Shown here: positions 1 through 64,000 of the stretch, in pieces
Position numbering within the stretch: the stretch's first letter is position 1
Layout: each line of letters opens with the position of its first letter
Assembly: GCA_027486895.1 (NCBI GenBank)
Contig: JAIXOE010000033.1
Location: forward strand, 1-64,000
Direction of reading: 5' to 3'
Length of the DNA stretch: 64,000 nt
From: Sphingomonadales bacterium
GTDB taxonomy: Bacteria; Pseudomonadota; Alphaproteobacteria; Sphingomonadales; Sphingomonadaceae
Program-made: the position numbers and the translations under genes
The notes under the pieces: model-generated
The model's input: the letters and a program-made list of their open reading frames with translations, nothing else
Database searches by the model: none
What the model was told of the DNA's origin: nothing

Positions 1-191
1 GCAAAGCCAATGAGGCGCATGTCGTTTTCCGACACCTGCATTTCAGTGAACACGGTGGCGAAATCGTTGGTCTTGCCCAATGCGCCAAGCGTGCGCGCGC
101 TGGCCTGCACCAGATAGCCGACGCCATTGACGTCGATCACCAGATGGTCAACGCCAGTTTCGTCAATGCGGCCGTAAAGCTTTGCGATCAT
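1..191 (-). CDS. ruvA: Holliday junction helicase accessory subunit RuvA (N-terminal part)
   Basis: This partial gene reads leftward out of the window and gives 63 N-terminal residues beginning MIAKLYGRIDE. RuvA binds four-way DNA junctions as a tetramer and loads the RuvB motor for branch migration. The visible part matches the family's N-terminal OB-fold domain: the MI.KL.G.ID start, the VDHLVIDVNGVGY segment, and the FTEMQVSE...RLIGF strand. It lies downstream of ruvC and yebC on the same strand, the standard yebC-ruvCAB order, so ruvB probably follows outside the window. The junction-binding HhH motifs and domain III are not visible. Confidence 0.93.
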   Translation of the reverse strand, partial: MIAKLYGRIDETGVDHLVIDVNGVGYLVQASARTLGALGKTNDFATVFTEMQVSENDMRLIGF

Positions 192-260
192 TATCTCGGG
201 TTAGCGGCTCGCTCCCACATCGGCAAGTAAAAGAGAACATCGTAGGAACAGGAAGTTTAT

Positions 261-335
261 TTCACACAGAGGCGCAGAGGGCGCAGAGATTTTGTCGCAA
301 ATGCCTCGTCTGCGGTCTCTGCGCCTCTGCGTGAA
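261..335. repeat. Imperfect inverted repeat between ruvC and ruvA
   Basis: The ruvC-ruvA gap (192-341) contains two arms, 261-289 and 315-335. The left arm reads TTCACACAGAGGCGCAGAGG and repeats GGCGCAGAG-like units. The right arm is the reverse complement of TTCACGCAGAGGCGCAGAGA. The 25-nt loop is not repetitive. The arms would form a long hairpin in RNA or DNA. It resembles a dispersed REP-type intergenic element, but I see no second copy in this window, so the dispersed nature is inferred. Confidence 0.7.
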
Positions 336-341
336 CCGATT

Positions 342-812
342 TTAAGATCTTGTGTGATGTGCATGCGTTATCGCCACGGCGAGTGCATCAGCGGCATCTG
401 GCCCAGCGATTTTCAGCCCTGGCATCAAGATGCGTAGCATCGCCTGCACCTGCTCTTTTTCGGCCTTGCCGGTGCCAACGACGGATTTTTTCACCAACCG
501 CGCGGCATATTCGGTGACGGGCGTTCGGTTGCGGGCTGCACCCAAAAGCACAACCCCGCGCGCTTGCCCAAGCTTCAGCGTCGACTGCGGGTTTTTGTTG
601 ACGAACACTTCTTCGACAGCGGCACAATCGGGCCGGAAATGATCGAGCACCGCGTGCAGTTTTTCATCGAGCAACACGAGCCGATTGGCCAAGGGCAGCT
701 TGGCATCGGTGGTAATCTCGCCGTTATCGATATGCGAGAGGCGGTTGCCTTCCTTGCGGATGACACCCCAGCCAGTTGTACCAAGGCCGGGGTCGAGACC
801 GAGAATGATCAT
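342..812 (-). CDS. ruvC: Crossover junction endodeoxyribonuclease RuvC
   Basis: RuvC is the Holliday junction resolvase, a homodimeric Mg-dependent nuclease of the RNase H fold. At 156 aa it has the normal family length. Visible features are Asp7 in [13 protein letters not shown], the [20 protein letters not shown] segment with the second acidic residue, and the C-terminal [16 protein letters not shown] motif with the last catalytic acids. The start codon overlaps the yebC stop by 4 bp, so translation is probably coupled. An inverted repeat lies between this gene and ruvA. Confidence 0.97.
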
Positions 813-1552
813 CCCAGCTTCGCCATCACCTCGTCGGAAACGTCATAATTGCCCCAGACAGTCTGGACGTCGTCATCATCTTCCAAGGCATCGATCATCT
901 TGAGCAAGGTCGCGGCATTGGCTTCATCGACCTCGACAAGAACCTGCGGCTTCCATGCAAGCTTGGCACTTTCCGCTTCACCAAGTGTCGCCTCTAGCGC
1001 CTTGGCGACTTCGTGCAGGCTGTCCATTGCGGTCCAGATGCTGTGTTCGTCTTCGGTCGACTCAACATCTTCAGCGCCTGCTTCCAACGCAGCTTCAAAG
1101 ACGCTGTCGGCGTCGCCTGCGCTGATTGGATAGGTAATCAGGCCCATGCGGTCGAATCCGTGGCTCACCGCGCCGGATGCGCCAAGATTTCCGCCATTTT
1201 TGCTGAATGCCGTGCGCACATTGGTTGCGGTGCGGTTGCGGTTGTCGGTCAACGCCTCAACGATGATTGCTACGCCGCCGGGGCCATAGCCTTCATAGCG
1301 CATTTCATCATAGCTCTCCGCATCGCCGCCCGCTGCCTTGTCGATCGCGCGCTGGATATTATCCTTGGGCATCGATTGCGCCTTGGCCGCGTTCACCGCA
1401 AGGCGAAGGCGCGGGTTCATGTCGGGATCGGGCATGCCCATTTTCGCCGCAACGGTAATTTCGCGCGAAAGTTTTGAAAATTGCGCAGAACGCTTTTTGT
1501 CCTGCGCACCCTTGCGGTGCTGGATATTTTTGAATTTGCTATGGCCTGCCAT
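809..1552 (-). CDS. YebC/PmpR-family transcriptional or translational regulator
   Basis: The 247-aa product has the strongly conserved YebC start [20 protein letters not shown] and the usual three-domain length. It also has the [19 protein letters not shown] segment and an acidic patch [14 protein letters not shown] near the end. YebC proteins bind DNA or act on ribosomes that stall at proline stretches; which applies here cannot be read from the sequence. It heads the ruv operon with a 4-bp overlap into ruvC, the usual context for this family in proteobacteria. Confidence 0.95.
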
Positions 1553-1630
1553 GGCTCTGCTCTTCTCTGGCTAAAGGATATGAAGCCGCGCCCTTACATC
1601 AGGCGCGCCCCATTGGGCAAGCCATGTGGT

Positions 1631-1951
1631 TCAGCTCAACTTCACCGCAGTCCCCGACGCGGTGACCATCAGCATTGAGCCTTCTTTGCCCAGCACTTCA
1701 TAATCAAGGTCGATACCGATCACCCCGTCGGCGCCGAGATTTCGTGCTTCGGCGGACAGTTCGGCCAAGGCTGTCTGGCGCGCGTCGCGCAATGAATTTT
1801 CATAGGCGCCCGCGCGGCCGCCGACGATGTCGCGGATGCCAGCGAAAAGATCTTTAAAGATGTTCGCGCCGACAATGCATTCGCCCGTTACAACGCCGAG
1901 ATATTCGCGGACGGGTTGGCCTTCAACGGACGTGGTTGTGGTCATCAACAT
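1631..1951 (-). CDS. YbjQ family (heavy-metal-binding-domain) protein
   Basis: The 106-aa protein has the features of the YbjQ/UPF0145 family: [21 protein letters not shown], then a [11 protein letters not shown] segment, an [17 protein letters not shown] core, and a C-terminal [11 protein letters not shown] strand. The family forms small ring-like oligomers of unknown biochemical role. The ATG at 1951 has a GGAG about 8 nt upstream; a second ATG two codons later is possible. It lies between yebC and gapR-like on the same strand, but the spacing suggests separate units. Confidence 0.88.
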
Positions 1952-1980
1952 ATTTTCATCTCCTTATGGGGGAGCGGAAA

Positions 1981-2223
1981 TTATGCCAGACCAAGCGCCG
2001 ATTTGTAAGTATCCAAAATGGCTTCCATTTCCTGACGGTCGTCTTGGCTCATTTTGCGCAGGCGAACGATCTGACGCATGATTTTTGCGTCATAGCCCTG
2101 GCTCTTGGCTTCCGAATATACGTCGCGGATATCGTCAGCGATGCCTTTTTTCTCTTCTTCCAGACGCTCGATGCGCTCGATGAAAAGACGCAGTTGGTCG
2201 GCGGCGACATTGCCTTCAGCCAT
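1981..2223 (-). CDS. gapR: GapR-family (DUF2312) nucleoid-associated protein
   Basis: The 80-aa protein is almost wholly helical: [22 protein letters not shown] followed by [27 protein letters not shown]. This is the DUF2312 signature. In Caulobacter the family member GapR binds AT-rich, overtwisted DNA ahead of polymerases and assists topoisomerases. The first half is a coiled-coil dimerisation helix and the RQIVRLRK segment is basic and DNA-facing. A good GGGAG lies 6 nt before the ATG. The role here is by family inference. Confidence 0.92.
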
Positions 2224-2281
2224 GATATTCTCCCTGTGGTGTTGGTTGGTGCCTGCGCACCCGAATCAAGATGACAGCGCC

Positions 2282-2584
2282 TTAATGCGATGGCGCGTTC
2301 TTCGCCACGCTTTCCTGCATACGGGTCAGTTGCTCGGGCGTCGCTTCGGTCTGATGTTTCGACTTCCATTCCACAGCAGGCATGCCGTGGATGAGCATGC
2401 GCGCTTCATCCTTGGTCAGAGCACCATCTGCCTCCATCACCCAATCCGCGAGGCAATTGCGGCAAAAACCGGCAAGGCCCATCAGGTCGATATTCTGCGC
2501 ATCGTGCCGGTGCTGCAAATGGGTGACAAGGCGGCGAAATGCGGCTGCGGCGGCCGCGTCTGAAATTTGCTTGTCCTGTTGCAT
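2282..2584 (-). CDS. DUF1244 family protein
   Basis: The 100-aa protein matches the DUF1244 (SMc04008-like) family found mainly in alpha- and gammaproteobacteria. The landmark is AFRRLVTHLQHRHDAQNIDLMGLAGFCRNCLADW, with a conserved Cys pair (FCRNC), followed by HGMPAVEWKSKHQ. No biochemical function is established. It lies just upstream of the gapR-like gene on the same strand (58 bp gap), so the two may be co-transcribed. Confidence 0.9.
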   Translation of the reverse strand: MQQDKQISDAAAAAAFRRLVTHLQHRHDAQNIDLMGLAGFCRNCLADWVMEADGALTKDEARMLIHGMPAVEWKSKHQTEATPEQLTRMQESVAKNAPSH

Positions 2585-2664
2585 AGCTATGCGCCCTTTC
2601 CGTTGGTGAGATGCCTCGTTATGGGGAGGGCGAATAACAAAATCCAGTCAGCGGAGCTCTTTCA

Positions 2665-4113
2665 ATGCAATATCACAAGCCACGCATGCGCAAGGTCCGC
2701 ATATTGGCGACATTGGGCCCCGCGAGCGACACGCCCGAAATGATCGAAAAGCTGTTTCGCGCTGGTGCCGATGCCTTCCGGGTGAACATGAGCCATGGCG
2801 AACAAGCTGACAAGGCGCAGCTGATTGCCAATATTCGCGCCCTAGAAAAAGCCTACAACCGGCCAACGACAATCTTGGTGGATTTGCAAGGCCCCAAGCT
2901 GCGCGTTGGAACCTTTGCTGAGGGTAAGGTTGAACTGCACACCGGGGACAATTTCCGGCTGGATACCGATCCGACACCAGGCGATGCCCGCCGCGTGCAT
3001 TTGCCGCATCCCGAAATATTTGCAGCATTGGAAGTCGGCGCGCGGTTGTTGCTCGACGATGGCAAGCTTGTTCTGCGCGTTACCGAAATTGGACCGGAAT
3101 ATATCAATACCAAGGTCGAAGTTGGCGGCGCATTGTCGAACCGCAAGGGGCTGAATGTCCCGGACGTCGTCATCCCGATTGCCGCGCTGACCGAGAAGGA
3201 TCGCTCCGACCTCGCCTTTGCACTGGAGCAAGGCGTTGACTGGATTGCGATGTCCTTTGTGCAGCGGCCAGAGGATGTGGCCGAGGGCAAGAAGCTTATT
3301 GGTAATAAGGCGGCGTTGCTGGCCAAGATTGAAAAGCCAGCGGCAATCGGACGGCTCGAGGAAATTCTGGAACTCGCCGATGGCGTGATGGTTGCGCGCG
3401 GTGATTTGGGTGTCGAGATGCTGCCCGAACAGGTGCCGCCGTTGCAGAAGAAGATCGTTTCGACCGCGCGGCGCATGGGCAAGCCGGTGGTCGTGGCGAC
3501 GCAAATGCTGGAATCGATGATTGTCTCGCCATCACCGACGCGCGCCGAGGTGTCGGACGTTGCGACGGCGATTTATGATGGCGCTGACGCAGTGATGCTC
3601 TCTGCCGAAACCGCAGCAGGGGCGTGGCCTATTGAAGCCGTTTCCATCATGGACCGGATTGCACAGCAGGTCGAAAGCGACCCCGATTTCTACAAACGTA
3701 TCCACTTTACCGAGACCCCAGCCGATTCCACCACGGCGGACGCTCTGGCCGAGGCCAGCGGACGGATTGTCGACACCATAGAAACCAGCGCCATTGTGTG
3801 CTTCACCTCATCGGGTTCGACGGCGCGGCGGATATCGCGCGAACGGCCATCCGTGCCGCTTTTGGTGCTCACTGCAAGCCAATCGACCGCGCGTCGCTTG
3901 GGGTTGTTGTGGGGCGCTTTTGCCGTGCGGACCAAGGATATTGGATCGTTCGAGGAAATGGTCGCCAAGGGTAAGCGCATGGCGCTTCGCTATCATTTGG
4001 GTCAGGCCGGCGGGCGGATTATCATCATGGCGGGCGTCCCATTTGGCACGCCGGGTTCAACAAACGTGCTGCACATCGTCCGGTTGACCGGCGACGAGTT
4101 GAAGGGACATTAA
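2665..4113 (+). CDS. pyk: Pyruvate kinase
   Basis: The 482-aa enzyme converts phosphoenolpyruvate and ADP to pyruvate and ATP in lower glycolysis or Entner-Doudoroff metabolism. It opens with RKVRILATLGPASD and FRVNMSHG. It has the catalytic-lysine region LAKIEKPAAIGRLEEI, the ARGDLGVEMLPEQVPPLQK motif, VATQMLESM and DAVMLSAETAAGAWP. The C-terminal domain (from about residue 350) is complete. The ATG at 2665 follows a GGAG; an ATG seven codons later is an alternative. It stands alone on the plus strand. Confidence 0.97.
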   Translation: MQYHKPRMRKVRILATLGPASDTPEMIEKLFRAGADAFRVNMSHGEQADKAQLIANIRALEKAYNRPTTILVDLQGPKLRVGTFAEGKVELHTGDNFRLDTDPTPGDARRVHLPHPEIFAALEVGARLLLDDGKLVLRVTEIGPEYINTKVEVGGALSNRKGLNVPDVVIPIAALTEKDRSDLAFALEQGVDWIAMSFVQRPEDVAEGKKLIGNKAALLAKIEKPAAIGRLEEILELADGVMVARGDLGVEMLPEQVPPLQKKIVSTARRMGKPVVVATQMLESMIVSPSPTRAEVSDVATAIYDGADAVMLSAETAAGAWPIEAVSIMDRIAQQVESDPDFYKRIHFTETPADSTTADALAEASGRIVDTIETSAIVCFTSSGSTARRISRERPSVPLLVLTASQSTARRLGLLWGAFAVRTKDIGSFEEMVAKGKRMALRYHLGQAGGRIIIMAGVPFGTPGSTNVLHIVRLTGDELKGH

Positions 4114-4129
4114 AGGCGGGGGATGGACG

Positions 4130-5782
4130 CTAGCTTGCGGGTGAATCCGTCGCGCTGTCCTTCGCCTCTTTCTCGTCGATAAGCTTTAATAACGCCAACG
4201 CCTTTTTCTGTTCGACCGATTCATGCGGCGAGTAAGCCAGCGGCCGCAGGGTACGGCGGGCCTCTGCAAAGCGAGCGCGTGCCATGAGTTCGCTGCCCAG
4301 CGTCAAGCGCGGAGCGTCAATTTGCGGGATGGTGTCAACGACTTGGGCGAGGCCGGCAACTGCAACCTCGGGCGCGCGCTTGCCTTCAGCGCCAAAGCTT
4401 TGGTGATAAAAATAGAGCGGTTCATGCGCTGGCGGGTTCGCGGCATTGGCTTTCAGCAGCCAAGCTCTTGCATCCTTGAACACGGCTTTTTTATCTGCGT
4501 CGGCTGCTGTGTCCGCCAGTCCCAAAAGCGCCTGCCCTTTGCGCAACATTGCCTCCCAATTGTCGGGTTGCAGTGCCAGCGCTTTATCGCTGCTCATCTG
4601 GCACGCGGCAAAATCCTTGGCCATGCATTCGGCATGCGCTTGCACCGTCCATGCGAGGCTATTGCCGGCATAAGCTGCGGTCTTGCTGCGCAATTTCTGC
4701 ATCCATTTGTCGCGGCTGGTCGTTTTCTCGCGATAATATGTGTCGAAATCCTTCTTCACCGGATATTCGGTTTCAGCGCGCACTTTGACCCACGCTTCAT
4801 ACTCATCTTTGGTGGAAATCCGCGCCAGCCGCTCCATGGTGATCCGGTCGTCGATAAAGTCCGCCTCCGCCAACGTAATCGGACGGATCACCGGTGCCTT
4901 TATGACTTCAGGCGGCAAGGGCGGTGTTTTGTATGGATAGCTGCCGCTGTCGACATAGATGCCGACTTCGCGGGTGAGATCATTGACGTCGCCGAAGATT
5001 TTCGCAGCTTCTGGATATTCTTGGCCTGCGTTGATCGCGCTCAGATAGGCTTTCAACTGGCCTTTGCGCTTTTCCGAGAAGGTCAGATAATGCGTTACCG
5101 CCCACGCATCGCCATAATCCCAATTTTCGGCGTCGCGACTTTCGTCGAGATAACGTCCGTCAACCATCTTGGCGGCCGGATAGCGCCTTGTGTAGCGCAA
5201 CTCGCCCTCGCGATGACGCGCTGGCTTGCCATAGGTGATGGCGCCCTCGCGTTCGAATGAAGCGGTCGAAATCAGCTCGGCAAAGCCTTCCACATACCAC
5301 GCGGGATAGGCTGCCGCCTGATATTGCAGCATGAAGTGGTGGGCATATTCGTGGAAGAGCACGAGTTCACCGGAGAATGTGCCGCTATTCCCTGCATCGC
5401 GCGGGATGACTGAAATCGGTCCTGCAAGTTGCGGATCATAATAGCCCGCCGCATCCGCGCTTGGGTCGCCAAGGAGCCGCTGAACATCGGCGACACTCGC
5501 GACCGAATACACCTTCACCTTGACGATATTGGCGTCGTCGGGCTCGCGCATATTGGTCGCGATTTTCAAAAGATAATGGATGGCCTCCAACCGGCCGGAC
5601 AGCCGCGCGAGCGATTTTTCATCGCCATCGCTGTAAATTTTGAAATGGTCGCTTTCGGCTTCTTTCCATTTGCTTTGCGCCTGCCCTGTGACGGTGATGG
5701 CTTGATCTTGGGCCAATGACGGTGAAGCCGCCAAAGTCATCGCGCTTAACATGGCAAAGCCACCAATCAGTATGCGTCCCAT
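4130..5782 (-). CDS. Exported HExxH metallopeptidase-like protein with TPR-like C-terminus
   Basis: A signal peptide ending SPSLAQ precedes about 525 residues. HEYAHH at 144-149 is an HExxH zinc motif, followed about 22 residues later by YVEGFAEL, which could give the third glutamate of a gluzincin peptidase. The C-terminal part has ALALQPDNWEAMLRKGQALL and similar helical pairs, consistent with degenerate TPRs. I do not recognise a named family and substrates are unknown. I chose the ATG at 5782 because GGGAG sits 5 nt upstream of it; an ATG at 5785 and a TTG at 5794 also exist. It follows queA by 61 bp. Confidence 0.85.
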   Translation of the reverse strand: MGRILIGGFAMLSAMTLAASPSLAQDQAITVTGQAQSKWKEAESDHFKIYSDGDEKSLARLSGRLEAIHYLLKIATNMREPDDANIVKVKVYSVASVADVQRLLGDPSADAAGYYDPQLAGPISVIPRDAGNSGTFSGELVLFHEYAHHFMLQYQAAAYPAWYVEGFAELISTASFEREGAITYGKPARHREGELRYTRRYPAAKMVDGRYLDESRDAENWDYGDAWAVTHYLTFSEKRKGQLKAYLSAINAGQEYPEAAKIFGDVNDLTREVGIYVDSGSYPYKTPPLPPEVIKAPVIRPITLAEADFIDDRITMERLARISTKDEYEAWVKVRAETEYPVKKDFDTYYREKTTSRDKWMQKLRSKTAAYAGNSLAWTVQAHAECMAKDFAACQMSSDKALALQPDNWEAMLRKGQALLGLADTAADADKKAVFKDARAWLLKANAANPPAHEPLYFYHQSFGAEGKRAPEVAVAGLAQVVDTIPQIDAPRLTLGSELMARARFAEARRTLRPLAYSPHESVEQKKALALLKLIDEKEAKDSATDSPAS

Positions 5783-5843
5783 CATCGCTCCCAAACAGAT
5801 TATGTTGGACGATGTATCGCCGCTAATTTTTGCGCGTCAAGCG

Positions 5844-6884
5844 CTATGCGTTCTGCGGCGGCAGTAAAAGACTGCTGTCGCCATAGCTGTAAAACCGGTA
5901 CTCTTCGGCGATTGCATGGGCATAAGCCGCTTGCATTGTCTCGCGGCCCATGAGCGCGCTTACCAGCATGAACAGGGTCGATTTGGGCAGATGGAAATTG
6001 GTCATCAGGCCGTTGATGGCCTTAAACCGATAGCCCGGCGTAATGAAGATATCGGTGTCGCCTTCAAACGGATGCACCACACCATTTTGGTCGGCGGCAC
6101 TCTCGACCAGGCGCAGCGAAGTTGTGCCAACGGCAATCAAGCGACCGCCATTCTCGCGAATACTGTTCAGACGATATGCTGTCTCGGCATCGATGCTGCC
6201 CCATTCGCTGTGCATGCGATGGCTTGCCGTATCGTCGACCTTGACCGGCAGGAATGTGCCCGCACCCACATGCAAGGTAAGCGTTGCCGTTTCAATGCCG
6301 GCATCCTGCACCGCTTGCATCAGTTCGGGCGTGAAATGTAGCGATGCAGTGGGCGCGGCAACGGCGCCGTCTTTTTGTGCGAACATCGTCTGATAATCTT
6401 CGGCGTCGCGCGCATCGGTCGGCCGCTTGCCCGCAATATAGGGCGGCAAGGGCATCGTGCCCGCGCGCTCCAGCAGCACTTCGACAGGCTCGTCCCCTTC
6501 AAAGAAGAGCGTGAAGCTGCCATCGGCGTGGCGGGCTTCAGCGTTCGCTATGACGCCTTGGCCAAAATCAACGCTGTCCCCGATATGCAGCCGCTTTGCA
6601 TTACGGATGAAGGCCTGCCAGCGGCGCAGATCTATGCGCTTGTGCAAAGTCGCACCAATTGTCGCGTCGCCCCTGCGGCCGGTCAGCTGCGCGGGTATGA
6701 CGCGCGTGTCGTTGAAGATCAGGCAATCACCCTTGCGTAAGCGTTGCGGCAGGTCGCTGACAGAGGCGTCGGCCATGTCGCCCGCGCCACCGACGCACAG
6801 CATCCGCGCCGAATCCCGCGGGCTAACGGGTCGCAACGCAATCCGCTCGGGCGGAAGCTCGAAATCAAACAGGTCTACGCGCAT
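5844..6884 (-). CDS. queA: tRNA preQ1(34) S-adenosylmethionine ribosyltransferase-isomerase QueA
   Basis: QueA transfers and isomerises the ribosyl group of S-adenosylmethionine onto 7-aminomethyl-7-deazaguanine in tRNA, the penultimate step to queuosine. The 346-aa protein has the family landmarks [43 protein letters not shown] and [20 protein letters not shown]. It is downstream of an exported cyclophilin gene by 16 bp, so the two are probably co-transcribed. The usual neighbour tgt is not in the window. Confidence 0.97.
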
Positions 6885-6900
6885 ATGATTGCCGAAGCGG

Positions 6901-7551
6901 TTAGCTGCCGCTTAGTTGATCTACGGTAATGGCTTTTTCGGCGGCGGGTTGCGCAGGAAAGGCGGGCGGCGGAACATTGTCCGCTGCAATCGACGCCTGC
7001 AGCACCTTGCTTGGGCTCGCTGGCGGTTCGCCACGTTCGATGGCGTCGACGAATTGCATGCCTGATGTTACGCGGCCAAAGACCGTATATTTATTGTCGA
7101 GACTAAAGCGCGGCTGAAAGCAGATGAAGAACTGGCTGTTGGCCGTGTCTGGCTCGTTCGTGCGCGCCATCGACACTGTTCCGCGCAAATGCGGCATTTT
7201 GTTAAACTCGGCTTTGAGATCGGGAAGCTCTGATCCGCCTTGGCCGGTACCCTGGGGATCGCCCGTCTGGGCCATGAATCCGTCAATCACTCGGTGAAAG
7301 ACGACGCCATTGTAAAAGCCCTGGCGAGTCAACGTCTTGATACGCTCAACATGTGCTGGCGCAACGGTGGGCAGCATCTGAATGGTCACGCGGCCGCCCG
7401 TCGACAAATCGAGCACCAGCATATTTTCAAGGTCTGGAGCGGTGGGGGCTGGAGCAGCAGGCGGCGTTTGCGCGATGGCTGGAGAGGCTGCGATGAACAG
7501 CCCGCCTAAAATAAGCGCAGTCAGCTTCGACAAAAATATGCGTGATAACAT
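6901..7551 (-). CDS. Exported cyclophilin-type peptidyl-prolyl isomerase
   Basis: After a signal peptide ([17 protein letters not shown]) and a Pro/Ala linker comes a cyclophilin domain with [20 protein letters not shown] and [20 protein letters not shown], including the Arg, Phe and Gln of the active site. It should catalyse proline cis-trans isomerisation during folding of periplasmic proteins. The C-terminus has a short Pro/Ala-rich tail. The ATG at 7551 was chosen; a TTG immediately upstream would add one residue. The closest downstream gene, queA, is unrelated in function but closely spaced. Confidence 0.93.
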
Positions 7552-7893
7552 CAAAAAAGACCGCCTTTATAACTGAAGTGCCGCTCTAATAACGAAGGAC
7601 GCTGTCGCTGTCATGAACGATTTTCGGACGTCGCGATGCGGGCATTAAGTAAGAATGCGCCTGTGGATAAGCCACTGTTGCATAAAGGTGACAGCGCCGA
7701 AATATTATTGTCATACGTGCCCAATTTGTTGCGCAAACCTAGGAAATCCGCCACAGCGCCTCCAACCCGGAGAGACTTCACTCTGCTTCGTGCGCGCATC
7801 GCGTGTAGGATTTGAGTGAAAAAGCTGGGGAGTTTAACAGCCACCAGGACGCGGGCAACCGTTGGAGTGGGGCGATATTATAGGGGCTATACC
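7552..7893. other. 342-bp intergenic region upstream of the TonB receptor
   Basis: No plausible coding sequence was found here; the open frames lack homology-like features. The region contains TGTGGATAA at 7672-7680, a perfect match to the DnaA-box consensus in reverse orientation, within a 15-bp stretch TGCGCCTGTGGATAA that recurs at 58219-58233. An A/T-rich patch at 7696-7730 and an AGGGG ribosome-binding sequence at 7882-7886 complete it. The strong promoter expected for the receptor gene must lie here, but I cannot place it confidently. Confidence 0.5.
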
Positions 7894-10800
7894 GTGAAAA
7901 ACACACGTATCAGCAATTTGAAATATGCAGCGGCGCCGCTTGCACTGAGCTTGGCGTTGATCTCAACGCCGTCGTTCGCTCAGGACGCGGCACCTGAAGA
8001 TGAAGCGCCAGCCAGCGAAATCGTCGTTACTGGTTCGCTCATCCAAAATCCAAACCTCGTGCAGTCGACACCAGTCAACGCAACGACAGCTGAAGACATC
8101 GAGCTTTTGCAGTCGAACGTTGCTGAAGAAGTTCTGCGCGAATTGCCTGGCGTTGTTCCAAGCATCGGTTCGGCCGTGAACAACGGTAACGGCGGCGCAT
8201 CGTTCGTCGACCTTCGTGGCCTTGGCTCGACTCGTAACATCGTTCTGCTTGACGGCAACCGCATCGCGCCTTCCGGCCTTGCTGGTCGCGTCGACTTGAA
8301 CAACATCCCGCTTGCTCTGATCGAGCGTGCGGACGCACTGACCGGTGCCGCTGTGACCACTTATGGTGCAGATGCTATCACCGGTGTTGTCAACTTCATC
8401 ACCCGCAAGGATTTTGCTGGTCTCGAAGTTTCGGCTGCTACCCAGCTGACCGAAAAGGGCGACGGTAACACCAATCGCATCGACGCAACCATCGGCGCGA
8501 ATTTCGACGATGGCCGCGGTAACGCAGTATTGTCGATCGGTTATCAGCAGTCTGACGCTGTCTATCAGGGCGACCGTGACTTCTCGAAGGTGCAGATCAG
8601 CAGCTTCACCGGCGGCGCTGGTGGTTCGGGTACTTCGGTTCCATCGCGTTTCTCGGGCACACGTCCTTTGATCGCTGGCACCAGCACTCCAAGTACTGAC
8701 CCAGCCGTTGCAAACGGTGGCGTTCGTCAGATCAACGCTTCGGGCCAAGCTGTTCCAACGTTCCAGACGTTCAACTTCAACCCGTACAACGTGTTCCAGA
8801 CACCGTTCAAGCGCTTCAACATCTTTGCCCAGGGCAATTATGAAGTTTCCGACGCGGTCGAAGTATACACACGCGGCATGTTCTCCAAGAACACCGTTGA
8901 CACCATCATCGCACCTTCGGGTTCGTTTGGCGGCACCGTCACGATCAACTTGAACAACCCATATCTGCCTGCGACGCTTCGCAATCAGTTCTGCGCGTTC
9001 AACGTTGCAACCGTTGCTGGCACATACACACCGCGCTTCACACCTGCGCAATGTGCTGCTGCTGCAACTGCAACTGGCCGTACCGACGTCAACTATCGTG
9101 AAGTTACAGCGACTCTGAGCCGCCGTACCACTGAAGTTGGTCCACGTATCTCCAACTACCAAACGACAGTCTTTGATTATCGCATTGGTGCACGTGGCGG
9201 TATCACCGACAGCATCGATTGGGACCTCAGCGGTGCCTATGGTGAATCTGAAAACATTCAGACCATCAAGAACTACACGCTGCAGTCACGTTTCCGTGAA
9301 GCAACCTTGGCAAACAGCACAACGGCTTGCCAGAGCGGCAACTCGGCTTGTGTGCCAGTCAACATCTTTGGCCCAGAAGGCGCAATCACGCCAGCTATGG
9401 CGAAGTTCCTGACTGCCAACTCGTCGACAGTCGTTCGTACGACTTTGGCACAGGTTCGCGGCACAGTTTCGGGTGATGCTGGTATTGCTTCGCCATTCGC
9501 TGTTGAACAGGTTGGTTTCGCCGTCGGTGGAGAGTATCGCAAATATGGTGCAACCCAGGCGTCCGATCTGCTTGCGCAGACGCCAGGCGAACTCGGTGGT
9601 GCCGGTGGCGCTGCTCCAAACATCAATGGTGGATACGACGTGTATGAAGCCTTTGGCGAAATCATTGCGCCATTGGTTGAAGACAAGCCATTGTTCCACA
9701 GCCTGACAGCTGAAGCTGGCATTCGCTATTCCTCGTACACTGTACCAGGTGCAGCTACGCAGAACAAAACAACGACTTGGAAAGCTGGCGGAAGCTGGGA
9801 GCCTGTTGAATCGCTCAAGATTCGCGGTAACTACAGCCGTGCCGTCCGTGCGCCAAATATCAGCGAATTGTTCACACCACAGACTGTTGGCTTGACCAAC
9901 CTGGGTACGGACCGTTGCGCCGGTGCCGCTCCTGTAACTGATGCTAACCTTCGTGCAGTTTGTATTGCTCAAGGCGCGCCAGCAGGATCGATCGGTTCGA
10001 TTTTGCCACCGACCGCTGGTCAGGCAAACATCACCGTTGGTGGTAACTTGAACCTGCAGCCAGAAAAGGCAAACACCTGGACCCTTGGTGCAGTGTTCCA
10101 GCCTGACTTCTTGCCAGGTTTCAACATGTCGCTTGATTATTACAACATCAAGATTTCGAACGTGATTGGCACTGCATTGCCAGGTGACATCGTCGCTGCA
10201 TGCTTTGGTAACATTACGGCGGCAAGTGCAACGGATACTGCTTGCACAAGCATTCGTCGTAACCCGATCACTGGCGGCCTTGACGGTGACCCAGCGACAA
10301 CCGGTGGTCTTTTCGGCCCAACCAACAACCTCGGCAAGTTGGCAACAGACGGTTTCGACCTTCTCGCTAACTGGAAGGGCGACATTGGCTTCGCTGATTT
10401 GTCACTTGCTTTCGTCGGCAACTGGACACGTTCGTCGAAGTTCAATGCTAACCCAGCTGACGCTGCTTCACTGAACCGTGAATGCGTTGGTTACTACTCG
10501 GTCAACTGTTCGTTCACTGGCTCCATTCAGCCAGAGTTCCAGACCACAACACGTGCGACGTTCGGTATCAAAGATATCGACCTTTCGTTCTTGTGGCGCT
10601 GGATTGACACTGTGAACTACGAACCACAGGCGATCATCGAAGACGGTGGCGACGCTAACTCGGTCTTGCCGCAGTTCCGTTCGATCCCTGCTGAACATTA
10701 CTTCGACTTCACTGGTCGTTGGAAGGCTACCGAGAACTTCTCGTTCACCTTCACTGTTCAGAACCTGCTTGATAACAAGCCAAAGGTTGTCGGTAACACG

Positions 10801-10896
10801 ATCGGTTCGACCAGCTTCAACAGCGGTAACGTCTTCCCGTCGACATACGACGCGCTGGGCCGCCGCTTTGGTGTTGCAGCGAAGCTGACTTTCTAA
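7894..10896 (+). CDS. TonB-dependent outer-membrane receptor
   Basis: The 1000-aa receptor imports an unidentified ligand across the outer membrane using TonB energy. A signal peptide ends at about residue 29 (STPSFAQ). The EIVVTGSL segment (42-49) is the usual sphingomonad N-terminal motif. A plug domain follows with VLRELPGVVPSIG, VDLRGLGSTRNIVLLDGNR and TTYGADAITGVVNF. The rest is a beta-barrel ending in phenylalanine (AAKLTF). The GTG at 7894 has AGGGG 7 nt upstream and gives a clean signal peptide; a GTG at 7816 would add a non-signal extension. Codon use is unlike the neighbours (many CCA, GCT, GGT, CGT codons), suggesting high expression. A terminator follows. The sulfotransferase and hydroxylase genes lie just downstream. 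Confidence 0.95.
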   Translation: MKNTRISNLKYAAAPLALSLALISTPSFAQDAAPEDEAPASEIVVTGSLIQNPNLVQSTPVNATTAEDIELLQSNVAEEVLRELPGVVPSIGSAVNNGNGGASFVDLRGLGSTRNIVLLDGNRIAPSGLAGRVDLNNIPLALIERADALTGAAVTTYGADAITGVVNFITRKDFAGLEVSAATQLTEKGDGNTNRIDATIGANFDDGRGNAVLSIGYQQSDAVYQGDRDFSKVQISSFTGGAGGSGTSVPSRFSGTRPLIAGTSTPSTDPAVANGGVRQINASGQAVPTFQTFNFNPYNVFQTPFKRFNIFAQGNYEVSDAVEVYTRGMFSKNTVDTIIAPSGSFGGTVTINLNNPYLPATLRNQFCAFNVATVAGTYTPRFTPAQCAAAATATGRTDVNYREVTATLSRRTTEVGPRISNYQTTVFDYRIGARGGITDSIDWDLSGAYGESENIQTIKNYTLQSRFREATLANSTTACQSGNSACVPVNIFGPEGAITPAMAKFLTANSSTVVRTTLAQVRGTVSGDAGIASPFAVEQVGFAVGGEYRKYGATQASDLLAQTPGELGGAGGAAPNINGGYDVYEAFGEIIAPLVEDKPLFHSLTAEAGIRYSSYTVPGAATQNKTTTWKAGGSWEPVESLKIRGNYSRAVRAPNISELFTPQTVGLTNLGTDRCAGAAPVTDANLRAVCIAQGAPAGSIGSILPPTAGQANITVGGNLNLQPEKANTWTLGAVFQPDFLPGFNMSLDYYNIKISNVIGTALPGDIVAACFGNITAASATDTACTSIRRNPITGGLDGDPATTGGLFGPTNNLGKLATDGFDLLANWKGDIGFADLSLAFVGNWTRSSKFNANPADAASLNRECVGYYSVNCSFTGSIQPEFQTTTRATFGIKDIDLSFLWRWIDTVNYEPQAIIEDGGDANSVLPQFRSIPAEHYFDFTGRWKATENFSFTFTVQNLLDNKPKVVGNTIGSTSFNSGNVFPSTYDALGRRFGVAAKLTF

Positions 10897-10922
10897 TCAG
10901 CTAAGCACGTATAAGTTTGAAG

Positions 10923-10955
10923 GGGGCGGGCAGCGATGTCCGCCCCTTTTCTTTT
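10923..10955 (+). terminator. Intrinsic terminator of the TonB receptor gene
   Basis: A 9-bp GC-rich stem (10923-10931 with 10938-10946, one G-U pair) with a 6-nt loop is followed by TTTTCTTTT. It starts 26 bp after the receptor stop codon. Confidence 0.85.
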
Positions 10956-10968
10956 GGCAACCGGCAGC

Positions 10969-10998
10969 TTGACAATCCGGCACACTTTGTCGCTAGTC
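10969..10998 (+). promoter_or_regulatory. Candidate promoter for the TPR-sulfotransferase gene
   Basis: A perfect TTGACA (10969-10974) is followed after 17-18 bp by GCTAGT/CTAGTC (10992-10998). It sits directly after the receptor terminator. A transcript would start near 11004, which coincides with the proposed GTG start, so the mRNA could be leaderless. The -10 match is weak. Confidence 0.4.
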
Positions 10999-11003
10999 GC
11001 TAT

Positions 11004-12593
11004 GTGACCAGTCCAGATCTCGACCTTGCCGCAGCCCAATCGCAGGCCGCCATTACCGCCGGAACTGGCGATGCCTACGACCACGCTATCGTCGCGCTGG
11101 CGCTGTCGGCACAAGGCGACTTTGCTCGGGCCGACACCCTTTTCCAACGCGCACTAGAGCTCGAGCCGGGCAATCCATCCACCTTGACCAGTCTGGCCAT
11201 CCATTACCGCAACCAAAGCCGGTTCCGCGATGCCGTGTTGGCCTGTGATGAGGCAATACGACATTATCCCGATTATCCTGACGCTTGGCTTGAGCGCGGG
11301 GCGATATTGGCGTCCGGCGGGTCCAACGAAGGCGCGCGTGCCAGCTTTACAAAAGCCGCCGAATTGGCCCCGCAACATCCCGCCGCTTATGCCGGATTGG
11401 CGGCGCTGGCGGCCCGTGAAGGGCGTCACGAAGACGCGCGACATCAGGCGGCGGCCGCACTGAAGCTGGACCCGCAAAACGCCGTGGCGAGCAATGCACT
11501 TGCCAGCGCGGAATTGGCCGAAGGGCGACCAGCCGCAGCCCGTGACTTACTTGAGCCGCTTGTTGCCCGCCTCAATGTAGCCAGTCTTGAACGCAGCCTC
11601 GCCTATTCCACGCTGGCAGGCGCGTATGACAAGCAATTCGAACATGCTGCCGCTTTTGCCCATTATGAACGCGCCAATGCCGACTTTGTCGCTATCCATG
11701 AAGGAGCCGGGGCCGACCATTTGGACAACACAAGCTTTGTTGAGGCTATAGCCGAGGGGCTTGCTGCCACACCAGTGGATGCATGGCGAACGCCGATTGC
11801 GGCTCAACCTGCAAATGCTGCGGCGCGGCATATCTTTTTAATCGGCTATCCCCGCTCGGGAACAACTTTGGTTGAAAATATTCTGGCGTCGTTGGCTGGA
11901 GTGTCTGCGCTTGAGGAGCGCCCAACCTTGGCCATGACTGACCAAGCGTACATCGGGGGTAATCGCGACGGCATTATCGAAGGTATCCGTGGCTTTGCGG
12001 CACTTGATACGGACGGACTTGACCAGCATCGGCAGGCCTACTGGGACAAGGTAGTCGCCGCAGGGGTGCCTGCAAGCGCGCCTTGCTTTGTGGATATGGA
12101 CCCGTTGAAGGGCACACGCCTTCCGTTTATCGCGCGTCTTTTCCCCGACGCACGCATTCTGGTGATGCGCCGCGACCCACGCGATGTGGTTTGGAGCTGC
12201 TTTCGCACCAATTTCGCCATGAGCAGCGGCACGCTGGAATATACCAGCCTTATACGCGCAGCCCGCCATTATGATGCGTTGATGCGCTTGACCGAACTGG
12301 CGCTCGAACGCTTGCCTGTTCAATATCATATCGTCCAATATCACAAGATCGTGCAGGATTTCGACGCCGAAAGCGCTGCTATGTGCGCGTTTGCCAGGCT
12401 GGAATGGAATGAAACTGTGCGTGATTTCGACAGGACAGCGAAACGCCGCGGCGTGACCACCGCAAGTGCGGGGCAAGTCCATCGCGGGCTCTATGACGGC
12501 ACCAAGCAATGGCAGCCTTATGCCAAATTTCTGGAGCCCGTCCTGCCCATCCTGCAACCGTGGATCGACAAATTCGGTTACACCGAACTATAG
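11004..12593 (+). CDS. TPR-repeat sulfotransferase family protein
   Basis: The protein has two parts. Residues about 10-220 are tetratricopeptide repeats (for example LFQRALELEPGNPSTLTSLA and ACDEAIRHYPDYPDAWLERG). From about residue 275 there is a sulfotransferase domain with the PAPS 5'-phosphosulfate loop FLIGYPRSGTTLVENILASL and a 3'-phosphate-binding-like RILVMRRDPRDVVWSCF. It should transfer sulfate from PAPS to an unknown acceptor, perhaps a protein captured by the TPRs. The open frame extends upstream to 10917, but that part lies in the receptor terminator. I therefore prefer the GTG at 11004, which lacks a Shine-Dalgarno sequence. The stop overlaps the convergent next gene by 6 bp. 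Confidence 0.87.
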   Translation: MTSPDLDLAAAQSQAAITAGTGDAYDHAIVALALSAQGDFARADTLFQRALELEPGNPSTLTSLAIHYRNQSRFRDAVLACDEAIRHYPDYPDAWLERGAILASGGSNEGARASFTKAAELAPQHPAAYAGLAALAAREGRHEDARHQAAAALKLDPQNAVASNALASAELAEGRPAAARDLLEPLVARLNVASLERSLAYSTLAGAYDKQFEHAAAFAHYERANADFVAIHEGAGADHLDNTSFVEAIAEGLAATPVDAWRTPIAAQPANAAARHIFLIGYPRSGTTLVENILASLAGVSALEERPTLAMTDQAYIGGNRDGIIEGIRGFAALDTDGLDQHRQAYWDKVVAAGVPASAPCFVDMDPLKGTRLPFIARLFPDARILVMRRDPRDVVWSCFRTNFAMSSGTLEYTSLIRAARHYDALMRLTELALERLPVQYHIVQYHKIVQDFDAESAAMCAFARLEWNETVRDFDRTAKRRGVTTASAGQVHRGLYDGTKQWQPYAKFLEPVLPILQPWIDKFGYTEL

Positions 12594-13607
12594 CAAGCGG
12601 GCTGGCAAATGGAGTGGGACGCCCGCAGTTTCTGCTACCGCCTTTGCCCAAACCAGAACCTTTTCAATTTCGTCACCATAAGCTTCGGCTGCGGCCTTAT
12701 GTTCGGCTGCGCGGTCGTTCGAGTCGAACGCACCGCCGAATTTGCTGTGCGTCGCAAATGCGGGATGTCCTGAAATGTTGTCTTGATGCGCCTCAAGTCC
12801 GAAATGTTTTGTGGCAGACGTCAGCGCAGCCTCTGGGTTCACGGTCAGCGTTTCACTGTCCAGCGTCGCAATGCGCGCAGGACCGAATGTGCCAACCATG
12901 GCATTAAAATGCCGCTGCTGCGCTATCCAGCCAACGGCAGCCACTTGCAGGTCGGACATCCGAAAATAATCGCCGGGCTCGAAACCAAGGTTCGTCATCA
13001 TGCCGTCGGTGATGAGGCCCTCAAGCAATTCGCGACACCATAGACGGCACCACAGGCCCTTGCGCGCGACGGAAATCAAAAAAACCGGCAGCGGGGCATA
13101 TAGCAATATCGCCTTGCTGGTGGGCCGCATGGTGAGCGCCAGCGGCGCAAGCGCATTGAACACGTTCGACGGCTTCACCACGACTGCCCGATCGCCTTTG
13201 AATGGCCGTGCGAGCATATGAAGGCTATGGTCAAGCCGCTCGGCCACCGCAGCGGGCGGGGCGCCGCGCCGACGCCAACCGACAATATCGTTGAGCAGGA
13301 CTGGCTCCTTCAAGCCCATGGACACACCGGGAAGATTGAAACCCCGGGCCAGCATAGTCGAAGCACAAAACGCGGAATGCAGGATGAAGTGCAGGGGGTT
13401 CGTCTTCGCAACCTGCTTCATGGCCTCGTTGCGGCCGACGATGAATGGATTAGCGTCCACGCCCAGATATTCGTCGGTGATAAATGTAGCGGCATCATGC
13501 TGGTTACGGTCGAGTTGCCGCAGATGAAAGCTGTCGGCATCCTCGTCGTACCGATGCGTAAGCCATTCACCATATGCTAATATATTTTCGAGACGCTGTT
13601 CTGCCAT
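12588..13607 (-). CDS. Sulfotransferase-like protein of unknown substrate
   Basis: The 339-aa protein is not confidently assigned. Residues 73-90 (HFILHSAFCASTMLARGF) resemble the strand-loop-helix of sulfotransferases that binds PAPS, and the following GLKEP fits the family layout. The loop is degenerate, with AFCAST instead of the usual RSGTT. The C-terminal part (FDSNDRAAEHKAAAEAYGDEI) is helical and charged. The ATG at 13607 is preferred over a TTG at 13646. It lies between a TPR-sulfotransferase (convergent, 6-bp overlap) and a TPR-hydroxylase (divergent), so a role in the same modification pathway is inferred. Confidence 0.75.
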   Translation of the reverse strand: MAEQRLENILAYGEWLTHRYDEDADSFHLRQLDRNQHDAATFITDEYLGVDANPFIVGRNEAMKQVAKTNPLHFILHSAFCASTMLARGFNLPGVSMGLKEPVLLNDIVGWRRRGAPPAAVAERLDHSLHMLARPFKGDRAVVVKPSNVFNALAPLALTMRPTSKAILLYAPLPVFLISVARKGLWCRLWCRELLEGLITDGMMTNLGFEPGDYFRMSDLQVAAVGWIAQQRHFNAMVGTFGPARIATLDSETLTVNPEAALTSATKHFGLEAHQDNISGHPAFATHSKFGGAFDSNDRAAEHKAAAEAYGDEIEKVLVWAKAVAETAGVPLHLPARLL

Positions 13608-13639
13608 GATCCAGCAGACCTTGCCGTTTGTCCCGCTAA

Positions 13640-14842
13640 ATGGCAAGCATAGCCGTCATGGATCAAAATGCACCACCCGCCGAAGCCGCCCGTTTAAACA
13701 GTCAGGGAATGCTCGCATTGCGTGCAGGCAGCTTCGCTGAGGCCGAAAGGCTATTCCTAGAGGCCACACAACATGACAAAAGCGCAGGCGCATTGTGGCG
13801 CAATGTTGCCACCGCACGCCGTGCACAGCGCGATGACGCTGGCGAGCTACACGCGCTGAATGCAGCAATCGATGCAGATCGGCGCGATTTTATGGCATGG
13901 TTGCGTAAGGCGGAACTACATCAGCGCCGGCAGGAAGATGCAGATGCTGTCGCCGCGTGGCAGGGGGTTTTACAACTTGCCGCGCAGTCGGATGATTTGC
14001 CCCCTGAACTCAGTCAGGCATTGCGCAATGGGCAAGCATTTGTTGATCAAGCCGTGGCCCGTATCTCCCATGCCGTAGAAACCCAAGTCGCATCAATCCA
14101 GGCTGCAATGGATGAAACCGAACGCCGCCGCAGCGCCGCTTTTGTAGATGTCGCCTTGGGCCGGCGCCCTATTTATTCCAACCAATGCGAAGGCTTATGT
14201 TATCCGTTTTTGCCAGCGGACGAGTTTTTTGATCGGCGGCATTTTGACTGGATGCCGCAGATTGAGGCGGCAACCCCGGACATCCGCCGCGAGCTTGAGG
14301 CGTTGCTTGCTGACCCGGGCGAAGCGCTGCGCCCTTATGTCCGAATGGAAAAGGGACTTCCCGAAAATGTCTGGACCAACCTTGACCAATCGCTCGATTG
14401 GGGCGCTTGTTTCTTGTGGGAATATGGCAATCCCAATAATGTGGTACTTGACCGATGCCCCAAAACAGCAGCGGCATTGGCGGCTTTGCCATCCGCACAT
14501 ATCCCCGGCCGGTCACCAAGCGCATTTTTTTCGCTGTTGAAACCCCGGACCCGAATTCCGCCGCATACGGGCGTGACCAATACGCGGGCCATCGTCCATT
14601 TGCCGTTGATAGTTCCCGATAGCTGCGGCTTCAGGGTTGGCGGCGAAACACGGTTGTGGCGTGAGGGTGAGGCATTTGCGTTTGATGACACCATTGAGCA
14701 TGAGGCGTGGAACGACAGTGATGAACTGCGCGCGGTTTTGATATTCGATGTATGGAACCCGCATCTGACGCTGGCAGAGCAAGAATTGATCACGCAATAT
14801 TTTGCAGCGGCGGATAGCACAGGTCTTAATCCTGTAATATGA
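13640..14842 (+). CDS. TPR-repeat aspartyl/asparaginyl beta-hydroxylase family protein
   Basis: The N-terminal 130 residues are TPR-like (LNSQGMLALRAGSFAEAERL, AALWRNVATARRAQ-type pairs). The C-terminal part is an Asp/Asn beta-hydroxylase domain of the 2-oxoglutarate/Fe(II) oxygenases: PPHTGVTNTRAIVHLPL, DTIEHEAWN and RAVLIFDVWNP. His309 and His354 are spaced like the two iron-binding histidines of AspH, which lacks the usual acidic ligand. The enzyme should hydroxylate Asp or Asn side chains in a protein or peptide. An in-frame ATG at 13658 is a possible alternative start. Its upstream region is shared with the divergent sulfotransferase-like gene. Confidence 0.88.
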   Translation: MASIAVMDQNAPPAEAARLNSQGMLALRAGSFAEAERLFLEATQHDKSAGALWRNVATARRAQRDDAGELHALNAAIDADRRDFMAWLRKAELHQRRQEDADAVAAWQGVLQLAAQSDDLPPELSQALRNGQAFVDQAVARISHAVETQVASIQAAMDETERRRSAAFVDVALGRRPIYSNQCEGLCYPFLPADEFFDRRHFDWMPQIEAATPDIRRELEALLADPGEALRPYVRMEKGLPENVWTNLDQSLDWGACFLWEYGNPNNVVLDRCPKTAAALAALPSAHIPGRSPSAFFSLLKPRTRIPPHTGVTNTRAIVHLPLIVPDSCGFRVGGETRLWREGEAFAFDDTIEHEAWNDSDELRAVLIFDVWNPHLTLAEQELITQYFAAADSTGLNPVI

Positions 14843-14935
14843 TGTTGATTTCATACGATAATTATCAACTTTAGATTATTGTGAGAATGTAAAAGTCGTG
14901 ATACTTCTATGTCATCACCCCCAAAGGAACAGAAT

Positions 14936-15220
14936 ATGCGTGTATTTATTTTGGCCATTGCGCTGACTACTTCATTGTCAGCAGCTCCAGTCATTGCAGG
15001 CAATGAGAATGCAAAGCCGGTGAAAACGGCATCTGCCGATCCAGATCAGGCGATCAAGTGCCGCAAGGTGGAAGTTACGGGTTCACTTGTCAAAAAAGGC
15101 AAGGTTTGCAAAACTATCGCGGAATGGAAAGAAATCCAGGCCAATGGTAATCGCACTGCGCGAGCTATCATCGAGAGCGGTGCGATATGCTCTGGCGGTA
15201 CGTGCGGTAACGGGAACTAG
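14936..15220 (+). CDS. Small exported four-cysteine protein with a VTGS motif
   Basis: A signal peptide (LAIALTTSLSAAPVIA) is followed by about 73 residues with Cys at 42, 58, 85 and 90. The segment CRKVEVTGSLVKKGKVCKT carries VTGSL, the same string found near the mature N-terminus of the TonB receptor 7 kb upstream. WKEIQANGNRTARAIIES follows, and the tail is CSGGTCGNGN. Small proteins with a C...VTGS...VC.T..EW pattern occur in sphingomonads, but I know no function. The ATG at 14936 has AAAGGAAC upstream; an ATG at 14909 would spoil the signal peptide. Expression from its own promoter is likely, since 93 bp precede it. Confidence 0.8.
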   Translation: MRVFILAIALTTSLSAAPVIAGNENAKPVKTASADPDQAIKCRKVEVTGSLVKKGKVCKTIAEWKEIQANGNRTARAIIESGAICSGGTCGNGN

Positions 15221-15296
15221 GCACGAGAACTGTTCATGGCGAGCGTATAGGTGTGCCGCTGCGCAGCTATTTGACCGCCAAACAAAAGTTTGAAGT

Positions 15297-17873
15297 TCAC
15301 ACCTTGAATTTCAAAGCGCCGTCGCCTTCGTCGATCAAAACTGTTGATCCGTCGGGTATTTCCCCGCGCAGCAATTGGTCCGCCAGCGGGTCTTGCAAAT
15401 AGCGCTGGATTGCACGCTTCAGCGGCCGCGCGCCGTAGACTGGATCATAACCCACGCGGCCAAGCCAGGCCTTCGCCTCTTCGGACAGCGCGAGGGTAAT
15501 CTTGCGGTCCTTGAGCAGCTTCTGCACGCGCTGCACCTGAATTTCGACAATCGGCGCCATGTGATCGGCGCCAAGGCGGTGGAACAGGATGACCTCATCG
15601 AGCCGGTTAAGGAATTCGGGACGGAAATGGCCACGCACGATTTCCATGACTTGCGGCTCGACCTCTTTGACATCCTGACCATCCTCAAGTCCCGCGAGAT
15701 ACTGGCTGCCAAGGTTCGACGTTAAGATGATGAGCGTGTTCGAAAAGTCGACGGTGCGGCCTTGGCCATCGGTCAGGCGGCCATCGTCGAGCACCTGAAG
15801 CAGGATGTTGAAGACATCGGAATGCGCTTTTTCGACTTCGTCGAACAACACGACCTGATAGGGCCGACGCCGCACGGCCTCGGTCAGAACGCCGCCCTCT
15901 TCATATCCGACATATCCCGGAGGCGCACCGACCAGTCGCGAAACGCTGTGCTTTTCCATGAATTCAGACATATCGATGCGGACCATCGCATTGTCATCAT
16001 CGAACAGGAATGACGCCAGCGCCTTCGTCAGTTCAGTTTTACCAACGCCCGTTGGGCCAAGGAACAGGAACGAGCCAAGCGGCCTGTTCGGGTCCTGAAG
16101 CCCTGCGCGGCTCCGACGGACCGCCTTGGACACGGCTTCCACGGCATCTTTTTGGCCAATAACGCGCGCGCCAATAAGCTGCTCCATATTCAGCAATTTA
16201 TCTCGCTCGCCCTCAAGCATCTTGTCGACGGGAATGCCGGTCCATCGGCTCACGACGCTGGCGATATCCTGCGCAGTCACTTCCTCGCGCAACATGGCGT
16301 TGCCTGCTGCGCCTTCGGCTTCAGCCAATTGCTTTTCGAGTCCCGGAATGGCCCCATATTGCAGCTCGCCTGCCTTGGCGAGGTCGCCCGAACGTTGCGC
16401 CTGCTCAAGCTCAATGCGCGCGGTATCTAGCTGTTCCTTGATCTTGGCCTCTGCCGAAATCTTGTCTTTTTCCGCTTGCCAGCGCTGCGTGAGTTCGGAC
16501 GATTGCTGCTCCAGATTGGCAAGTTCATTCTCAAGAGCAGCAAGCCGGTCCTTGGATGCCACATCGCTTTCCTTACCAAGCGCCTCACGCTCGATTTTGA
16601 GCTGGATGATACGCCGGTCAAGCGTCTCGATTTCTTCGGGCTTCGACTCCACCTCCATGCGCAACCGCGACGCGGCTTCGTCCATTAGGTCGATGGCTTT
16701 ATCGGGCAGGAAACGGTCGGCAATGTAGCGGTGCGATAAAGTCGCTGCGCTCACCAGCGCGCTGTCGGTAATCCGCACGCCATGGTGCAGCTCATATTTC
16801 TCTTTCAGACCCCGCAGAATTGAAATGGTATCTTCGACAGTGGGCTCGCCGACGAACACGGGTTGAAACCGGCGTTGAAGGGCAGGGTCCTTCTCGACAT
16901 GCTTCTGATATTCATCGAGCGTAGTTGCGCCAATGCAATGCAATTCGCCGCGCGACAATGCTGGCTTGATGAGGTTGGCGGCGTCCATCGCGCCTTCGCC
17001 TTTGCCCGCGCCAACCAGCGTGTGCATTTCATCGATGAACAGGATGATGTCACCTTCGGCCTGCTTCACTTCATCGAGCACGCCCTTTAGCCGCTCTTCG
17101 AATTCGCCGCGATATTTCGCGCCGGCAATCAATGCGCCCATGTCGAGCGAGAGTAACTTACGGTTTTTCAAACTGTCTGGCACGTCGCCATTGGCGATCC
17201 GCAGCGCTAGACCTTCGGCAATCGCGGTTTTGCCGACGCCGGGTTCGCCGATGAGAACAGGGTTATTTTTGGTCCGGCGCGCCAAAATCTGGATCGTGCG
17301 GCGAATTTCCTCGTCGCGCCCAATGACGGGGTCAAGCTTGCCCGCGCGGGCGACCTCAGTCAGGTCACGCGCGAATTTCTTCAGCGCATCATAACGGTCT
17401 TCGGCGCCAGCGGTGTCGGCGGAACGACCACCACGCAGCGCATTAATCGCAGCGTTCAGGCCTTCAGCAGTGACAGCAGCGGCAGCCAAGGCCTTACCGG
17501 CGGATGTGCTCGTTGCCAAAGCAAGCGCAAGCAACAGCCGCTCAACGGTCACGTAGCTGTCACCTGCCTTTTGCGCGACCTGTTCAGCGGAATCGAGAAC
17601 GCGTACGGCGTCATTATCAAGCCCGGGTGTCTGCTGCGCGCCGCCGCCGGAAACCGCAGGAACCTTGGCAAGCGCCGCATCGGTCTCGCGCAATGCAGTC
17701 GCGGCGTCGCCCCCTGCGGCCTTGATGAGACCCGAGGCCATGCCTTGCTCATCCTCAAGCAACGCTTTGAGAAGATGCTCAGGCCCAATGCGCTGATGGC
17801 TCATGCGAATGGCTACGGTCTGCGCGCTTTGCAGAAAACCCTTGGCCCGGTCGGTGAATTTCTCAAGGTTCAT
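15297..17873 (-). CDS. clpB: ATP-dependent disaggregase ClpB
   Basis: The 858-aa Hsp100 chaperone extracts polypeptides from aggregates together with DnaK. It has the N-terminal ClpN repeats, a first AAA+ domain with [15 protein letters not shown] and [12 protein letters not shown], and the long coiled-coil middle domain ([20 protein letters not shown]). The second AAA+ domain has [15 protein letters not shown] and [11 protein letters not shown]. The length is normal and no ClpP-binding loop is expected. The 112 bp upstream probably hold a heat-shock promoter, but I could not identify a clear sigma-32 site. Confidence 0.98.
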
Positions 17874-17985
17874 GCGCTATTTCCCAGATTGCCGTTGCTG
17901 CCCCTGTGGAAGGCAAACGCAACTCATACTAAGAATGTAGTGCTGCATTTTCGCAACACAAGACGCACTGATGGTCGAGACGCCG

Positions 17986-19119
17986 TTAACTTAAGGCGAC
18001 CAGCTGTTTTGTATCCGCTGCCTCGGAGACCTGCAGAACACCCGCTTCACCGGTTGCGACAAAATGTTCCACGCTGTGCATCATCCGCAAGAATGCGACT
18101 TCTGCCAGATCATGGGGGTTGCCTTCTTCGTCGAAGATGTCGTGGAACCAGGCATCGGCCGGGAAGTCCTTAAGCGGACTGATCCAGTTGGCCCAAGGCA
18201 GATGCGTCTGCGTTTTCCCGCGCACGAGGCCCCAGCAAAACATGCCGATGCGGTGTTTTTGCGCAATGGGCAAAATCGCCTGAAATGTGCTGCCGGCTGG
18301 CCGCGCCATATATTCGGAACACATGATGGGGCGACCATAAACCTCAAGCCACGCCACCCGCTTTGCGAAATCTTCCGAACCACCATAATTGTGGAAGGTG
18401 ATGATGTCAGAATGGTCAATCTGCGCCTGCTGAAGCAGCGTCATTTTGTCGTGATCCGACCAATCGCCAATCCAGATCGCACTGGTCAGCGGTTGAATGG
18501 GATCTGCTGCCCGTGCCCAGCCAAAGGCATCAACCATGAGCGGCCGGACCAGATCTCCCTTGATCCGCCATTCTTCGGCATCGCAAAGGGCAACATCAGG
18601 GCCATTGTCGGGTTCGTTCCAGATGTCCCATGCCAATATGCGCGGGTCGTGTGCAAAACGGCCGACAACACCGCGCACATAAGCTTCCAATCGGGGGCGT
18701 TGCGCCGCGTCAGCAAGCGCCTTCATGCCTGGCGCCTGAACCCAGCCGCTGTTGTGGACGCCGGGACGTGGCGCGCGTTGCGGTCCAAGTGCAGGATCGG
18801 GGTCCCAGCACGAATCGAACAAGACAAACATCGTCCGGATTTTATGGGCATCGGCATGCTGCAAAAATGCCTCGATACGCGCCATGAAGCCCTCGGCATC
18901 CTGAAGCCATAAGAGGTCGTGCAGATATACCCGAACGGCGTTCATGCCGACCGATGCGGCGAGCGCCAGTTCGGTATCAATGGCATGCAAATCAAAGGTT
19001 TCGGCTTGCCACATCTCCAACTGATTGATGGCATAAGAAGGCGCGAAGTTGCATCCGCTTTGCCACGGCAAAGCTGTATACCAAGTGCGTGCGGTCGATG
19101 ACTCCCAAAGTGTTATCAT
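17986..19119 (-). CDS. Putative glycoside hydrolase, clan GH-A (GH5-like)
   Basis: The 377-aa protein has a TIM-barrel glycosidase pattern: NFAPSYAINQLEMWQ near the start, MNAVRVYLHDLLW, ILAWDIWNEPDNG with Glu169 as the likely acid/base, and IMCSEYMARP with Glu269 as the likely nucleophile. A spacing of about 100 residues fits clan GH-A. I see no signal peptide with the chosen start. The ATG at 19119 has AAGGGG about 6 nt upstream; the frame also extends to 19197 without a ribosome-binding site. The substrate is unknown and mannan-, glucan- or xylan-type activities are all possible. It is divergent from the acylase gene. Confidence 0.8.
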   Translation of the reverse strand: MITLWESSTARTWYTALPWQSGCNFAPSYAINQLEMWQAETFDLHAIDTELALAASVGMNAVRVYLHDLLWLQDAEGFMARIEAFLQHADAHKIRTMFVLFDSCWDPDPALGPQRAPRPGVHNSGWVQAPGMKALADAAQRPRLEAYVRGVVGRFAHDPRILAWDIWNEPDNGPDVALCDAEEWRIKGDLVRPLMVDAFGWARAADPIQPLTSAIWIGDWSDHDKMTLLQQAQIDHSDIITFHNYGGSEDFAKRVAWLEVYGRPIMCSEYMARPAGSTFQAILPIAQKHRIGMFCWGLVRGKTQTHLPWANWISPLKDFPADAWFHDIFDEEGNPHDLAEVAFLRMMHSVEHFVATGEAGVLQVSEAADTKQLVALS

Positions 19120-19411
19120 GTGCGCCCCTTGCCGAATTCCCGTTCGGCCAACAGTGTGTAACTGCGTGTGATAAGCCCCGCAAACTATATGGGGCATTAA
19201 TAAGAAGGAATCCCCAAAACACGCATTTCCGCCAAAATGCGACGAAGCGAATGGACGATATCATCGTCGGCTCTGGCAATTGAGCGGTCGAGGGGACGCG
19301 GCGCATCACGTAGATTGCATGGAAGCACTTTCCTTTCGCAAAGACTTGGTTATGCCCTGCGTTCAGGGAAACGGACCGGAATGATAAGGTCTCGTCGCGT
19401 GGGAGAGAATG

Positions 19412-21520
19412 ATGCGTAAATTTTTGTGGGCGTCCTTGGCGCTTGCCGGTGTGGTTGCAGGCGCAGGCGCCTTGTGGGAGCCATTGGCAGCGACGGAATA
19501 TGAAACCGCCAAGCGGACATATGACGCCGAAATCGTTCGGGACGAATATGGCGTGCCGCACATCAATGGCGCGACTGACGCCGACACCGCTTATGGTCTT
19601 GCCTACGCGCATGCCGAAGACGATTTTGCGACCATTGAAGATGTCGTGGCGATGACACGTGGCCGTTATGGGGCGCTTGCCGGCTCGGAGGGTGCAAAGG
19701 TCGATTATGTCATGCATCTGCTGGGCGCGCGGGAGACCGCAGAGAAGCATTATATGGAATTGTCGCCTGAAGTCCGTGCGGTGTGCGAGGCTTATGCCGC
19801 AGGGTTAAACTATTATGCGTCGAAACATCCAGGCGAAGTCAGGCTGTCGAAGCTCTTTCCCGTAACCGGCAAGGACATCGTCACTGGTTTTGTGCTGCGC
19901 GCGCCGTTCTTCTACGGGCTGGACAGCACGATCGCCGCGCTTACGGAAGGCAAGCCTTTGCCCAAGGACAGCGCTGCGCCAATGACACCCATTGGTCGTG
20001 ATCCCGAAATGAATGGCTCCAACGCCTTTGCAGTTTCACCAAAGCGCATGGCCGATGGTAAAACCTGGCTGATCTCCAATTCGCACCAGCCTTATGAAGG
20101 GCAAGTCGCATGGTATGAGGCCGTGACTCATTCAGGTGAGGGGCTGGATATGGCTGGCGCCCTATTCCCGGGATCGCCATTCGTGCTGCTTGGGCACAAT
20201 CGCAATTTGGGTTGGACCAACACCGTCAACCGTCCTGACCTGACCGATGTCTATAAGTTGGTGATGAACGAGGCTGGCGACAAATATCGTTATGACGGCA
20301 AATGGCTGCCACTGACGAAAACGCGCGTGTGGTTGCCTGTGAAAATGGGGCCATTCAACTTGCCCGTGCCGCAGACGGTATATCGGTCTGTCCACGGACC
20401 AGTGCTTAAAAACGACAAGGGCTATTTCGCCATCCGTTATGCCGGCATCGACAGCGTCAAGGCTGTTGAGCAATATTATCGCAACACCAAGGCGAACAAT
20501 TGGGAAGAGTGGACGAAGTCGATGTCGATTGGCGGGATCCCTGCCACCAATTTCATTTATGCCGATAAAACCGGCCGCGTTGCCTATATCTACAACGCGC
20601 TCTTCCCCGATCGTAAGCCCGGATATGATTACACCAAGCAGCTTCCGGGCGACACGTCCGCTGCGATGTGGTCCGGCCCCGTTGGCTTTGACCGCTATCC
20701 CAAGATCGTCGATCCAGCCTCGGGCTTTGTCCAGAACGCAAATAACACGCCATATCTGGCGGCGGGTCCGGGTTCGGAAATGAACCCCGCGGACTATTCG
20801 CCTTATTTGGGTATCGAACGTGGCATGACCAACCGCGGGCTGCGCGCAACCGAGCTGCTGACTGCGGACACGTCGATCACGCCAGAAGAGCTGCTCGCGA
20901 TCAAAATGGACATGATATACAGCAAGCAGAGCTGGGTCGGGCCATGGATGGCGTCCTTTGCGGCGTTGGACCTGAAAGACGCACCCGAGCTCGCCAAGGC
21001 CCAAAAGCTGCTGGCCAGCTGGGATTGGTCAAGCGACGGGAAGGGCGATGCCGATGCATTTGCCGAGCGTATCATTCGCTTTGGCGCACGTCCGAACTGG
21101 CGCGGTGACCCGATGCCCGATGCCCGCAAAACGCTGCAGGAAGCCGTCGATGAATTCACCAAACGCTTTGGCAGAATTGACCCGCAGCTTGGCGATATTC
21201 AGCGGCTGCGGCGTGGCAATGTTGACTTGCCGATGCTTGGCGGAAGTGATGCGCTGCGCGCGACCACGATGTGGGATGCTGACCAAGCCGATGGCAAGGT
21301 CCGCGTCCGGCATGGCGATAGCTACATCATGCTCATCCGTTGGGACAAAAATGGCGGCGTCGTATCAGAGTCTATCCAGCCTTATGGTGCGGCAACCACT
21401 CGGCCCGAATCGCCACATTATACGGACCAGATGAAGCTGTTTGTCGCTGGCAAATATAAGCCGGTTCATTTCGAATGGGCCGACGCTGTAAAGCACGCAA
21501 AGCGCCGTTATCGGCCCTGA
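19412..21520 (+). CDS. Penicillin acylase family (Ntn-hydrolase) protein
   Basis: The 702-aa precursor has a signal peptide (SLALAGVVAGAGALWE region) and the layout of penicillin/acylhomoserine-lactone acylases. A small subunit contains DEYGVPHINGATDADTAYGL. The autocleavage site is NGSNAFAVS, giving Ser203 as the new N-terminal nucleophile, and a large subunit carries LLGHNRNLGWTNTVNRPD. It should hydrolyse an amide in an acylated substrate in the periplasm. Beta-lactam, AHL or other N-acyl substrates cannot be told apart. The ATG at 19412 is 6 nt after GGAG; 19409 is one codon earlier. The M16 peptidase gene follows after 93 bp. Confidence 0.92.
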   Translation: MRKFLWASLALAGVVAGAGALWEPLAATEYETAKRTYDAEIVRDEYGVPHINGATDADTAYGLAYAHAEDDFATIEDVVAMTRGRYGALAGSEGAKVDYVMHLLGARETAEKHYMELSPEVRAVCEAYAAGLNYYASKHPGEVRLSKLFPVTGKDIVTGFVLRAPFFYGLDSTIAALTEGKPLPKDSAAPMTPIGRDPEMNGSNAFAVSPKRMADGKTWLISNSHQPYEGQVAWYEAVTHSGEGLDMAGALFPGSPFVLLGHNRNLGWTNTVNRPDLTDVYKLVMNEAGDKYRYDGKWLPLTKTRVWLPVKMGPFNLPVPQTVYRSVHGPVLKNDKGYFAIRYAGIDSVKAVEQYYRNTKANNWEEWTKSMSIGGIPATNFIYADKTGRVAYIYNALFPDRKPGYDYTKQLPGDTSAAMWSGPVGFDRYPKIVDPASGFVQNANNTPYLAAGPGSEMNPADYSPYLGIERGMTNRGLRATELLTADTSITPEELLAIKMDMIYSKQSWVGPWMASFAALDLKDAPELAKAQKLLASWDWSSDGKGDADAFAERIIRFGARPNWRGDPMPDARKTLQEAVDEFTKRFGRIDPQLGDIQRLRRGNVDLPMLGGSDALRATTMWDADQADGKVRVRHGDSYIMLIRWDKNGGVVSESIQPYGAATTRPESPHYTDQMKLFVAGKYKPVHFEWADAVKHAKRRYRP

Positions 21521-21613
21521 ACGGCGTTTGTCGAAAAGTTCAGGCCGCAAGATTGTGTTTGTCCGGTTCGCCGCTATTTCTGGCGGCAGTAAAATTAGCT
21601 TTGGGAGCATATC

Positions 21614-24430
21614 ATGATGCGTAAATTGACCCTCGCGCTACTCGGCGCAACGATGCTTGTCTCGCCAGCGCTCGCCGCTGACCCCGCGCCAGTTCCGGCA
21701 TCGGCTCTGGTCAAGGAAATCAATATCCCGCATCAGCAATTCACGCTGAAAAACGGACTGCGCGTGATTGTCCATACTGACCGCAAGGCCCCGGTAGTCG
21801 CGGTATCGATCTGGTATGACATTGGCTCGAAGCATGAACCCAAAGGCAAAACAGGCTTTGCCCATCTGTTCGAGCATTTGATGTTCAATGGTTCGGAAAA
21901 CGCGCCTGGCGATTTCTTCCAGCCGCTGCAAAATATGGGCGCGACCGATTATAACGGCACCACATGGTTCGACCGCACCAATTATTTCCAGACTGTACCA
22001 ACAAGCGCGCTCGACCGGATGTTGTACCTTGAATCTGACCGGATGGGCTATTTGCTCGGCGCGGTGACTCAAGAGAATCTCACCAACCAGATCGGCGTGG
22101 TCCAGAACGAAAAGCGGCAGGGCGACACACAGCCATATGGTCTGGTCGAATATGCACAGATCAAGGGCATGGTTCCTGAAGATCATCCCTATGGCCATTC
22201 GACAATTGGCTCGATGGCCGATCTCGATAGCGCGAGCATGGAAGACGTCCGTGCCTGGTTCCGTCAGCATTATGGCCCGAACAATGCCGTTCTGGTGCTT
22301 GCAGGCGATATTGACGTGCCGACCGCAAGAAAGCTGGTCGAGAAAAATTTCGGTGCGATCAAGGCTGGACCCAAGCAAAAGCCACTCAAGGTAGACGTGC
22401 CGACACTGGCCGCAGCTAAATCCGAAGTGATGAAGGACAAGGTCGCAACCACGCGCATTTACCGCAACTGGACGGTTCCCGGTATCGACAGCGCAGATTC
22501 AGTGCCGCTTGAGGTTGGCGCATCTGTTTTGGGCGGTCTTGCGAGTTCGCGGCTGGACAATATTCTGGTTCGCCAAGAAAAGCTCGCGGTGAATGTGTCT
22601 GCTGGATATCAGGGCTTTGCCCAACTGGGTGGGATCGAGATTACCGCTGACGTGAAGCCAGGTGTTGATCCGGCCACTGTTGCAAAGCGTCTTGATGAAA
22701 TCATCGCTGACTTTGTCAAAACCGGCCCGACGGCCGATGAGGTGCAGCGCGTCCAAATGCGTACGGTTTCAAGCCGGCTTGCCGGACTGGAACAGGTCGG
22801 CGGTTTTGGCGGCAAGGCAGTCGCTTTGGCCGAAGGCGCACTGTACCGGGGCGACAGCAATTTCTATAAGAAGCAGCTTGATGAACTCGCTACGGTGACC
22901 CCCGCGCGCGTGACATCAGCAATGGGCCGTTGGCTGAACCGTCCGGTTTATGCACTAACCGTCGAACCTGGCGAGCGCGCAGCTTATGAAGAAGCCAAAG
23001 CACCTGCGACGCCGAAAGTCGCTGCGCCGATTGCCACAGTAAAGCGTTCGCCCGCGCCAGAACTCGGCACGATTTCCGATCTCGCATTTCCAAAGGTGGA
23101 GCGCACGAAGCTGTCGAACGGCATCGAGATCGTCTACGCGCAACGCAACGCCGTGCCGTTGACGCAGGTTGCGCTGAGCTTCGACGCAGGCAATACCGCC
23201 GATCCGCGCGACAAGTCGGGGACTCAGTCGCTGATGCTCGCATTGCTCGACGAAGGTGCGGCGGGCATGAATTCCACGCAAATCGCAGAAGCACAAGAGC
23301 GGCTGGGCGCAAGCATCGGCACCAGCGCGAGCATGGACCGGACAAATGTCAGCGTGACATCATTGTCCGCCAATCTGGCGCCGTCTTTGAAACTGTTTTC
23401 GGACATCGTGCTGCGCCCGGATTTCGCACCGGCTGAAGTCGAACGGCTACGTGGTCAGCAACTGGCGCGTATCCAGTCTGAACTAACCAGTCCGCAAGGC
23501 ATCGCCTTCCGCACATTGCCGCCAATTTTGTTCGGCAAGGAACATCCATACGGCATCTCCTTCACCGGAACCGGCGATGTTGCAACCGTCGGCAAAGTGT
23601 CGCGCAGTGAGATTCTCGATTTCCACCACAAATGGTTTCGTCCGGAAAAGGCGACTTTCTTCGTCGTCAGCGACAAGCCACTCGCGGACATCAAGGGTGC
23701 ACTGGAAGGCAGCTTTGGCAGTTGGTCCGCAACCGGCCCTGCTGGTGTCAAGGACATGTCAGCGACGCCTGCTGCTGCCAATCCGCGCATCATCTTGATC
23801 AATCGCCCAGGTTCGCCGCAATCGCTCATTTTGGGTGGCCAAGTTCTCGCGACCAAGGGTACTGCCGATCTTGAGACCGCGATTACCGCAAATGAAGCGT
23901 TAGGGGCAGGGTTCCTGTCACGCATCAACATGGATCTGCGGGAAACCAAGGGTTGGTCCTATGGCGTGCGCGGCAGCATAAACCGCGTCGAAGGCGATGT
24001 TCCTTACATCATCTCCGCCCCCGTTCAGGCGGACAAGACCGGTGAATCGATCGCTGCGCTGATGAGCAACTATAAGGCGTTTTTGACCGACAAGGGCATC
24101 ACTACCGAGGAACGTGACCGGATCATCGGCGGCAATATCCGCGAGCTTCCAGGCAGTTTCGAAACTTCGGGTGACGTGCTTGGTGCAATGCAGCGCAATG
24201 CCTTGTTCAAACGCGCTGATGATTATTACGCGACGGTGGCGAGCGAATATCGCGGCATGACTCAGGAAAAGCTCGACGCTTCGGTGCGTGCGCTGGTCAA
24301 TCCCGACAAGTTCACCTGGGTTGTTGTCGGCGATGCTGCGAAGGTAAAGCCACAGCTCGACGCACTTGGATTGCCAATTGAAATGGTGACCGAAGCTGCT
24401 AACACCACTGCAAGTAAAACAACCAAGTAA
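21614..24430 (+). CDS. Tandem-domain M16 family zinc metallopeptidase
   Basis: The 938-aa exported protein (signal peptide MRKLTLALLGATMLVSPALAA) has two M16 halves. The first has the inverted zinc motif HLFEH at 84-88 and the downstream segment with the third ligand (residues about 160-170). The second half, starting near KLSNGIEIVYAQRNAVPLTQ, lacks HxxEH and is the inactive partner domain, as in pitrilysin-type enzymes. It should degrade peptides in the periplasm. A GGAG lies 6 nt before the ATG. The small 99-aa gene follows after 11 bp with its own strong ribosome-binding site. Confidence 0.95.
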   Translation: MMRKLTLALLGATMLVSPALAADPAPVPASALVKEINIPHQQFTLKNGLRVIVHTDRKAPVVAVSIWYDIGSKHEPKGKTGFAHLFEHLMFNGSENAPGDFFQPLQNMGATDYNGTTWFDRTNYFQTVPTSALDRMLYLESDRMGYLLGAVTQENLTNQIGVVQNEKRQGDTQPYGLVEYAQIKGMVPEDHPYGHSTIGSMADLDSASMEDVRAWFRQHYGPNNAVLVLAGDIDVPTARKLVEKNFGAIKAGPKQKPLKVDVPTLAAAKSEVMKDKVATTRIYRNWTVPGIDSADSVPLEVGASVLGGLASSRLDNILVRQEKLAVNVSAGYQGFAQLGGIEITADVKPGVDPATVAKRLDEIIADFVKTGPTADEVQRVQMRTVSSRLAGLEQVGGFGGKAVALAEGALYRGDSNFYKKQLDELATVTPARVTSAMGRWLNRPVYALTVEPGERAAYEEAKAPATPKVAAPIATVKRSPAPELGTISDLAFPKVERTKLSNGIEIVYAQRNAVPLTQVALSFDAGNTADPRDKSGTQSLMLALLDEGAAGMNSTQIAEAQERLGASIGTSASMDRTNVSVTSLSANLAPSLKLFSDIVLRPDFAPAEVERLRGQQLARIQSELTSPQGIAFRTLPPILFGKEHPYGISFTGTGDVATVGKVSRSEILDFHHKWFRPEKATFFVVSDKPLADIKGALEGSFGSWSATGPAGVKDMSATPAAANPRIILINRPGSPQSLILGGQVLATKGTADLETAITANEALGAGFLSRINMDLRETKGWSYGVRGSINRVEGDVPYIISAPVQADKTGESIAALMSNYKAFLTDKGITTEERDRIIGGNIRELPGSFETSGDVLGAMQRNALFKRADDYYATVASEYRGMTQEKLDASVRALVNPDKFTWVVVGDAAKVKPQLDALGLPIEMVTEAANTTASKTTK

Positions 24431-24441
24431 GGAGCAAGAAC

Positions 24442-24741
24442 ATGGCAGCAGTTGATGGTGACTGGGACGTAACAATCAAGAGCCCAATGGGTGACCAAAA
24501 GGCCGTTTTGACCGTCAACAGCGACGGCGGCAGCTTTTCCGGACAAATGTCCGGCGGCCTTGGTTCGATGGACATTGCCAATGGCACCGTCGATGGCGAT
24601 ACGCTGAGCTGGGGCATGGACATCACTGTTCCAATGCCAATGCATCTGGATGCAACTGCAACCGTGTCGGGCGATGCCATGACCGGCGAAGTAAAGGCTG
24701 GCGCCTTTGGTTCGATGGGCCTTTCGGGCACACGCAAGTAA
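24442..24741 (+). CDS. Small hypothetical beta-rich protein
   Basis: The 99-aa protein has no signal peptide and no recognised domain. It consists of short strand-like repeats ending in Gly or Asp (DGDWDVTIKSPMGDQKAVL, GSFSGQMSGGLGSMD, ATATVSGDAMTGEVKAG), suggesting a small beta-barrel or lipocalin-like fold. AAGGAG precedes the ATG by 7 nt. It directly follows the M16 peptidase gene and is followed by a terminator, so it is probably the last gene of that transcript. Confidence 0.75.
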   Translation: MAAVDGDWDVTIKSPMGDQKAVLTVNSDGGSFSGQMSGGLGSMDIANGTVDGDTLSWGMDITVPMPMHLDATATVSGDAMTGEVKAGAFGSMGLSGTRK

Positions 24742-24784
24742 GCAACATTCCGGGCGTGTTTTTCGTGCCCTAAATTGAAACAAT

Positions 24785-24820
24785 AGGCCGTCTGCCCCAA
24801 GGGGTGGGCGGCCTTGTTCT
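24785..24820 (+). terminator. Intrinsic terminator after the M16/small-protein unit
   Basis: A 14-bp stem (24785-24798 with 24801-24814, with several G-U pairs) and a tight 2-nt interval are followed by TTGTTCTATT. Confidence 0.7.
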
Positions 24821-24892
24821 ATTGTGGCTGAGTGCTAATGTGTTGATAGACGGCTTTTCTCCCGAATCGCTCAACACCGCTGGAGCCATGGC

Positions 24893-25453
24893 ATGAACCA
24901 GATTGCATCCGCATCGCAGCTTCGCATGTCGTTATTGCGTTGGGCATTGTTTGTCATTCCTGCGGTCATGCTGCTCGGATTTTTGTCAGGTTCTGTTTCC
25001 GGGTCGACGGCAGAGAACGCATGGTATCAAACATTGATTAAACCAGACATTCAGCCACCTGGCTGGGTGTTCGGTGTTGTCTGGCCAACATTGTATTTTC
25101 TGATGGGGTTGGCATTTGCCATGGTGCTTCACGCGCGCGGCGCGCGGCATCGTAATTTGGCGATCAGCCTATTCCTTTTACAATTTGCGATTAACCTGAC
25201 GTGGTCGCCGATATTTTTTGGACAGCATAAAGTAACAACCGCATTCTTTATAATTTTGGCGATGCTCGCCGTGGCAATTGCGACAACCTTCGCATTTGCG
25301 CGGGTTCGCAAGGCCGCCGCATGGCTGATGGTGCCTTATCTGGTGTGGATCAGCTTTGCATCGATACTGAATTTTCAGATCGACCAGTTGAATCCGGATG
25401 CAGAAAGCCTTTACGTTCCGGCTGCGAGTTCCCAGATAGGCAATGGCGGTTAA
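24893..25453 (+). CDS. tspO: TspO/MBR family membrane protein
   Basis: The 186-aa protein has five hydrophobic helices and the TspO landmarks WYQTLIKPDIQPPGWVFG, VVWPTLYFLMGLA, NLTWSPIFFGQHK and PYLVWISFASILNF. TspO proteins bind porphyrins and tetrapyrrole intermediates in the outer or inner membrane; in Rhodobacter TspO controls photosynthesis genes. The N-terminal extension (about 15 residues) is polar. GGAG lies 7 nt before the ATG. The ubiK-like gene follows after 27 bp on the same strand. Confidence 0.94.
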   Translation: MNQIASASQLRMSLLRWALFVIPAVMLLGFLSGSVSGSTAENAWYQTLIKPDIQPPGWVFGVVWPTLYFLMGLAFAMVLHARGARHRNLAISLFLLQFAINLTWSPIFFGQHKVTTAFFIILAMLAVAIATTFAFARVRKAAAWLMVPYLVWISFASILNFQIDQLNPDAESLYVPAASSQIGNGG

Positions 25454-25480
25454 TCCCCCGACCGCAATGGAGTGAATGAC

Positions 25481-25768
25481 ATGCAAAGCGAAAAGCGCAT
25501 TTTTGATGATTTGGCCAAGGTATTGAACGGCGTGGCTGGAACTGTCGCTGGCATGGGCCGCGAAGCCGAAGCCAGCATGCGCGAACGCGCCCGCGAATGG
25601 GCTGGCGGCCTTGACCTTGTCAGTCGCGAAGAATTCGACGCCGTGAAAACGCTCGCGGCGAATGCCCGCGCCGAAGCTGATGCGCTTGGTAAGCGGGTTG
25701 CTGCGTTGGAAGCCGCGCTTCAGGCGAAAGGCGGCGCTGCGCCAGCAAAGGCCAAGCCTTCCAAATAA
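25481..25768 (+). CDS. ubiK: UbiK family (BMFP) ubiquinone accessory factor
   Basis: The 95-aa protein is a helical membrane-fusogenic type protein. It has an amphipathic N-terminus RIFDDLAKVLNGVAGTVAGM, a middle EFDAVKTLAANARAEADAL, and a coiled coil RVAALEAAL, with a basic Ala/Pro/Lys tail. UbiK (YqiC) promotes aerobic ubiquinone synthesis by binding UbiJ. The ATG at 25481 is 8 nt after GGAG; a GTG at 25472 lies inside that ribosome-binding sequence and is less likely. Confidence 0.85.
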   Translation: MQSEKRIFDDLAKVLNGVAGTVAGMGREAEASMRERAREWAGGLDLVSREEFDAVKTLAANARAEADALGKRVAALEAALQAKGGAAPAKAKPSK

Positions 25769-25897
25769 GTCCATAATCAGTCCGATTTGAACTTTTCCAC
25801 AGTCGGCCCACAAGCTTGTGTTGCGCATCGCCGCAAGCCCCTTGCGTGCGAGTCAGTCAAGGGGCAGACTCCACGCAACACGACAGGCACCATCAAT

Positions 25898-26410
25898 ATG
25901 CACGACGCAGACGAACAATATGAGCAATTTGAACGGGACGAATCCGCGCCTGTAGACATGCTCGCCGCTTTGTTCGAAGCGCGTGGCTGGTCTTTCGAGC
26001 TTGAGGGCGAGGACGAAATTACCGCCGAGTACAAGGGCAGTTGGGCAAGCTACCAGATCCGCGCGATTTGGCGTGAAGACGACAATGCGCTTCAGCTTAT
26101 CATCTTGCCTGATATCACTGTGCCCGCCGACAAGCGCGCGAGCGTCTACACCGCGCTTGGGCTCATCAACGAACAATTATGGCTTGGGCATTTCGACATG
26201 TGGTCCGCGAACGGCATATTGTTGTTCCGCCATGGCAGCTTGATGGCTTCCAATGGATTGTTGGGTGTGGATCAGGCGCAGACCATCATCGATGTTGCGA
26301 TTGACGAATGCGAACGTTTCTACCCGGTGTTCCAGTTCATCATCTGGGGTGACAAATCACCTGAGGAAGCCATCGCCAGCGCGCTCATCGAAACGCACGG
26401 CGAAGCGTAA
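25898..26410 (+). CDS. YbjN domain-containing protein
   Basis: The 170-aa acidic protein has the alternating fold of YbjN proteins, which resemble type III secretion chaperones: MLAALFEARGWSFELEGEDE, SYQIRAIWREDDNALQLI, INEQLWLGHFDMWSANG and MASNGLLGVDQAQTIIDVAI. Such proteins are linked to stress tolerance in some bacteria, with no known activity. The ATG at 25898 is preferred; the frame extends to 25787 but that portion lacks domain-like features. It converges with the thioesterase genes with a 2-bp gap. Confidence 0.88.
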   Translation: MHDADEQYEQFERDESAPVDMLAALFEARGWSFELEGEDEITAEYKGSWASYQIRAIWREDDNALQLIILPDITVPADKRASVYTALGLINEQLWLGHFDMWSANGILLFRHGSLMASNGLLGVDQAQTIIDVAIDECERFYPVFQFIIWGDKSPEEAIASALIETHGEA

Positions 26411-26412
26411 CG

Positions 26413-26829
26413 TCAGGCGGCGTCTTCGCGTTTGGCCTTAATCAGATAATGCATATAGCCCATGGCGATGGGCTTATCCCGATCATCCTGCCACGCGCGG
26501 GCTTCGACATTGGCCATAGTGCGGCCAAGCCGCGTCACTTCACCCACAGCATAGGTCATCTGGTTCAGACCCCCGCGCATGAAGTCGACCGTGACGTTGA
26601 CCTGCTTGATGGCGGAATCGCTACCCTTGGCCTGCAACGCGCGGTGAATGGCCGCGATGGCCGCGATTTCGAGCAATCCGGATATCGCGCCGCCATGCAG
26701 AAACCCGGGCCGGCCCTGCACACGGTCGGCAAAGGGCATGCCGATAACCGGCGCACCATCGATTTCGTCGACGATCGTCATATCCAACGCTTGGGCATAA
26801 GGCGGAAGGGCAGATAGGGTATCGGTCAT
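26413..26829 (-). CDS. PaaI-family hotdog thioesterase
   Basis: The 138-aa protein has the hotdog-fold thioesterase core with GFLHGGAISGLLEIAAIAAI, whose HGG is the family signature, and VNVTVDFMRGG and GRTMANVEARAWQ strands. It should hydrolyse an acyl-CoA thioester. The start overlaps the stop of the upstream thioesterase gene by 4 bp, so the two paralogues are probably translated together and might form a heteromeric enzyme. Confidence 0.9.
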   Translation of the reverse strand: MTDTLSALPPYAQALDMTIVDEIDGAPVIGMPFADRVQGRPGFLHGGAISGLLEIAAIAAIHRALQAKGSDSAIKQVNVTVDFMRGGLNQMTYAVGEVTRLGRTMANVEARAWQDDRDKPIAMGYMHYLIKAKREDAA

Positions 26830-27299
26830 GATACGCGATCTCCGATACGGATGAACGTGCCGCTTGCATGGGCCAATGGTTCGTCAGGATTACCATTATG
26901 GGCAAAGCCGCGCACAAAGCCGATGCTGTTGGTTAAATGATAGCAGATGCCACGGCCATATACCCGCTCGCCCGAAGGTGACGGGCGCAGATAGTCGATC
27001 CGCAGGTCCATCGTCACTTGCGGTCTGAATTCTCCGAGCTTTGTCCAAATTGACATGCTGGTGGCATTGTCCATCAGGCTGATAATCACGGCCGACGCTA
27101 ATATGCCGGTTTCCGGGTCAGCGACGAGATCTTCACGCCAATCTATGGCGAGTTCAACCCAGTCGGTGCCATGGCCAACATATTCCATGTCGAGAAACCC
27201 GCCATGGCCAAATTTGCCCATCATCTTGTTCACAAGGGCAGGGTCAAATTCAGCGCCTTTCGGCACGATACTGCCTAAATCTGGTTTGCCGAACGCCAT
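26826..27299 (-). CDS. PaaI-family thioesterase (second copy)
   Basis: The 157-aa hotdog protein is a distant paralogue of its downstream neighbour. It has WRKDLVADPETG-type LVADPETGILASAVIISLMD in place of the HGG segment, then VTMDLRIDYLRPSPSGERVY and NSIGFVRGFAHNG. The HGG signature is absent and Asp (SLMDNATS) occupies the catalytic region, as in 4HBT members with different catalytic geometry. It abuts the amidase stop codon exactly (27299/27300) and overlaps the next gene by 4 bp. Confidence 0.88.
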   Translation of the reverse strand: MAFGKPDLGSIVPKGAEFDPALVNKMMGKFGHGGFLDMEYVGHGTDWVELAIDWREDLVADPETGILASAVIISLMDNATSMSIWTKLGEFRPQVTMDLRIDYLRPSPSGERVYGRGICYHLTNSIGFVRGFAHNGNPDEPLAHASGTFIRIGDRVS

Positions 27300-28907
27300 T
27301 TACTTGCTTTCTAAAGTTGGCCGCAATTGCGGCGTGACGCGCGCTTTTGACAGCTGCTCATAAGCATAGCCAGCTTTCAATACAGCATGGTCATGCCACT
27401 TTGGCCCAATGAAGCTTAAACCGACAGGCAAGCCAGCAGACAGCCCCATGGGCACCGTCAAATGCGGAAAGCCCGCAACGGCTGGCAACTGGCTTGCGCT
27501 TGGACCCGAAAAGGCATCGCCTTTGCCAAGCGTGGAGAGCCATGCCGGACCGTTGGTCTGGGCAATTATGACATCAACCTTGTTGTTGGCAAAAAGCTGA
27601 TTGAGCGCGCCCGAGGCGAGACCACGCGATGTGGCCAATGCTTCCAGATAGGCAGGGTCGTCCAAGCCCTTTTCCTTATCTGCTGCTTCGAAGGTGTCCT
27701 GTCCAAAATGCTGCAGTTCCTTGTCGGCATTCGCCTTGTTGAACGCGATGATATCGGCCAGCGTCTTATGTGGAACCAGCCCTTCTGGCAGGCCTTGCAA
27801 ATAGCTTGCAAGGTCCGCCTTCAGTTCTGCCAGCAGAACCTTGAATTCGCCTTGTCCTATTTTCTGACGGTCAATCTTGCTGCCATCCAGCATGACCAAT
27901 TCGGCCCCGCCAGCCGCTAATTTGGCAAGGGCCGCATCGAACGATGCCGCGTCGACATTTGGCGCGCGAAGGACGCCAATGCGCATGCCTTTCAGCGCGT
28001 CAATGGAAAGACCGTTGCTGTAATCGCCGCGCCATGTGTCCGCATCTGCGGTTGCGGCGTCCTGTGGATCGGTGCCCGCCATAGCACTGAGCATTATGGC
28101 GGCATCGCGGACCGAACGGGTCATCGGGCCAGCGGTGTCCTGGCTGTGGCTGATGGGCACGACATAACGACGCGAAACGAGACCGACGGTTGGTTTGAAC
28201 CCGACCACGCCGTTTACGCCAGCGGGGCAGGTAATCGACCCATCGGTTTCAGTGCCAATGCTTCCCGCAGCAAGGCCAGCAGCGGTTGCAGAACCACTGC
28301 CGCTGGACGAACCGCAGCTGTTACGGTCAAGCGCGTGCGGGTTCTTTGTGAGCCTGCCCACTGCGCTCCATCCGCTGGTGGAGTTATCCGACCGGATATT
28401 AGCCCATTCGCTCAAGTTGGTTTTGCCAAGAATGACTGCACCCGCCGCGCGCAGCCGCGCAATCAATGGTGCATCGCGATTGGTGATGTTGCCCGCCAAT
28501 GCCAATGACCCAGCAGTCGTTGCGATTGGACCTGCGACTTCGACATTGTCCTTCACCAAGACGGGAATGCCGTGCATTGGCCCGCGATATTTGCCAGCGC
28601 GCAGTTCTGCGTCCATCGCGCGTGCTTGCGCAATCGCATCGGGAAAGGTTGCGATGACTGCATTCAGCATGGGGCCGCTGTCATCTACCGCTGCAATCCG
28701 CGCCAGATAAGCGGCAGTAATCGCTTCGCTGTTCAGTGCCCCATCATCGATGCCGTCGGCCAATTGGGAGAGGTCGAAGCTTTCAATGGGGCCAGCTTTT
28801 GCAAGGTTGGCGGCAGCCTGTTCTGTCGACGGCGGCGTCGCGACCGTTGCGAACACTGGCGATGCAAAACTGACGCAGCTTAAGATGAGTGCAATTTTAA
28901 ACTTCAC
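27300..28907 (-). CDS. Exported amidase-signature family amidase
   Basis: The 535-aa protein has a signal peptide ([15 protein letters not shown]) and the amidase-signature core. [12 protein letters not shown] carries the catalytic Lys, and [18 protein letters not shown] and [13 protein letters not shown] carry the cis-Ser and nucleophile Ser. It would hydrolyse an amide outside the cytoplasm; the substrate is unknown. The GTG at 28907 has AAGGAG about 7 nt upstream and overlaps the proC stop by 4 bp. The operon is proC, amidase, two thioesterases. Confidence 0.93.
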
Positions 28908-29716
28908 GTCCCGTCTCCTTTTGCAAGCTCAGCGCCCCTGTCACGTGCGGCGCGCAATGTATCGGTTACCAGTTCGTTCAACGCCCCGCCTGAATCCAGT
29001 ACCGCAAGCCCTGCGGCAGTCGTGCCGCCCGGACTGGTCACGCGCTTCGCCAGATCAGCGGGCGTTTCCGATGCGGTCGCGGCCAATATTGCTGCACCCT
29101 CGGTCATAGCCAATGCCAGTTGTGCCGCAATATCACGCGGCAATCCAGCGGCTTCGCCACCTTGGGTCAGTGCATCAATAAAACGATAGACGAACGCCGG
29201 GCCGGACCCTGCAAGTGCTGTTACAGCGTCCATATGCGCTTCGTCGTCGATCCAAATGACAGCGCCAAGTGGAGACAACAGCGACGCCGTCTCTGCCCGT
29301 TGCTGCGCGTCGTAATGCGGCGCGAAAACACCAAGTGGTGACTTGCCAATAGCTGCAGCAAGATTGGGCATGAGACGGATGATCCGCGCATCGGGAAAAT
29401 CGGCGGACAGTGTTTCGGTTGTTGTGCCGGCGAGGATCGATATCAATGTTGCACCAGACGCGAGTACGCGTGCGATGTCTGGCGCTAGCTCAGCCAAAAG
29501 CTGCGGCTTGATACCCAGCACTACGACATCAAAGGTCGACTCCAATGCGGCTGACGACCGATGGACATGGACGCCTTCTGGCAGATTTTCAGCAACCGGA
29601 TCAATGATGTGAAACGTGGCAGGTGCGACATTGGCAGCAAGCCAACCGCGCAACATGGCGCCCCCCATATTGCCGCAGCCGTAAAAGCAAATTTTAGAGG
29701 GGAAAGCGGGCACCAT
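28904..29716 (-). CDS. proC: Pyrroline-5-carboxylate reductase
   Basis: ProC reduces pyrroline-5-carboxylate to proline with NADPH. The 270-aa protein has the Rossmann motif FYGCGNMGGAMLRGW, LGIKPQLLAELAP, SILAGTTTETL, and the C-terminal signature AGSGPAFVYRFIDALTQGG with SPGGTTAAGLAVLD. The length is standard. The start, ATG at 29716, lies 35 bp from the next gene upstream, so the operon may begin with the lysA group. The stop overlaps the amidase start. Confidence 0.96.
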   Translation of the reverse strand: MVPAFPSKICFYGCGNMGGAMLRGWLAANVAPATFHIIDPVAENLPEGVHVHRSSAALESTFDVVVLGIKPQLLAELAPDIARVLASGATLISILAGTTTETLSADFPDARIIRLMPNLAAAIGKSPLGVFAPHYDAQQRAETASLLSPLGAVIWIDDEAHMDAVTALAGSGPAFVYRFIDALTQGGEAAGLPRDIAAQLALAMTEGAAILAATASETPADLAKRVTSPGGTTAAGLAVLDSGGALNELVTDTLRAARDRGAELAKGDGT

Positions 29717-29751
29717 GACGACCTTGCGACTGTTTACGCTGTCGTCATGCC

Positions 29752-30531
29752 CTATCCTTGCGCCAACGGCAACCGCAGGAACAATGACAGGCCCTCGGGC
29801 GGTACCACCGGTGGTGCACTTGGATGCCGAACGGCATCTGCGCGCGCACGATTGAGGATCGCCGCTGGCACGCCGGGGTCATGAAACACATTGTCCGCTT
29901 CGCCAAGGAGACGCGCCGTTAGCAACGTGAGGTCGTCGGGATTGGCGGAGAGCAATGCAATTTCAATCAGACGGTCGCCCTTGGGATTTTCCGCCTGCAT
30001 GATCCAGTTGTCGACGGTTGCCTCGTCATGCGTGCCAAATGGGTCAAGCATGCCACCGGCGGCGAAACCCTGATCCAATGCACGTCGGCGCTCGGCCCCT
30101 TCGGACCAACGCGCGCGGATTTTGCTGCGCGCTTTGGAAATGGCTTCTGCAAGTGGACCCACTGTTTCAGGTAACAGCGTCTCGATACGCTGGCGAATAG
30201 CCTTTGCCATGCCAGCAGAAGCGCCGCCGGTACCGACTGCAATCAACACAGGGGTTCGGTCGACAATGGCTGGCGTTGTAAAATCGCAGATTTCGGGACG
30301 GTCGACGACGTTGACCAGCAATCCGCGTGCTTTCAAATCGTCGGCAGCAGTGCGTGCTTCAGCCTCGTCCGCTATGGCAACAAAGGCAATGCGTGCTGCG
30401 TGGTCAGCGGCGTCGACGCAAATACCACCGGCGCGTTCAATCAACCGCCGTTTGGCATCCGCCATTTCGCCCTCACCGACCAAAATGACATTTCGGCCCT
30501 TCAGATTTACGAAAATGGGCAGTTGGTCCAA
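29752..30531 (-). CDS. Siroheme synthase N-domain protein (precorrin-2 dehydrogenase/ferrochelatase)
   Basis: The 259-aa protein matches the CysG N-terminal/Met8p module, which dehydrogenates precorrin-2 and inserts iron to form siroheme. Evidence is the LPIFVNLKGRNVILVGEGEMADAKRRLIERAG Rossmann segment (residues 4-35), FATPAIVDRTPVLIAVGTGG-like TPAIVDRTPVLIAVGTGGAS, and KAIRQRIETLLPE. The methyltransferase CysG domain is absent. The start is a TTG preceded by AAGGAT within the lysA end, 10 bp downstream of lysA, so it is co-transcribed with lysA. No sulfite or nitrite reductase gene is nearby. Confidence 0.88.
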   Translation of the reverse strand: MDQLPIFVNLKGRNVILVGEGEMADAKRRLIERAGGICVDAADHAARIAFVAIADEAEARTAADDLKARGLLVNVVDRPEICDFTTPAIVDRTPVLIAVGTGGASAGMAKAIRQRIETLLPETVGPLAEAISKARSKIRARWSEGAERRRALDQGFAAGGMLDPFGTHDEATVDNWIMQAENPKGDRLIEIALLSANPDDLTLLTARLLGEADNVFHDPGVPAAILNRARADAVRHPSAPPVVPPEGLSLFLRLPLAQG

Positions 30532-30541
30532 AACTTTATCC

Positions 30542-31804
30542 TTATTTCAGCCAATCGGGCACATGCTCGGCAGCCAAAATCGTCTCAGGCGAAATACGTT
30601 CCGCAACAACAGCGAATTTATCGCCGTCTACCAACACTTCGGGGACGAGCCCGCGGCTGTTATAGGTGCTCGCCATCGTTGCCCCATAAGCGCCTGCCGT
30701 GCGGAATACAGCGAGGTCATTCGCCTCGACGACATCGATTTCGCGGCCCATGGCAAATGTATCGCCGGTTTCGCAGACGGGGCCGACAATGTTCGCGGTC
30801 ATTTTGCGGCCATTTGGTTCAACCGCGTCGAAATCATGCCACGCGTCATATAATGCTGGCCGGGCGAGGTCATTCATCGCGGCATCGACAATCGCAAAGG
30901 GCGCATTGCCGGACCCGGGCTTCACGCGAATAACGCGCGTCAGCAGGACACCCGCATTGCCGGCGATGACGCGGCCGGGTTCGAACATCAAACGCACGCC
31001 CCACTGCTTGGTTACGCGCGCGACCATCGCGCCATATTCGGCGGGTTCAGGCGGATTGTCGCCGTCGCGGTAGCGCACGCCAAGGCCGCCGCCCAAGTCA
31101 ACATGGGTGACTGTGTGACCCTGACCGCGCAAATCACGAACGAGCGCGCCGACCTTTGTGAACGCTGTCTCCAACGGCTCAAGGCTGGTCAACTGGCTTC
31201 CGATGTGCAGCGCAACGCCGCGCATATTCAGCCCAGGCAAAGCATTTAGGCGGGCATAGATTTCCGGGGCACGGTGAATGCCGACGCCAAATTTATTGTC
31301 TGCTTTCCCCGTTGAAATTTTGCCATGTGTTCCGGCGTCGACATCCGGATTGATGCGCAGCACGGCATTGGCTTGATAGTTCAAAGTGTCCGCAAGCATC
31401 GCAAGCTCGCGGCCCTCTTCTTCGGACTCGATATTGAACTGCCCAATACCCGCCTTCAGCGCGCGGACGATTTCTTCTGCCGTCTTGCCAACGCCTGAAA
31501 ACACAATGTCTTCTGCCGCCATGCCAGCGGCAAGCGCGCGGTCCATTTCGCCGCCCGAGACAACATCCGCGCCATAACCCTGACGCGCGAGCACTTTCAA
31601 CACAGCAAGGTTCGGGTTGGATTTTACGGCAAAGGCCAAATGCGGGTTATCAAGGCCCGACAAGCCCTCGCGGAACACCTGCGCATGACGCTCCAGCGTT
31701 GCGCGCGAATAGACATAGACAGGTGTACCAACCGCCGCGGCAATATCGGGCAGGGCCACATCTTCGGCGTGCAATACGCCATTTATGAGGTCAAAATGAT
31801 TCAT
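30542..31804 (-). CDS. lysA: Diaminopimelate decarboxylase
   Basis: LysA makes lysine from meso-diaminopimelate with pyridoxal phosphate. The 420-aa protein has the PLP-lysine segment HLAFAVKSNPNLAVLKVLA, GGEMDRALAAG, ALHIGSQLTSLEPL, DLGGGLGVRY, EPGRVIAGNAG and the C-terminal CETGDTFAMG. The length is standard. It is third in an argH-lipoprotein-lysA operon that is conserved in alphaproteobacteria, and it precedes the siroheme gene by 10 bp. Confidence 0.97.
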   Translation of the reverse strand: MNHFDLINGVLHAEDVALPDIAAAVGTPVYVYSRATLERHAQVFREGLSGLDNPHLAFAVKSNPNLAVLKVLARQGYGADVVSGGEMDRALAAGMAAEDIVFSGVGKTAEEIVRALKAGIGQFNIESEEEGRELAMLADTLNYQANAVLRINPDVDAGTHGKISTGKADNKFGVGIHRAPEIYARLNALPGLNMRGVALHIGSQLTSLEPLETAFTKVGALVRDLRGQGHTVTHVDLGGGLGVRYRDGDNPPEPAEYGAMVARVTKQWGVRLMFEPGRVIAGNAGVLLTRVIRVKPGSGNAPFAIVDAAMNDLARPALYDAWHDFDAVEPNGRKMTANIVGPVCETGDTFAMGREIDVVEANDLAVFRTAGAYGATMASTYNSRGLVPEVLVDGDKFAVVAERISPETILAAEHVPDWLK

Positions 31805-31816
31805 AGAAATGGGTAC

Positions 31817-32122
31817 TTATTTGGGAGGGGATTTCTCGGGCGAATTGGTCTGTTCGGGATCAAAAGGTTTGGGCTCTTCCCCCGGCGGGACATCGAACGG
31901 GTCATCCTCGCGTCGTTCGGAGCGTTTCAAAAGCTCGTCAGTGCGCCCGGGCCGTGCCTGAACCGATGGCGTCGTAAGCACCTTGGCGGTTTGGTCGATG
32001 GTCTGGCCATAAGCTTGTGGCGGCAGGGCATTGCCCGTGCGCGGTTCAAGATCGCCCACTTTGCCGCAGCCCACAACGCACATGGCGACGCCAATGATGA
32101 AGGTGATGCGCGCGGGTTTCAT
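31817..32122 (-). CDS. Small lipoprotein between argH and lysA (LptM/YifL-like)
   Basis: The 101-aa precursor has a lipobox (VAMCVVGC) followed by [20 protein letters not shown]. The Cys-Gly-x-x-Gly-x-Leu-x-x-x pattern resembles the YifL/LptM family, which assists disulfide formation in the LptD translocon. The gene position between argH and lysA supports that. The mature part is Pro- and charge-rich and probably disordered ([17 protein letters not shown]). The start overlaps the argH stop by 4 bp. LptM identity is inferred, not proven. Confidence 0.75.
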
Positions 32123-33489
32123 ACCTGAAGTTCCTTTTTGGCAGCCATAATGGCTTCTTTTACCCGAACAGGCGCCGTGCCGCCAGCGCTCGTCCGGCTG
32201 TTCACTGATCCTTCGATCGACAGATCAGGTAAATCGCAGCCAGCCAATGCCGGATTGATGGCAGAAAGGTCGTCCACTGTGATGTCGGACAGGTTCAAGC
32301 CACGCGCCTCGCAGGATTTGACGACGCTGCCTGTGACATGATGTGCCTCGCGGAAGGGCATTCCAAATTCGCGCACCAGCCAGTCGGCCAGATCGGTCGC
32401 GGTGGAAAATCCGCTGGCCGCAACCTCGTGCATCCGCGACGTGTTAAACGTCACATTGGCGACCATTCCGGTCATTGCAGCGATAGACAAAGCCAGCAGG
32501 TCATAAGCCTCAAACACCGGAGGTTTATCGTCCTGCATGTCCTTGGAATAAGCGAGCGGCAGACCCTTCATCGTGATCATGAGGCTGTTCATGCAGCCAA
32601 TAATCCGTCCTGCATGTCCGCGCACCAGCTCAGCCGCATCGGGATTGCGCTTTTGCGGCATGATCGAGCTTCCCGTCGACCATGCGTCGGGCAGGCTGAT
32701 GAACCCATAAGGCTGTGATGCCCAGATAATCATTTCCTCTGCCAACCGTGACAAATGCAACGCGGTTTGTGCTGCGGCCGTGAGGAACTCCAGCGCGAAG
32801 TCGCGGTCGGAAACAGAGTCGAGACTGTTGGCCATGGGTCCATCAAAGCCAAGCGCCAATGCCGTTGCGGCGCGATCAATCGGGAAGGATGTTCCGGCAA
32901 GTGCGGCCGCGCCCAAGGGCGACTGGTTCAGCCGGCTGCGGCAATCGGCAAAGCGGCTGCGGTCGCGCTTTGTCATTTCGTAATAGGCCATCAGGTGATG
33001 GCCAAGCGTTACGGGTTGGGCGACCTGCAAATGCGTGAATCCGGGCATGATGATATCGGCATGCTCATCCGCACGCGTCAACAGCGCCGACTGGAATGCG
33101 CGCAGGCCAGCATCGATTTCGTTTGTCGCATTGCGCACCCACAAGCGGAAGTCGGTCGCCACTTGGTCGTTTCTCGACCGCGCCGTGTGCAGTCTTGCTG
33201 CCGGCTCACCAACCAATGCGCGCAACCGCGTTTCGGTGACCATATGGATATCTTCAAGCGTCAGGTCTTCGGGCACGCCATTGGCTTCATATTCGGCGTA
33301 AATGCTATCCAGCCCGCTTTGGATTGCGGCATTGTCTGACACCGCGATAATCCCGTTTGCGGCAAGCATATCGGCATGCGCTTTGCTGCCCGCAATGTCT
33401 TCCTGCCAAAGACGCTTGTCGAATGGGATTGAGGCATTTATCTCGCGCATAATAACGCCAGGGCCTTCGCCAAACCGGCCGCCCCACAT
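32119..33489 (-). CDS. argH: Argininosuccinate lyase
   Basis: ArgH cleaves argininosuccinate to arginine and fumarate, the last step of arginine synthesis. The protein starts [20 protein letters not shown] and has [34 protein letters not shown] and the fumarase/ASL signature [15 protein letters not shown]. The ATG at 33489 matches the family N-terminus; the frame continues upstream to 33660 but overlaps the divergent TlpA-like gene. No Shine-Dalgarno sequence is visible. Start codons of argH and the divergent gene are only 16 bp apart. Confidence 0.96.
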
Positions 33490-33505
33490 GCTATTGGAAT
33501 CAGAG

Positions 33506-34099
33506 ATGCGCTTTGTAATTGCCTTAATCCTTTTAGTGCTGGCTGGGTGCGATAAAGAAAGCCAACCCGAGGGGCAAGCGCAACCCGCATCCACTGGCAC
33601 GGCAGCCGCGTCTGACAAGGCGGAAATCGGTCTTGAAAGTGCCAATGGCATGCGCGCCACATTAAGCTACAAATTTGCCGGTCAAAAAGCACCATCGGCA
33701 CCTTTTGCCGACGCACAAGGTCAGGATGTCAGCCTTGCCGATTTTGAAGGCAAGCCATTGTTGCTCAATATCTGGGCGACCTGGTGTGCACCATGCAAAG
33801 CCGAAATGCCCACATTGGATGCGCTGGCGGAACTGGAAAAAGACCGCATGAAGGTGATCGCGGTGTCGCAAGATCTCGAAGGACGCACTCCAGTGACGGC
33901 GTTTTTCACGGAAACAGGGGTCAAGAATCTCGAGCCCTATACCGATGCTGACAATGTCTTGCTTGCGGCATTTAACAACGCCATCGCGCTACCGACCACC
34001 ATATTATATGACAGCGATGGCAAAGAAGTCTGGCGTGTGGCTGGCGGTGTAGAATGGGATGACGCCGAAATGGCCAAGCTGCTGCGCGAAGCCGATTAA
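33506..34099 (+). CDS. TlpA/ResA-type thioredoxin-fold lipoprotein
   Basis: The 197-aa precursor has a lipobox (LILLVLAGC, Cys15) and a periplasmic thioredoxin-fold domain with [18 protein letters not shown], a CxxC active site of [24 protein letters not shown] with the cis-Pro, and a C-terminal helix. Such proteins keep periplasmic cysteines reduced, for example in cytochrome c maturation. It is membrane-anchored and divergent from argH, an arrangement seen in other alphaproteobacteria. The chosen ATG gives the signal peptide; earlier in-frame starts overlap argH. Confidence 0.9.
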
Positions 34100-34107
34100 A
34101 ACCAGTT

Positions 34108-34317
34108 TTACATTAATATGCGGCGGACGCGCTGCTTTTCGGCTTTTCTTACCGGCAGTGATTCGGTCAGTGGTCGAACGACAACATGTCTGTGCCGGGG
34201 ATCATTGCAATTGGCGATTTCCGATTGTTCGGTTTCGCGGGCAAAAGCCGCCTCTGGAGCGCACCCAGCCGATAATATGACGATGCCTGTGCCCAAAGTT
34301 GTGAAAAGTCCCCGCAT
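34108..34317 (-). CDS. Possible small lipoprotein downstream of tRNA-Val
   Basis: The short frame encodes MRGLFTTLGTGIVILSAGCAPE, a plausible lipobox, then 50 polar residues. No strong Shine-Dalgarno sequence precedes the ATG at 34317 and an ATG at 34377 is also possible. I do not recognise it. It lies just downstream of the tRNA on the same strand, and could equally be non-coding. Confidence 0.3.
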   Translation of the reverse strand: MRGLFTTLGTGIVILSAGCAPEAAFARETEQSEIANCNDPRHRHVVVRPLTESLPVRKAEKQRVRRILM

Positions 34318-34409
34318 TCGGCCAAACTGCCAGCAGAAAGCTTTCTGTACGATGAACGAAAATGGAGTTTCCTGCATTTTTGGTGCCTCTATCGGCCGTA
34401 ATCCAAAAA

Positions 34410-34485
34410 TGGTGGGCGCTAACGGGCTCGAACCGCTGACCCTCTCGGTGTAAACGAGATGCTCTACCAACTGAGCTAAGCGCCC
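34410..34485 (-). tRNA. tRNA-Val(UAC)
   Basis: On the minus strand the sequence folds as a complete tRNA. The 7-bp acceptor stem is GGGCGCT/AGCGCCC and the D arm is AGCTCAGTTGGTAGAGC. The anticodon arm is TCTCG-TTTACAC-CGAGA with anticodon TAC, and the T arm contains GGTTCGAGCC. The encoded CCA lies at 34410-34412. The length is 76 nt with CCA. The anticodon reads GUA/GUN valine codons. No second tRNA is adjacent. Confidence 0.97.
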
Positions 34486-34536
34486 CTGTACGGGAAGCGC
34501 GCCTTTGCCAAAGCGTTTTGGTTTTTGCAAGCCTAA

Positions 34537-35469
34537 TCAGATGATCGGAGCAGAACGTGTGCCGATTGCGACAAAATAATCGTCAAGCTTGGCCGAGGTC
34601 TCGTCAGACAGTTCAATGAAAACCCGCCGTGCATCGGCTGGATCCTGACGCCGGACGAGCATGCCGCTTTCGGTCATTGCGGTGATCCACCGCAACGCAG
34701 TCGTCGGTGGAACCGCAGCGGCAATACACAGGCTGGAAACCGACACATGCTGCCCTTCTTGCCCGGCAGCCTTCAGATCCAGCAATATATCCCATGCCGG
34801 ATCCGCGAACAGATCAGGCGGAAAAAATCGTTCCCGCATGCGGCGCAGCTTGATGATGTCGCGCAGGGTTTGGGCATCCATTGCATCCGAGCGCATGGGG
34901 TTGGCGGATGGAAATCCCTGAAACCCGCTTAACGGTGCTGGCCGAAAGGAAATAGGTTTGTCGGACACGCCGGATTTGCGTTCCGAATCAGCCATGCGCG
35001 CAAGGGTGCGGGCAAATTCTGCAAGCTCGTCGCTGATTCGGTGTAGCGATCCGAATGGGACGTCGCGGTTCCTGTCATGCAGTCGGTCCATATCGCCCCG
35101 TCCAAACGCCCCCGCCAAAATCGGCATCGCCTCGATATCGTCAGCGTCGACGATGAAATGGCACTGGCCTTGCGGAAGCGCGGCATAAGCGTCCTCCAGC
35201 CCCTCCATCTTGGTCCACACCAACGCAGTGCTGCGATGGGTCTGGAGATACTGCGTAATGCGCGACAGGGAATCTGTGGGTATCTCCGTTTCGGAGGAAA
35301 GGTCGACCAGAAGGAAATCCGCGCGCTGCGCGTCATCCATCACAAGCGGGGTGCAGCCCGTTACGGCAACCAATCGATGGAGATCAGCGATGCGCTCGTG
35401 CGACCCGCTGACGATCATCGCGGTGCGACCAATGGCGCTGGAACCGAACGGGGACGGGAATTCTGCCAT
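34537..35469 (-). CDS. Winged-helix (MarR-like) regulator with N-terminal receiver-like domain
   Basis: The 310-aa protein combines two parts. Residues 1-150 look like a Rossmann or response-receiver-type domain (TAMIVSGSHERIADLHRLVAV, DFLLVDLSSETEI, STALVWTKMEGLEDAY), but the classical phosphorylatable Asp/Lys set is not clear. The C-terminal 115 residues are a winged helix: PAWDILLDLKAAGQEGQ, VPPTTALRWITAMTESGMLVRR, DARRVFIELSDE. It would regulate genes in response to an unknown signal. The ATG at 35469 has GGGAGA 6 nt upstream. It is divergent from the M3 peptidase gene. Confidence 0.82.
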   Translation of the reverse strand: MAEFPSPFGSSAIGRTAMIVSGSHERIADLHRLVAVTGCTPLVMDDAQRADFLLVDLSSETEIPTDSLSRITQYLQTHRSTALVWTKMEGLEDAYAALPQGQCHFIVDADDIEAMPILAGAFGRGDMDRLHDRNRDVPFGSLHRISDELAEFARTLARMADSERKSGVSDKPISFRPAPLSGFQGFPSANPMRSDAMDAQTLRDIIKLRRMRERFFPPDLFADPAWDILLDLKAAGQEGQHVSVSSLCIAAAVPPTTALRWITAMTESGMLVRRQDPADARRVFIELSDETSAKLDDYFVAIGTRSAPII

Positions 35470-35670
35470 ATCTGTTTCTCCCTGCAACGGGATTAGGCGC
35501 ATCATTTGGCGAACACACCATAATAGCGGCTGCGGTGATGTAAAATTTCGCTCCGTTTCGGAGGAAACAGTTTTGGCCCACTGGTTGTTTGCAAGGCGGG
35601 CCCGATGCGCTAATCCTGTGTCCATGGAGCTCGGGAATACGAGCCGCTAGAATCAGAGGAGCATATTCAG

Positions 35671-37806
35671 GTGAAAACGGGAAAAATCATGGCGAGCGCA
35701 GCAGCGCTCTTAATGTCAGGAGTAGCGATGACTGCGGTTGCACAAGCGAAAGAAACAAAGACCGGCCAGATGGCAAATGAACCTGCCTTGCTTCAGGAAT
35801 GGACGGGGCCATATGAAGGCGTGCCGCCTTGGGATCAGGTTAAAGTGGCCGAGTTTCCAGCAGCCTTTCAGGCAGCCATGAAGGCATCCAAGGCTGAGTT
35901 TGAAGCCATGCTCGAAAAGCCAGAAGCCATCACTTTTGACAACACCATCACCGCAAGCGAATTGTCGGGCGAGAAAATCGGCCGTTTGTTCTCGATCTGG
36001 GGCGTGCATTCATCGAACCTGTCCAACCCTGAAGTCCGTAAAATTCAGGCTGAGTGGGAACCAAAGGTTAGTGCGTTTTTCTCCGAACTCTCGCTCGATG
36101 CCCGTTATTTTCAGCGCGTAAAATTTCTTTACGATCAACGCGCCTCGCTTGATCTGGATGCCAAGCAAATGCGGCTTTTGGAACGGACCTATGACGGCCT
36201 GGTCCGCAATGGAGCGATGCTCGACGCGGGCAAGAAAGCGCAGGTCATCAGCATAGAGACTGATCTTTCCAAGAAATTCTCTGCCTTCTCCGAAAAGGTT
36301 CTCGCGGATGAGGAAACCTTCATTCCGATCACCGACGCGGCGGACCTTGCTGGATTGCCCGAAAGCTATGTCGCAGCGATTCAGGCGGCAGCCAAGGCAA
36401 AGGGGCAAACTGGCTGGGCAGTCGTCAACACCCGCTCCGCGGTGCAGCCTTTCCTTGAAAACTCAACGCGGCGCGATTTGCGTGAAAAGGTCTGGCGTGC
36501 GTTTACGATGCGCGGTGATAACCAAAACGCGAACGATACCAACGCAACCATCGCCGAAATCCTGAAGCTACGTCAGGATCGTGCAGAGATACTCGGTTTC
36601 CCGACGCATGCACATTACCGCATGGCCGACACCATGGCGAAGGACCCGAACAAGGCGATGGACCTGATGATGAAGGTCTGGCCGGCTGCGGTGGCCCGCG
36701 TGAAGGAAGAAGTTGCTGACATGCAGGCGATCGCCAATGCCGATAACATCACTATCGAGCCATGGGATTATCGCTTTTATGCGGAAAAGGTCCGCAAAGC
36801 GAAATATGACCTCGATCAGGAAGCGATTAAGCCATATTTCCAGCTGGATAATATGGTTGCAGCGATGTTCGACGCTGCGGGCAAGCTATATGGCATGAGC
36901 TTCAGCGAAAATACCGGCACGGTTCCTGTTTTCGAACCCAAGGTGCGGACATTTGAAGTCAAGCGCGACGGCAAGGTCGTTGGCCTATTCTACCTCGACA
37001 ACTTCGCACGCGCCGGCAAGCGTTCGGGCGCGTGGATGACGACCTATCGCAGCCAGCATAAACTGGGCGGCAAGAACAACATCGTTCTGGCGTCAAACAA
37101 CAACAACTTCGTGCCCGGTGCAGACGGCGTGCCAACGCTCATCAGCATCGATGACGCATCGACATTGTTCCACGAATTCGGCCATGCCATCCATTATCTG
37201 AACTCCGACATTACGTGGCCCGGCCTTGGCGGCACACCGCGCGATTTTGTCGAATATCCAAGCCAGGTAAACGAAAACTGGCTCCTGACGCCTTATGTGC
37301 TCAACAATTATGCCAAACATTATAAGACGGGTGAGCCAATCCCAGCAGCCTTGGTTGAGAAGATCCGCGCGAGTGATACGTTTAACCAGGGCTTCTCGAC
37401 GGTGGAATATCTGTCGAGCGCAATATTGGATATGAAGTTGCACAACCGCAGCGAACCCGTGACCGATGCGCGCGCGTTCGAGCGCGATACGCTGGCGGAA
37501 ATCGGGATGCCCAAGGAAATGGCAATGCGTCACCGTTTGCCCCAGTTTAACCACCTGTTTGCCGACGATGGCTATTCGGCGGGTTACTACAGCTATCTGT
37601 GGTCCGAGACGATGGATGCCGACACATGGGCGGCCTTCACTGAAAAGGGTGATGTCTGGGACAAGGAAACAGCCGAACGTTTCCGGTCGATGTTGCTGGC
37701 GACGGGTAACGAAACTGACCGGATCGAAGCCTATCGCGCCTTCCGGGGTCGTGATCCTGATGTGAAATACATCATGAAGAAGCGCGGATTTCCAACTGGA
37801 GAGTAA
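35671..37806 (+). CDS. M3 family oligopeptidase (peptidyl-dipeptidase Dcp-like)
   Basis: The 711-aa exported enzyme has a signal peptide (SAAALLMSGVAMTAVAQA) and the M3 zinc motif FHEFGHAIHYL with His501, Glu502 and His505. The next ligand is in FVEYPSQVNENW. The helical N-terminal half is typical of thimet/Dcp peptidases, which release dipeptides or cut short peptides. The GTG at 35671 lies 9 nt after GAGGAG and gives the signal peptide; an ATG at 35689 would shorten it. A strong terminator follows. Confidence 0.95.
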   Translation: MKTGKIMASAAALLMSGVAMTAVAQAKETKTGQMANEPALLQEWTGPYEGVPPWDQVKVAEFPAAFQAAMKASKAEFEAMLEKPEAITFDNTITASELSGEKIGRLFSIWGVHSSNLSNPEVRKIQAEWEPKVSAFFSELSLDARYFQRVKFLYDQRASLDLDAKQMRLLERTYDGLVRNGAMLDAGKKAQVISIETDLSKKFSAFSEKVLADEETFIPITDAADLAGLPESYVAAIQAAAKAKGQTGWAVVNTRSAVQPFLENSTRRDLREKVWRAFTMRGDNQNANDTNATIAEILKLRQDRAEILGFPTHAHYRMADTMAKDPNKAMDLMMKVWPAAVARVKEEVADMQAIANADNITIEPWDYRFYAEKVRKAKYDLDQEAIKPYFQLDNMVAAMFDAAGKLYGMSFSENTGTVPVFEPKVRTFEVKRDGKVVGLFYLDNFARAGKRSGAWMTTYRSQHKLGGKNNIVLASNNNNFVPGADGVPTLISIDDASTLFHEFGHAIHYLNSDITWPGLGGTPRDFVEYPSQVNENWLLTPYVLNNYAKHYKTGEPIPAALVEKIRASDTFNQGFSTVEYLSSAILDMKLHNRSEPVTDARAFERDTLAEIGMPKEMAMRHRLPQFNHLFADDGYSAGYYSYLWSETMDADTWAAFTEKGDVWDKETAERFRSMLLATGNETDRIEAYRAFRGRDPDVKYIMKKRGFPTGE

Positions 37807-37828
37807 AGCTTTCGCATCGCGTTAAGAG

Positions 37829-37866
37829 AGGGCTGCGCAGGCGAATATCTGCGCAGCCCTTTTTTG
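37829..37866 (+). terminator. Strong intrinsic terminator after the M3 peptidase
   Basis: A perfect 12-bp GC-rich stem (37829-37840 with 37849-37860), an 8-nt loop and a run of T residues follow the stop codon. Confidence 0.92.
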
Positions 37867-37882
37867 TTGCCTTCTCTCTAAA

Positions 37883-37903
37883 ATGATATAAATATGATAT
37901 CAT
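37883..37903 (+). promoter_or_regulatory. Direct repeat/palindrome upstream of the SPFH operon
   Basis: ATGATAT occurs at 37883-37889 and again at 37894-37900, exactly 11 bp apart (one helical turn). The second copy is part of a perfect 10-bp palindrome ATGATATCAT. This is a plausible operator for the ribbon-helix-helix protein encoded in the operon, or an AT-rich promoter element. The function is inferred. Confidence 0.5.
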
Positions 37904-37921
37904 CTTTTCAGGGAGATTATC

Positions 37922-38824
37922 ATGACCGACGAATCGAATAACTCGCTTATTGCTAGCCGGGAAATTGCTGCGCGCAGCTTCAATGGCTATTTGATGCTCT
38001 TTATCATGTTGGCGAGCATGGCCGGTTTCGCATGGGGTTTGTTGAATGCGATTGGTGGTGCCGGTCCCGGCGCTAACATCGTCGCGATGGGCTTCAGCAC
38101 TGCCATATTCCTTTTCGTCTCCATCGGCTTTTACATGCTTCAGCCTAACCAAGGCGCAGCGCTCACCTTGTTCGGTTCATATCAAGGTACGGATCGGAAT
38201 GAAGGTCTGCGCTGGATGTGGCCATGGATCGGCAAGGCGAAGATTTCGCTGCGTGCAAACAACCTGATCTCTGAGAAGATCAAGGTGAATGATCTGCGCG
38301 GTAACCCCATTGAGATGGCAGCGCAGGTTGTCTGGCGTGTGACCGACACTGCGCAGGCCTTGTTTGATATCGATGATTATAAGGCGTTTGTGCTTGCCCA
38401 GATTGAGGCTGCTGTCCGGACCATTGGCGCGCGTTACCCTTATGATGATTTCACGCATCAGGAAGTGACGTTGCGCGGCAATCACGATCAAGTCGGCGGC
38501 GAATTGCGGCTGGAGTTGATGGAACGTTTGCGTGTTGCAGGTATCACCGTCGATGAATGCGGCTTCACCCATCTGGCTTATGCGCAGGAAATCGCTGGCG
38601 CGATGCTGCGTCGCCAACAGGCCGAAGCAGTGGTTGCTGCGCGCAAGACCTTGGTCGAGGGCGCAGTCGGCATGGTCGAAATGGCGCTCGAAATGCTGTC
38701 TGCGAAAAACGTCGTCGAGTTGGACGATGAACGCCGCGCAGCGATGGTCTCCAACCTCATGGTTGTTTTATGCGGTGAGCGTGACACGCAACCTGTGGTC
38801 AACACCGGTACATTGTACAGCTAG
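37922..38824 (+). CDS. SPFH (band 7) domain membrane protein
   Basis: The 300-aa protein has two N-terminal hydrophobic helices (GYLMLFIMLASMAGFAWGLL and VAMGFSTAIFLFVSIGFYML) and then an SPFH domain. Matching segments are FGSYQGTDRNEGLRWMWPW, VNDLRGNPIEMAAQVVWRV and DIDDYKAFVLAQIEAAVR. An Ala/Glu-rich coiled coil follows. SPFH proteins form membrane rings that scaffold or protect membrane proteins. GGGAG is 7 nt before the ATG. It starts a four-gene run with a ribbon-helix-helix protein and two small membrane proteins. Confidence 0.93.
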   Translation: MTDESNNSLIASREIAARSFNGYLMLFIMLASMAGFAWGLLNAIGGAGPGANIVAMGFSTAIFLFVSIGFYMLQPNQGAALTLFGSYQGTDRNEGLRWMWPWIGKAKISLRANNLISEKIKVNDLRGNPIEMAAQVVWRVTDTAQALFDIDDYKAFVLAQIEAAVRTIGARYPYDDFTHQEVTLRGNHDQVGGELRLELMERLRVAGITVDECGFTHLAYAQEIAGAMLRRQQAEAVVAARKTLVEGAVGMVEMALEMLSAKNVVELDDERRAAMVSNLMVVLCGERDTQPVVNTGTLYS

Positions 38825-38833
38825 GCCAGTCAC

Positions 38834-39034
38834 GTGTCCGCTCCGTCCAAAAAGGCCTTCCCGCTCCGTCTCGATCCAGCGCTGTTCGCTGCGGTGGAAC
38901 GGCTGGCGGCGGCCGATTTGCGGAGCGCAAATGCCGAGATTGAGGTATTGTTGCGTGAGGCTTTGGCCAAGCGCGGGGTAAAGGTCGGCGTTAGCGAGAT
39001 GCCAAAGCGCGGGCGTCCACCAAAGGAGATTTGA
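38834..39034 (+). CDS. Arc-type ribbon-helix-helix DNA-binding protein
   Basis: The 66-aa protein has one strand FPLRLDP followed by two helices ALFAAVERLAAADLRSANAEIEVLLREALAKRG, the Arc/MetJ ribbon-helix-helix pattern, and a basic tail KRGRPPKEI. It should bind DNA as a dimer. The start is GTG, 10 bp after the SPFH stop. It may autoregulate the operon through the ATGATAT site. An antitoxin role is possible but no toxin gene adjoins it. Confidence 0.85.
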   Translation: MSAPSKKAFPLRLDPALFAAVERLAAADLRSANAEIEVLLREALAKRGVKVGVSEMPKRGRPPKEI

Positions 39035-39035
39035 G

Positions 39036-39374
39036 ATGCGCGATGAAGAAAAACCCTTTGTATATTATAAGTCGGGATCAGGCGTAAAAATATCACCGCG
39101 CAATGCTGCAGGGTGGCGGGCATTTGCTGTTTGGATGCTCGCATTGTTCGCCGCTTCAGGGATCTTCGTATGGGCAAGCGCGGTTGCTGATGAAGCGGGA
39201 TGGGACGATAGCAAAATACTGCTATATTTATTGCTGCCATTTCTAATTGTCACCACCGTCTGGGCGCTCGCTATGTTTCGTTACATGAAGGCACGCAGTG
39301 AGATTATCGACGTAGATAATCTGCTGCAAATCAAGCGTGATATTGAACGCACCGATAAGCAGAAGCGGCGTTGA
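39036..39374 (+). CDS. Small two-helix membrane protein
   Basis: The 112-aa protein has a soluble N-terminus with KSGSGVKISPRNAAGW. Two transmembrane helices follow (AVWMLALFAASGIFVWASAVA and LLYLLLPFLIVTTVWALAMF), then a charged C-terminal helix (LLQIKRDIERTDKQKRR). It starts 2 bp after the Arc-type gene. I do not recognise a family. Co-transcription with the SPFH gene suggests that it works with the SPFH ring. Confidence 0.8.
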   Translation: MRDEEKPFVYYKSGSGVKISPRNAAGWRAFAVWMLALFAASGIFVWASAVADEAGWDDSKILLYLLLPFLIVTTVWALAMFRYMKARSEIIDVDNLLQIKRDIERTDKQKRR

Positions 39375-39391
39375 AAACAGAGGAGTTAAAT

Positions 39392-39661
39392 ATGCTACAT
39401 CTGTTTCTGGAAAAAGGCCCTTGGTTCCGGGCGAAGAAATTCGGTTACGGTGCTGGCTTGCCCTTCAAATGGCAGGGATGGGCCGTTTCGGCTTTTTACG
39501 CGCTCGCAATGACTGGCTTGGGTCTGCTTGCGGACAATAATGAAGCGATGCCAACGATTGCGACTGTCGCGCTCATGCTATTTGTTACCGGCATTTTCCT
39601 CGGCATTGTGCGTAAACGCACGGAGGGCGGCTGGAAATGGCGCGGGGATTTCGGCGCTTAA
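39392..39661 (+). CDS. Small membrane protein, last gene of the SPFH operon
   Basis: The 89-aa protein has an amphipathic start (HLFLEKGPWFRAKKFGYG) and two hydrophobic segments (GWAVSAFYALAMTGLGLLAD and IATVALMLFVTGIFLGIV), ending with a basic tryptophan-rich tail. The ATG at 39392 has GAGGAG 7 nt upstream; a TTG at 39371 extends it but is less likely. Its stop overlaps the convergent nuclease gene by 4 bp. The function is unknown. Confidence 0.78.
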   Translation: MLHLFLEKGPWFRAKKFGYGAGLPFKWQGWAVSAFYALAMTGLGLLADNNEAMPTIATVALMLFVTGIFLGIVRKRTEGGWKWRGDFGA

Positions 39662-40494
39662 CGCAGCGCTTCGTCTAACAACCGCGCGAGCCTGATACCG
39701 CCACGTTCAACCTGTTGGCGCAATGCAGCGCGTGAGGCCGCGACGTCCGCCTCATCAATGATCACGGGCGCCGTTGGCTTTGCACCACATGGGTCGCCAT
39801 CCATAGCGCGCGGATATGCGATATCGCGTGATATGGCCCAATTCTCTTCGCTCCACAGCCGGACATTGCCTTGTTCGACAGCGGCTTTCTCCGCTGGCGA
39901 AAATGCGCGGACAATCGCTGGCGCGGCAGACAGCGCGCGGTCGGCCAGCAAGCCGTCCCACACCGAATGCAGATTATATCCGGGCATGACGCCATAAATG
40001 GTCTTCAGGTCATTTCCGCCACGGTCCGCGTGATCACCGGCGTGCAATGGCTGGTGAATGTCGCCTACAAAATGCACGAGGAAAGCCAGCGCTTCCAAAC
40101 GAACATGCGCGGGCAGGGCCTTGTTCGACAGCAACGCGACGTTGCGTTCGATCTGTGCAGACACGCAGTTACCGTCGGCACAAGCACTCTTCAGGTCGAA
40201 CGGCTTGCAGATGTCGACATTCTGATAATGCCAGCTGTTGGTATAGCCCCAGCGCACCCGGTCGCCTTTGATGCAATCCGCCCAGACGCTGACGTCCGCA
40301 ATGTTGCGCATCGCGCATTTTGGCGTGCCCAGCATCGGCGCCGCGCGCAACAGACGCTGCATATTGGCGCGCGCTTGTGGCGACATATTGGCCTGCGCGA
40401 TCTGTGCGACGGTTTCATGGCCATATTCCCAATATGCGTTGGCAGGCGCAAGTGGCGCGAGAAGAAGGATGAGGGCCGTGAGCAAACGTTTCAT
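39658..40494 (-). CDS. S1/P1-type zinc nuclease
   Basis: The 278-aa exported nuclease has a signal peptide ending PLAPANA and a mature start YWEYGHETVAQIA. The conserved Trp, whose backbone is a zinc ligand in S1/P1 nucleases, is second after the predicted cleavage site. The zinc motif HFVGDIHQPLHAGDHADRGG with NLHSVWDG is intact. It should degrade single-stranded nucleic acids in the periplasm or outside the cell. The gene follows the isoaspartyl peptidase by 46 bp on the same strand. Confidence 0.93.
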   Translation of the reverse strand: MKRLLTALILLLAPLAPANAYWEYGHETVAQIAQANMSPQARANMQRLLRAAPMLGTPKCAMRNIADVSVWADCIKGDRVRWGYTNSWHYQNVDICKPFDLKSACADGNCVSAQIERNVALLSNKALPAHVRLEALAFLVHFVGDIHQPLHAGDHADRGGNDLKTIYGVMPGYNLHSVWDGLLADRALSAAPAIVRAFSPAEKAAVEQGNVRLWSEENWAISRDIAYPRAMDGDPCGAKPTAPVIIDEADVAASRAALRQQVERGGIRLARLLDEALR

Positions 40495-40540
40495 ATCGGC
40501 GTCTTAGTTTGTAACCATGGGTAAATCAAAGCGCTTAGCG

Positions 40541-41467
40541 TCATTCGTCGCCATATATGGCGACATATTTCTCGCCTGCGCTGGTTGCCCGCCCGCGATA
40601 CATTCCGGGTGTGTTGAAACTGAATGTTGCTGTCCCGTCAGGCGCAGTCACGATCACGCCGCCCGTTCCGCCCAATTCTTCCAGTTCGCCGATTACATGG
40701 TCGGCAGCGGCTTTAGCATCATCGCCCAACATCCGCATCCGTGCGCAGATTTCATGCGCGACGCCCAGACGGATGAAAAACTCGCCCGCACCTGTGGCGG
40801 ACACGGCGCAGGCGCGATTGTCTGCATAATTGCCCGCGCCAATGACGGGCGAATCGCCAATTCGGCCCCAGCGTTTGCCCGTGAGGCCACCCGTCGATGT
40901 GGCAGCCGCGACATTGCCGTCATTATCCACCGCCACCGCGCCGACAGTGCCATATTTCATATCGATATCGTACCAGCCCAGCTTCTTCGCCTTTAGTTCT
41001 TCCAACTGGCGCCAGCGTTCGGGGGTCGCGAAATAATCGGGGTCGACTTGGTCCAGCCCCTGTTCGCGGCTGAACTCGTCCGCGCCTTCGCGTGAGAGCA
41101 TGACATGCGGGCTGTGCTCCATGACGGCGCGCGCAAGCAAGACGGGGTTGCGCGTATATCGCGCGCCAGTCACGGCACCAGCGCCGCGCGTCTTGCCGTC
41201 CATAATCGCGGCATCGAGCTCGTTAATGCCTTTATAAGTGAACACCGCGCCATGCCCGGCGTTAAAATGCGCGTCATCTTCAAGCGCCATAACGGCGGCG
41301 GAAACGGCATCCATGGCGCTGCCGGAATGGGCAAGCACAGCTGATCCCGCGTCAAGCGCCGTTGACAGGCCAGCGCGCGCGCCTTCATCCTGCTCGGCAG
41401 ACAGCTTCCCGCGCACCATGCTGCCTGCGCCGCCATGAATCAGCAGGGTCCATTTTGGTTGGGTCAT
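40541..41467 (-). CDS. Isoaspartyl peptidase/L-asparaginase (plant-type Ntn hydrolase)
   Basis: The 308-aa precursor begins WTLLIHGGAGSM and has the autoprocessing site YGTVGAVAVD with Thr174 as the nucleophile of the mature beta chain. TSTGGLTGKRWGRIGDSP binds substrate and ends with TGAGEFFIR. It hydrolyses isoaspartyl dipeptides or asparagine. The ATG at 41467 has AAGGAACAG about 6 nt upstream. No peptide transporter is adjacent. Confidence 0.94.
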   Translation of the reverse strand: MTQPKWTLLIHGGAGSMVRGKLSAEQDEGARAGLSTALDAGSAVLAHSGSAMDAVSAAVMALEDDAHFNAGHGAVFTYKGINELDAAIMDGKTRGAGAVTGARYTRNPVLLARAVMEHSPHVMLSREGADEFSREQGLDQVDPDYFATPERWRQLEELKAKKLGWYDIDMKYGTVGAVAVDNDGNVAAATSTGGLTGKRWGRIGDSPVIGAGNYADNRACAVSATGAGEFFIRLGVAHEICARMRMLGDDAKAAADHVIGELEELGGTGGVIVTAPDGTATFSFNTPGMYRGRATSAGEKYVAIYGDE

Positions 41468-41576
41468 CAATCTGTTCCTTTTGGACTTCCGGTGCAGGCG
41501 GCTATGCTATGCCAATCCGGATAGTATCAAAAGCAACCAGATGACATGCTGAAAATGTGCGTCACCCAAAAGATAA

Positions 41577-42125
41577 TCAGAAACGCATCGCGACGCTCAC
41601 GCCGCCGCTCGTGCTGTCGCCCCATGGCAAAACCACAGCCTGTCGTGCACTACGTTTACGCGTGATCAAAAATCCGGATGCGGTGCCAATGCCCGCGCCG
41701 ACCACGACGTCATACCAATGGTGCTTGTCTGCCTGAACGCGGGCCAAGCCGACAAAGCTTGCGGCAACCATGGCAGGCAAGCCAATGTCGGCGCCCTGGC
41801 GATTATACAATGTCGCAGCGGCGGCAAACGCGGTGCTCGTGTGGCCTGATGGGAAACTTTTTCGGTCGCTGCCGTCGGGACGCAATTCGGGGAATGTGTT
41901 CTTCAAACCGGTGGTGACCAAGGCCGATGCGCCAAGTGAACCCGCTGCCTGAAATGCACCCTGCTTGTCACCATTCGCAATAGGAAGGCCAAGCGCCAGC
42001 AGGCTTAAGCTTGCAACGCCAACATCGCTTGCAGTCGCCCATGCCTTCTCATTCTTCGCTTGTGCTTGAATGGGGGCTGCCGCCAGCAAAAGGGCCAGAG
42101 AAATCCGGCTGATATGCTTTTTCAT
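41577..42125 (-). CDS. PAP2-family phosphatase, exported
   Basis: After a signal peptide ([15 protein letters not shown]) the 182-aa protein has the PAP2 signature with [15 protein letters not shown] and [20 protein letters not shown], including both catalytic histidines. Only the middle is hydrophobic, so it is probably periplasmic or weakly membrane-bound and would dephosphorylate a lipid or small phosphate ester. The ATG at 42125 follows AAAGGA; the upstream extension lacks domain features. It is divergent from ispG. Confidence 0.9.
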
Positions 42126-42269
42126 ATAGCGTCCTTTGTTGTTTTCTATCGCCCCGACGGGCCCTATAGGCGCGGACAAGCAGACCGCCCATACAATAAA
42201 AGGCTATGCCAGCGCGGTCCCTTAAGGATGATGATTGCGGGAATATTCCAAGCCGCCTATATCGCCAAA

Positions 42270-43409
42270 ATGTCTTCCATTCGCCCTTGGCGCGATATCG
42301 CGCGTCGTCAGTCCCGCCAGATCATGGTCGGTAACGTTCCTGTTGGCGGAAATGCCCCGATTTCGGTGCAAACGATGACCAATACGCTCACCAGCGATGC
42401 GGCAGCGACCATCGACCAGATCCGCCGCTGCGAAGACGCAGGCGTTGATATCATCCGCGTATCCTGCCCTGATGTGGAAAGCACCGCTGCACTGAAGCAA
42501 ATCGTGCGCGCCGCCAACGTGCCCATCGTCGCGGACATTCACTTCCATTATAAGCGCGCGTTGGAAGCGGCGGATGCAGGCGCGGCGTGCCTTCGCATCA
42601 ACCCGGGCAATATTGGCTCGTCCGAGCGCGTGAAGGAAGTTGTCAACGCGGCCAAGGCCAATGGTTGCGCCATTCGTATTGGCGTCAACGCAGGGTCGCT
42701 GGAAAAAGACCTGCTCGAAAAATATGGCGAGCCTTGCCCAGAGGCGCTGATCGAAAGCGCGCTTGACCATATCAAGCTGCTTCAGGACCATGATTTCCAC
42801 GAATATAAGGTCGCGGTAAAAGCCTCCGACGTGTTCCTTGCGGTTGCGGCTTACATGGGGCTGGCCGATGCGGTCGATTGCCCCATTCACCTTGGCATTA
42901 CCGAAGCCGGCGGACTGATTGGCGGAACGGTCAAATCCTCCATCGGCATGGGCAATCTGCTCTGGGGCGGGATCGGCGACACCATCCGCGTTAGCCTGTC
43001 TGCTGAACCCGAAGAAGAAGTCCGCGTTGGTTATGAAATTCTGAAAGCATTGGGACTGCGCACCCGCGGCGTCCGTGTGGTCAGCTGCCCCTCATGTGCT
43101 CGCCAGGGTTTCGATGTCATCCGCACAGTGCAGAAACTGGAAGAGGCGCTTGGCCATATCAAGACGCCGATGTCGCTCTCGGTACTTGGCTGCGTCGTCA
43201 ACGGCCCCGGCGAAGCTCGCGAGACCGATATCGGCATCACCGGCGGCGGCAATGGCAAGCATATGGTCTATCTGTCGGGCGTGACCGATCACCATGTCGA
43301 AAATGACGAAATGGTCAGCCACATCGTCAAGCTGGTGGAAGCGAAAGCTGCGGAAATCGACGCGGGAGCCAGCGTCAGCATGGACACGCTGCACGGGAAA
43401 GCGGCTTGA
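42270..43409 (+). CDS. ispG: 4-hydroxy-3-methylbut-2-enyl-diphosphate synthase IspG
   Basis: IspG reduces MEcPP to HMBPP with a [4Fe-4S] cluster in the non-mevalonate isoprenoid pathway. The 379-aa protein has [21 protein letters not shown] at the start, [12 protein letters not shown] and LRINPGNIG in the TIM barrel, and the cluster cysteines in [13 protein letters not shown] and [15 protein letters not shown]. The ATG at 42270 matches the family start; the open frame extends upstream to 42060 but has no conserved features there. vapBC follows 44 bp later and is probably separately controlled. Confidence 0.97.
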
Positions 43410-43413
43410 ATAA

Positions 43414-43444
43414 TTTCTAGAATTCTACTATTAAATTCTAGAAA
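43414..43444 (+). promoter_or_regulatory. VapBC operator palindrome
   Basis: A perfect 11-bp inverted repeat (43414-43424 and 43434-43444) with arms of TTTCTAGAATT and a 9-bp spacer lies directly before vapB and overlaps its ribosome-binding sequence. This is the typical arrangement for autorepression by a VapBC complex. Confidence 0.75.
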
Positions 43445-43453
43445 GGAATGGCG

Positions 43454-43711
43454 ATGGGTCTCAGCATTAAAAATGAAGAAACGGAGCAATTGATCCGTGA
43501 ACTTGCCCGCCGCAAAGGGGTTGGCGTCACAACCGCAGTTCGTCTTGCCGTGCGGAACGAGTTGGCTAAAACACCTCCGCTAAAGAAAAGTCCGGAAAAG
43601 ATTATAGCGGCCGTTCGTAAGATTCAGGGGCTCGCGGCAAAGCTACCTATCCTCGATGATCGTTCTGCAGATGAAATCTTGGGCTATGATGAAAAGGGAC
43701 TGCCGAATTGA
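43454..43711 (+). CDS. vapB: VapB-family antitoxin
   Basis: The 85-aa protein begins MGLSIKNEETEQLIRELARR, the Rv0623-like transcription-factor antitoxin pattern, with the basic helix RKGVGVTTAVRLAVRNEL and a C-terminal toxin-binding tail ADEILGYDEKGLPN. It should bind DNA and neutralise VapC. The ATG at 43454 is 6 nt after AAAGGA; 43448 is another in-frame ATG. It sits behind the 31-bp palindrome and its stop overlaps vapC by 4 bp. Confidence 0.9.
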   Translation: MGLSIKNEETEQLIRELARRKGVGVTTAVRLAVRNELAKTPPLKKSPEKIIAAVRKIQGLAAKLPILDDRSADEILGYDEKGLPN

Positions 43712-44103
43712 TCGTCGTGGATAGTTCGGCCCTCACAGCGATATTACTGTGCGAAAGCGATCATTCCGAATTTACGTCCGCCATTGCCGATGCAGAAGAA
43801 TTGTTTATCGCTGCGCCGAATGCCCTCGAGTTTTCGATGGTAGCCATAGGGAAATTTGGCGACGAGGGTAGGCTTATGGCTGAAGCGTTGATTACAGAGA
43901 CTGGGCTTACTGTTGTCCCTTTCGACGAGAGGCAATTGGCCATGGCCTTGGATGCATTTTTACGTTTTGGTCGGGGCCGAAACCATCCCGCCCGACTCAA
44001 CTATGGTGACTGTATGGCGTATGCTTTGGCACAATTTCTGGATGCCCCTTTACTTTTTAAAGGCGAAGACTTTTCTAAGACTGACATACGGTCCGTTTTA
44101 TGA
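43708..44103 (+). CDS. vapC: VapC-family PIN-domain toxin ribonuclease
   Basis: The 131-aa protein is a PIN-domain ribonuclease. It has VVDSSALTAIL with the first catalytic Asp, NALEFSMVA with the Glu, and RLNYGDCMAYALAQ with the later acidic residue. LLFKGEDFSKTDI ends it. It should cut RNA when VapB is lost. The start is TTG overlapping the vapB stop by 4 bp (TTGA). The stop overlaps the GNAT gene start (ATGA), which is unusual for a VapBC pair. Confidence 0.9.
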   Translation: MIVVDSSALTAILLCESDHSEFTSAIADAEELFIAAPNALEFSMVAIGKFGDEGRLMAEALITETGLTVVPFDERQLAMALDAFLRFGRGRNHPARLNYGDCMAYALAQFLDAPLLFKGEDFSKTDIRSVL

Positions 44104-44579
44104 TCCTCTCAATCCGTCCGGCAATCGCCGCCGACATTTCACTCATCGGTCAGTTCATCCGCGACCTAGCGGAGTATGAAAAGCTGGCGCATGCGGTGCG
44201 TTTTGACGAAGGCATCATGGCGCAAAAGCTGTTTGGGGCGCGACCCTATGCAGAGGTGCTGATCGGCGAGATTGACGGCACGCCGCAGGGATTTGCCTTG
44301 TTCTTCCACAATTTCTCGACCTTCGAAGGGCGGCCGGGCATTTATCTCGAGGATTTGTTCGTTCGGCCCGAAGCGCGTGGGTCGGGGCTTGGCAAGGCGT
44401 TATTGGCTAGGCTTGCGGCGCTGGCGGTGGAGCGCGATTGCGCGCGGCTGGAATGGTCCGTGCTCGATTGGAACACACCCGCGATTGATTTCTACAAGGC
44501 GCTTGGCGCGCGGATGATGGATGAATGGACGGTCATGCGCGTAGATGGTGCGGCGCTTTCCGAATTGGCAGCCAAATGA
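44100..44579 (+). CDS. GNAT-family N-acetyltransferase (diamine-acetyltransferase-like)
   Basis: The 159-aa protein has the acetyl-CoA-binding motif LFVRPEARGSGLGKALLARL and the following FYKALGARMMDEW, with IYLEDL before it. The overall pattern resembles spermidine/spermine-type acetyltransferases. It shares ATGA overlaps with vapC upstream and the thioredoxin-like gene downstream, so it is likely translated from one mRNA with them. Whether it acts on polyamines or on another amine is not known. Confidence 0.88.
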   Translation: MILSIRPAIAADISLIGQFIRDLAEYEKLAHAVRFDEGIMAQKLFGARPYAEVLIGEIDGTPQGFALFFHNFSTFEGRPGIYLEDLFVRPEARGSGLGKALLARLAALAVERDCARLEWSVLDWNTPAIDFYKALGARMMDEWTVMRVDGAALSELAAK

Positions 44580-45088
44580 TGTTGTCTCTTGCCATGCTGA
44601 TGCTGGCGCCCGTGTCCGAGGTCAGCCCAACCGCGTCAGCACCGCTGTCGGCCCCGGCAAAAAACCGCTATGATACAGTCGCATTTGACCCGACAGCGAA
44701 TGCGCAATCTCAACTTGAGACTAAGTTGAATGCCGCAAAGAATATGGATCGCAAGCTTCTGGTCATCATGGGCGGGAATTGGTGTCATGATAGCGCTGCG
44801 CTGGCCAACTTGATGGATACCCCGCGCTTCGCCGGGATGATCGCGCAACATTATGAAGTGCTGTTCGTCGACGTTGGTGTTCCGCAAGTTGGAAGGGGCC
44901 GCAACCTCGATATCGCAAAGCGTTTCGGCATCAAAAAGGTTAAAGGCACCCCGACCTTGCTGGTGCTATCGGCCGACGGTCAATTGCTGAACAGCAAAAA
45001 AGATGCGGCCAGCTGGCGCAATGCAGCAAGCCGGAGCGACGACGAAATTTATCGCTATTTCGCAGAATTTAAGCCGTCGACGAAGTAA
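44576..45088 (+). CDS. Exported thioredoxin-fold protein with a WCHDS active site
   Basis: The 170-aa protein has a hydrophobic N-terminus (LSLAMLMLAPVSEV) and a thioredoxin fold with VIMGGNWCHDSAALANL and GTPTLLVLSADGQLL. The normal CxxC is CxxS here (Cys70, Ser73), so it cannot do classic dithiol exchange. A monothiol isomerase, thiol carrier or structural role is possible. Its start overlaps the GNAT stop by 4 bp, and the EamA gene follows 17 bp later. Confidence 0.83.
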   Translation: MMLSLAMLMLAPVSEVSPTASAPLSAPAKNRYDTVAFDPTANAQSQLETKLNAAKNMDRKLLVIMGGNWCHDSAALANLMDTPRFAGMIAQHYEVLFVDVGVPQVGRGRNLDIAKRFGIKKVKGTPTLLVLSADGQLLNSKKDAASWRNAASRSDDEIYRYFAEFKPSTK

Positions 45089-45105
45089 ACGGTAAAGCAC
45101 AGGCA

Positions 45106-46008
45106 ATGTCGCAACTTCATCCCCGTCCTTTCGTCCCGTTCATGGTAGCGGCTTCCGGTATTGGCACATTTTCGCTGATGGACGCGGCGATGAAGGATCT
45201 GGCGCTGTCGATGGGCGCGTATAATGCGGTGATGTGGCGCAACACACTTGGCGCATTGTTGATGGGCGTGTTGTTCATTGGCACGCGGCAGAAATGGCCA
45301 TCTGCGCATTTGTTGAAAATCCATCTTTGGCGCAGCATCGTCGTCTCGGTCATGGCGATCGGTTTTTTCTGGTCGCTGACCAAATTGCCCTTGGCCGAAG
45401 CTATTGGCCTTAGCTTTATTGCCCCTGTCATCGCGCTGTATCTGGCGGCGGTCATGTTGGGGGAGACAATTGGCAAAGAGGCAATCTGGGCGTCGCTGGC
45501 GGGCTTGGGCGGTGTTGTCATCATCATGGCTGGCCGGTTAAGCGGACATTATACCACTGGGCATTTATGGGGCGCTGCGGCGGTGCTGTTTTCCGCAGTG
45601 GTGTTTGCCTATAATCTCATTCTCGCCCGGCAGCAGGCGCAGGTGGCGGGACCGATCGAGATTGCATTTTTTCAAAATCTGTTTGTGGCAGCAACGCTCA
45701 GTCTGGTTGCGCCCTGGTTTTTGCGGCCGATTGCGCTGTCGGATGTGCCGATGATCGGCGGCGCTGCAACGCTGGCCATTGTGTCGCTGTTGCTGCTGAG
45801 CTGGGCCTATGCGCGCGCGGAGGCGCAAATCTTGATTCCGGTCGAGTACACCGCCTTTGTCTGGGCCGCGTTTTTCGGCTGGCTGTTCTTCGCAGAGCCC
45901 GTCACATTGCCGGTGCTGATGGGAACCGCCTTGATTGTGTGTGGCAGTCTGATTGCCGCGCGCGCAAAACCGGTTCCAGTTAACCAAGTTGAAATCGCCG
46001 CCGTATAA
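45106..46008 (+). CDS. EamA/DMT-family transporter
   Basis: The 300-aa protein has ten hydrophobic segments in two EamA repeats (for example WRNTLGALLMGVLFIG, KLPLAEAIGLSFIAPVIALYLAAV, ETIGKEAIWASLAGLGGVVIIM and PVEYTAFVWAAFFGWLFF). Such proteins export metabolites such as amino acids. It follows the thioredoxin-like gene closely and precedes a glycosyltransferase-like gene by 10 bp. Confidence 0.93.
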   Translation: MSQLHPRPFVPFMVAASGIGTFSLMDAAMKDLALSMGAYNAVMWRNTLGALLMGVLFIGTRQKWPSAHLLKIHLWRSIVVSVMAIGFFWSLTKLPLAEAIGLSFIAPVIALYLAAVMLGETIGKEAIWASLAGLGGVVIIMAGRLSGHYTTGHLWGAAAVLFSAVVFAYNLILARQQAQVAGPIEIAFFQNLFVAATLSLVAPWFLRPIALSDVPMIGGAATLAIVSLLLLSWAYARAEAQILIPVEYTAFVWAAFFGWLFFAEPVTLPVLMGTALIVCGSLIAARAKPVPVNQVEIAAV

Positions 46009-46018
46009 GGCGTTGCCG

Positions 46019-46960
46019 ATGAATGTCGCAACACTCTGGCCGGCCGTGCGCCGCAAGACGGGCGCTTGGCAACACAGCCGCGCCGTTCGCGACATATTGG
46101 ACACCCCGCCCATCGTGCCAGCAGACGACGGGGTCATCCTGTTTTCGATGATTGGTACGGCTGTTTTGCTTCCCTATCTGGTCGCTGTGAAGTCACTTCA
46201 TGCGCAATTGGGCCGGGGCCGCGTGATGCTGCTCAATGACGGAACGTTGACTGCGGCGGACAAAATGTTGCTCGCGCACCATGTTGGCAATCCGGTGATA
46301 CTGGATTTCGCGGATATCGACTCTGCGCCATGTCCGAGCGGTAATTGCTGGGAACGGTTGTTGGCGATACTCGATTTGCGCCGTGATCATTATGTCATTC
46401 AGCTCGATTCCGACACCGTAACGCTTGGCCCTGTGCCGGAGGTTCGGGACGCTATTGATGCCAATCGCAGCTTTACTTTGGGTGGCGGAATCGAGGAGGT
46501 CGCACATGGATTTATGACGGTTCCGGACATGATCCGCGACATCTATCCCGCCGGCCCGCGGACCCCGCATATCCAATCCGTGATTGAATCGGCACTGCGT
46601 GACGTGCCGGGTGCAGAAGACTTACACTATATTCGTGGTTGTGCTGGCTTTGCCGGGTTCAGCAGGTCGGATATGGGCCGTGCATGGGCAGAACGCTTCG
46701 CGGTCGATGCTGCCGCTATTGTCGGCCCGCGCTTCCATGAATGGGGCAGCGAACAGGCGGCATCAAACTTTGTGATCGCTAATGACCCCGATCCCATTCA
46801 GCTGCCCTATCACCGCTACACCAACCATTGGGAGGAGGCGTTGCCCGCTGACCCTGCCTTCATCCACTATATCGGCACTTACCGTTATGACCGTGGAAGC
46901 TATGTTGCGTCGACGGCGCAGGCGATCAGGCAGCTAAAGCAGAATAAATCATCGTCTTAA
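46019..46960 (+). CDS. Putative glycosyltransferase (GT-A fold)
   Basis: The 313-aa protein has no transmembrane segment. It contains a Rossmann-like start (ILFSMIGTAVLLPYLVAVKS), HHVGNPVILDFADID, and HYVIQLDSDTVTLGPVPEV with a DSD motif like the metal site of GT-A enzymes. YIRGCAGFAGFSRSDMGRA and FHEWGSEQAASNFVIAND follow. The donor and acceptor are unknown. The ATG at 46019 gives the most compact protein. Its 3' end overlaps the convergent serine hydrolase by 35 bp. Confidence 0.72.
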   Translation: MNVATLWPAVRRKTGAWQHSRAVRDILDTPPIVPADDGVILFSMIGTAVLLPYLVAVKSLHAQLGRGRVMLLNDGTLTAADKMLLAHHVGNPVILDFADIDSAPCPSGNCWERLLAILDLRRDHYVIQLDSDTVTLGPVPEVRDAIDANRSFTLGGGIEEVAHGFMTVPDMIRDIYPAGPRTPHIQSVIESALRDVPGAEDLHYIRGCAGFAGFSRSDMGRAWAERFAVDAAAIVGPRFHEWGSEQAASNFVIANDPDPIQLPYHRYTNHWEEALPADPAFIHYIGTYRYDRGSYVASTAQAIRQLKQNKSSS

Positions 46961-48116
46961 TTTCACGACGGACCGGGTAGGTGCTCGATGGCATCAACTG
47001 GGTCATGAAAATCATGATGATGTCCTCGACCGGATCTACAAAGAATGCGGTGGAATACATCCCGCCCCAATAGAAATCACCGGTCGAGCAAGGCGTCAAT
47101 GTCGCTGCGCTGTCGATGGTTGTGGCAAAGCCAAGGCCAAAACCAATGCCCGCCATTTCTGCTTCGCTGAACAAGGACTTCGACATTTGCGTCAGGTCCT
47201 GACCACCGGGAATATGGTTGGCGGTCATCAGCTCAATCGTTTTCGGGCTCAATATTTGGACGCCATCCAGCGCGCCACCATTGAGCAACATCCGGCAAAA
47301 ACGGTGATAGTCGGACATGCTGGAGGCCAGGCCGCCACCACCCGAATTGAACGACCAGCCCTTGGCCCAAGCGCTTTCGGACCCAGCCTTGTCGAACAGC
47401 TTCATTTTTGTATCGGGATCGAAACCGAAACCTTCGGGGATGCGTGGCGCCTTGTCCGCCGGAACGCAAAAGGCGGTATCGGTCATGCCCAACGGCGCAA
47501 AAATATGCGTCTGAAAATAATCGGGCAGCGATTGACCGCTGATCCGTTCGACCAGCACGCCAAGGACATCGGTCGACACCGAATAATTCCACTGCGTACC
47601 GGGGTCGAACTCCAGCGGGATTTGCGCGAGCGTGTCGATGAAGCTTTGCGATGTGTTCTTGGTCCAGCTTTCAACATCGGTTTTGCGGTAGGCCGCATCG
47701 ATATTGCCCTGTTCCTGAAAGCTGTACGTAAAACCTGCAGTGTGGCGCAGCAGATCGACGATGCGCATCTGAGTCGTTGGTGGACGCGAGACAAAGGGTA
47801 CATTGCCGCCGCCTGCGACAAACACGCCAAGCTTGGCAAATTCGGGGATATATTTTGCGACAGGGTCCGTCAGCGCAACCTTGCCCTGTTCAACCAGCTG
47901 CATGAACGCGACCGAAGTGATTGGCTTTGTCATAGACGCGATACGGAAGATCGCGTCGTCAGCGACGCCCGAGCTCCACTGAAGCGCAATGTCGTCGCCG
48001 CGCCCGACCAGCAGCGCCGCAAAGGGCAATTTGCCGCTGTCGAGATATTGGGTTTGGATGAACTCCGGTATCCGGGCAAGCCGATCGGAAACAAAGCCTA
48101 GATCTTCGGCGCTCAT
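46926..48116 (-). CDS. Serine hydrolase (class C beta-lactamase/EstB-like)
   Basis: The 396-aa protein has the SxxK motif [31 protein letters not shown] as the tyrosine motif, and [15 protein letters not shown]. The KTG motif is not obvious, so an esterase or peptidase is more likely than a beta-lactamase. The absence of a signal peptide also points to a cytoplasmic esterase of the catabolic operon. It is the last of seven minus-strand genes and overlaps the preceding SDR by 4 bp. Confidence 0.9.
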
Positions 48117-48910
48117 ACTGCGGTCTGTCCTGTCAATTGGCGGGTTACGGGGTGTGAGCTGGAAAGGCCGCCATCGACGGCAATGGCTTGACCGTTGACA
48201 TAGCTTGCCTGATCGCTGGCAAGGAACAAGGCGACATTGGCGAGCTCCTCGGGCTGCGCGCCACGGCGTAGCGGGTTGAGGCGCCCGATCTTATCGGTCA
48301 CGCCCTTTTCCTTGGCATAATCGAATGTCGGCTTGGTCATACCGGTTTCAGTAAGGCCGGGGCAGATCGCGTTGCAGCGGACATTGGTGCCTGACAATTG
48401 CTGCGCGGAAACCATCGCCAGATTGATGACGCCGGCTTTCGATGCCGAATAAGGCGGACCGCCAGCGCCTGAACGGATGCCCGCGACGCTTGCGGTCAGG
48501 ATGATTGAACCGCCATTGCCCGCATCGGCCATGACCTTGCCTGCATGCTTCACCATCAGCCATGGGCCAATCAGGTTGACGCGCAGCACGCTGGTGAAAT
48601 TCTCGACAGTGTTATCGAAGATGCCTTCCATGCCGCCGGAGATGCCAGCGTTGGCAAATGCAACGTCCAGATGGCCGTGCAGTTCGATGGCCTTTGCGAC
48701 AATCGCGGCGACATCAGCCTCATCGCCTGCATCCATTTGGATCGCGGTTGCGGCATCGCCAATCATTGCTGCGGTGTCATGCACCGACGCCGCCATGTCG
48801 CCCAACACGACCTTAGCGCCTTCAGCCGCAAAGCGGATGGCCGATGCGCGGCCAATGCCTGAACCTGCGCCCGTGATGATAGCGACTTTGCCTTCTAATG
48901 CGCCGGTCAT
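48113..48910 (-). CDS. Short-chain dehydrogenase/reductase
   Basis: The 265-aa SDR has the NAD(P) motif [27 protein letters not shown], the catalytic Ser at [13 protein letters not shown] and YSASKAG with Tyr and Lys. The last part [18 protein letters not shown] and the C-terminal VDGGLSS are typical. It would oxidise a hydroxyl or reduce a ketone on a CoA-linked or free intermediate. Both ends overlap neighbours by 4 bp, so it is firmly in the operon. Confidence 0.95.
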
Positions 48911-49668
48911 ACCACGACACCCCCATCAACCACGATTGTCTGCCCGGTCATGAAGGTCGAGGCGTCCGAAGCGAGATAGACGGCGGCACCTGCAATCTCA
49001 CGCGGCTCGCCAATGCGGCCCAATGCTGCGCCAGAGGTCGACGCTTTCAAATTTTCGGGATTTTCCCACAATGCCTTGGCAAAATCCGTCTTGACCAGTC
49101 CCGGCGCGATTGAGTTGATCCGCACATTATACGGGCCATATTCGCGGGCGAGGTTTTTGGTCATCTGGATATCCGCCGCCTTGGTGATCGCATAAGCGCC
49201 CAGGATCGGCGATCCACGCAAGCCACCAATGGATGAGACAATGACAATTGACCCAGCACGCCGTTCGATCATTTCTGGCGCAACCATCTGGATCAGCCAA
49301 TGCTGCGACACGATGTTATGATCGAGTGTCTTGCGGAGTTGCTCGTCCGTGATGGTCGCCATTGGGCCGTAATGCGGGTTCGATGCCGCGTTGCAGACCA
49401 GAATGTCGACTTGGCCAAATGCCTTGCGGGTTTCATCCACAAGGTTTTGCAGCGACTCTTTGGACGAAAGGCTTGAGGCCACAGCAATCGCGGCGCCCGG
49501 ATGCTTGGCGTTGATGCCAGCAGCCACCTTTTCACAATCTTCGATATTCCGGCTGGAAATCGCAACCTTTGCGCCTTGCCCGGCCATTTCTTCGGCAATC
49601 GCCTGACCAATGCCACGCGACGAACCCGTTATGATTGCGACCTTACCGGTCATATCGAATAATGACAT
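48907..49668 (-). CDS. Short-chain dehydrogenase/reductase
   Basis: The 253-aa SDR has [47 protein letters not shown] and [13 protein letters not shown]. The C-terminal DGGVVV completes the fold. GGAGAGA lies about 5 nt before the ATG at 49668; the frame extends to 49692 without features. Its stop overlaps the next SDR gene by 4 bp. Confidence 0.95.
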
Positions 49669-49713
49669 TGATCTCTCTCCTGTTCCTCCCACCAGCGGGG
49701 AGGATCTTATCTT

Positions 49714-50796
49714 TTACGCCCCGGCCTGCTCGGCAAATTTCCATGCGGATTGCGCGAGCGGAAACACGCGTTCGGCCATAGCTTGCGCATGTGACGAACT
49801 TGCGGTGCCGTCTATCACGCGTTTTTTTATCCCTTGAATAATCCCTGCCAGACGGAAGAAGTTGTACGCAAAGTACCAGTTCATATCGGGCACGCCGTCG
49901 CGGTTCGTTGCCGCGCAATAGCGTTCGACCATCGCGTCGAGTTCGGGAATACCAAGCGCCGCGCGGTCCAAATCCATGACGCCCGAGCGGCCTTCATTAT
50001 GCGTGACCCATGCCATGGCGACATAGGTGAAATCCGCCAGCGGATCGCCAAGCGTCGAGAGCTCCCAATCCAGCACCGCCACGACATGCGGGTCCTTGGC
50101 GTCGAAAATCATATTGTCGATGCGATAGTCACCATGGACGACGCTTGTGCGTGTTTGCTCTGGCAGCGTCTTGGGCAGCCACTCGATGAGCCGCTCCATT
50201 TCGGGCATGACTTCGGTTTCGGACGCCCGATATTGCTTGGTCCAGCGATCCACCTGACGTCCGAAATAATTTCCGGGTTTGCCGAAATCGGACAGCCCCG
50301 CAGCTTCAACATCAATGTTGTGGAGCGCGGCCAGCGTGTCGATCATCGCCTCATAAGTTGCTTTGCGCTCTGGCGGGTTGGACCCCGGCATGGCGCCGTC
50401 CCAGATCGTGCGGCCCTCGACCATGTCCATGATGTAGAACATGGCACCGATAACGCTATCGTCGGTGCACAGGCCATAGGGCTTGGCGACTGGAAAGCCA
50501 GTGGGATGAAGCCCCGCGATGACTTTATACTCGCGGTCCACGGCATGCGCGCTGGGCAACAAAACACCGAGTGGCTTGCGGCGAAGCACGTATGAGCCGC
50601 TTTTCGCATTCAACCTATAGGTCGGGTTTGATTGCCCGCCAGCAAATTTCAGCGCCTGCACGGGCCCTTCAAAACCAGCGACATTGGCGGTCATCCATTC
50701 GGCCAGCTTGGCCTCATCCAATATGTCCGCACCAGTAGGAGCAACGGTTCCGGTAAAGGCCGTCTGCGCGTCAATCGGTGTCGGCGCTGCGCTCAT
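49714..50796 (-). CDS. APH-like phosphotransferase (ACAD10/11 kinase-type)
   Basis: The 360-aa kinase has the Brenner motif VVHGDYRIDNMIFD and the DFG-like AVLDWELSTLGDPLADF. The lysine segment is near FAGGQSNPTYRLNAK. The family includes the N-terminal domain of human ACAD10/ACAD11 and bacterial LvaA, which phosphorylate 4-hydroxyacyl-CoA before dehydrogenase-driven phosphate elimination. Here the kinase lies two genes from a 427-aa ACAD. It overlaps the ADH gene by 4 bp. Confidence 0.92.
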   Translation of the reverse strand: MSAAPTPIDAQTAFTGTVAPTGADILDEAKLAEWMTANVAGFEGPVQALKFAGGQSNPTYRLNAKSGSYVLRRKPLGVLLPSAHAVDREYKVIAGLHPTGFPVAKPYGLCTDDSVIGAMFYIMDMVEGRTIWDGAMPGSNPPERKATYEAMIDTLAALHNIDVEAAGLSDFGKPGNYFGRQVDRWTKQYRASETEVMPEMERLIEWLPKTLPEQTRTSVVHGDYRIDNMIFDAKDPHVVAVLDWELSTLGDPLADFTYVAMAWVTHNEGRSGVMDLDRAALGIPELDAMVERYCAATNRDGVPDMNWYFAYNFFRLAGIIQGIKKRVIDGTASSSHAQAMAERVFPLAQSAWKFAEQAGA

Positions 50797-51881
50797 TGGT
50801 CGAATACGATGACCGACCGTGCGGCATCACCGCGCTTCATCTGGTCAAAGCCTTCATTGATACGTTCCAGCGGAATTGTCTCCGAAACGATGCTGTCGAG
50901 ATCGAGCATGCCGCGCATGTAGAAGTCCACAAGCCGAGGGATATCCACCGGAAAGCGGTTGCCACCCATGATCGCGCCTTGCAGTTTTTTGCCGGAAAGC
51001 AGGTCCATTGCGGACAGACCGACCGAATGTTGCAATGGCATCATGCCCAGGATCGTTGCTGTCCCGCCGCGCTTGAGCGACTTGACGGCAAGCTCACCCG
51101 ATGCCGGACGACCCACAGCTTCAATCGCATGATCGACGCCGCCCTTGGTCAATTCCTGAATTTGCTTGGCTGCATCAGCATCCATGGGATCGATGACATC
51201 CGTTGCACCCAGCTTCATCGCCAGTGCGCGCTTTTCGGGCATTGGGTCAGCGGCAATGATGCGGCCAGCACCAGCGATTTTCGCAGCATTGATGGTCGCA
51301 AGACCAACGCCGCCACAGCCGATAACTGCAATGGTTTCACCGGGCGTTACCTTGCACGCATTGAAAATCGTGCCAGCGCCCGTGGTCACCGCACAGCCAA
51401 TGACTGACGCCTTGTCGAGCGGCATTTCGGGGTTAATCGCAACGCACGCATGTTCGTGCACCAGCATCATTTCGGCATAAGCCGACAGGTTCAGCATCTG
51501 GTTGACGATGCTGCCGTCGGGGCGTGTCAGGCGCGGGGCTTCGCCGGGCTTGCGCCGGGTTTCGCCGCCAAGGCACAAGGACATCCGGCCAGTGACGCAA
51601 TATTCGCAATGGCCGCAGAATGCGCTCAGGCAAGTTACAACAGCATCGCCGACCTTAACGGTGCGCACTTCGCTGCCGACCGCCTCGACAATACCCGCCG
51701 CCTCATGACCCGGAATCGCGGGCAGGGGATGCGGATATGTGCCTTCGATAAAGTGCAGATCGCTATGGCAAAGCCCGCAGGCCGCAGTGCGGATAAGCAC
51801 CTCATGCGGCCCGGGGTTTGAAATATTGACCTGTTCAATCTGAAGCGGTTTGCCCGCTTCGATCAGGACGGCAGCCTTCAC
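50793..51881 (-). CDS. Zinc-dependent alcohol dehydrogenase (MDR)
   Basis: The 362-aa protein has the catalytic zinc cysteine in [24 protein letters not shown], the four structural-zinc cysteines [15 protein letters not shown], and the nucleotide motif [17 protein letters not shown]. It should oxidise an alcohol to an aldehyde or ketone with NAD. The start is GTG, overlapping the ACAD stop by 4 bp, and its own stop overlaps the kinase gene start. Confidence 0.95.
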
Positions 51882-53161
51882 CGTGTTGCCCCCATGTCAC
51901 CGCTCGACATGCCTTCTTTGCCACGTCCGCCATGCTTGCCCAATTCCATACGGGCAATGGCACGTGCGTGCACTTCGTCGGGACCATCGGCCAAACGCAA
52001 TGTACGCTGATGCGCCCAAGCTGATGCCAGACCGAAATCATCGGACACACCGCCGCCACCATGTGCTTGAATGGCATTGTCGATGATGCTCAGCGCCATG
52101 TTCGGTGCCTGCACCTTGATCATTGCTATTTCGGCTGCTGCGGCCTTGTTGCCGACCTTGTCCATCATGTCCGCGGCCTTGAGGCAAAGCAGGCGAGTCA
52201 TTTCAATGTCGATACGGGCACGGGCGATGCGTTCTTCCCACACGCTGTGTTCGGCAACGGTCTTGCCGAAAGCAACGCGCGACTGGAGGCGCTTGCACAT
52301 TTTTTCCAGCGCTTCTTCGGCGGTGCCGATGGTGCGCATGCAGTGGTGGATACGGCCAGGTCCAAGGCGCCCTTGTGCGATTTCGAAACCGCGGCCTTCG
52401 CCAAGCAGCATGTTCGACGCAGGAATGCGGACATCCTTCAGTTCGATTTCCATATGGCCATGCGGCGCATCGTCATATCCGAACACGGGAAGGTGACGCA
52501 GAATGTTCACGCCTGGCGCATCAAGCTCCATTAGCACCATCGATTGCTGCGCATGACGCTTGGCTTCGAAATCGGTCTTGCCCATCACAATCGCGATTTT
52601 GCAGCGCGGATCGCCGGCACCTGACGACCACCACTTAACGCCATTCAGGACATATTCGTCGCCTTCACGGCGGATCGATGTTTCGATGTTGGTCGCATCT
52701 GACGACGCAACGGCTGGCTCGGTCATCAAGAATGCAGAACGGATTTCGCCGTTCATCAGCGGAAGCATCCACTTTTCTTTTTGCTCTGCCGTGCCGTAAC
52801 GCAGGAACACTTCCATATTGCCGGTGTCTGGCGCCGAGCAGTTATATACTTCGGACGCAAAGCCGATGCGGCCCATTTCTTCGGCGCACAAAGCATATTC
52901 CATGTTGGTCAGACCGGGGCCATCAAAATGGACGCTGTCGTCGACATGCACGCGGCCTGACGTTGGCGGCATGAATAGGTTCCAAAGACCAGCGGCTTTC
53001 GCCCGTGCCTTTTCCTCTTCAACGACCTGAAGCACTTTCCAGCGGTCGCCTACAGCCTGTTCTGCATAATAATCGGCAACGCGTGGACGCAGGAAGCGTT
53101 CATTGTGGTCGCGGATACGATCCCGCCAGTATGTTTGCTTGTCGTTGAGATCGAAATCCAT
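51878..53161 (-). CDS. Acyl-CoA dehydrogenase, ACAD10/11-like
   Basis: The 427-aa protein has the FAD/substrate segments [52 protein letters not shown] and [16 protein letters not shown]. At the usual catalytic-Glu site it reads [13 protein letters not shown] instead of an EGT motif, with Asp in the position of Glu. ACAD10/11-type dehydrogenases share the GRIHHCMRT and DGPDEVH signatures and eliminate phosphate from 4-phosphoacyl-CoA. It precedes the ADH and kinase genes with a 4-bp overlap. Confidence 0.95.
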
Positions 53162-53193
53162 GACTCAGTCCTCTTCCATATTTAATTGATCGG

Positions 53194-54609
53194 TTAACTG
53201 GCAGACTCTGCCGATGTGTTCAAGGCGCGCAAACGTTCATTATGACTTTCACGCGAAATCGGGAAGTGGCGCAAGATAAGAATGCCCGTAATTCCGACGA
53301 CCAGCACCGTAGCCATATAATATAGCGCAAGGCCGTCGAGTACGGCGGGATCAACATTGCCCGCCACCGCGTCTTGAGGGAATTCAGAGAAGGTCAGGAT
53401 CATGCCGGCAGCAAATGTGCCGATGCCGACGGCGCATTTCTGCATGAAAAAATAGCCTGCGAAAAACAGCCCTTCGGATCGGCGCCCTGTTTCTTGCTGC
53501 GATGCCTCCACGACATCGGCCATCATCGACGATGTCAGCATCATCATGCCGATAGCCGTACTGTTCGAAAATATGAGGAAGGAAAACATGAATGCGACTG
53601 ACGGGTCCGATGGGCCACCGGGCACAAGATCAAGCAGCCAGCTCGCGTACAAAGCGGTGTTGAAGGTGAGCGAAAGCAGCGCAAGCAGGATAGCGCCGTT
53701 TTTCTTGCCAAGGCGCGCAGAAATCGGCGGAACAATGAAAAATGCGACGATGACCGTGCCGAACAGCAGAAGCGCGTAATAAAGCATCTCCATCTGCTGT
53801 AGCTGCCACAGAAACGCGAGCTGATAGTTGCTGAGCGCAAAGGTGAGACCCTGATTGATAAGGCCAAATAACGCGGCAGATACCAGCCAGAGGAAGGCTT
53901 TGTTGGATAAGGTCGCCTTTACCTCGGCAAGCGCATGGCCAAGGCCTGCGCCGCGCGGGGCAGGGGGCGATTGCTTTGCCACATGGCGATGCTGGCCAAG
54001 CGCTGAAATCAGCACGGCGCCGCTCATCATCGCTGCGCCCCACACGGAATACGCATCATAACCCGCAGGATCGCTGACCCCGTCTTTGCCTGTGAAGAAA
54101 ATGCCATAGGCAAAGATCAGCATGAGCAAGCCGCCGGCCCAGCCAAATAGGAAACGGTAACGCATCAGTCGCGTGCGCTCGTCATAATCGCCGGTGAGTT
54201 CAGGTACGAGGGCGATGGACGGAACCTCACACATCGCAACCAAGGTGCGCGCCAGTACCGCTGTGCAGAATAACCAGATGATCGTTCCGGTCTGCCCCAT
54301 TTCGGGCGGGTGCCATAGCAGCATCCAGATAATGCCAAGCGGGATTGCGGCGCTGTACAACCATGGAAGGCGGCGCCCCCATTTGCTTTGGGTTCGGTCA
54401 GATAATTCGCCGATGATGGGATCTGCAAAGGCATCGAATATCAAAGCAGCCATAATGACTACCCCGACAAGGCCAGCGTCAATGCCAAGCACCTGATTAT
54501 AGAATATCAGCAGGAAGACCGAAAAGCCGTTATCCTTAACGCCATAGGCAACCGAGCCAAGGCCGTGCATGACTTTTAAGGATCGGGGAAGTGGGACTGC
54601 GGGTGTCAT
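53194..54609 (-). CDS. GPH-family (MelB-like) MFS transporter
   Basis: The 471-aa protein has twelve hydrophobic segments and the GPH start GSVAYGVKDNGFSVFLLIFY, then DAFADPIIGELSDRTQSKWGRRLPW, the typical loop 2-3. Members carry sugars with cations, but relatives in catabolic gene clusters carry other organic acids. It is the first gene of the minus-strand catabolic operon and probably imports its substrate. The ACAD gene follows by 32 bp. Confidence 0.92.
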   Translation of the reverse strand: MTPAVPLPRSLKVMHGLGSVAYGVKDNGFSVFLLIFYNQVLGIDAGLVGVVIMAALIFDAFADPIIGELSDRTQSKWGRRLPWLYSAAIPLGIIWMLLWHPPEMGQTGTIIWLFCTAVLARTLVAMCEVPSIALVPELTGDYDERTRLMRYRFLFGWAGGLLMLIFAYGIFFTGKDGVSDPAGYDAYSVWGAAMMSGAVLISALGQHRHVAKQSPPAPRGAGLGHALAEVKATLSNKAFLWLVSAALFGLINQGLTFALSNYQLAFLWQLQQMEMLYYALLLFGTVIVAFFIVPPISARLGKKNGAILLALLSLTFNTALYASWLLDLVPGGPSDPSVAFMFSFLIFSNSTAIGMMMLTSSMMADVVEASQQETGRRSEGLFFAGYFFMQKCAVGIGTFAAGMILTFSEFPQDAVAGNVDPAVLDGLALYYMATVLVVGITGILILRHFPISRESHNERLRALNTSAESAS

Positions 54610-54821
54610 TTATGATTAAAACTGGCAGCGCGAAAAGGCGCATTTTCGGGCGAATCGCACGTTGTTTCTCTCCTATATCCCGCGGTCATGCTAGGCATGG
54701 TTCCCTGCCTGTCAATCGCGATGCAAATGACGTTACGGCATGCATCACTCACCGATAAGCGCTTGCGTTTCGGCGCGTGACAGCCCAAAAATTCATCAAG
54801 CAATTAACTTAGGAGAGCATG
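54610..54821. promoter_or_regulatory. Bidirectional promoter region of the catabolic operons
   Basis: These 212 bp separate two divergent operons. A dyad CATGC-TAG-GCATG lies at 54687-54699 (arms of five, spacer of three), a possible repressor site. No regulator gene is in the cluster. TAGGAGAGC at 54809-54817 is the ribosome-binding sequence for the plus-strand ACAD gene. Confidence 0.45.
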
Positions 54822-55982
54822 ATGTCCGACCTTGAAACTTTCCGTGCCGAGGCGCGCGCTTGGCTGGAGGAAAACTGCCCGGCTGAAATGCGCACGCCTG
54901 CAAAGGGTGACGAAGATGTCTGCTGGGGCGGCCGCAATTTTGTTTTTCAATCCGAATCCCAGAAGCTTTGGCTCGAGCGCTGCATGGCCAAGGGATACAC
55001 CGTGCCCGATTGGCCCAAAGCTTATGGTGGCGCAGGCCTCAGCCCGCAGGAAACCAAAGTGCTGCGTCAGGAAATGGCGAAGCTGGGCTGTCGCTCGCCG
55101 CTCAATAGCTTTGGCATCTGGATGCTTGGACCAGCCCTGCTGAAATTCGGCACGGAAGAGCAAAAAGTGCATTATATGGGCCAGATTGCGCGCGGCGAAA
55201 TCCGCTGGTGCCAGGGCTATTCCGAGCCCGGTTCAGGCAGCGATCTTGTGTCGATGCAGACCTTTGGTGAAGACAAGGGCGACCATTGGGTCGTCAATGG
55301 CCAGAAAATCTGGACGTCTTATGCCGACAAGGCGGACTGGATTTTCTGCCTCGTGCGCACCGACAAGACCAACAAATATCAGGGTATCAGCTTCCTGTTG
55401 TTCGATATGGAAACGCCCGGCGTTACAACCAAACCAATCAAGTTGATTTCGGGCAACTCGCCCTTCTGCGAAACCTTCTTCGACAATGTCGTCGTGCCAA
55501 AGCACCAGATTGTTGGTGAGCTCAATCGCGGATGGGATGTGGCGAAATATCTGCTGGGGCATGAGCGCGAAATGATTTCCGGCATGGGCGGCGATGGCGG
55601 GGTAACCTCCATCGGTGCGGCGATGAAGGCTGTATTGTCCGAAGAACCCGTACTGCGCGCGCAAATGGCGTTGTTTGATGTCGAGAACCTGACATTCCGT
55701 GCGCATGGCGAACGGTTCATGGACGAATGGAAAACGGGCAAAGCGCATCCAGCTTATTCCAACCTGATGAAATATGTTGGGACCGAGCTGAACAAAAAGC
55801 GCAACGAACTGGTGATGTCGATTGGCGGAACTCAGGCGCTTGAGTGGGAAAGCGAACGCTCCAATGGCGGGTCGAAGGCCCGCAACTGGTTGCGGACCAA
55901 GGCGAACTCGATTGAAGGTGGCACCAGCGAAGTGATGCTCAACGTCGTGTCCAAACGCATCCTCGAAATGCCGGGAGCTTAA
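54822..55982 (+). CDS. Acyl-CoA dehydrogenase, catalytic-type subunit
   Basis: The 386-aa protein has QGYSEPGSGSDLVSMQT, WTSYADKADWIFCLVRT, HEREMISGMGGDGG, and a C-terminal AKANSIEGGTSEV-like motif in NSIEGGTSEVMLNVVSKRIL, with Glu at the catalytic position. It follows an ATG at 54819/54822 with TAGGAGAGC upstream. It is followed 4 bp later by a second, shorter ACAD that lacks this motif, as in alpha2beta2 dehydrogenases of steroid and similar side-chain degradation. Confidence 0.95.
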   Translation: MSDLETFRAEARAWLEENCPAEMRTPAKGDEDVCWGGRNFVFQSESQKLWLERCMAKGYTVPDWPKAYGGAGLSPQETKVLRQEMAKLGCRSPLNSFGIWMLGPALLKFGTEEQKVHYMGQIARGEIRWCQGYSEPGSGSDLVSMQTFGEDKGDHWVVNGQKIWTSYADKADWIFCLVRTDKTNKYQGISFLLFDMETPGVTTKPIKLISGNSPFCETFFDNVVVPKHQIVGELNRGWDVAKYLLGHEREMISGMGGDGGVTSIGAAMKAVLSEEPVLRAQMALFDVENLTFRAHGERFMDEWKTGKAHPAYSNLMKYVGTELNKKRNELVMSIGGTQALEWESERSNGGSKARNWLRTKANSIEGGTSEVMLNVVSKRILEMPGA

Positions 55983-55986
55983 GACC

Positions 55987-57123
55987 ATGGCGATGACATT
56001 GAACGATGACCAGAACATGCTGCGCGACAGCGCGCGTGATTTCATGGCGAGCGAAGCCCCTGTCACCCATTTCCGCAAGTTCCGCGACATGGGTTGCAAG
56101 GATGGTTTCAGCCACGGCCTGTGGAAGCAATTTGCCGAAATGGGCTTCACCGGCATCCTCATTCCCGAGGCAGAAGGCGGCATGGGCATGGGCCAGATTG
56201 AGGCTGGAATCGTGCTTGAAGAAATTGGCCGTAACCTTTCACCTTCGCCGTTCCTGACGACATCGGTTGCCGCTGTCGAGGCGTTGAAGCTCGCCGACAA
56301 GGCGATGCGTGACCGCTGGTTCCCAGGAATTTTGGCGGGTGAAACAGTTATCGGCATTGCGATTGAAGAAGGCGTGAAGCACCGGCCCGAAAAAATCGCC
56401 TGCGTTGCGGAACGCAGCGGCAATGGCTTCAAACTGACCGGACAAAAGCAATTTGTCGTGCAAGGCGCGTCGTCGGACATGCTGATTGTTGCTGCACGGA
56501 CCGCCGGCGCTGCAGGAGAAACCGACGGCCTAACGTTGTTCGCCATCGACAAGGATGCGGCGGGTCTGTCGATGGAGGCTGCACGCCTCGTCGATTCCGC
56601 AATGGCCGCGCATGTGAAGCTGGAAGGCGTTCAGGTTGATGCCGACGCCGTGATTGGCGAAGTCGATGGCGGCTGGGCTGTGCTTTCCAAGATGCTCGAT
56701 GCTGGCCGCGTGGGTGCTGCCGCTGAAATGGTGGGCGTTGGCACAGGCGCAATGGACATGACGTTCGATTATCTCAAAACCCGCAAGCAGTTCGACCGCG
56801 TGATCGGCGAGTTTCAGGCGCTTCAACACCGCGCCGCGCATCTGTACGGTGAAATGGAAGGCGCGCGTTCGATCGTGCTGAAGGCGCAGTCGCTCATGGA
56901 TGAAGGCCACGCCAAGGCGGAACTATATGTTGCTGCCGCCAAAGCGAAAGCAGGCCTGGCATGCAATCTTGCCGTACGCGAAGGCGTGCAGATGCATGGC
57001 GGCATTGGCATGACCGATGAATATGATATCGGCCTGTATATGAAGCGCGATCGCGGTCTGAACGAATTTTTCGGCGATGCATATTATCACGCAGACCGCG
57101 TGGCGACGATGAACGGTTATTAA
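55987..57123 (+). CDS. Acyl-CoA dehydrogenase, probable non-catalytic partner subunit
   Basis: The 378-aa protein has the ACAD fold: GIVLEEIGRNLSPSPFLTT, FDYLKTRKQFDRVIGEFQAL, AVREGVQMHGGIGMTDEYD. Where active ACADs carry the EGT-type glutamate it reads GLNEFFGDAYYHADRVA, so the catalytic base is not evident. The paired gene upstream has it. The gap of 4 bp indicates co-translation. A heteromeric alpha2beta2 enzyme is the simplest reading. Confidence 0.9.
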   Translation: MAMTLNDDQNMLRDSARDFMASEAPVTHFRKFRDMGCKDGFSHGLWKQFAEMGFTGILIPEAEGGMGMGQIEAGIVLEEIGRNLSPSPFLTTSVAAVEALKLADKAMRDRWFPGILAGETVIGIAIEEGVKHRPEKIACVAERSGNGFKLTGQKQFVVQGASSDMLIVAARTAGAAGETDGLTLFAIDKDAAGLSMEAARLVDSAMAAHVKLEGVQVDADAVIGEVDGGWAVLSKMLDAGRVGAAAEMVGVGTGAMDMTFDYLKTRKQFDRVIGEFQALQHRAAHLYGEMEGARSIVLKAQSLMDEGHAKAELYVAAAKAKAGLACNLAVREGVQMHGGIGMTDEYDIGLYMKRDRGLNEFFGDAYYHADRVATMNGY

Positions 57124-57136
57124 AAGGACACCGCAA

Positions 57137-57931
57137 ATGGACATTCAAACTTTATTCAACCTTGACGGCCGCGTTGCCCTTGTCACCGGCGGCTCGCGCG
57201 GGATCGGCAAGATGATTGTCGAGGGCTATTTGAAGGCTGGCGCCGCGCGCGTGTATATAAGCGCGCGCAAGATTGACCAGATCGAAGAAACCGTCGCTGA
57301 ATTCGGTGACAAGGTCATTGGCCTGCCCTGCGATCTCTCGACGGTCGATGGTTGCCTTTCGCTCGCAGCGCAAATTGCCGAGCGTGAGGAAAAGGTCGAT
57401 ATCCTTGTGAACAATGCAGGTGCTGCATGGGGCGCTGATTTTGGCCAATTCCCTGAAGCCGGCTGGGACCGTGTCATGGACCTGAACGTCAAATCCCTGT
57501 TCTTCCTGACGCAAGCTTTGCACCCGCAATTGAAAGCGGCAGCAACATTTGATCGGCCGGGCAAGGTCATCAATATTGCATCGATTGACGGCCTGCGCAT
57601 CAATCCGTGGCAAACCTACAGCTATCAGGCATCAAAGGCTGCCGTCATTCATCTGACCCGTCGCCTTGCGGCTGAGCTGGTCAAGGACAACATTCTTGTG
57701 TCGGGTATTGCGCCCGGTGCATTCCAGTCCGACATGAACAAAGCGGCGCGTGACCATGCCGATGCGGTCGGCAAAAATATTCCGTTCCCGCGCATTGGAA
57801 CGCCCGAGGATATGGCGGGACTCGCGATTTTCTTGGCTGCCCGTGCGGGCGATTACATCGTTGGCGAGACAATTGCGTGCGATGGCGGCATCGTCAACGC
57901 ATCGCTTCCGGGTAATGGGATTGCGCCTTAA
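57137..57931 (+). CDS. Short-chain dehydrogenase/reductase
   Basis: The 264-aa SDR has ALVTGGSRGIGKMIVEGYLK, LVNNAGAAWGADFG, VINIASIDGLRINPWQTYSY with the catalytic Ser and Tyr region, and QASKAAVIHLTRRLA. The C-terminus DGGIVNAS is complete. It is the third gene of the plus-strand operon and is followed by a strong bidirectional-looking terminator at 57982-58018. Confidence 0.95.
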   Translation: MDIQTLFNLDGRVALVTGGSRGIGKMIVEGYLKAGAARVYISARKIDQIEETVAEFGDKVIGLPCDLSTVDGCLSLAAQIAEREEKVDILVNNAGAAWGADFGQFPEAGWDRVMDLNVKSLFFLTQALHPQLKAAATFDRPGKVINIASIDGLRINPWQTYSYQASKAAVIHLTRRLAAELVKDNILVSGIAPGAFQSDMNKAARDHADAVGKNIPFPRIGTPEDMAGLAIFLAARAGDYIVGETIACDGGIVNASLPGNGIAP

Positions 57932-57981
57932 CGGCTAATTTCGCTCCTGAATTCGAATGCGTTTGACGCATTTCTGGGCAA

Positions 57982-58024
57982 AATGGGGTGAGTTGCAAAA
58001 CGTGCAACTCACCCCATTCTTTTC
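57982..58024. terminator. Long perfect hairpin terminator
   Basis: A perfect 16-bp stem (57982-57997 with 58003-58018) with a 5-nt loop and a CTTTTC tail. It ends the ACAD-ACAD-SDR operon and may work in both directions. Confidence 0.9.
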
Positions 58025-58063
58025 GCAATTGCAGCATAAACGGTCCGCGCCTATCTGGTGCTC

Positions 58064-58172
58064 AACGGCAAGCAATTGCCGAAACGCACATTGACCGGGC
58101 GGCTTTCTCCTCCTCTCTCCCTCGCCCCCGGACAATATTACGGCCTCCATGCACTGCGTGGAGGCCGTTTCT
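58064..58172 (+). ncRNA. Candidate CU-rich small RNA
   Basis: A TTGCAG...TATCTG promoter-like pair (58029-58034 and 58052-58057, 17-bp spacing) would start transcription near 58064. The transcript has a single-stranded pyrimidine-rich tract at 58103-58123 reading CTTTCTCCTCCTCTCTCCCT. It ends in a perfect 10-bp hairpin (58140-58149 with 58159-58168) followed by TTCTTTT. An unpaired CCUCC-type tract just before a terminator is a hallmark of anti-Shine-Dalgarno small RNAs in alphaproteobacteria. No family match was possible here. Confidence 0.5.
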
Positions 58173-58175
58173 TTT
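58140..58175 (+). terminator. Intrinsic terminator of the candidate small RNA
   Basis: Arms ACGGCCTCCA and TGGAGGCCGT pair perfectly around a 9-nt loop, followed by TTCTTTT. Confidence 0.85.
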
Positions 58176-58239
58176 CCGGCATCAAAAGTTGTTCTCCATT
58201 TTGTCCACCGCGAACTGCTGCGCCTGTGGATAACTCGGC

Positions 58240-58620
58240 TTTTCCGGCTTTGCGCGACTCGAAAAGCATGAGACCTTCAAGTCATCAGGCAGACACGCTT
58301 CGATGCAAAGCGGAACCGGAAACGGGAAAGCGGAGCGGAACAGAGTGGATGAAGGATCACCAAATCAGCAGGCAATCAGTCGCAAGACTGAAAATGTGGC
58401 GGAGGCGGTGGGTACAAAGAAAACGAATATCATGTGCGGCTAATCGCAAGAGAAGCAACGCCGGGTAGGATACCCAAAGTACCAAGGTGAACCGAAATGA
58501 CCTTCGGGTGAGATTGGGGAGCCGGACGTCGGAAAGCGGAAAGAATGGCCCTAGTGGCCAAGGACTTCCAAAATCAGACGCAGTGGGCGCTGGTAGCAAT
58601 ACCAGCGCCCATTTATTTTA
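58240..58620 (+). ncRNA. Candidate structured non-coding RNA upstream of purL
   Basis: The 58176-58657 stretch has no credible protein gene but many short stable hairpins with GNRA or UUCG loops. Examples are TCAGTC-GCAA-GACTGA (58376-58391), GGGTA-GGA-TACCC (58465-58477), ACC-TTCG-GGT (58500-58509) and TGGCC-CTAGT-GGCCA (58548-58562). It ends in a perfect 12-bp hairpin with a GCAA loop (58584-58611) and TTTATTTTA. The 5' end is a guess. I could not match RNase P, tmRNA, SRP or ZTP-riboswitch landmarks. Confidence 0.45.
58584..58620 (+). terminator. Intrinsic terminator directly before purL
   Basis: The arms TGGGCGCTGGTA and TACCAGCGCCCA pair perfectly around a GCAA loop, with TTTATTTTA after. 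It isolates the upstream RNA from purL, or acts as an attenuator. Confidence 0.88.
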
Positions 58621-58657
58621 TGTGGCGCAAAAATCGCCGCCTCGCTAAGGCCGTTTC

Positions 58658-60856
58658 ATGTCTGAAATCACGCCCCAAATCGTCGCCGACCATGGTCTCA
58701 ATGAAGAAGAATATGCGCGCATCTTGCACGCGATGGGGCGTGAGCCCAACATAGTGGAGCTTGGCATATTTTCGGTGATGTGGTCGGAACATTGTTCCTA
58801 CAAATCCTCACGCATCCATTTGAAGAAACTGCCGACTGAGGCGCCGTGGGTCATTTGCGGTCCCGGCGAGAATGCTGGCGTTATCGACATTGGCGAAGGT
58901 CCGAATGGCAGCAAGCTGGCCGCGATCTTCAAAATGGAATCGCACAACCACCCGTCTTACATTGAGCCCTATCAGGGCGCGGCGACAGGCGTCGGCGGCA
59001 TATTGCGCGACGTGTTCACCATGGGCGCGCGGCCAGTGGCGAATATGAATGCGCTGCGTTTCGGACGGCCAGACCATCCCAAGATGAAGCATCTGGTGCA
59101 GGGCGTTGTTGCGGGTATTGGCGGCTATGGCAATTGCGTCGGCGTGCCCACTGTGGGCGGCGAAACCAATTTCCACCCTGCTTATGATGGCAATATTCTC
59201 GTCAACGCGATGACCGTTGGCGTCGCCGATCAGGACAAGATTTTCTATTCTGCCGCGACTGGCCTCGGTAACCCGATCGTCTATGTAGGGTCCAAGACGG
59301 GCCGCGACGGCATTCACGGTGCGACCATGGCATCTGCCGACTTTGGCGCGGACATCGAAGAAAAGCGCCCGACGGTTCAGGTCGGTGATCCGTTCACCGA
59401 AAAGCTTTTGATTGAGGCCTGCCTTGAACTGATGGCGTCGGACGCGATTGTCGCCATTCAGGATATGGGTGCCGCTGGCCTCACCAGCTCAAGCGTCGAA
59501 ATGGCGACCAATGGCAAGGCTGGCATCATCCTCGACATGGACAAGGTGCCATGCCGCGAAGAGGGCATGACGCCTTATGAAATGATGCTGTCCGAAAGCC
59601 AGGAGCGCATGCTCATGGTGCTTAAGCCCGGCCGCGAGGAATTCGCCAAGGCGATCTTCGACAAATGGGAACTGGATTTCGCGGTTATCGGCGAAGTCAC
59701 TGACTCGGGCCATATGGTGCTGACGTGGAAGGGCGAGGTCGTCTGCGACATCCCGCTTGGTCCGCTGGCTGAAGATGCGCCTTTGTATGATCGCCCTGCA
59801 GCGTCGAAAGACGAATATAAGGCTTGGGCCAACGTTAAGCCACTTGGCAACATTCCCGCCAGCGCGGACATTGGCGCGGACCTGCTCAAGCTGATGGCCA
59901 GCCCTGATCTCGCGTCACGCGCATGGATCTGGCAGCAATATGACAGCCAGGTCGGTGGCGACACCGCACAGCTATCGGGCGGCGATGCAGCCGTCGTCCG
60001 CATTCACGGCACCAACCGCGCACTGGCGATGAGTACGGACTGCACGCCGCGTTATTGCTATGCCGACCCGTATGAGGGCGGCAAGCAGGCCGTTGCCGAA
60101 ACCTATCGCAACATCAGCGCGGTCGGCGCAACGCCGCTTGCGATCACCAACTGCCTCAACTTCGCCAACCCGCAGCGCCCCGAAATCATGGCGCAAATCG
60201 TCGGCTGCCTCGAAGGGATGGGCGACGCATGTCGCGCGCTTGATTACCCAATCGTGTCGGGCAATGTCTCGCTCTACAATGAAAGCAAGGCGACTGGCGG
60301 CGGCAGCGCGATCCTGCCAACACCGGCCATCGGCGGCGTCGGTGTGCTTGAAGACGTAAGCAAGATGGCGACGATTGCGTTTAAAGCTGACGGCGATGGC
60401 ATCTTCGTCATTGGCCACAACAATGGGCATCTTGGCCAGTCCTTGTGGCTACGCGAACTGCACGGCCGTGAAGATGGCACTGCGCCGCCTGTAGATCTCG
60501 GCAAAGAACGGGTACATGCCGAATTTGTCCGCCAACTTATCCACGACGGCAAGGTGAATGCCGTGCACGATGTTGCCGACGGCGGTTTGCTTGTTGCGTT
60601 AACGGAAATGGCGTTGGCCAGCGGTCGTGGATGTGCGCTTGAGGAAATCGGCGATGCCTTTACCGCATTTGGCGAAGACCAGGCGCGCTATGTTGTGACC
60701 AGCGCTGCTGCTGATCAAATTCAGGCGGCAGGCATACCAATGACGCGCATAGGCACTGTTGGCGGAGCATCGGTTGCAGGGCCGGGCTTTGACGTACCCA
60801 TCGCAACATTGCGCGATGCCCATGACAGCTTCTTCAAGGACTGGATGGAAAGCTAA
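58658..60856 (+). CDS. purL: Phosphoribosylformylglycinamidine synthase subunit PurL
   Basis: PurL performs the ATP-dependent amidation of FGAR in purine synthesis, with PurS and PurQ. The 732-aa protein is the small-form synthase: [33 protein letters not shown] with [31 protein letters not shown], and a second half with [20 protein letters not shown] and [17 protein letters not shown]. The length is standard. purS and purQ are not adjacent, so the operon is split here. A terminator 37 bp upstream suggests separate transcription from the upstream RNA. Confidence 0.98.
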
Positions 60857-60958
60857 GGCTGTACGCCGACCTGTCCGCATCAGGTGGAAGAGAGCCCTGG
60901 TTTGACAGCGTACATCAAGGGCGCCGCCGGCTTGCGCGCGGCACGGACGAAGCAGGTG

Positions 60959-61735
60959 TTAAACGGCTGGTGCCAGCAGATTATAAGGATCAATACCGCC
61001 AGAACGCATCGCTTCATGGGCGGCTTTGTAGGTCACCGGCTCTGCGATGCCCAAACGCTTGCGTGCGTCGGCCAGCGGCTCGCGCAACAAGGCTGCGATG
61101 TCTTCCTGAACGATGTTCTTTGCCGCTTTGCCGATGCGATAGCCTTCGTGGACCGCTTTCATAATCGGTGCCGACTTTGCGACGCGATATTTCAGTTCCA
61201 GTCCGCCGGCATAGGCAATGAAGCCGACGCCTAGATTGTGGTTTTGCGCATAGGTAAAGCCAAGCACGCATTGTTCACCCAGTGCATCGCGGCCATAGCC
61301 AGTGAGGATGTGCAGCATGTCATGGGTATCGCGCAGGCGGTCGCCATAACGTTCAACCACATCGCCGAAATCGGGATATGATGTCCGGAACTGGGCATAC
61401 TCAGCCTCGAGACCCGCCGCGCTCAGGCCTTCGCGCTCCATGAACTCAACATAGGCACGGCCAACCGTCCCCGCTGGCAGCTTCTTGATGCTGTCATGAT
61501 CATCAAGCATGTCGATCAGGCGCTCATTGCTTTCAAGCAACGCCTTGCCCTTGGGTGTTTGCCAAAATTTAAGGGCCATTTGACCGAACTTGCGACCACT
61601 GAGCGCTGCAATAATATGAAACACCTGCTCGGTGTCTTCTTTGTTCGCGATCAGCTTACGAAAATGACGCCACGCTTTCAGCGGCTGAATCTTAGCGGTC
61701 GGGCGATCAGGATGGGAGAAATAAAGTTCGGTCAT
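60959..61735 (-). CDS. COQ4-family ubiquinone biosynthesis protein
   Basis: The 258-aa protein has the conserved zinc motif DTHDMLHILTGYGRDALGE (HDxxH-x11-E) followed by NHNLGVGFIAYAGG. COQ4 family proteins take part in ubiquinone synthesis; in yeast Coq4 organises the complex, and bacterial homologues have been linked to decarboxylation and hydroxylation of the ring. The ATG at 61735 fits the family start; the frame extends to 61786. It is separate from ubiK in this window. Confidence 0.9.
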   Translation of the reverse strand: MTELYFSHPDRPTAKIQPLKAWRHFRKLIANKEDTEQVFHIIAALSGRKFGQMALKFWQTPKGKALLESNERLIDMLDDHDSIKKLPAGTVGRAYVEFMEREGLSAAGLEAEYAQFRTSYPDFGDVVERYGDRLRDTHDMLHILTGYGRDALGEQCVLGFTYAQNHNLGVGFIAYAGGLELKYRVAKSAPIMKAVHEGYRIGKAAKNIVQEDIAALLREPLADARKRLGIAEPVTYKAAHEAMRSGGIDPYNLLAPAV

Positions 61736-61860
61736 GGCGAATCCAAAGCTATTTATATGATTGGGATATTTGCTACCTACACTCATGTCAATAACTAAAG
61801 TTTAACGCGCTGGACGGGTTTCGCCTTGTCCTGTATTAATTGGATAATACAGGGGGTGTT

Positions 61861-63090
61861 ATGCAGAAATCGGAGAGCAGGTACATCACGCTGGACGCCA
61901 TGCGTGGTTTTGCGGTGATGGGCATATTGGCCATGAATATCATCGGCTTTGCGATGCCCGAATGGGCCTATATCACCCCCGCAGCCTATGGCGGTGAAAC
62001 CGTTGCCGACCGGATGGCATGGCTTTTCTCGTTTGTTTTCATCGATGGCAAAATGCGAGGGTTGTTCTCGCTGTTGTTTGGCGCAAGCCTGATTTTGATA
62101 ACAGATCGTGCGTCCTCCAATGGCGAAAGTCCCGCACAAGTCCATTATCGACGCATGGCTTGGCTCGCGGTCTTCGGCCTCGCGCATTATTTCTTCATCT
62201 GGTTTGGCGACATATTGTTCCTGTACGCCATGGTCGGGATGGTCGCCTTTCTTTTCCGCGACTGGGACGCCGCGCGCTTGGTCAAATGGGCACTGATCAT
62301 CTTCAGCCTAGGGGTCGTTCTGTGGGGACTGCAATTTGGCGGGCTTCAAATGCTGCAATATATGGCGACCCAGCCGGGCGCGTCGGCGGATTTGGTGCGG
62401 CAGTATAATGACGTGAAATCGAGCCCTGAATTCAGCTTTGATATCCCGGCCCAAGTCGACCTGCACCGCGGACCATATTTACAGATTGTGGCGGACAAGC
62501 TGGCCGATTGGACGGCATTATTTGGCACGGTCTTTATGTCGATAGCGGAAACGCTGCCGCTGATGATGATCGGCATGGCAATGAACAAAAGCGGCTTCAT
62601 GCTGGGCAACTGGGCGTCAGCGGACTATCGGCGCTGGGCATGGCGGCTGGTTCCCGCCGGTCTGTTGGCGACTGGTCTGCTCGCATTATGGATGATTGCC
62701 AGCCAGTATAACTCGATTACGGCGCTCGCCATTTTCTTCTTTTGGGGCGCGATACCGCGTCTCATGCTGACGGTAGGATATGCGGCGGTGCTGATTTTAC
62801 TCATCGCGCGTTTTGGCGATAGCCCATGGATAATGCGCGTTGCCGCCGCCGGGCGGGCGGCCTTTAGCAATTATTTGGGCACCAGCATCATCATGACGAC
62901 CATATTCTATGGCTACGGCTTTGGCTTGTTCGGCGAAGTTAGCCGCCTTGGCCTATGGGCCTATGTGCTGACGATGTGGGCGTTGATGCTTTCATGGTCG
63001 CAACCATGGTTGCAACACTATCGATACGGACCGCTCGAATGGTTGTGGCGCAGCCTGGCGCGTGGACAGATGCAGCCGATGCGCCGCTAA
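61861..63090 (+). CDS. DUF418 domain membrane protein
   Basis: The 409-aa protein has about nine hydrophobic segments and the family's YITLDAMRGFAVMGILAMNI start with GKMRGLFSLLFGASLILI. The C-terminal DUF418 part includes NYLGTSIIMTTIFYGYGFGLF and LSWSQPWLQHYRYGPLEWLWRSL. YeiB-like relatives have no established activity. The ATG at 61861 has GGGGGTG upstream. It is divergent from coq4. Confidence 0.92.
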   Translation: MQKSESRYITLDAMRGFAVMGILAMNIIGFAMPEWAYITPAAYGGETVADRMAWLFSFVFIDGKMRGLFSLLFGASLILITDRASSNGESPAQVHYRRMAWLAVFGLAHYFFIWFGDILFLYAMVGMVAFLFRDWDAARLVKWALIIFSLGVVLWGLQFGGLQMLQYMATQPGASADLVRQYNDVKSSPEFSFDIPAQVDLHRGPYLQIVADKLADWTALFGTVFMSIAETLPLMMIGMAMNKSGFMLGNWASADYRRWAWRLVPAGLLATGLLALWMIASQYNSITALAIFFFWGAIPRLMLTVGYAAVLILLIARFGDSPWIMRVAAAGRAAFSNYLGTSIIMTTIFYGYGFGLFGEVSRLGLWAYVLTMWALMLSWSQPWLQHYRYGPLEWLWRSLARGQMQPMRR

Positions 63091-63094
63091 TGCT

Positions 63095-63113
63095 ATTGCA
63101 ATCAATTCGCATT
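63095..63113 (+). promoter_or_regulatory. Candidate Fur/iron-responsive box upstream of bfd
   Basis: ATTGCAATCAATTCGCATT is an imperfect dyad of TGC and GCA arms around an AT centre, resembling alphaproteobacterial Fur boxes. It lies 32 bp before bfd, an iron-storage-linked gene. The match is moderate. Confidence 0.4.
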
Positions 63114-63144
63114 AACGCTAAGGATATCTCATAGGAGATAATCC

Positions 63145-63315
63145 ATGGTCGTTTGCGTGTGTAATGCCATCCGGGAAAAAGACCTGCGCGCTGCGGTGCG
63201 ATGCGGTTCCGAGCGTCCAAACGATGTATATGCCCGCCTTGGCCGCAAACCAAAATGCGGCCAGTGCCTGACATTCGCGCGAAACATTATCAGCGCCGGA
63301 CCTGCGACCGCGTAG
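63145..63315 (+). CDS. bfd: Bacterioferritin-associated ferredoxin Bfd
   Basis: The 56-aa protein has MVVCVCNAIREKDLRAAVRC and KPKCGQCLTFARN, with Cys4, Cys6, Cys38 and Cys41 as ligands for a [2Fe-2S] cluster. Bfd donates electrons to bacterioferritin to release stored iron. AGGAG lies 7 nt before the ATG. bfr follows by about 100 bp, the classical pair, and a Fur-like site lies upstream. Confidence 0.92.
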   Translation: MVVCVCNAIREKDLRAAVRCGSERPNDVYARLGRKPKCGQCLTFARNIISAGPATA

Positions 63316-63415
63316 CATTAGCGCGGGCAGAAATGCCGGGTTTGCGTTACTTTGCGCCTTCAACTCAGTCCTGTTTCACGCTATCTTGCTTCGATAAACG
63401 ACAAAGGAATGTGCC

Positions 63416-63895
63416 ATGAAGGGTGATGCAAAGGTCATTGAGTATCTGAACGAAGCGCTCAAAAATGAATTGACCGCGGTGAACCAATATTGGCTACATT
63501 ATCGCATGCTCGACAATTGGGGTGTTTCCAAGCTGGCGCATTTCGAACGGCATGAGTCGATTGACGAGATGAAGCATGCCGACAAACTGGCCGAGCGCAT
63601 CTTGTTCCTAGATGGGTTACCTAATTTCCAACTTCTTGGCCGTCTGCGCATTGGTGAAACGGTCGAAGAAATACTGAAGGCGGATTTGGAGCTCGAATAT
63701 GAAGCCCTACCGCTGCTGAAAGATGCCATCGCGCATTGCGAATCTGTACGTGATTATGTCAGCCGGGATCTGTTTGCAGAAATTCTTGAGAGCGAAGAAG
63801 AACATGTCGATGTGCTGGAAAAGCAGTTCGATATGATTGCCCGCATGGGCATGGAAAACTACGTTCAGTTGCAGTCGAAACCGCCGGAAGACTAA
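63416..63895 (+). CDS. bfr: Bacterioferritin
   Basis: The 159-aa protein stores iron in a 24-mer shell. Ferroxidase ligands are visible: Glu18, Glu51 and His54 in the first half, and EYEALPLLKDAI, EILESEEEHVDVLE in the second. Met52, the heme ligand, is present in SIDEMKHADKL. The length is standard. bfd is the upstream neighbour. AAAGGAATGTGCC gives the ribosome-binding sequence. Confidence 0.96.
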   Translation: MKGDAKVIEYLNEALKNELTAVNQYWLHYRMLDNWGVSKLAHFERHESIDEMKHADKLAERILFLDGLPNFQLLGRLRIGETVEEILKADLELEYEALPLLKDAIAHCESVRDYVSRDLFAEILESEEEHVDVLEKQFDMIARMGMENYVQLQSKPPED

Positions 63896-64000
63896 TCAGC
63901 CGTAGCGCATTCCGCCAAGGGCGTTGCGTTGTCCGGTGCCAGCGGGACGGCGTTCGACCAGTGGACTGGTTTCTGATTCCAACGCCGATAATGTCTCTTC
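63896..64000 (-). CDS. C-terminal end of an unidentified minus-strand protein
   Basis: The 34 residues visible before the stop at 63896 include LSALESETSPLVERRPAG and end in GQRNALGGMRYG. The gene continues past the right edge. I do not recognise the family from this fragment. It converges with bfr with no gap between stop codons. Confidence 0.6.
   Translation of the reverse strand, partial: EETLSALESETSPLVERRPAGTGQRNALGGMRYG

Follow-up and report, generated by a model that had tools for sequence, protein, structure and literature searches.

Gene clusters built around TonB-dependent receptors include the CUT and PUL loci, and these receptors are commonly grouped with enzymes that process their ligands. 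Eukaryotic AspH hydroxylases act on disulfide-rich domains, and OGT is a protein-modifying enzyme with a TPR fusion. The lipid hydroxylases OlsC and LpxO presumably belong to PF05118, the same Pfam family as the hydroxylase considered here (ASPH), and to our knowledge they have no TPR part. An open-access literature search found no description of a receptor/modifying-enzyme cassette such as the one reported here.

The window is the whole analyzed stretch of sphingomonad DNA, 64,000 nucleotides long. Between the receptor gene and clpB it holds only four genes, ST1, ST2, ASPH, and SEC94, and all five genes of the original prediction, these four and the receptor gene, are present. The receptor, TBDR (7894..10896, + strand), is a TonB-dependent receptor of 1000 aa with a GTG start that is common to its orthologs and with Pfam matches to the barrel (107.8 bits) and plug (66.4 bits). 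It has a signal peptide, judged by eye, and a TonB-box region (EIVVTGSLIQNPN), which reads [IV]VTG[ST]LI in the receptors. Its N-terminal region can be aligned to BtuB, starting at residue 5 of the solved chain. None of 19 named TonB receptor subfamilies in NCBIfam reached its own cut-off (best BtuB, 113.3 vs 836 bits). Strong codon bias had been claimed for the receptor gene; among nine local genes it is the most biased (Nc 39.9), but two neighbors come close (42.5 and 42.9).

The order TBDR-[ST1]-ST2-ASPH-SEC94 is conserved across sphingomonads and usually adjoins clpB (15297..17873, - strand in the window), the downstream neighbor that serves as a landmark outside the proposed function. Occurrence was counted at 64 of 80 ASPH loci with full flanks, leaving out 16 loci with less than 6 kb upstream or less than 3.5 kb downstream. 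A receptor was counted as present if it scored above 300 bits within 6.5 kb; one locus (L059), where a different receptor scoring 249 bits lies some 0.7 kb downstream of ASPH, was scored as receptor-less. The original prediction had been staked on the neighborhood being conserved, and it is: a receptor is present in 58/64 loci, ST2 in 55/64, SEC94 in 52/64, and all three in 49/64. Co-occurrence of the three with ASPH exceeds chance. Sphingobium sp. SYK-6 is among the genomes that carry the cassette (locus L022). ST2 and SEC94 occur together in 52 of the 64 loci, ST2 alone in 3, SEC94 alone in none, and neither in 9, with only about three changes each on the ASPH tree.

Because 45/64 loci share the adjoining clpB position, inherited gene order explains part of this signal. 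Synteny alone, with functionally unlinked genes held in a slow-evolving order beside clpB by chance or housekeeping, is nonetheless highly improbable. clpB is out of reach in 12 of the 55 ST2-bearing loci, and in the checked genomes with a split locus the gene set is retained. All seven searched genomes with a receptor-less ASPH locus have the receptor elsewhere (58-66% identity), and in the genomes of L068, L081, and L082, ST2, the receptor, and clpB stay together while ASPH alone lies apart. The same receptor clade also pairs with AspH at other places, and none of ten short sulfotransferases from this order has a receptor nearby. The receptor has been swapped between lineages while ST2 and ASPH remained, so these enzymes accept receptors that share only about 58% identity. 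Such an exchangeable receptor is as expected if ligand choice varies, and it favors an explanation in which the enzymes act on the imported ligand (a small molecule or peptide) and ASPH and ST1 modify it for use, storage, or detoxification. The frequent grouping of TonB receptors with ligand-processing enzymes points the same way. We place this explanation on the unlikely side, as the window has no inner-membrane transporter, hydrolase, or regulator between receptor and clpB, and TPR-fused enzymes have the architecture of protein-modifying enzymes such as human AspH and OGT.

ASPH (13640..14842, + strand) consists of TPR repeats and an Asp/Asn beta-hydroxylase domain (PF05118, 143.7 bits vs a cut-off of 22.6), and its closest solved protein is human AspH (E 3e-28). 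H309, H354, S298, R316, H320, and R364 are invariant in 33 sequences and align to human AspH. We take H309 and H354 to be the iron histidines, both of which had been predicted, and S298, R316, H320, and R364 to be among the 2-oxoglutarate-site residues of human AspH; ASPH keeps these predicted iron and 2-oxoglutarate residues. Pfam TPR models remain below cut-off (18.6 vs 27), and a match of residues 23-149 to an engineered TPR protein (E 1e-16) indicates an N-terminal TPR domain. Matches to the NCBIfam models for OlsC (90.1 bits) and LpxO (47.2 bits) could suggest a hydroxylase that acts on a lipid, such as ornithine lipid or lipid A, with its proximity to the receptor reflecting a general envelope function. 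This is very unlikely, given that both scores are far below the cut-offs of 450 and 500 and that human AspH is the closest solved protein. Furthermore, of the six shorter AspH ORFs in the order (260-345 aa, as long as lipid hydroxylases), five (L169, L171, L172, L176, and L182) have no nearby receptor, and for the sixth (L175) it is 2.4 kb away.

ST1 (10917..12593, + strand) has TPR repeats and a Sulfotransfer_3 domain (Pfam, 101.5 bits vs a cut-off of 27). The closest solved relatives of its catalytic domain are the protein-tyrosine sulfotransferases, which it matches by sequence (E 5e-9). GYPRSG (310-315) and RDPRD...S (419-427) are invariant in nine sequences; we regard them as the 5' PAPS loop and the 3' phosphate motif. 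The predicted gene is thus present with its loop intact, but it is an accessory member of the cassette, with an ortholog in 6/64 full-flank loci and 9/80 loci overall. All eight ST1-bearing receptors on the receptor tree fall in one 28-row clade; two ST1 loci, one with a split receptor frame (L048) and one with a partial receptor (L056), were left out of this tree. As a marker of the receptor over ASPH, ST1 was rejected: with three changes on the receptor tree vs two on the ASPH tree, it tracks the receptor no better than ASPH. Receptor positions tracking ST1 (kept in at least 7/8 ST1-bearing receptors and rare in 18 without ST1, L048 and L056 left out) are Tyr in 3/29 columns vs 26/530 conserved columns, which is no clear excess. 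A PADLOC search gave nothing convincing, with ST1 matched over its TPR part only (E 2e-4 and 2e-3) and the other three proteins without a match, and a defense reading of the locus was dropped on this basis.

In the genome of the window, all three TPR-sulfotransferases adjoin a receptor (window, L001, and L002). Receptors were found at 10/30 TPR-sulfotransferase loci read with 1.5 kb flanks (L119-L148). Longer stretches covering 15 of the receptor-less loci plus five further matches had a receptor within about 430 bases in 20/20 cases; five loci were left unextended, among them L136, which is L001. In a lower-scoring sample, a receptor lies within about 2.3 kb in 5/10. Short sulfotransferases of the same order (<450 aa, presumed TPR-less) have a receptor beside them in 0/10, two of these being on short contigs, and outside the order 18/20 sampled TPR-length sulfotransferases have none, both positives coming from one genome. 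A general rule that every TPR-sulfotransferase lies beside a receptor was therefore rejected (2/20 outside the order), and the low-scoring, short, and outside-order samples indicate that the pairing is lineage-bound.

ST2 (ORF 12588..13646, - strand, probable ATG start at 13607) lies tail-to-tail with ST1 and divergent from ASPH. It matches no Pfam family up to E 10, has no profile link to ST1, and gives only a weak match in a PDB profile search (E 0.49). Its sulfotransferase-like nature is drawn from the predicted fold (AlphaFold pLDDT 93.6): of the 16 matches that a fold search with the model gave at E <= 0.001 (TMq 0.37-0.45), every one is annotated as a sulfotransferase, the nearest being a curacin-pathway sulfotransferase domain and TPST. 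This fits the sulfotransferase-like protein with a degenerate loop that had been described, and both basic PAPS motifs are absent. In 35 aligned sequences (that of the window and 34 of 65 found in loci, with motif equivalence judged by eye), the 5' loop reads HSAxCxST, invariant and without Lys or Arg, and A171 (>=90%), P172, and S179 (both invariant) replace the Arg-led 3' motif. Standard use of PAPS by ST2 is improbable; by its predicted fold it is a strongly conserved sulfotransferase relative that lacks the usual cofactor motifs.

SEC94 (14936..15220, + strand) is a small protein of 94 aa with an export signal judged by eye, found in one to four copies downstream of ASPH in the 52 full-flank loci that have it. 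The exported protein that was predicted is present, but of its four Cys only C42 and C58 are invariant in 26 aligned members, where the invariant residues are C, G, S, C, T, and W, with no Asp, Asn, or Tyr. A low-confidence model (pLDDT 69.5, pTM 0.41) predicts a hairpin in which C42 and C58 face each other, followed by a helix. SEC94 itself might be the substrate, a Cys-hairpin protein modified in the cytoplasm and acting in the periplasm or outside. Its multiple copies, its absence from all nine full-flank loci lacking ST2, and the disulfide-rich targets of eukaryotic AspH favor this, as does its retention with ST2-ASPH at three loci that have no local receptor of the clade (L018, L020, and L059). 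The idea is distinctly unlikely, since no invariant Asp, Asn, or Tyr is available, 12/64 loci have ASPH without a nearby SEC94, and the co-variation with ST2 rests on about three events. Moreover, SEC94 matches 0/9 of the non-orthologous TPR-length AspH loci beside receptors (L173, L178, L179, L181, L184-L187, and L192). Mimicry of the receptor's TonB box by the xGSL motif of SEC94 was also considered; among 112 SEC94 ORFs there are 46 with TGSL and 34 with IGSL, and it was left as a curiosity because the T is not kept.

A tree was built from 94 receptors; the 31 that come from ASPH loci all group in a single clade (36 rows, support 98). Other loci of this clade encode TPR-2OG-FeII_Oxy_5 proteins (L178, L185, L186, L187, L224, L225, and L227), and L181 encodes a 2OG-FeII_Oxy_3 protein that matches Sel1 weakly. 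TPR-sulfotransferases are found at L184, L225, and L227 (Pfam) and at L224 (profile). The sulfotransferase label on the tree came from the ST1 profile with a 60-bit threshold, and this profile also responds to TPR parts; L178 and L186 were discarded as sulfotransferase loci when their labeled genes turned out to be the 2OG-FeII_Oxy_5 proteins. The window's own genome also has a receptor of the clade (L092) with no such modifying enzyme nearby, and around each of the genome's two other AspH genes the 14 kb read contained no receptor. In the wider order, 47 AspH matches were listed and 40 regions fetched, with a receptor in 16/40 stretches; for AspH ORFs of at least 350 aa, the fetched stretch has a receptor in 12/25 and none in 13/25, several being cut by contig ends. 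An M16 peptidase occurs at one related locus (L179), an MFS transporter at another (L181), and an S9 peptidase at a third (L225), which favors action on an imported ligand.

In a related genome, an AspH-family gene (L205) lies near genes for asparagine synthase and an HPr-kinase-like protein, which raises the idea that the cassette makes or modifies a lasso-type ribosomal peptide. A halotolerance paper (PMC10040529) likewise gives neighboring cluster numbers to a lasso B2 protein, to sulfotransferases, and to an aspartyl beta-hydroxylase. We give this explanation hardly any probability: there is no lasso B2 gene in the locus, the lasso B2 family PF13471 has no match in the window's own genome, and the L205 AspH is a weaker and shorter match (51 bits, 276-aa frame).

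Co-inheritance of a receptor with enzymes of hydroxylating and sulfating kinds suggests modification of the receptor or its protein partner. We tentatively propose, as possible rather than probable, a receptor-plus-modifying-enzymes cassette for TPR-guided cytoplasmic modification of a clade-linked polypeptide, most likely the receptor precursor. The receptor belongs to one TonB-dependent receptor clade, with which the putatively cytoplasmic enzymes are associated. The TPR domains of ASPH (in this locus type) and of ST1 (in some lineages) would bind a polypeptide whose side chains are modified in the cytoplasm before Sec export, with AspH hydroxylating Asp/Asn and ST1 sulfating Tyr or another hydroxyl. 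The receptor precursor itself would be the most likely substrate. ST2, with its fold and two putative catalytic residues kept, would most likely be a scaffold or pseudoenzyme, or use another donor, and SEC94 may be a periplasmic partner or second substrate. A protein or peptide substrate, as originally predicted, is favored by the fusion of the enzymes to TPRs, by the nearest proteins of solved structure (human AspH and, for the catalytic domain of ST1, the protein-tyrosine sulfotransferases), and by the way a single receptor clade is paired with oxygenases and sulfotransferases that carry TPRs; overall, that prediction is partly supported. Our proposal draws on the conserved gene order, the retention of the set at split loci, the single receptor clade and the further enzymes at its other loci, the lack of a receptor around the two other AspH genes, and the match to human AspH. 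Against our proposal we count that the enzymes have no evident signal peptide, judged by eye, and the receptor is exported. The exchange of receptors between lineages, the Tyr comparison, the ST1 changes on the two trees, the small number of ST2 and SEC94 changes, the receptor-less AspH ORFs of the wider order, the receptor-less TPR-length sulfotransferases outside it, and L092 count against it as well.

SecB is an export chaperone for outer-membrane precursors. One genome (G057) has a single operon-like run of a TonB-dependent receptor, a TPR-sulfotransferase, a short AspH, a second SecB, and a further sulfotransferase, and this run speaks for our proposal. G057 is the only one of 60 genomes with two SecB matches. 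A strict-cut-off search of 396 genomes, of which only 128 reached the cut-off, so that copies may be missed, added G172, where the extra SecB adjoins hydantoinase- and acetone-carboxylase-like genes. A second SecB was thus rejected as a general rule, such an operon having been found once. A GH20 hexosaminidase gene (L206) comes after the run and favors a ligand as substrate; this gene and the single occurrence of the operon were also counted against our proposal.

A broader statement, that sphingomonads modify a TonB receptor clade in the cytoplasm, before export, through TPR-guided oxygenases (AspH, 2OG-FeII_Oxy_5) and sulfotransferases encoded alongside, seems to us unlikely as it stands. 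If it were true, such modification of outer-membrane proteins could adjust the receptor's choice of ligand or hide it from phages and bacteriocins. Were the receptor or a partner of it the substrate, the cassette would amount to hydroxylation and sulfation machinery dedicated to bacterial outer-membrane proteins, and AspH-type enzymes would gain a natural class of substrates in bacteria. Should a ligand be modified instead, the data still define a widespread cassette.

Among described proteins, human AspH resembles ASPH in having TPR repeats followed by an oxygenase domain, with the Fe/2OG residues aligned and conserved; unlike human AspH, ASPH is bacterial, has no signal or membrane anchor by eye, and adjoins a TonB receptor. 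Compared with TPST1/2 and bacterial TPR-sulfotransferases (PF13469), ST1 is like TPST by sequence and ST2 by predicted fold. Unlike TPST1/2, ST1 carries TPRs and, judged by eye, lacks an export signal, and ST2 lacks both basic PAPS motifs. The OlsC and LpxO models match ASPH weakly, far below their curated cut-offs. CUT and PUL loci likewise group a receptor with enzymes, whereas this cassette has no transporter, hydrolase, or regulator, and its enzymes are of side-chain-modifying families.

The TonB-dependent receptor of the window (7894-10896, + strand) is followed after 21 bases by ST1, a TPR-sulfotransferase (10917-12593, +). ST2, a second sulfotransferase-type gene (12588-13646, probable start ATG at 13607), lies on the strand opposite to the receptor, ST1 and ASPH. 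The 3' ends of ST1 and ST2 overlap by 6 bases, tail to tail, and the 5' end of ST2 faces ASPH, the TPR-AspH hydroxylase (13640-14842, +). SEC94, a 94-residue exported protein (14936-15220, +), comes next, with clpB directly after it on the other strand. The five genes named in the original prediction are thus confirmed, all in order. The window's sole Rfam match is a tRNA (34.4 kb), and promoter-like and terminator-like matches in the window did not exceed the count in shuffled sequence. Positions 4130-5794, upstream of queA and a PPIase, encode a 554-aa protein that weakly matches a DUF1570/HEXXH metallopeptidase; its counterpart in locus L010 is 93% identical.

A pattern-based scan for ASPH in 84,980 species (one genome per species) gave 454 confirmed relatives, and conservation was counted in the 64 full-flank loci from the best 80 of these 454. 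The receptor was present in 58, ST2 in 55, SEC94 in 52 and clpB in 45. Receptor, ST2 and SEC94 occurred together in 49 of the 64 loci. ST1 had an ortholog in 6, and any TPR-sulfotransferase was present in 10. ST2 and SEC94 were both present in 52 loci and both missing in nine, with ST2 alone in three and SEC94 alone in none, counts that trace back to no more than about three changes on the tree. No above-threshold receptor was nearby in six of the 64 loci (L018, L020, L059, L068, L079, and L082); L059 has a different nearby receptor (249 bits). Genome searches for these six and L081, in which L050 and L072 served as positive controls, found a receptor 58-66% identical to that of the window elsewhere in all seven genomes lacking a copy at ASPH. 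In the L068, L081, and L082 genomes, clpB, ST2 and the receptor remain together and ASPH is separate; in the L079 genome, ST2 was not found beside the receptor. The view of the cassette genes as a functional unit has good support.

PF05118 matches the ASPH domain at 143.7 bits, and among solved proteins human AspH comes closest to it (E 3e-28). H309, H354, S298, R316, H320, and R364, invariant in 33 aligned sequences, align with the Fe- and 2-oxoglutarate-binding residues of human AspH. Models of the lipid hydroxylases OlsC and LpxO scored far under their cut-offs. ST1 combines TPRs with a Sulfotransfer_3 domain in which the GYPRSG loop is intact; among solved structures it matches protein-tyrosine sulfotransferases (E 5e-9). 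ST2 had no Pfam match and no convincing sulfotransferase match in profile comparisons. AlphaFold models the protein confidently (pLDDT 93.6), and Foldseek gave 16 matches at E <=0.001, every one described as a sulfotransferase (TMq 0.37-0.45), with a curacin-pathway domain and then tyrosylprotein sulfotransferases at the top. In 35 aligned sequences its loop reads HSAxCxST, without the PAPS-loop Lys/Arg, the second motif is without its Arg, and E101 (Glu) and K145 (Lys) are invariant; compared by eye with known motifs, these two may correspond to catalytic residues of TPST. ST2 is thus predicted to have a sulfotransferase fold, yet it fails that family's sequence tests.

Receptor linkage is a property of a subset of AspH genes and not of AspH as such. 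The window's own genome has three PF05118 genes, and the two outside the window have ordinary metabolic neighbours and no receptor in the 14 kb around each. PF05118 matches occur in 31 of 60 genomes of Sphingomonadales. A receptor was present in 16 of the 40 AspH regions fetched from the order (12 of 25 for AspH frames of at least 350 aa); from this and the two receptor-less own-genome copies, AspH genes are therefore not generally receptor-bound. The other four regions with a receptor are L175, where it is 2.4 kb from AspH, and L206-L208, where a short AspH occurs with a TPR-sulfotransferase and receptor. Genes of about 310 aa lie beside these three at L207 (4827-5753) and L208 (6156-7088); the L207 protein had no Pfam match.

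All three own-genome PF13469 genes, which are TPR-fused or have the corresponding length, lie next to a receptor gene, including the two outside the window (G000:C37:4053-6134 and G000:C3:95837-97441). Among fetched stretches from the order, TPR-length sulfotransferases had a receptor within about 430 bases in 20 of 20 longer stretches, lower-scoring ones within about 2.3 kb in five of 10, and short ones in none of 10. Outside the order, TPR-length sulfotransferases had a receptor in only two of 20, both from one genome; the pairing is therefore characteristic of sphingomonads and of certain clades rather than of the enzyme family as a whole. Receptors of ST1-bearing loci all fall in one 28-row clade (8/8 in the tree). 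ST1 requires two changes on the ASPH tree versus three on the receptor tree, and its distribution fits the former at least as well.

A tree of 94 receptors combined 15 selected at loci of this type, that of the window, 27 more from its genome, and those of loci fetched for AspH or sulfotransferase. One clade of 36 (support 98) takes in all 31 receptors of ASPH-type loci, and a separate clade of 25 (support 100) takes in 22 of the 29 whose only such neighbour is a sulfotransferase-profile match; because the enzyme loci were picked for their enzymes, the tree tells which receptors are accompanied and not how often a clade receptor has an enzyme. The own genome gave 34 plug matches; of the 30 receptors among them that have loci, two belong to the ASPH-type clade, and one of these two, L092, has no such enzyme neighbour. 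Outside the orthologous set, loci of this clade contain, in addition to AspH, TPR-2OG-FeII_Oxy_5 proteins (L178, L185, L186, L187, L224, L225, and L227), a 2OG-FeII_Oxy_3 protein that matches Sel1 weakly (L181), and TPR-sulfotransferases (L184, L224, L225, and L227). Repeatedly, then, a receptor of one clade lies next to a 2OG oxygenase or sulfotransferase fused to repeats. ASPH and ST2 of the window cluster with Sphingorhabdus-like loci, but its receptor clusters with Sphingopyxis. Constraining the receptor with four Sphingorhabdus-like receptors was rejected (AU p 4e-6), as was joining four Sphingopyxis rows with ASPH or with ST2 (p 2e-7 and 3e-8). These conflicting groupings show that, in one of the two lineages, the receptor was exchanged while the ST2-ASPH background stayed stable.

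SEC94 had been described as a four-Cys protein; C42 and C58 are invariant in 26 members, along with G49, S50, T60, and W64, and the two further Cys are not conserved. Its model, of low overall confidence, has a hairpin pairing 40-47 with 53-60, with C42 opposite C58, and then a helix. The hairpin motif VTGSLV (SEC94, 14936-15220) resembles the receptor TonB-box region VVTGSLI (7894-8060); its first T is not conserved among SEC94 members. Two more SEC94-like genes occur in the own genome (E 2e-25 and 2e-8), and the surrounding 14 and 12 kb showed no match to a receptor or to these enzymes. Among them is a close paralog at G000:C3:65631-65870, which shares the CRKVEVTGSL motif and has no such match in its 14 kb.

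Protein modification is the best reading of the cassette, with the mechanism that follows offered tentatively, as somewhat more probably wrong than right; the finding that ST1 tracks the receptor no better than ASPH lowers its probability slightly. The original prediction of a locus that may modify a protein or peptide, be it exported, the receptor's ligand or the receptor itself, is partly supported, with the receptor a candidate substrate. The substrate would be a polypeptide tied to this receptor clade, favoured because of the constant pairing, because the TPR-fused enzymes are kin to hydroxylases and sulfotransferases that act on proteins, and because the window cassette has no gene for a transporter, hydrolase, or regulator. 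The receptor precursor would be the simplest candidate, because it is probably abundant, is cytoplasmic before export, and is the most constant partner. Its Nc is the lowest of nine local genes, suggesting that it is probably made in quantity; the receptor sequences gave no clear modification-site signal. In genome G057, an operon-like run (L206, C152, 832-7465) contains a receptor, TPR-sulfotransferase, short AspH, second SecB, and further sulfotransferase. SecB matched in 58 of 60 genomes of the order, with one copy in 57 and two only in G057. This single case, with a receptor of another clade, fits cytoplasmic precursor handling; a glycan ligand fits as well, since a GH20 hexosaminidase gene follows the run.

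No description of the cassette was found by title or abstract opening in the open-access library searched, and the portions of PMC10040529 covered do not discuss a receptor cassette. A table in those portions lists a lasso B2 protein with an aspartyl beta-hydroxylase and sulfotransferases close by. At L205 (G005:C1:2783300-2795300), an AspH-family gene lies near asparagine synthase and HPr-kinase-like genes, resembling a lasso-peptide cluster.
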